A program made the translations under genes and the position numbers. The notes beneath the pieces are model-generated. The model worked only from the letters and a program-made list of their open reading frames with translations, made no database searches and was not told the DNA's origin. Below are positions 1 through 7,428 of a DNA stretch of 7,428 nucleotides, piece after piece. Source of the stretch: Verrucomicrobiales bacterium (lineage in GTDB: Bacteria > Verrucomicrobiota > Verrucomicrobiia > Verrucomicrobiales > DEV007); assembly GCA_022424805.1 (NCBI GenBank), contig JAKMGR010000106.1:1-7428 (forward strand), read 5' to 3'. Within the stretch, counting starts at the first letter, position 1; every line of letters starts with the position of its first letter.

Positions 1-369
1 GGTAAAGCGGGCGAGCTTCTTGTGTTTTTCAAACTTTCCTCGCATCGCTGCGATGACGAGCATGATGATCAGGGGGACATTGACCACTGCGAGAACGATA
101 TGAGGCAGCAGAATCGCGAGGTAAATCTTGCGGGCTGTCGAATACTCTTTCGGAAAGGTCGTGTGGCCCGCGCCATAGTGGTAGGTGAGGTAGCAACACA
201 GAAACACGGAAGAGCTGACGAGGGCTCCGAACATGGCCTTTTTGTGAGCCTCCTTTTTTCCTGATTTGATAAAAAGAAAGCCGACGACAAGCAGCACTGT
301 GCTGATCCCGTTGAGGGTCGCATTGATCGGCGGAAATACCGAATAGTCGATAGCAGCGATGATGTTCAT
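1..369 (-). CDS. DUF420 family membrane protein, C-terminus cut by window edge
   Basis: This frame is open from an ATG at 367-369 down to base 1 (123 codons, no stop), so the gene continues outside the window. The protein starts MNIIAAIDYS. It shows the DUF420 pattern: an N-terminal PPINATLN stretch, a first membrane helix at about 20-35, AHKKAM at 41-46, a second helix ending in a YHYGAGH segment (63-69), and a third helix around ILLPHIVLAVV (86-96). Histidines 42, 64, 69, 90 and 116 could bind metal or heme, but that is inference. DUF420 proteins usually sit beside SCO and cytochrome oxidase genes. From memory, the Firmicutes relatives (YozB/CtaM type) are needed for aa3 oxidase function; the biochemical role is unsettled. 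The start overlaps the SCO stop as ATGA (366-369), which suggests translational coupling. Confidence 0.88.
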   Translation of the reverse strand, partial: MNIIAAIDYSVFPPINATLNGISTVLLVVGFLFIKSGKKEAHKKAMFGALVSSSVFLCCYLTYHYGAGHTTFPKEYSTARKIYLAILLPHIVLAVVNVPLIIMLVIAAMRGKFEKHKKLARFT

Positions 370-1139
370 TGCTTAGCAGACTGAACAGGCCGAGGAGGCA
401 TGATGGGCGGAAGATCAGAAAGTTTAAGATCGGGGTTGAGAACCATTTTCAGATCTCTCAACAATCGCTTGTACTCGATGTCACCTCTCTGGAGATGCAA
501 AACATCGTAGTAACCGCGAATGTTGGCTTCCCCGTCGACAATCGCGAGACGTTGGTCATGAGCGAATTTCCCCTGTGAAGCAATGACTGCAGGGTCCGTA
601 TTTTCCTGTGTGCCTTGAAACATGAATTCGGAGATCATGTATTTGGTGATCTCTTCGGGATCCCCGGTGAGGAAATACCAATCAGGGGAGTCGATCCCTT
701 TGTCTTTCACCCAAGCATCCATTTTTTCCGGAGTATCCTCGGCGGGGTTCACACTGATGGAAACGAGTCGAAAGCGCGGATCGTTCCCAAACTGGTCCTC
801 CAAATCCTTCATCACCGAAGCGAGGCCGAGGCAGCCGGCAGGACAATCAGTATACTGGTAGCCAGCCACAAAGATGTGATCTTCCATCTCGCTGAGCGAA
901 ACCTTGCGACTGTCCCGATTGATGAGATCAATATCGGTCTCCAATCGGGCGACATGCGGCGGTCTCCAGTTTTCATTCTCGTAGGCAGTGCGGGCAAGAT
1001 AGGCCCGCGTGACGAATATCGAGCCGAAGGCAATGATCGCGCAGACCCCGAAGATAGATCCCCACCACGCGATCAGCTTCGAACGCGGAATTTCGGGTAG
1101 GCCGGGAGGCTCTTGATCTGTTGAAGGAGATTGTTCCAT
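366..1139 (-). CDS. SCO1/SenC family copper chaperone for cytochrome oxidase
   Basis: This is a 257-aa membrane-anchored thioredoxin-fold protein of the SCO1/SenC/PrrC family, which delivers copper to (or reduces) the CuA site of oxidase subunit II on the periplasmic side. A single N-terminal helix at about residues 24-46 acts as an uncleaved anchor. The copper-binding set is complete: C99 and C103 in the CxxxC motif (TDCPAGC) and H194 in FAHDQRLAIVD. The usual proline after the second cysteine is leucine here. The C-terminus has a proline-rich tail (LPPIMPPRP, about 243-251) beyond the fold. The gene follows ctaB after 33 bases and its stop overlaps the DUF420 start by 4 bases. No Shine-Dalgarno motif precedes the ATG. 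The family call is firm. The preferred partner is inferred from coxB in the same cluster. Confidence 0.95.
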   Translation of the reverse strand: MEQSPSTDQEPPGLPEIPRSKLIAWWGSIFGVCAIIAFGSIFVTRAYLARTAYENENWRPPHVARLETDIDLINRDSRKVSLSEMEDHIFVAGYQYTDCPAGCLGLASVMKDLEDQFGNDPRFRLVSISVNPAEDTPEKMDAWVKDKGIDSPDWYFLTGDPEEITKYMISEFMFQGTQENTDPAVIASQGKFAHDQRLAIVDGEANIRGYYDVLHLQRGDIEYKRLLRDLKMVLNPDLKLSDLPPIMPPRPVQSAKQ

Positions 1140-1172
1140 GTTTACCAGATAGAATACGCTCGCTCCGTCGAA

Positions 1173-2090
1173 TCAGTTCCACGCCAGATAGGACGCGAGC
1201 ATCATCAGGGGAAGGTAGAGAAGGCTGTAGAAAAAGAGTCGACGAGCATCAGCCCTTTCGCCACTGCGAAAGAACCGGATCGATAGCCAGAGCATGATCG
1301 CCCCGAGTAACCCACAGGGAATCGCCCCCCCACCCGGTATGGTCGAAGACACAAGAGGGTAAAGTGCCCCAAGCAACAGCGTTAACACCGAAAATCCGAT
1401 CGCAATTTTGGCGGTGAGTTTTCCTGTTTCATCACCGTTCGACCACATCACGAATCCGCCGCGCTTGTATTCATCGCGATACATCCAGTTGATCGCAGCA
1501 AAATGTGGCATCTGCCAGAGGAAGAGGAGCAGGAAAAGAAACACAGCCCCCGATATCCACGGGTCCGGTTTTCCGGCGGCCCAGCCAATCAGTGGCGGTA
1601 GTGCTCCCGATACGCCGCCCACAATCGTGTTAAAAGTGGAGATTCGTTTCAACGGCGTGTAAATGAATAGGTAAGTCAACAATGTCGCTGCCGCCATCGC
1701 TGCCGCAATGATGTCGACTTTCACCCCCAGGTGAATCAGGCCAAAGGCGCTGAGAAGCCACCCGATAATGAAGGCAATTGGTTTGGGAATGCGATTTGCG
1801 GGCAACGGGCGATCTGATGTTCGTCGCATTTTTGCGTCCGCATCGACTTCCATGAGTTGGTTGAACACAGCCGAGCCAAACGCTGCCAGGGTCGTCCCAA
1901 AAACGAGATGAAACAGGATGCCCCAGGAGAATGTCCCGCTTCCCTTTGTCGCCACGAAATATCCAAATACAGAGGTGAGGACAACGAGGATGCTGAGACG
2001 CGCCTTTGTCAGGACTACAAAGTCCTCCCTCAAGCTTCGAAAGAAGCTCTCCGGTTGATCATTGGATTCAGAAGTCTCAGTTACTGCCAT
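1173..2090 (-). CDS. ctaB: Protoheme IX farnesyltransferase (heme O synthase)
   Basis: This enzyme of the UbiA superfamily transfers a farnesyl group from farnesyl diphosphate to heme B, giving heme O, the precursor of heme A. With the ATG at 2088-2090 (MAVTETSESN) the protein has 305 residues, the usual family length. The prenyl-diphosphate motif is at 77-91 (NQLMEVDADAKMRRT), followed by SDRPLP. Its first acidic position is Glu, as in COX10-like members. The second conserved region is MPHFAAINWMYRDEYKRGG, with H196, Y204, D206 and Y208. About eight to nine membrane helices are evident. The frame stays open upstream to 2237, but those residues overlap ctaA and do not look like this family. 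An ATG at 2156 is the main alternative because a GGAGAGG lies 11 bases before it. The chosen start leaves a 43-base gap after ctaA. Confidence 0.95.
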   Translation of the reverse strand: MAVTETSESNDQPESFFRSLREDFVVLTKARLSILVVLTSVFGYFVATKGSGTFSWGILFHLVFGTTLAAFGSAVFNQLMEVDADAKMRRTSDRPLPANRIPKPIAFIIGWLLSAFGLIHLGVKVDIIAAAMAAATLLTYLFIYTPLKRISTFNTIVGGVSGALPPLIGWAAGKPDPWISGAVFLFLLLFLWQMPHFAAINWMYRDEYKRGGFVMWSNGDETGKLTAKIAIGFSVLTLLLGALYPLVSSTIPGGGAIPCGLLGAIMLWLSIRFFRSGERADARRLFFYSLLYLPLMMLASYLAWN

Positions 2091-2133
2091 TGCTGCGATG
2101 CATGCGTGTCCGAACTTGAATTGTATATCAGGC

Positions 2134-3258
2134 TCAGGATTTCGCCAGCGGAGCATCAAGTGCTTTTCCTCTCCAGGCTCGAACCGCGAACACGAAAGAA
2201 AGCGCCAGAATCGCAAGGCCATTGAGAACGTGAACATTGGTTACCCAGAAACTTTTTTCAGTCCCAATTACGGTGAGTCCCAGGACCAACTGAAGCAGGA
2301 TCAAACCAATTATGAGCGCAACCGTCTGAAAAGCACGACCGTCCGACTCTCTCCTCCCACCGACCAGGCGAATCAGAATTCCAACAGCGAAAAGGAGTAT
2401 GCAAACGGCGGTGAATTTGTGCAGGAACAAGACTGCGATAATGGGATCTTCAAATGAGGGAACCCATTGTCCCTGTGTTTTCACCAAGTCGGCGTCAACC
2501 AATCCACTTCGATGAAAATGGCGCATCGTCGCCCCGAATATCAGTTGGAGGAGGACAAGGAGCCATAGTGCGACGCCCGAAATCTTCGTCAGCCGGAGGC
2601 GATCCCTCAAATCGGCAAAACCAACATCCTTCCATTTCTTCCCGGTCATCATCGCAATCAGAATGAGCACGCAGAAAAAAACCTGAGCAAAGCAGCCATG
2701 AAAGACCGCGAATCCATCAGAAATCTCTGTTACGCGCAGGCCGCCAAGAACAGCCTGAGTCGTTACCATCAGCAAGGCGAGTGCCGACAATTTTTGGAGA
2801 GTGGTCCAGCCACGCTTTCTCCAACTCCAGACCAGCCAGATCACAGGAACGGCACCGAGCCCTAAGGCGACCAAGAGAAGAGATTGCTTGCGCGCGGGAT
2901 CGACTCGCTCGGCTCCTGCAGCGATGAAAAACCCCATCATGACGATGAGCCACACAATCAAACCCACGACTTCGAGAGCCTTTTTCCCGGAACGAACGTA
3001 GGTCCAGAAAAAGAGAATGAGGACGAGAACTCCAACTGCTTTCGCGAGCAGCCGATGCGTGTGCTCGAGAAAGGGGATCATGTTCTCAAGCCATCCGGGC
3101 GGATTGATTGTCCCCATGCTGAGCGGCCAATCGGCAAAGATCATTCCTGCCTGCTTTGTCGTTGTCGCCGCGCCCCACCAAATGAGTAGGAGAGCTACCA
3201 CTACGATAAATCGCGTGAAGTAGGAAAAGGAACGACCGGGTGTTTCGTTGGAGATCAT
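2134..3258 (-). CDS. ctaA: Heme A synthase, COX15/CtaA family
   Basis: This 374-aa integral membrane protein oxidises the C8 methyl group of heme O to a formyl group, making heme A for subunit I. About eight helices are visible. The four family histidines are present: H68 in EHTHRLLAK (with E65, matching the conserved acidic residue), H187 in FAVFHGCF, H280 in FLHKFTAV and H343 in NVHVLNG. These would ligand two hemes in the two symmetric four-helix halves. The segment GMIFADWPLSMGTINPPGW (38-56) after helix 1 is typical of COX15-like proteins. The extracellular cysteine pair seen in Bacillus CtaA is not apparent. The gene lies 112 bases after coxB, behind a terminator, and may open a second transcription unit continuing into ctaB. 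Only a weak purine run (AAGAGA) precedes the ATG. Confidence 0.95.
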   Translation of the reverse strand: MISNETPGRSFSYFTRFIVVVALLLIWWGAATTTKQAGMIFADWPLSMGTINPPGWLENMIPFLEHTHRLLAKAVGVLVLILFFWTYVRSGKKALEVVGLIVWLIVMMGFFIAAGAERVDPARKQSLLLVALGLGAVPVIWLVWSWRKRGWTTLQKLSALALLMVTTQAVLGGLRVTEISDGFAVFHGCFAQVFFCVLILIAMMTGKKWKDVGFADLRDRLRLTKISGVALWLLVLLQLIFGATMRHFHRSGLVDADLVKTQGQWVPSFEDPIIAVLFLHKFTAVCILLFAVGILIRLVGGRRESDGRAFQTVALIIGLILLQLVLGLTVIGTEKSFWVTNVHVLNGLAILALSFVFAVRAWRGKALDAPLAKS

Positions 3259-3280
3259 GGTCTATCTCTTACTACGCCCT

Positions 3281-3309
3281 TCCATAGCGAAAGGATAGGT
3301 TTCAGCCAA
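3281..3309 (-). promoter_or_regulatory. Possible weak promoter for ctaA (speculative)
   Basis: After the terminator, the minus strand has TTGGCT (bases 3304-3309) and TATGGA (3281-3286), separated by 17 bases. They match 4 of 6 and 3 of 6 sigma-70 consensus positions. A start just downstream would give a leader of about 15 bases before the ctaA ATG. The match is poor and could be chance. It is listed because the terminator implies that the assembly genes need their own promoter or depend on read-through. Confidence 0.18.
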
Positions 3310-3340
3310 AAAAATGGCGGAACGTTTTCACGATCCGCCA
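3308..3340 (-). terminator. Rho-independent terminator after coxB
   Basis: Read on the minus strand, TGGCGGA (3334-3340) pairs perfectly with TCCGCCA (3315-3321). After one T-T mismatch, two further C-G pairs close a TGAAAA loop. A run of seven T follows at once (3308-3314). The hairpin begins about 30 bases after the coxB stop, in the gap before ctaA. A GC-rich stem plus a T tract is the classic intrinsic terminator layout. It probably ends or attenuates the structural-subunit transcript. Confidence 0.85.
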
Positions 3341-3370
3341 CTCAAATCTGTTCACGAGAGTAAGATGGAG

Positions 3371-4135
3371 CTACTTCTTGGGAAGCAGTGGATTTTGCGA
3401 GTTGTTCCACTCGTCAAACTCCTCGGAGCTGACTGCACTCACGTAAGCGACCATCTGGGCGTGACCTGCTCCGCAAAGCTGCGCGCAAACTATATTCCAG
3501 TCTCCTTCTTTCTCAGGAATGAACCACATGGGAATTTCTGATCCGGGAATCGCATCCTGCTGCGAGAACATCGGAACGATGGCCAAGCCGTGGATGACGT
3601 CCTTGGAAGTGACCTGGATGACGACAGGACGGCCAACGGGGACAATCAGTTCGTTAACCGAAACAAAGTCATCAATTGCGTTCGGGTCTTCTGCAACGAG
3701 ACCAACCGGGTTGGGTCCAGAGATTCGCTCATGGTCCGTAATTCCAACCATATTGTCCTTACCTGCATAGTGGAAAGTCCAGCGATATTGCTCACCAACG
3801 GCACGAAGATTCACGACATCGTCGCCGGTGGGGCGGACATCTTTGTCCGAGCGCTTCGCCCAAAGGGGAAACGCAAATCCGAGAAGCAGTACGACCTCAA
3901 CGATCACCACGCCAACTTCGACATGCGTCGAGAAGTGCGACGTCATCCCGGCGTAACTCGCCTTTGGGTTCTTCTTCTGGCGAAACTTGTAGAGAATCAC
4001 GAAGAGGAAAGCAGTCCATCCTACAAAGAGGACAGCCATAAACCAGTGAATGAGAGCCAGCATGTGGTTTCCCACGTGGCCGTGACGGGATGCAATTTCA
4101 TGCATTCCAGAAACTTCATTAATCCACTCAATCAT
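3371..4135 (-). CDS. coxB: Cytochrome c oxidase subunit II (CuA subunit)
   Basis: Subunit II accepts electrons from cytochrome c through its binuclear CuA centre and passes them to heme a in subunit I. The 254-aa protein has two membrane helices (about 28-50 and 72-94) and then a periplasmic cupredoxin domain. The aromatic electron-entry patch is YRWTFHY (117-123). All CuA ligands are present: H182 (DVIHGLAIVPM), C217, C221, H225 and M228 (CAQLCGAGHAQM). The residue between the cysteines is Gln219 rather than the common Glu; this ligand acts through its backbone carbonyl, so the site should be intact. No signal peptide, lipobox or fused cytochrome c domain is seen, so the electron donor must be a separate protein. 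The gene lies 34 bases after the CPLC protein. It is the last gene before the terminator, an unusual position, since coxB often precedes ctaD. Confidence 0.97.
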   Translation of the reverse strand: MIEWINEVSGMHEIASRHGHVGNHMLALIHWFMAVLFVGWTAFLFVILYKFRQKKNPKASYAGMTSHFSTHVEVGVVIVEVVLLLGFAFPLWAKRSDKDVRPTGDDVVNLRAVGEQYRWTFHYAGKDNMVGITDHERISGPNPVGLVAEDPNAIDDFVSVNELIVPVGRPVVIQVTSKDVIHGLAIVPMFSQQDAIPGSEIPMWFIPEKEGDWNIVCAQLCGAGHAQMVAYVSAVSSEEFDEWNNSQNPLLPKK

Positions 4136-4169
4136 AGTAAAAATTCGTTCAAATTAGGGGCTTTGCAAA

Positions 4170-4364
4170 CTATTGAGCAGAACCCTCGGGAGGTGCGGCC
4201 TCAAAGCGGCGCGCACGTTTTGCAAGATAGACGATGAAACTGAGAAAACTCATCAGTACGAGGCAAAGAACGACGAGAAGAAACAGGATCGCTGAATTGG
4301 CAGCCATCGCCGTTTTTCCTTCAGCTCCACTCATACACAACGGACATGCGAGAATCGGATTCAT
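4170..4364 (-). CDS. Small single-helix membrane protein with N-terminal CPLC motif
   Basis: This 64-aa protein is not assigned to a named family. It begins MNPILACPLCMSGAEG, so C7 and C10 form a CPxC pair close to the N-terminus. One strong membrane helix follows (about 22-47) and then a basic segment, KRARR (49-53). By the positive-inside rule the C-terminus should be cytoplasmic and the CPLC motif periplasmic, the side where CuA is assembled. A role in copper handling, thiol chemistry or as an accessory subunit is inference only. The gene sits between two oxidase-associated genes on the same strand and immediately before coxB, which argues that it is real. No Shine-Dalgarno motif precedes the ATG. 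The six residues before C7 are too short to be a signal peptide, so a lipoprotein is unlikely. Confidence 0.75.
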   Translation of the reverse strand: MNPILACPLCMSGAEGKTAMAANSAILFLLVVLCLVLMSFLSFIVYLAKRARRFEAAPPEGSAQ

Positions 4365-4385
4365 AAAATCAATCGGGTGTCTTCG

Positions 4386-4583
4386 TTAAATAATTACGTC
4401 CTTGGACTTCTTCAGGAAACGAAACCAGTAAACCAGCAAAGTAATTCCACCAATCACGCTCAACCATCCCATGAGGCTAAACATGGAAGGAAGTCCATTT
4501 GCAAGCAAACACCATGCTCCAAACCCGAGAGAAAACAGGGTGCAGAAGCCGATAAACCCAATGTGGAAAAATTTCAGGGACAT
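4386..4583 (-). CDS. Small two-helix membrane protein of the oxidase cluster
   Basis: This 65-aa hydrophobic protein has two predicted membrane helices, about 6-28 and 34-54. They are joined by a short ANGLPS turn and followed by a basic tail (RFLKKSK, 55-61). Both termini are probably cytoplasmic. The start MSLKFFHIGFIGF resembles small proteins I associate with oxidase clusters in Planctomycetota and Verrucomicrobiota, but I cannot name a family with confidence. It has a single histidine (H7) and two cysteines (C14, C25), the latter within the first helix. The gene is 21 bases after subunit IV and 21 bases before the CPLC protein, as in a tightly packed operon. It may be a minor structural subunit or an assembly factor. 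Both are inference from location. Confidence 0.72.
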   Translation of the reverse strand: MSLKFFHIGFIGFCTLFSLGFGAWCLLANGLPSMFSLMGWLSVIGGITLLVYWFRFLKKSKDVII

Positions 4584-4604
4584 GGTGAATGGGGGTATTT
4601 AGAG

Positions 4605-4967
4605 TTATTCTGTTAGCTTGCCATTCGTCGTTTCACGAGTGTCATACGACTCAACGATCGGGTCCGCTGCAGCGAACAAAGTCAGGGCCATGAGACTAAC
4701 GAAAAACAAAAAGGTAAACAGGAGAGTCTTGTAGATGAGACCTTTTTCGTGGTTCAGGTGCATGAAAATCAGGGCAACCAAAGACGCTTTCGTACCAGCA
4801 ACAGCGAGACCGATTACGTAGTCAGCCGGAGTCGGTCCCGGAGGGCCCAAATCCAGCGGCTCCCAAATTCCCAGAATGAGGGTAACGAAGGTAAAGACAA
4901 ACAGGGCGATTCCAACGGCCCAGTAGGTCTTTTTGTGACTATCCCAATCGTGTACTTCTTCTGACAT
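4605..4967 (-). CDS. Cytochrome c oxidase subunit IV, COX4_pro/CtaF type
   Basis: This 120-aa small subunit matches the prokaryotic cytochrome c oxidase subunit IV family. It has three membrane helices at about 14-36, 48-70 and 77-100, an acidic N-terminus (MSEEVHDWDSH), and the family signature in helix 2, GTKASLVALIFMHLNHEKG (58-76) with K60, H70 and H73. The segment between helices 1 and 2 (EPLDLGPPGPTPADY) is proline-rich and should be periplasmic. In related oxidases this subunit is non-catalytic and thought to stabilise the complex. The gene follows the subunit III gene after 42 bases, matching the common ctaD-ctaE-ctaF order. No Shine-Dalgarno motif is visible before the ATG. Confidence 0.92.
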   Translation of the reverse strand: MSEEVHDWDSHKKTYWAVGIALFVFTFVTLILGIWEPLDLGPPGPTPADYVIGLAVAGTKASLVALIFMHLNHEKGLIYKTLLFTFLFFVSLMALTLFAAADPIVESYDTRETTNGKLTE

Positions 4968-5009
4968 TCTACTAAGAGTAATTGTGATTTTTAAAATGCG
5001 GCTGCGTTC

Positions 5010-6449
5010 TTAAAGAAGATACATCAGCGGGAAAAGGAAGATCCAGATCAGGTCGACGAAGTGCCAGAAAAGCCCTCCCACCTCAACTCGATTGGCGAGA
5101 TGCTCTGGATTTTTGAGATACAGTTTCTTACCGAAGACAGTGAAAAAGAGCAGAACCAGCGCACCACCCACAACGTGGAGACCGTGCAAGGCCGTCATTG
5201 TGAAATAGAGCGCGTAGTAGTTGCCGTATCGAGGGCCGTGATTGCCCATGAATTTGATCTTATCGCGTGGGACGGTGATGTAGTCGTGATGCTCGCCATC
5301 ACCTTCACTAGCAGAGTGCTTTGCTTCGCTCTTGTGAGGCTCGTCCCCATGATCACCATCATGCCCATGATCTCCGTGATCGATATAGTGAAGGTTCAAC
5401 ATGTGACCGCGGAGCATTTTGTCTGGGATCGTCTCGCCGCGCCCTTCGTAGTACTCGCGCATCTTTTTGTATTCCTCCTGCTGCTTCGCAAAAAACTGCT
5501 TCTTCGCATGATCGTCCCCGATGACCTCCCAAACTATAGAATCCCGCTGCTTCTGAGGAAGGACCAGTTGGAGATCGACCTCATGCATAACGAACTTGAC
5601 GTCGTCACTGATGAGTTTGCCCTCAACCTTTGAGCCGTCACGATAATTTACGGATGTATCCGAGTGACCAACCACTTTGGTGGGCTTGGCATTCACATTA
5701 AATGGCTCACTGGAAACCAGCGTTGCTGAAGTATTCAGATTTACCGGTTTCGCGTTTCCTGACTCCAGTTCCTTGCGATAACGAGTCCTCTCTGCTGTCA
5801 GCTTTTTTGCTGCGATGCGACGATGCTGCGTAAACCACTTCTTGAGCTGGGACTCGGAAGAGATTTCGGTAACGATTGGCTCCTCGTCTTCCTTGAACTG
5901 AACTGTTGCCGTGAAGGTCGGGAATTTCTCATCACTGATATCTTTGAGGAATGCCGGATGGGCTCCCTGAAGGCCAAAAACAGCTTTAGTCCCCTCAAAT
6001 CGAATTCGATCTGTTTTGTCGAGAATGGCACCTTCCATTACCGAGTTGTCGACCAACTTGATCCCGTGGTGTTTGTTCAGCTTGCTGTTGTACTCAACCC
6101 CTTTGACGCACATGAACACGAGCGCACAGGCGACCACGAAATACATGTAGAGTTGATACTTCCTCCAGTTCCGCTCCTTCAGAGCGACCCAGGCAAAGAC
6201 GACACCAACCGAAGAGGCAATGAGAACAAGGGTGTTCAGGAATCCAAGCCAGACAAAACCTTTGTGGACGTTAAGTCCCCATGGCCAAGGATTATCAACA
6301 CCCTCCTGCACTCCGGCCCGAAGAAAAACGTAAGCGGAGAAAAGGCCGCCGAAAAGCATGACCTCAGAGGCAAGAAATAACCAAACTCCTAGCTTGGCAT
6401 TGTAGAGGCCCGTGTCCCGGCGGGGCTTCACTTCGTAGGGAATCTCCAT
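5010..6449 (-). CDS. ctaE: Cytochrome c oxidase subunit III with a large internal insertion
   Basis: Subunit III supports the stability and proton uptake of the oxidase. The N-terminal part (1-120) holds three helices (about 20-43, 64-90, 99-118) with the hallmark FLASEVMLFGGLFSAY, including E29. The C-terminal part (401-479) holds two helices, with MTALHGLHVVGG (418-429) and FWHFVDLIWIFLFP (461-474). Together they make about 199 residues, the usual size of the five-helix bacterial subunit III. Between them lie about 280 residues not expected in this family. Basic residues between helices 2 and 3 (KERNWRK) mark the cytoplasmic side, so the insertion should be periplasmic. The frame is intact across the join, so this is not a broken gene. 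The start is supported by MEIPYEVKPRRDTGLYNAKLG, the usual run-up to helix 1. The gene is 55 bases after ctaD. Confidence 0.95.
   Translation of the reverse strand: MEIPYEVKPRRDTGLYNAKLGVWLFLASEVMLFGGLFSAYVFLRAGVQEGVDNPWPWGLNVHKGFVWLGFLNTLVLIASSVGVVFAWVALKERNWRKYQLYMYFVVACALVFMCVKGVEYNSKLNKHHGIKLVDNSVMEGAILDKTDRIRFEGTKAVFGLQGAHPAFLKDISDEKFPTFTATVQFKEDEEPIVTEISSESQLKKWFTQHRRIAAKKLTAERTRYRKELESGNAKPVNLNTSATLVSSEPFNVNAKPTKVVGHSDTSVNYRDGSKVEGKLISDDVKFVMHEVDLQLVLPQKQRDSIVWEVIGDDHAKKQFFAKQQEEYKKMREYYEGRGETIPDKMLRGHMLNLHYIDHGDHGHDGDHGDEPHKSEAKHSASEGDGEHHDYITVPRDKIKFMGNHGPRYGNYYALYFTMTALHGLHVVGGALVLLFFTVFGKKLYLKNPEHLANRVEVGGLFWHFVDLIWIFLFPLMYLL
5250..6089 (-). other. Extra periplasmic domain inside subunit III
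   Basis: This region encodes residues 121-400 of subunit III. It is hydrophilic and without membrane helices. It looks mixed: strand-like stretches around FPTFTATVQFKEDE (176-189) and VKFVMHEVDLQLVLP (284-298), charged helical parts (202-229 and 314-337, rich in K, E, Q and R), then a His/Asp/Gly tract. The core loop of a normal subunit III here is only a few tens of residues, so most of this is additional. I recognise no known domain. The stretch YRDGSKVEGKLISDD could be part of a small beta-barrel, but that is speculation. No stop or frameshift interrupts it. Confidence 0.8.
5286..5390 (-). other. Histidine/aspartate-rich tract in subunit III insertion
   Basis: Residues 354-388 of subunit III contain nine histidines (354, 358, 361, 363, 367, 372, 378, 387, 388) in 35 residues, mixed with Asp, Glu and Gly, for example DHGDHGHDGDHGDEPH (357-372). 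The composition suits weak binding of copper, zinc or another divalent metal. It lies just before the fourth membrane helix and is predicted to be periplasmic. Metal binding is inference from composition. Confidence 0.7.
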
Positions 6450-6504
6450 AATAGCTGCAGAAATAAATTTTCGAATACGAGAGAGTTAGGAATGACTCTT
6501 GTTT

Positions 6505-7428
6505 TCAGGCAGGATTCTCCTGCTCTTTTCCACCAGTAGAAACCATCGAAGGCTCCTTTTCGCATTGTGGCGTAAAATCCTGTTCCGCTCCGGGCACGCT
6601 ATACTCGTACGGACCCCGGTAAGCCACAGGCTCTTCTAGGAAATTCCCATGAGGCGGTGGCGTAGGAGTCGCCCACTCCAAAGTGGTAGCATCCCAGGGA
6701 TTGTCTCCTTTGGCTTTCTTACCGAATCGACCACTAATGAACAGGTTGATAATGAACGGGACCTGGAAAATCGCGAGTAGCCAGGCTGATGCCGAAGTCA
6801 CAACGTTGAGATCAATCATGAGGACCGGCTCATTTTTTCCAACGATGCCGAGGAACTCACAAATGTTGGCGATGAAGCCGTTCGCTTCGGCGAAAATCTG
6901 ATTGCTGATTTGCTCGTAGGCTCTTCCTCCGTCGAATGCGCGGCGGTGAAAACCTGCCATTCCCTGAAACATCATTGGCGCAAAAATTCCATTCATGAGG
7001 ATGAGGGATGGCCAGAAATGGAGTTGGCCAAGACGCTCACTCATCATGCGTCCCGTGATCTTGGGATACCAGTGATAGATACCGGCAAAGAGCGCAAAAA
7101 TCGTTCCCGGAGCGACCACATAGTGGAAGTGGCCGATTACGTAATAGGTATCGTGAAGATGCAGATCAGGAAGGCTGAATGCCAGCGGCAAGCCCGTCAA
7201 TCCGCCGATTCCGAACATCGGGATGAAAGCAGTCGCAAACAACATTGGAGTGTTGAAGCGAATCGAGCCCCCCCACATCGAGATCAGGAGCGACGTAATT
7301 AGAATCACCGAGGGCACCGAAATCAGCACCGTTGTCGTCTGGAAAAAGGTCGAGATCGCAGGCCCCATCCCCGTGATATACATATGGTGGGCCCAAACGA
7401 TGAAAGCGAGAAAGCCAAGAACCATAAC
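6505..7428 (-). CDS. ctaD: Cytochrome c oxidase subunit I, C-terminal part (N-terminus beyond window)
   Basis: This is the catalytic heme-copper subunit that reduces O2 to water and pumps protons. The frame is open to the right edge, and its upstream part, including the third CuB ligand and the cross-linked Tyr, is missing. Counting from the Met codon at 7423-7425, the visible key residues are the CuB pair H13-H14 (VWAHHMYITGM) and the heme ligands H99 (a3) and H101 (a) in HDTYYVIGHFHYV. Other hallmarks are MWGGSIRFNTPM, FGIGGLTGLP, IYHWYPKITGR and the C-terminal signature NPWDATTLEWATPTPPPHGNF. These identify an A-family oxidase. Where the K-channel motif VPTGIK normally sits, the sequence is VPSVIL, so the lysine is replaced by Leu (codon 7300-7302). 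A polar 30-residue tail ends the protein. It is the first gene visible in the cluster. Confidence 0.97.
   Translation of the reverse strand, partial: VMVLGFLAFIVWAHHMYITGMGPAISTFFQTTTVLISVPSVILITSLLISMWGGSIRFNTPMLFATAFIPMFGIGGLTGLPLAFSLPDLHLHDTYYVIGHFHYVVAPGTIFALFAGIYHWYPKITGRMMSERLGQLHFWPSLILMNGIFAPMMFQGMAGFHRRAFDGGRAYEQISNQIFAEANGFIANICEFLGIVGKNEPVLMIDLNVVTSASAWLLAIFQVPFIINLFISGRFGKKAKGDNPWDATTLEWATPTPPPHGNFLEEPVAYRGPYEYSVPGAEQDFTPQCEKEPSMVSTGGKEQENPA

Follow-up and report, generated by a model that had tools for sequence, protein, structure and literature searches.

We found that the cytochrome c oxidase subunit III gene ctaE of a Verrucomicrobiales bacterium encodes about 280 additional residues between helices 3 and 4; this insert is a conserved domain and is predicted to lie on the periplasmic side. 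We propose that this insert, a periplasmic small barrel (probably Sm-like) with a nested domain, docks this aa3-type oxidase to its electron donor, alternative complex III (ACIII), with its cytochromes c, a reading that we place a little short of an even chance. Subunit III is part of the conserved core of respiratory oxidases. A folded periplasmic domain kept in the lineage and gone with another partner would make the question of the ACIII-oxidase link directly testable. It would also reveal an element of the verrucomicrobial respiratory chain which the customary label “cytochrome c oxidase subunit 3” masks.

The window, i.e. the whole stretch of DNA that was analyzed, comprises 7,428 nt of contig JAKMGR010000106.1 (genome G000; in the following, G numbers denote genomes and L numbers oxidase loci in relatives). 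All features named below lie on its minus strand, on which the genes follow in the order ctaD, ctaE, ctaF, two short frames, ctaC, ctaA, ctaB, a Sco protein and DUF420. The ctaE gene (5010..6449, 479 aa, COX3) is thus encoded together with subunits I and II, whose COX1 and COX2 matches both fall within the window: ctaD (6505..7425; Pfam COX1, E 2.8e-55) is truncated by the contig end, and ctaC (3371..4135; COX2, E 1e-13) carries the CuA-type motif CAQLCGAGHAQM and is without CxxCH. The subunit IV-type gene ctaF (4605..4967) matches COX4_pro. Between ctaF and ctaC lie the short frames of 65 codons (4386-4583) and 64 codons (4170-4364), both without a Pfam match; the 65-aa product was found again beside ctaF in many relatives.

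The frame of ctaE is intact, a single ORF of 479 codons. Its product scores 71.7 bits against Pfam COX3 (cut-off 23.8), which matches both ends of the protein in two stretches, the better one being residues 19-121 (E 1.2e-19). In a profile search of the genome, COX3 positions 77-179 were located at 6087-6395 and positions 189-255 at 5016-5222; between the matched stretches, 9 profile positions stand against 288 residues in the window's protein. Five-helix subunits III (Pfam PF00510; CyoC, CtaE) differ from the window's CtaE in the helix 3-4 loop, where the 9 profile positions compare with about 280 residues. In the AlphaFold2 model, five long helices take the arrangement known from solved subunits III, and the insert separates helix 3 from helix 4. 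Helix 1 (residues 13-44, 6318..6413) was modelled with low confidence (pLDDT 47-65) and is also covered by the COX3 match, as are helix 2 (residues 66-91, 6177..6254), helix 3 (residues 95-126, 6072..6167), helix 4 (residues 410-446, 5112..5222) and helix 5 (residues 448-478, 5016..5108). The insert spans residues 123-404 (5238..6083); modelled alone, it reached a pLDDT of 90.3 and a pTM of 0.82. An earlier note on this DNA, made from the letters alone, had described an insertion of roughly 280 residues between helices 3 and 4 in one intact frame and placed it at 5250-6089 (residues 121-400); the two-part COX3 match and the five-helix model bear this out, with boundaries right to within a few residues. 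The N-terminus of subunit III lies inside. Together with the net charges of the loops (+3 for helix 2-3, +2 for helix 4-5, -1 for helix 1-2, -4 for the insert and 0 for the N-terminus), this topology places the insert on the periplasmic side, a prediction that agrees with that of the note.

The large insert is a conserved domain and neither a frame error nor a chance feature. In a homologue search with CtaE, 7998 candidates were scored and 5212 hits obtained, of which the best 120 were examined. These 120 proteins are 434-605 aa long and 44-97% identical to the query over the aligned part; the query was aligned over 99-100% of its length, insert included, in 116 of them, and over 51-88% in the other four. 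A CtaE match was present in 73 of 95 related genomes. Among 32 other genomes of the window's genus, 21 gave an unbroken match to the whole protein, three a match in two overlapping pieces and eight no match. The suspicion that the insert might be a lineage-wide trait is supported in that a lineage shares the domain. Eleven positions between residues 123 and 307, including W205, D271, G277, D282 and W307, are invariant in 59 aligned homologues. For the folded part of the insert, dN was 0.11, 0.27 and 0.33 in three pairs; the single dN/dS ratio obtained was 0.13, dS being saturated in the other two pairs. In the nearest pair, identity was 83% in the folded part of the insert versus 97% in the membrane part.

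CtaE occurs with the large insert in the window's order, with a compact insert in many relatives and, in eight of the relatives sampled, with no insert; the compact form had escaped the note. Compact-insert CtaE proteins were gathered by a search with CtaE of the Methylacidiphilum type, and 10 of 260 CtaE sequences were omitted from the length comparison because their loop was not measurable. Over all 236 proteins measured, the insert ranges from 41 to 409 residues: the compact inserts, in the same loop, have a median of 89 residues (n=117, range 41-268) and the long ones a median of 293 (n=119, range 217-409). Sources of the compact form include Methylacidiphilum, Methylacidimicrobium, Methylacidithermus and Chthoniobacterales. 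Its pattern, KFxHYxVxLxDGxxxxGHL followed by a hydrophobic strand, a loop that varies and is often His-rich, a strand and IKxxxN, reads as putative strands 1-2-3, a long loop and strands 4-5. The ends of the window's insert resemble the compact ones (start KLNKHHGIKLVDNSVMEGAIL, end YITVPRDKIKFMGN), and by this similarity the window's insert is read as a compact barrel with residues 160-352 and a linker placed between strands 3 and 4. A K-hydrophobic-x-x-H motif at the insert start is shared by 118 of the 119 large inserts and by 104 of the 117 compact ones, whereas a GH early in the insert occurs in 105/117 compact but only 8/119 large ones. Given a shared position and a short pattern whose GH is mostly missing from the large form, we infer that the two forms are homologous. 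The window's insert is probably an enlarged form of the compact insert of about 60-110 residues.

According to the models, the insert looks like a barrel with some 190 extra residues and a His-rich linker accommodated within one loop. Modelled strands and the compact-insert pattern delimit both parts of the proposed small barrel, the first with strands 1-3 at residues 127-159 (5973..6071) and the second with strands 4-5 at residues 390-403 (5241..5282). Between them lie an additional folded domain, modelled as strands plus two long helices and lacking from the compact inserts (residues 160-352, 5394..5972), and the linker, predicted to be disordered with a pLDDT under 50 at about residues 362-386 (residues 353-389, 5283..5393). 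The insert is predicted to fold as a small barrel, probably an Sm-like one. A likeness to Sm/LSm small barrels is suggested by the strand pattern of the compact inserts and by the structural matches: among the first 25 VIA-align matches listed for the window's insert, all of them weak, 23 were to spliceosome, snRNP or LSm entries and 2 to TIP60. Of 24 compact inserts compared with families, one weakly matched Hfq_1 and one ROF (E 0.13), both Sm-like families, and DUF3659 and PepSY_TM_like_2 matched these inserts just as weakly; a PDB profile search with the compact inserts gave no hits.

The statement of the earlier note that no known domain is recognizable held, in that Pfam and NCBIfam returned only weak, unrelated matches to the insert (MAP domain, E 0.072; another at E 0.22) and no Pfam family covers it. 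A Foldseek search with the insert model, a check suggested there, gave a best match of E 0.11. A PDB sequence search found subunit III chains matching on the flanks, plus a cation channel at chance level (E 0.57) overlapping the insert. No free-standing copy was seen when a profile of the insert core was run against proteins below the length of a complete CtaE with the large insert: four of the six hits (P0122, P0123, P0125 and P0127) carry a COX3 domain or name, and P0124 and P0126, with no domain listed, may be fragments. An internal repeat (residues 122-175 versus 255-312), picked first by eye, gave P 0.0034 but a profile-comparison probability of 3.9% and is not claimed.

Support for a partner of the insert comes from gene neighbourhoods. 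In L095 and L096, both from the window's genus, the operon starts with ActA-B-C-D-E-F, a small protein, a CcoN-like protein and two monohaem cytochromes c, and continues with ctaD, ctaE, ctaF, ctaC and ctaA. The ACIII genes were named from haem counts, from NrfD and 4Fe-4S matches and from the gene order usual for ACIII. In G000 itself, ActB and ActC are located on contig C270, apart from the oxidase contig, and adjacency is not visible because the window's contig ends in ctaD. We compared 79 oxidase loci, mostly one per genus, and counted as ACIII-linked those whose fetched stretch contains two or more ACIII genes. The insert is present in all 29 ACIII-linked loci, three of which were settled apart from the final script (L160 and L176 by separate measurement, L175 by an unbroken match to query residues 1-262). 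It is present in none of the six loci that adjoin genes for Rieske protein, cytochrome b or an eight-haem cytochrome, and in 42 of 44 loci with neither gene set nearby, three of the 44 (L109, L192 and L194) being contig ends or tiny contigs with neighbours out of view.

The eight sampled insert-less members of the same oxidase type (G146, G278, G285, G335, G337, G349, G357 and G359) have a helix 3-4 loop of 7 residues. Six of the eight have the other donor complex adjacent, a point the earlier note had also missed; Pfam was run for G146 and G285, and in G285 and G337 only part of the Rieske/cytochrome b/eight-haem set falls within the fetched stretch. A bc-type cytochrome b lies about 18 kb off on the same contig in G278 and on another contig in G349. 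Of 37 genomes searched for it, 10 gave a match of E 1e-114 or better (best E in the other 27, 3.9e-36), namely the eight insert-less ones plus G342 and G352. The latter two have a compact insert, a bc-type cytochrome b and no ActC match, so the relation between insert and donor has exceptions; G349 and G359 contain both ActC and cytochrome b. By hand count, 125 of 130 genomes with this type of CtaE have an ActC match, the others being G335, G337, G342, G352 and G357. Genome-wide presence of ACIII was dropped as strong evidence, since ActC is found in 244 of 286 genomes of the window's class.

A CtaD tree was rooted with two distant oxidases (branches 1.63 and 8.97); as these outgroups are distant and long-branched, we do not claim gain versus loss of the insert. 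A second CtaD tree leaves out L109 and both outgroups; it uses three manually entered loop values, and genomes outside the 37 searched were scored as lacking cytochrome b. On the tree of 76 CtaD proteins, two changes are needed for insert presence and one for the large insert, and the AU test does not reject a single clade without the insert (p-AU 0.24). The paired test had two independent pairs and no power. The contrast between ACIII and bc neighbours should be read as a natural experiment that comprises one or two evolutionary events, not as a statistic.

Among the roles the earlier note had listed, gene order gives the best backing to contact with a partner complex. We infer docking, physical contact and ACIII or its cytochromes as the partner. 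The barrel would stand on the periplasmic face of subunit III; in Flavobacterium johnsoniae, it is through subunit III that the known supercomplex of ACIII and oxidase is held together. In the window's order, the added domain would widen the contact with the donor. According to the available portion of PMC8361435, the contact in the F. johnsoniae supercomplex, in which ACIII is likewise paired with an aa3 oxidase, is mediated by five-helix subunit III, whose structure varies, possibly to suit different partners. The same portion mentions no insert in the F. johnsoniae subunit, and a physical association of the window's complexes is a prediction. It also describes the subunit III side (CtaE/CtaF) as the main complex III contact in the mycobacterial III2-IV2 assembly; there, in contrast, the partner is cytochrome bcc and the extension named belongs to QcrB, not to subunit III (PMC8361435). 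A wider scenario, which we regard as possible yet doubtful, is that an Sm-like barrel set in the periplasmic loop of subunit III became an oxidase-ACIII coupling module class-wide, gained a second, nested domain once, in the window's order, and does not occur in oxidases of this type that work with a Rieske/cytochrome b complex. The choice of respiratory partner would then be written into a single loop of subunit III.

The insert might instead dock the monohaem cytochromes c whose genes lie between ActF and ctaD and guide them to CuA, without touching ACIII. CtaC is devoid of a haem motif in the five loci checked, so that a separate electron carrier would be needed, and the two monohaem cytochromes, which share the operon in L095 and L096, are found in most ACIII-linked loci. 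However, insert-less oxidases (L132, L140) also have a CtaC without haem. The genes for these cytochromes go together with those for ACIII, which makes the two kinds of docking indistinguishable by gene order; we consider this variant unlikely.

Metal storage or delivery, which the earlier note had also listed, fared less well. A His-rich linker serving as a copper or zinc buffer that aids metal delivery to CuA would fit its 2-18 His (median 9, no Cys, 121 aligned proteins) and a His content of at least 10% in 110/119 large inserts and 55/97 compact inserts long enough to measure. Yet the linker varies in sequence and in length (35-98), and 9/119 large and 42/97 compact inserts remain under 10% His. 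Copper chaperones of the Sco or PCuAC type carry CxxxC or H(M)x10Mx21HxM-like motifs; no CxxxC, CxxCH or PCuAC-like motif occurs in any of the 236 inserts (0/119 large, 0/117 compact). His-rich stretches are also found elsewhere, in another loop of the insert-less CtaE of G146, G278 and G285 and at the N-terminus of CtaD, and it is mainly the disordered linker that is His-rich. A metal buffer does not account for the conserved fold. A metal role of the linker is possible and less well supported than docking; that it accounts for the insert seems improbable to us. We judge it similarly improbable that the insert is a lineage-specific elaboration stabilizing subunit III or its assembly, with no partner-specific role. 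The wide length range and the faster change of the folded part relative to the membrane part would suit such a role, but the eleven invariant residues and the absence of the insert from all six loci with another donor complex adjacent argue against it. Finally, an assembly artefact or an ordinary cytoplasmic loop, conceivable for a fragmented genome (708 contigs, 75.7% complete), can practically be dismissed given the same protein in many independent records, the intact frame and loop charges that fit a periplasmic insert.

No description of such an insert came up in searches of the open-access literature, subscription papers being outside this coverage; “subunit III” is absent from the main texts of PMC8498564 and PMC6688271, and the available text of PMC9145763 does not mention Verrucomicrobia. 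In verrucomicrobial methanotrophs, ACIII genes adjoin cbb3-type oxidase genes, as noted in PMC8498564 and PMC6688271. We observed a CcoN-like protein between the ACIII genes and ctaD in 31 loci (e.g. L095:10549-12006, L098:4859-6301). The motifs NGxHHLIGGP and HxHLG are kept in 3 of the 31 (L175, L176 and L189) and both missing in 28. If these motifs are the usual CuB and haem ligands, the methanotroph “cbb3-type oxidase” beside ACIII may often be a scaffold and not an oxidase.

The insert-less loci showed further features. Next to insert-less oxidases, the cytochrome b genes are accompanied by a gene for an eight-haem cytochrome (L134:11100-14078, L132:6531-9533), a protein of about 1000 aa that contains FixO-like and cytochrome c domains. 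Just upstream of ctaD, L134:10350-11066, L141:7324-8067 and L144:6358-7056 each encode a protein of about 230-250 aa that looks secreted; the first has a weak CarboxypepD_reg match (E 5e-4), and the other two are alike by eye. The loop between helices 1 and 2 of CtaE is rich in His and acidic residues in L132:13433-14221 (G146), L117:943-1689 (G278) and L134:7822-8553 (G285), and in the CtaE of G337 (L145:8775-9590) an additional stretch, for the most part hydrophobic, separates helices 4 and 5.
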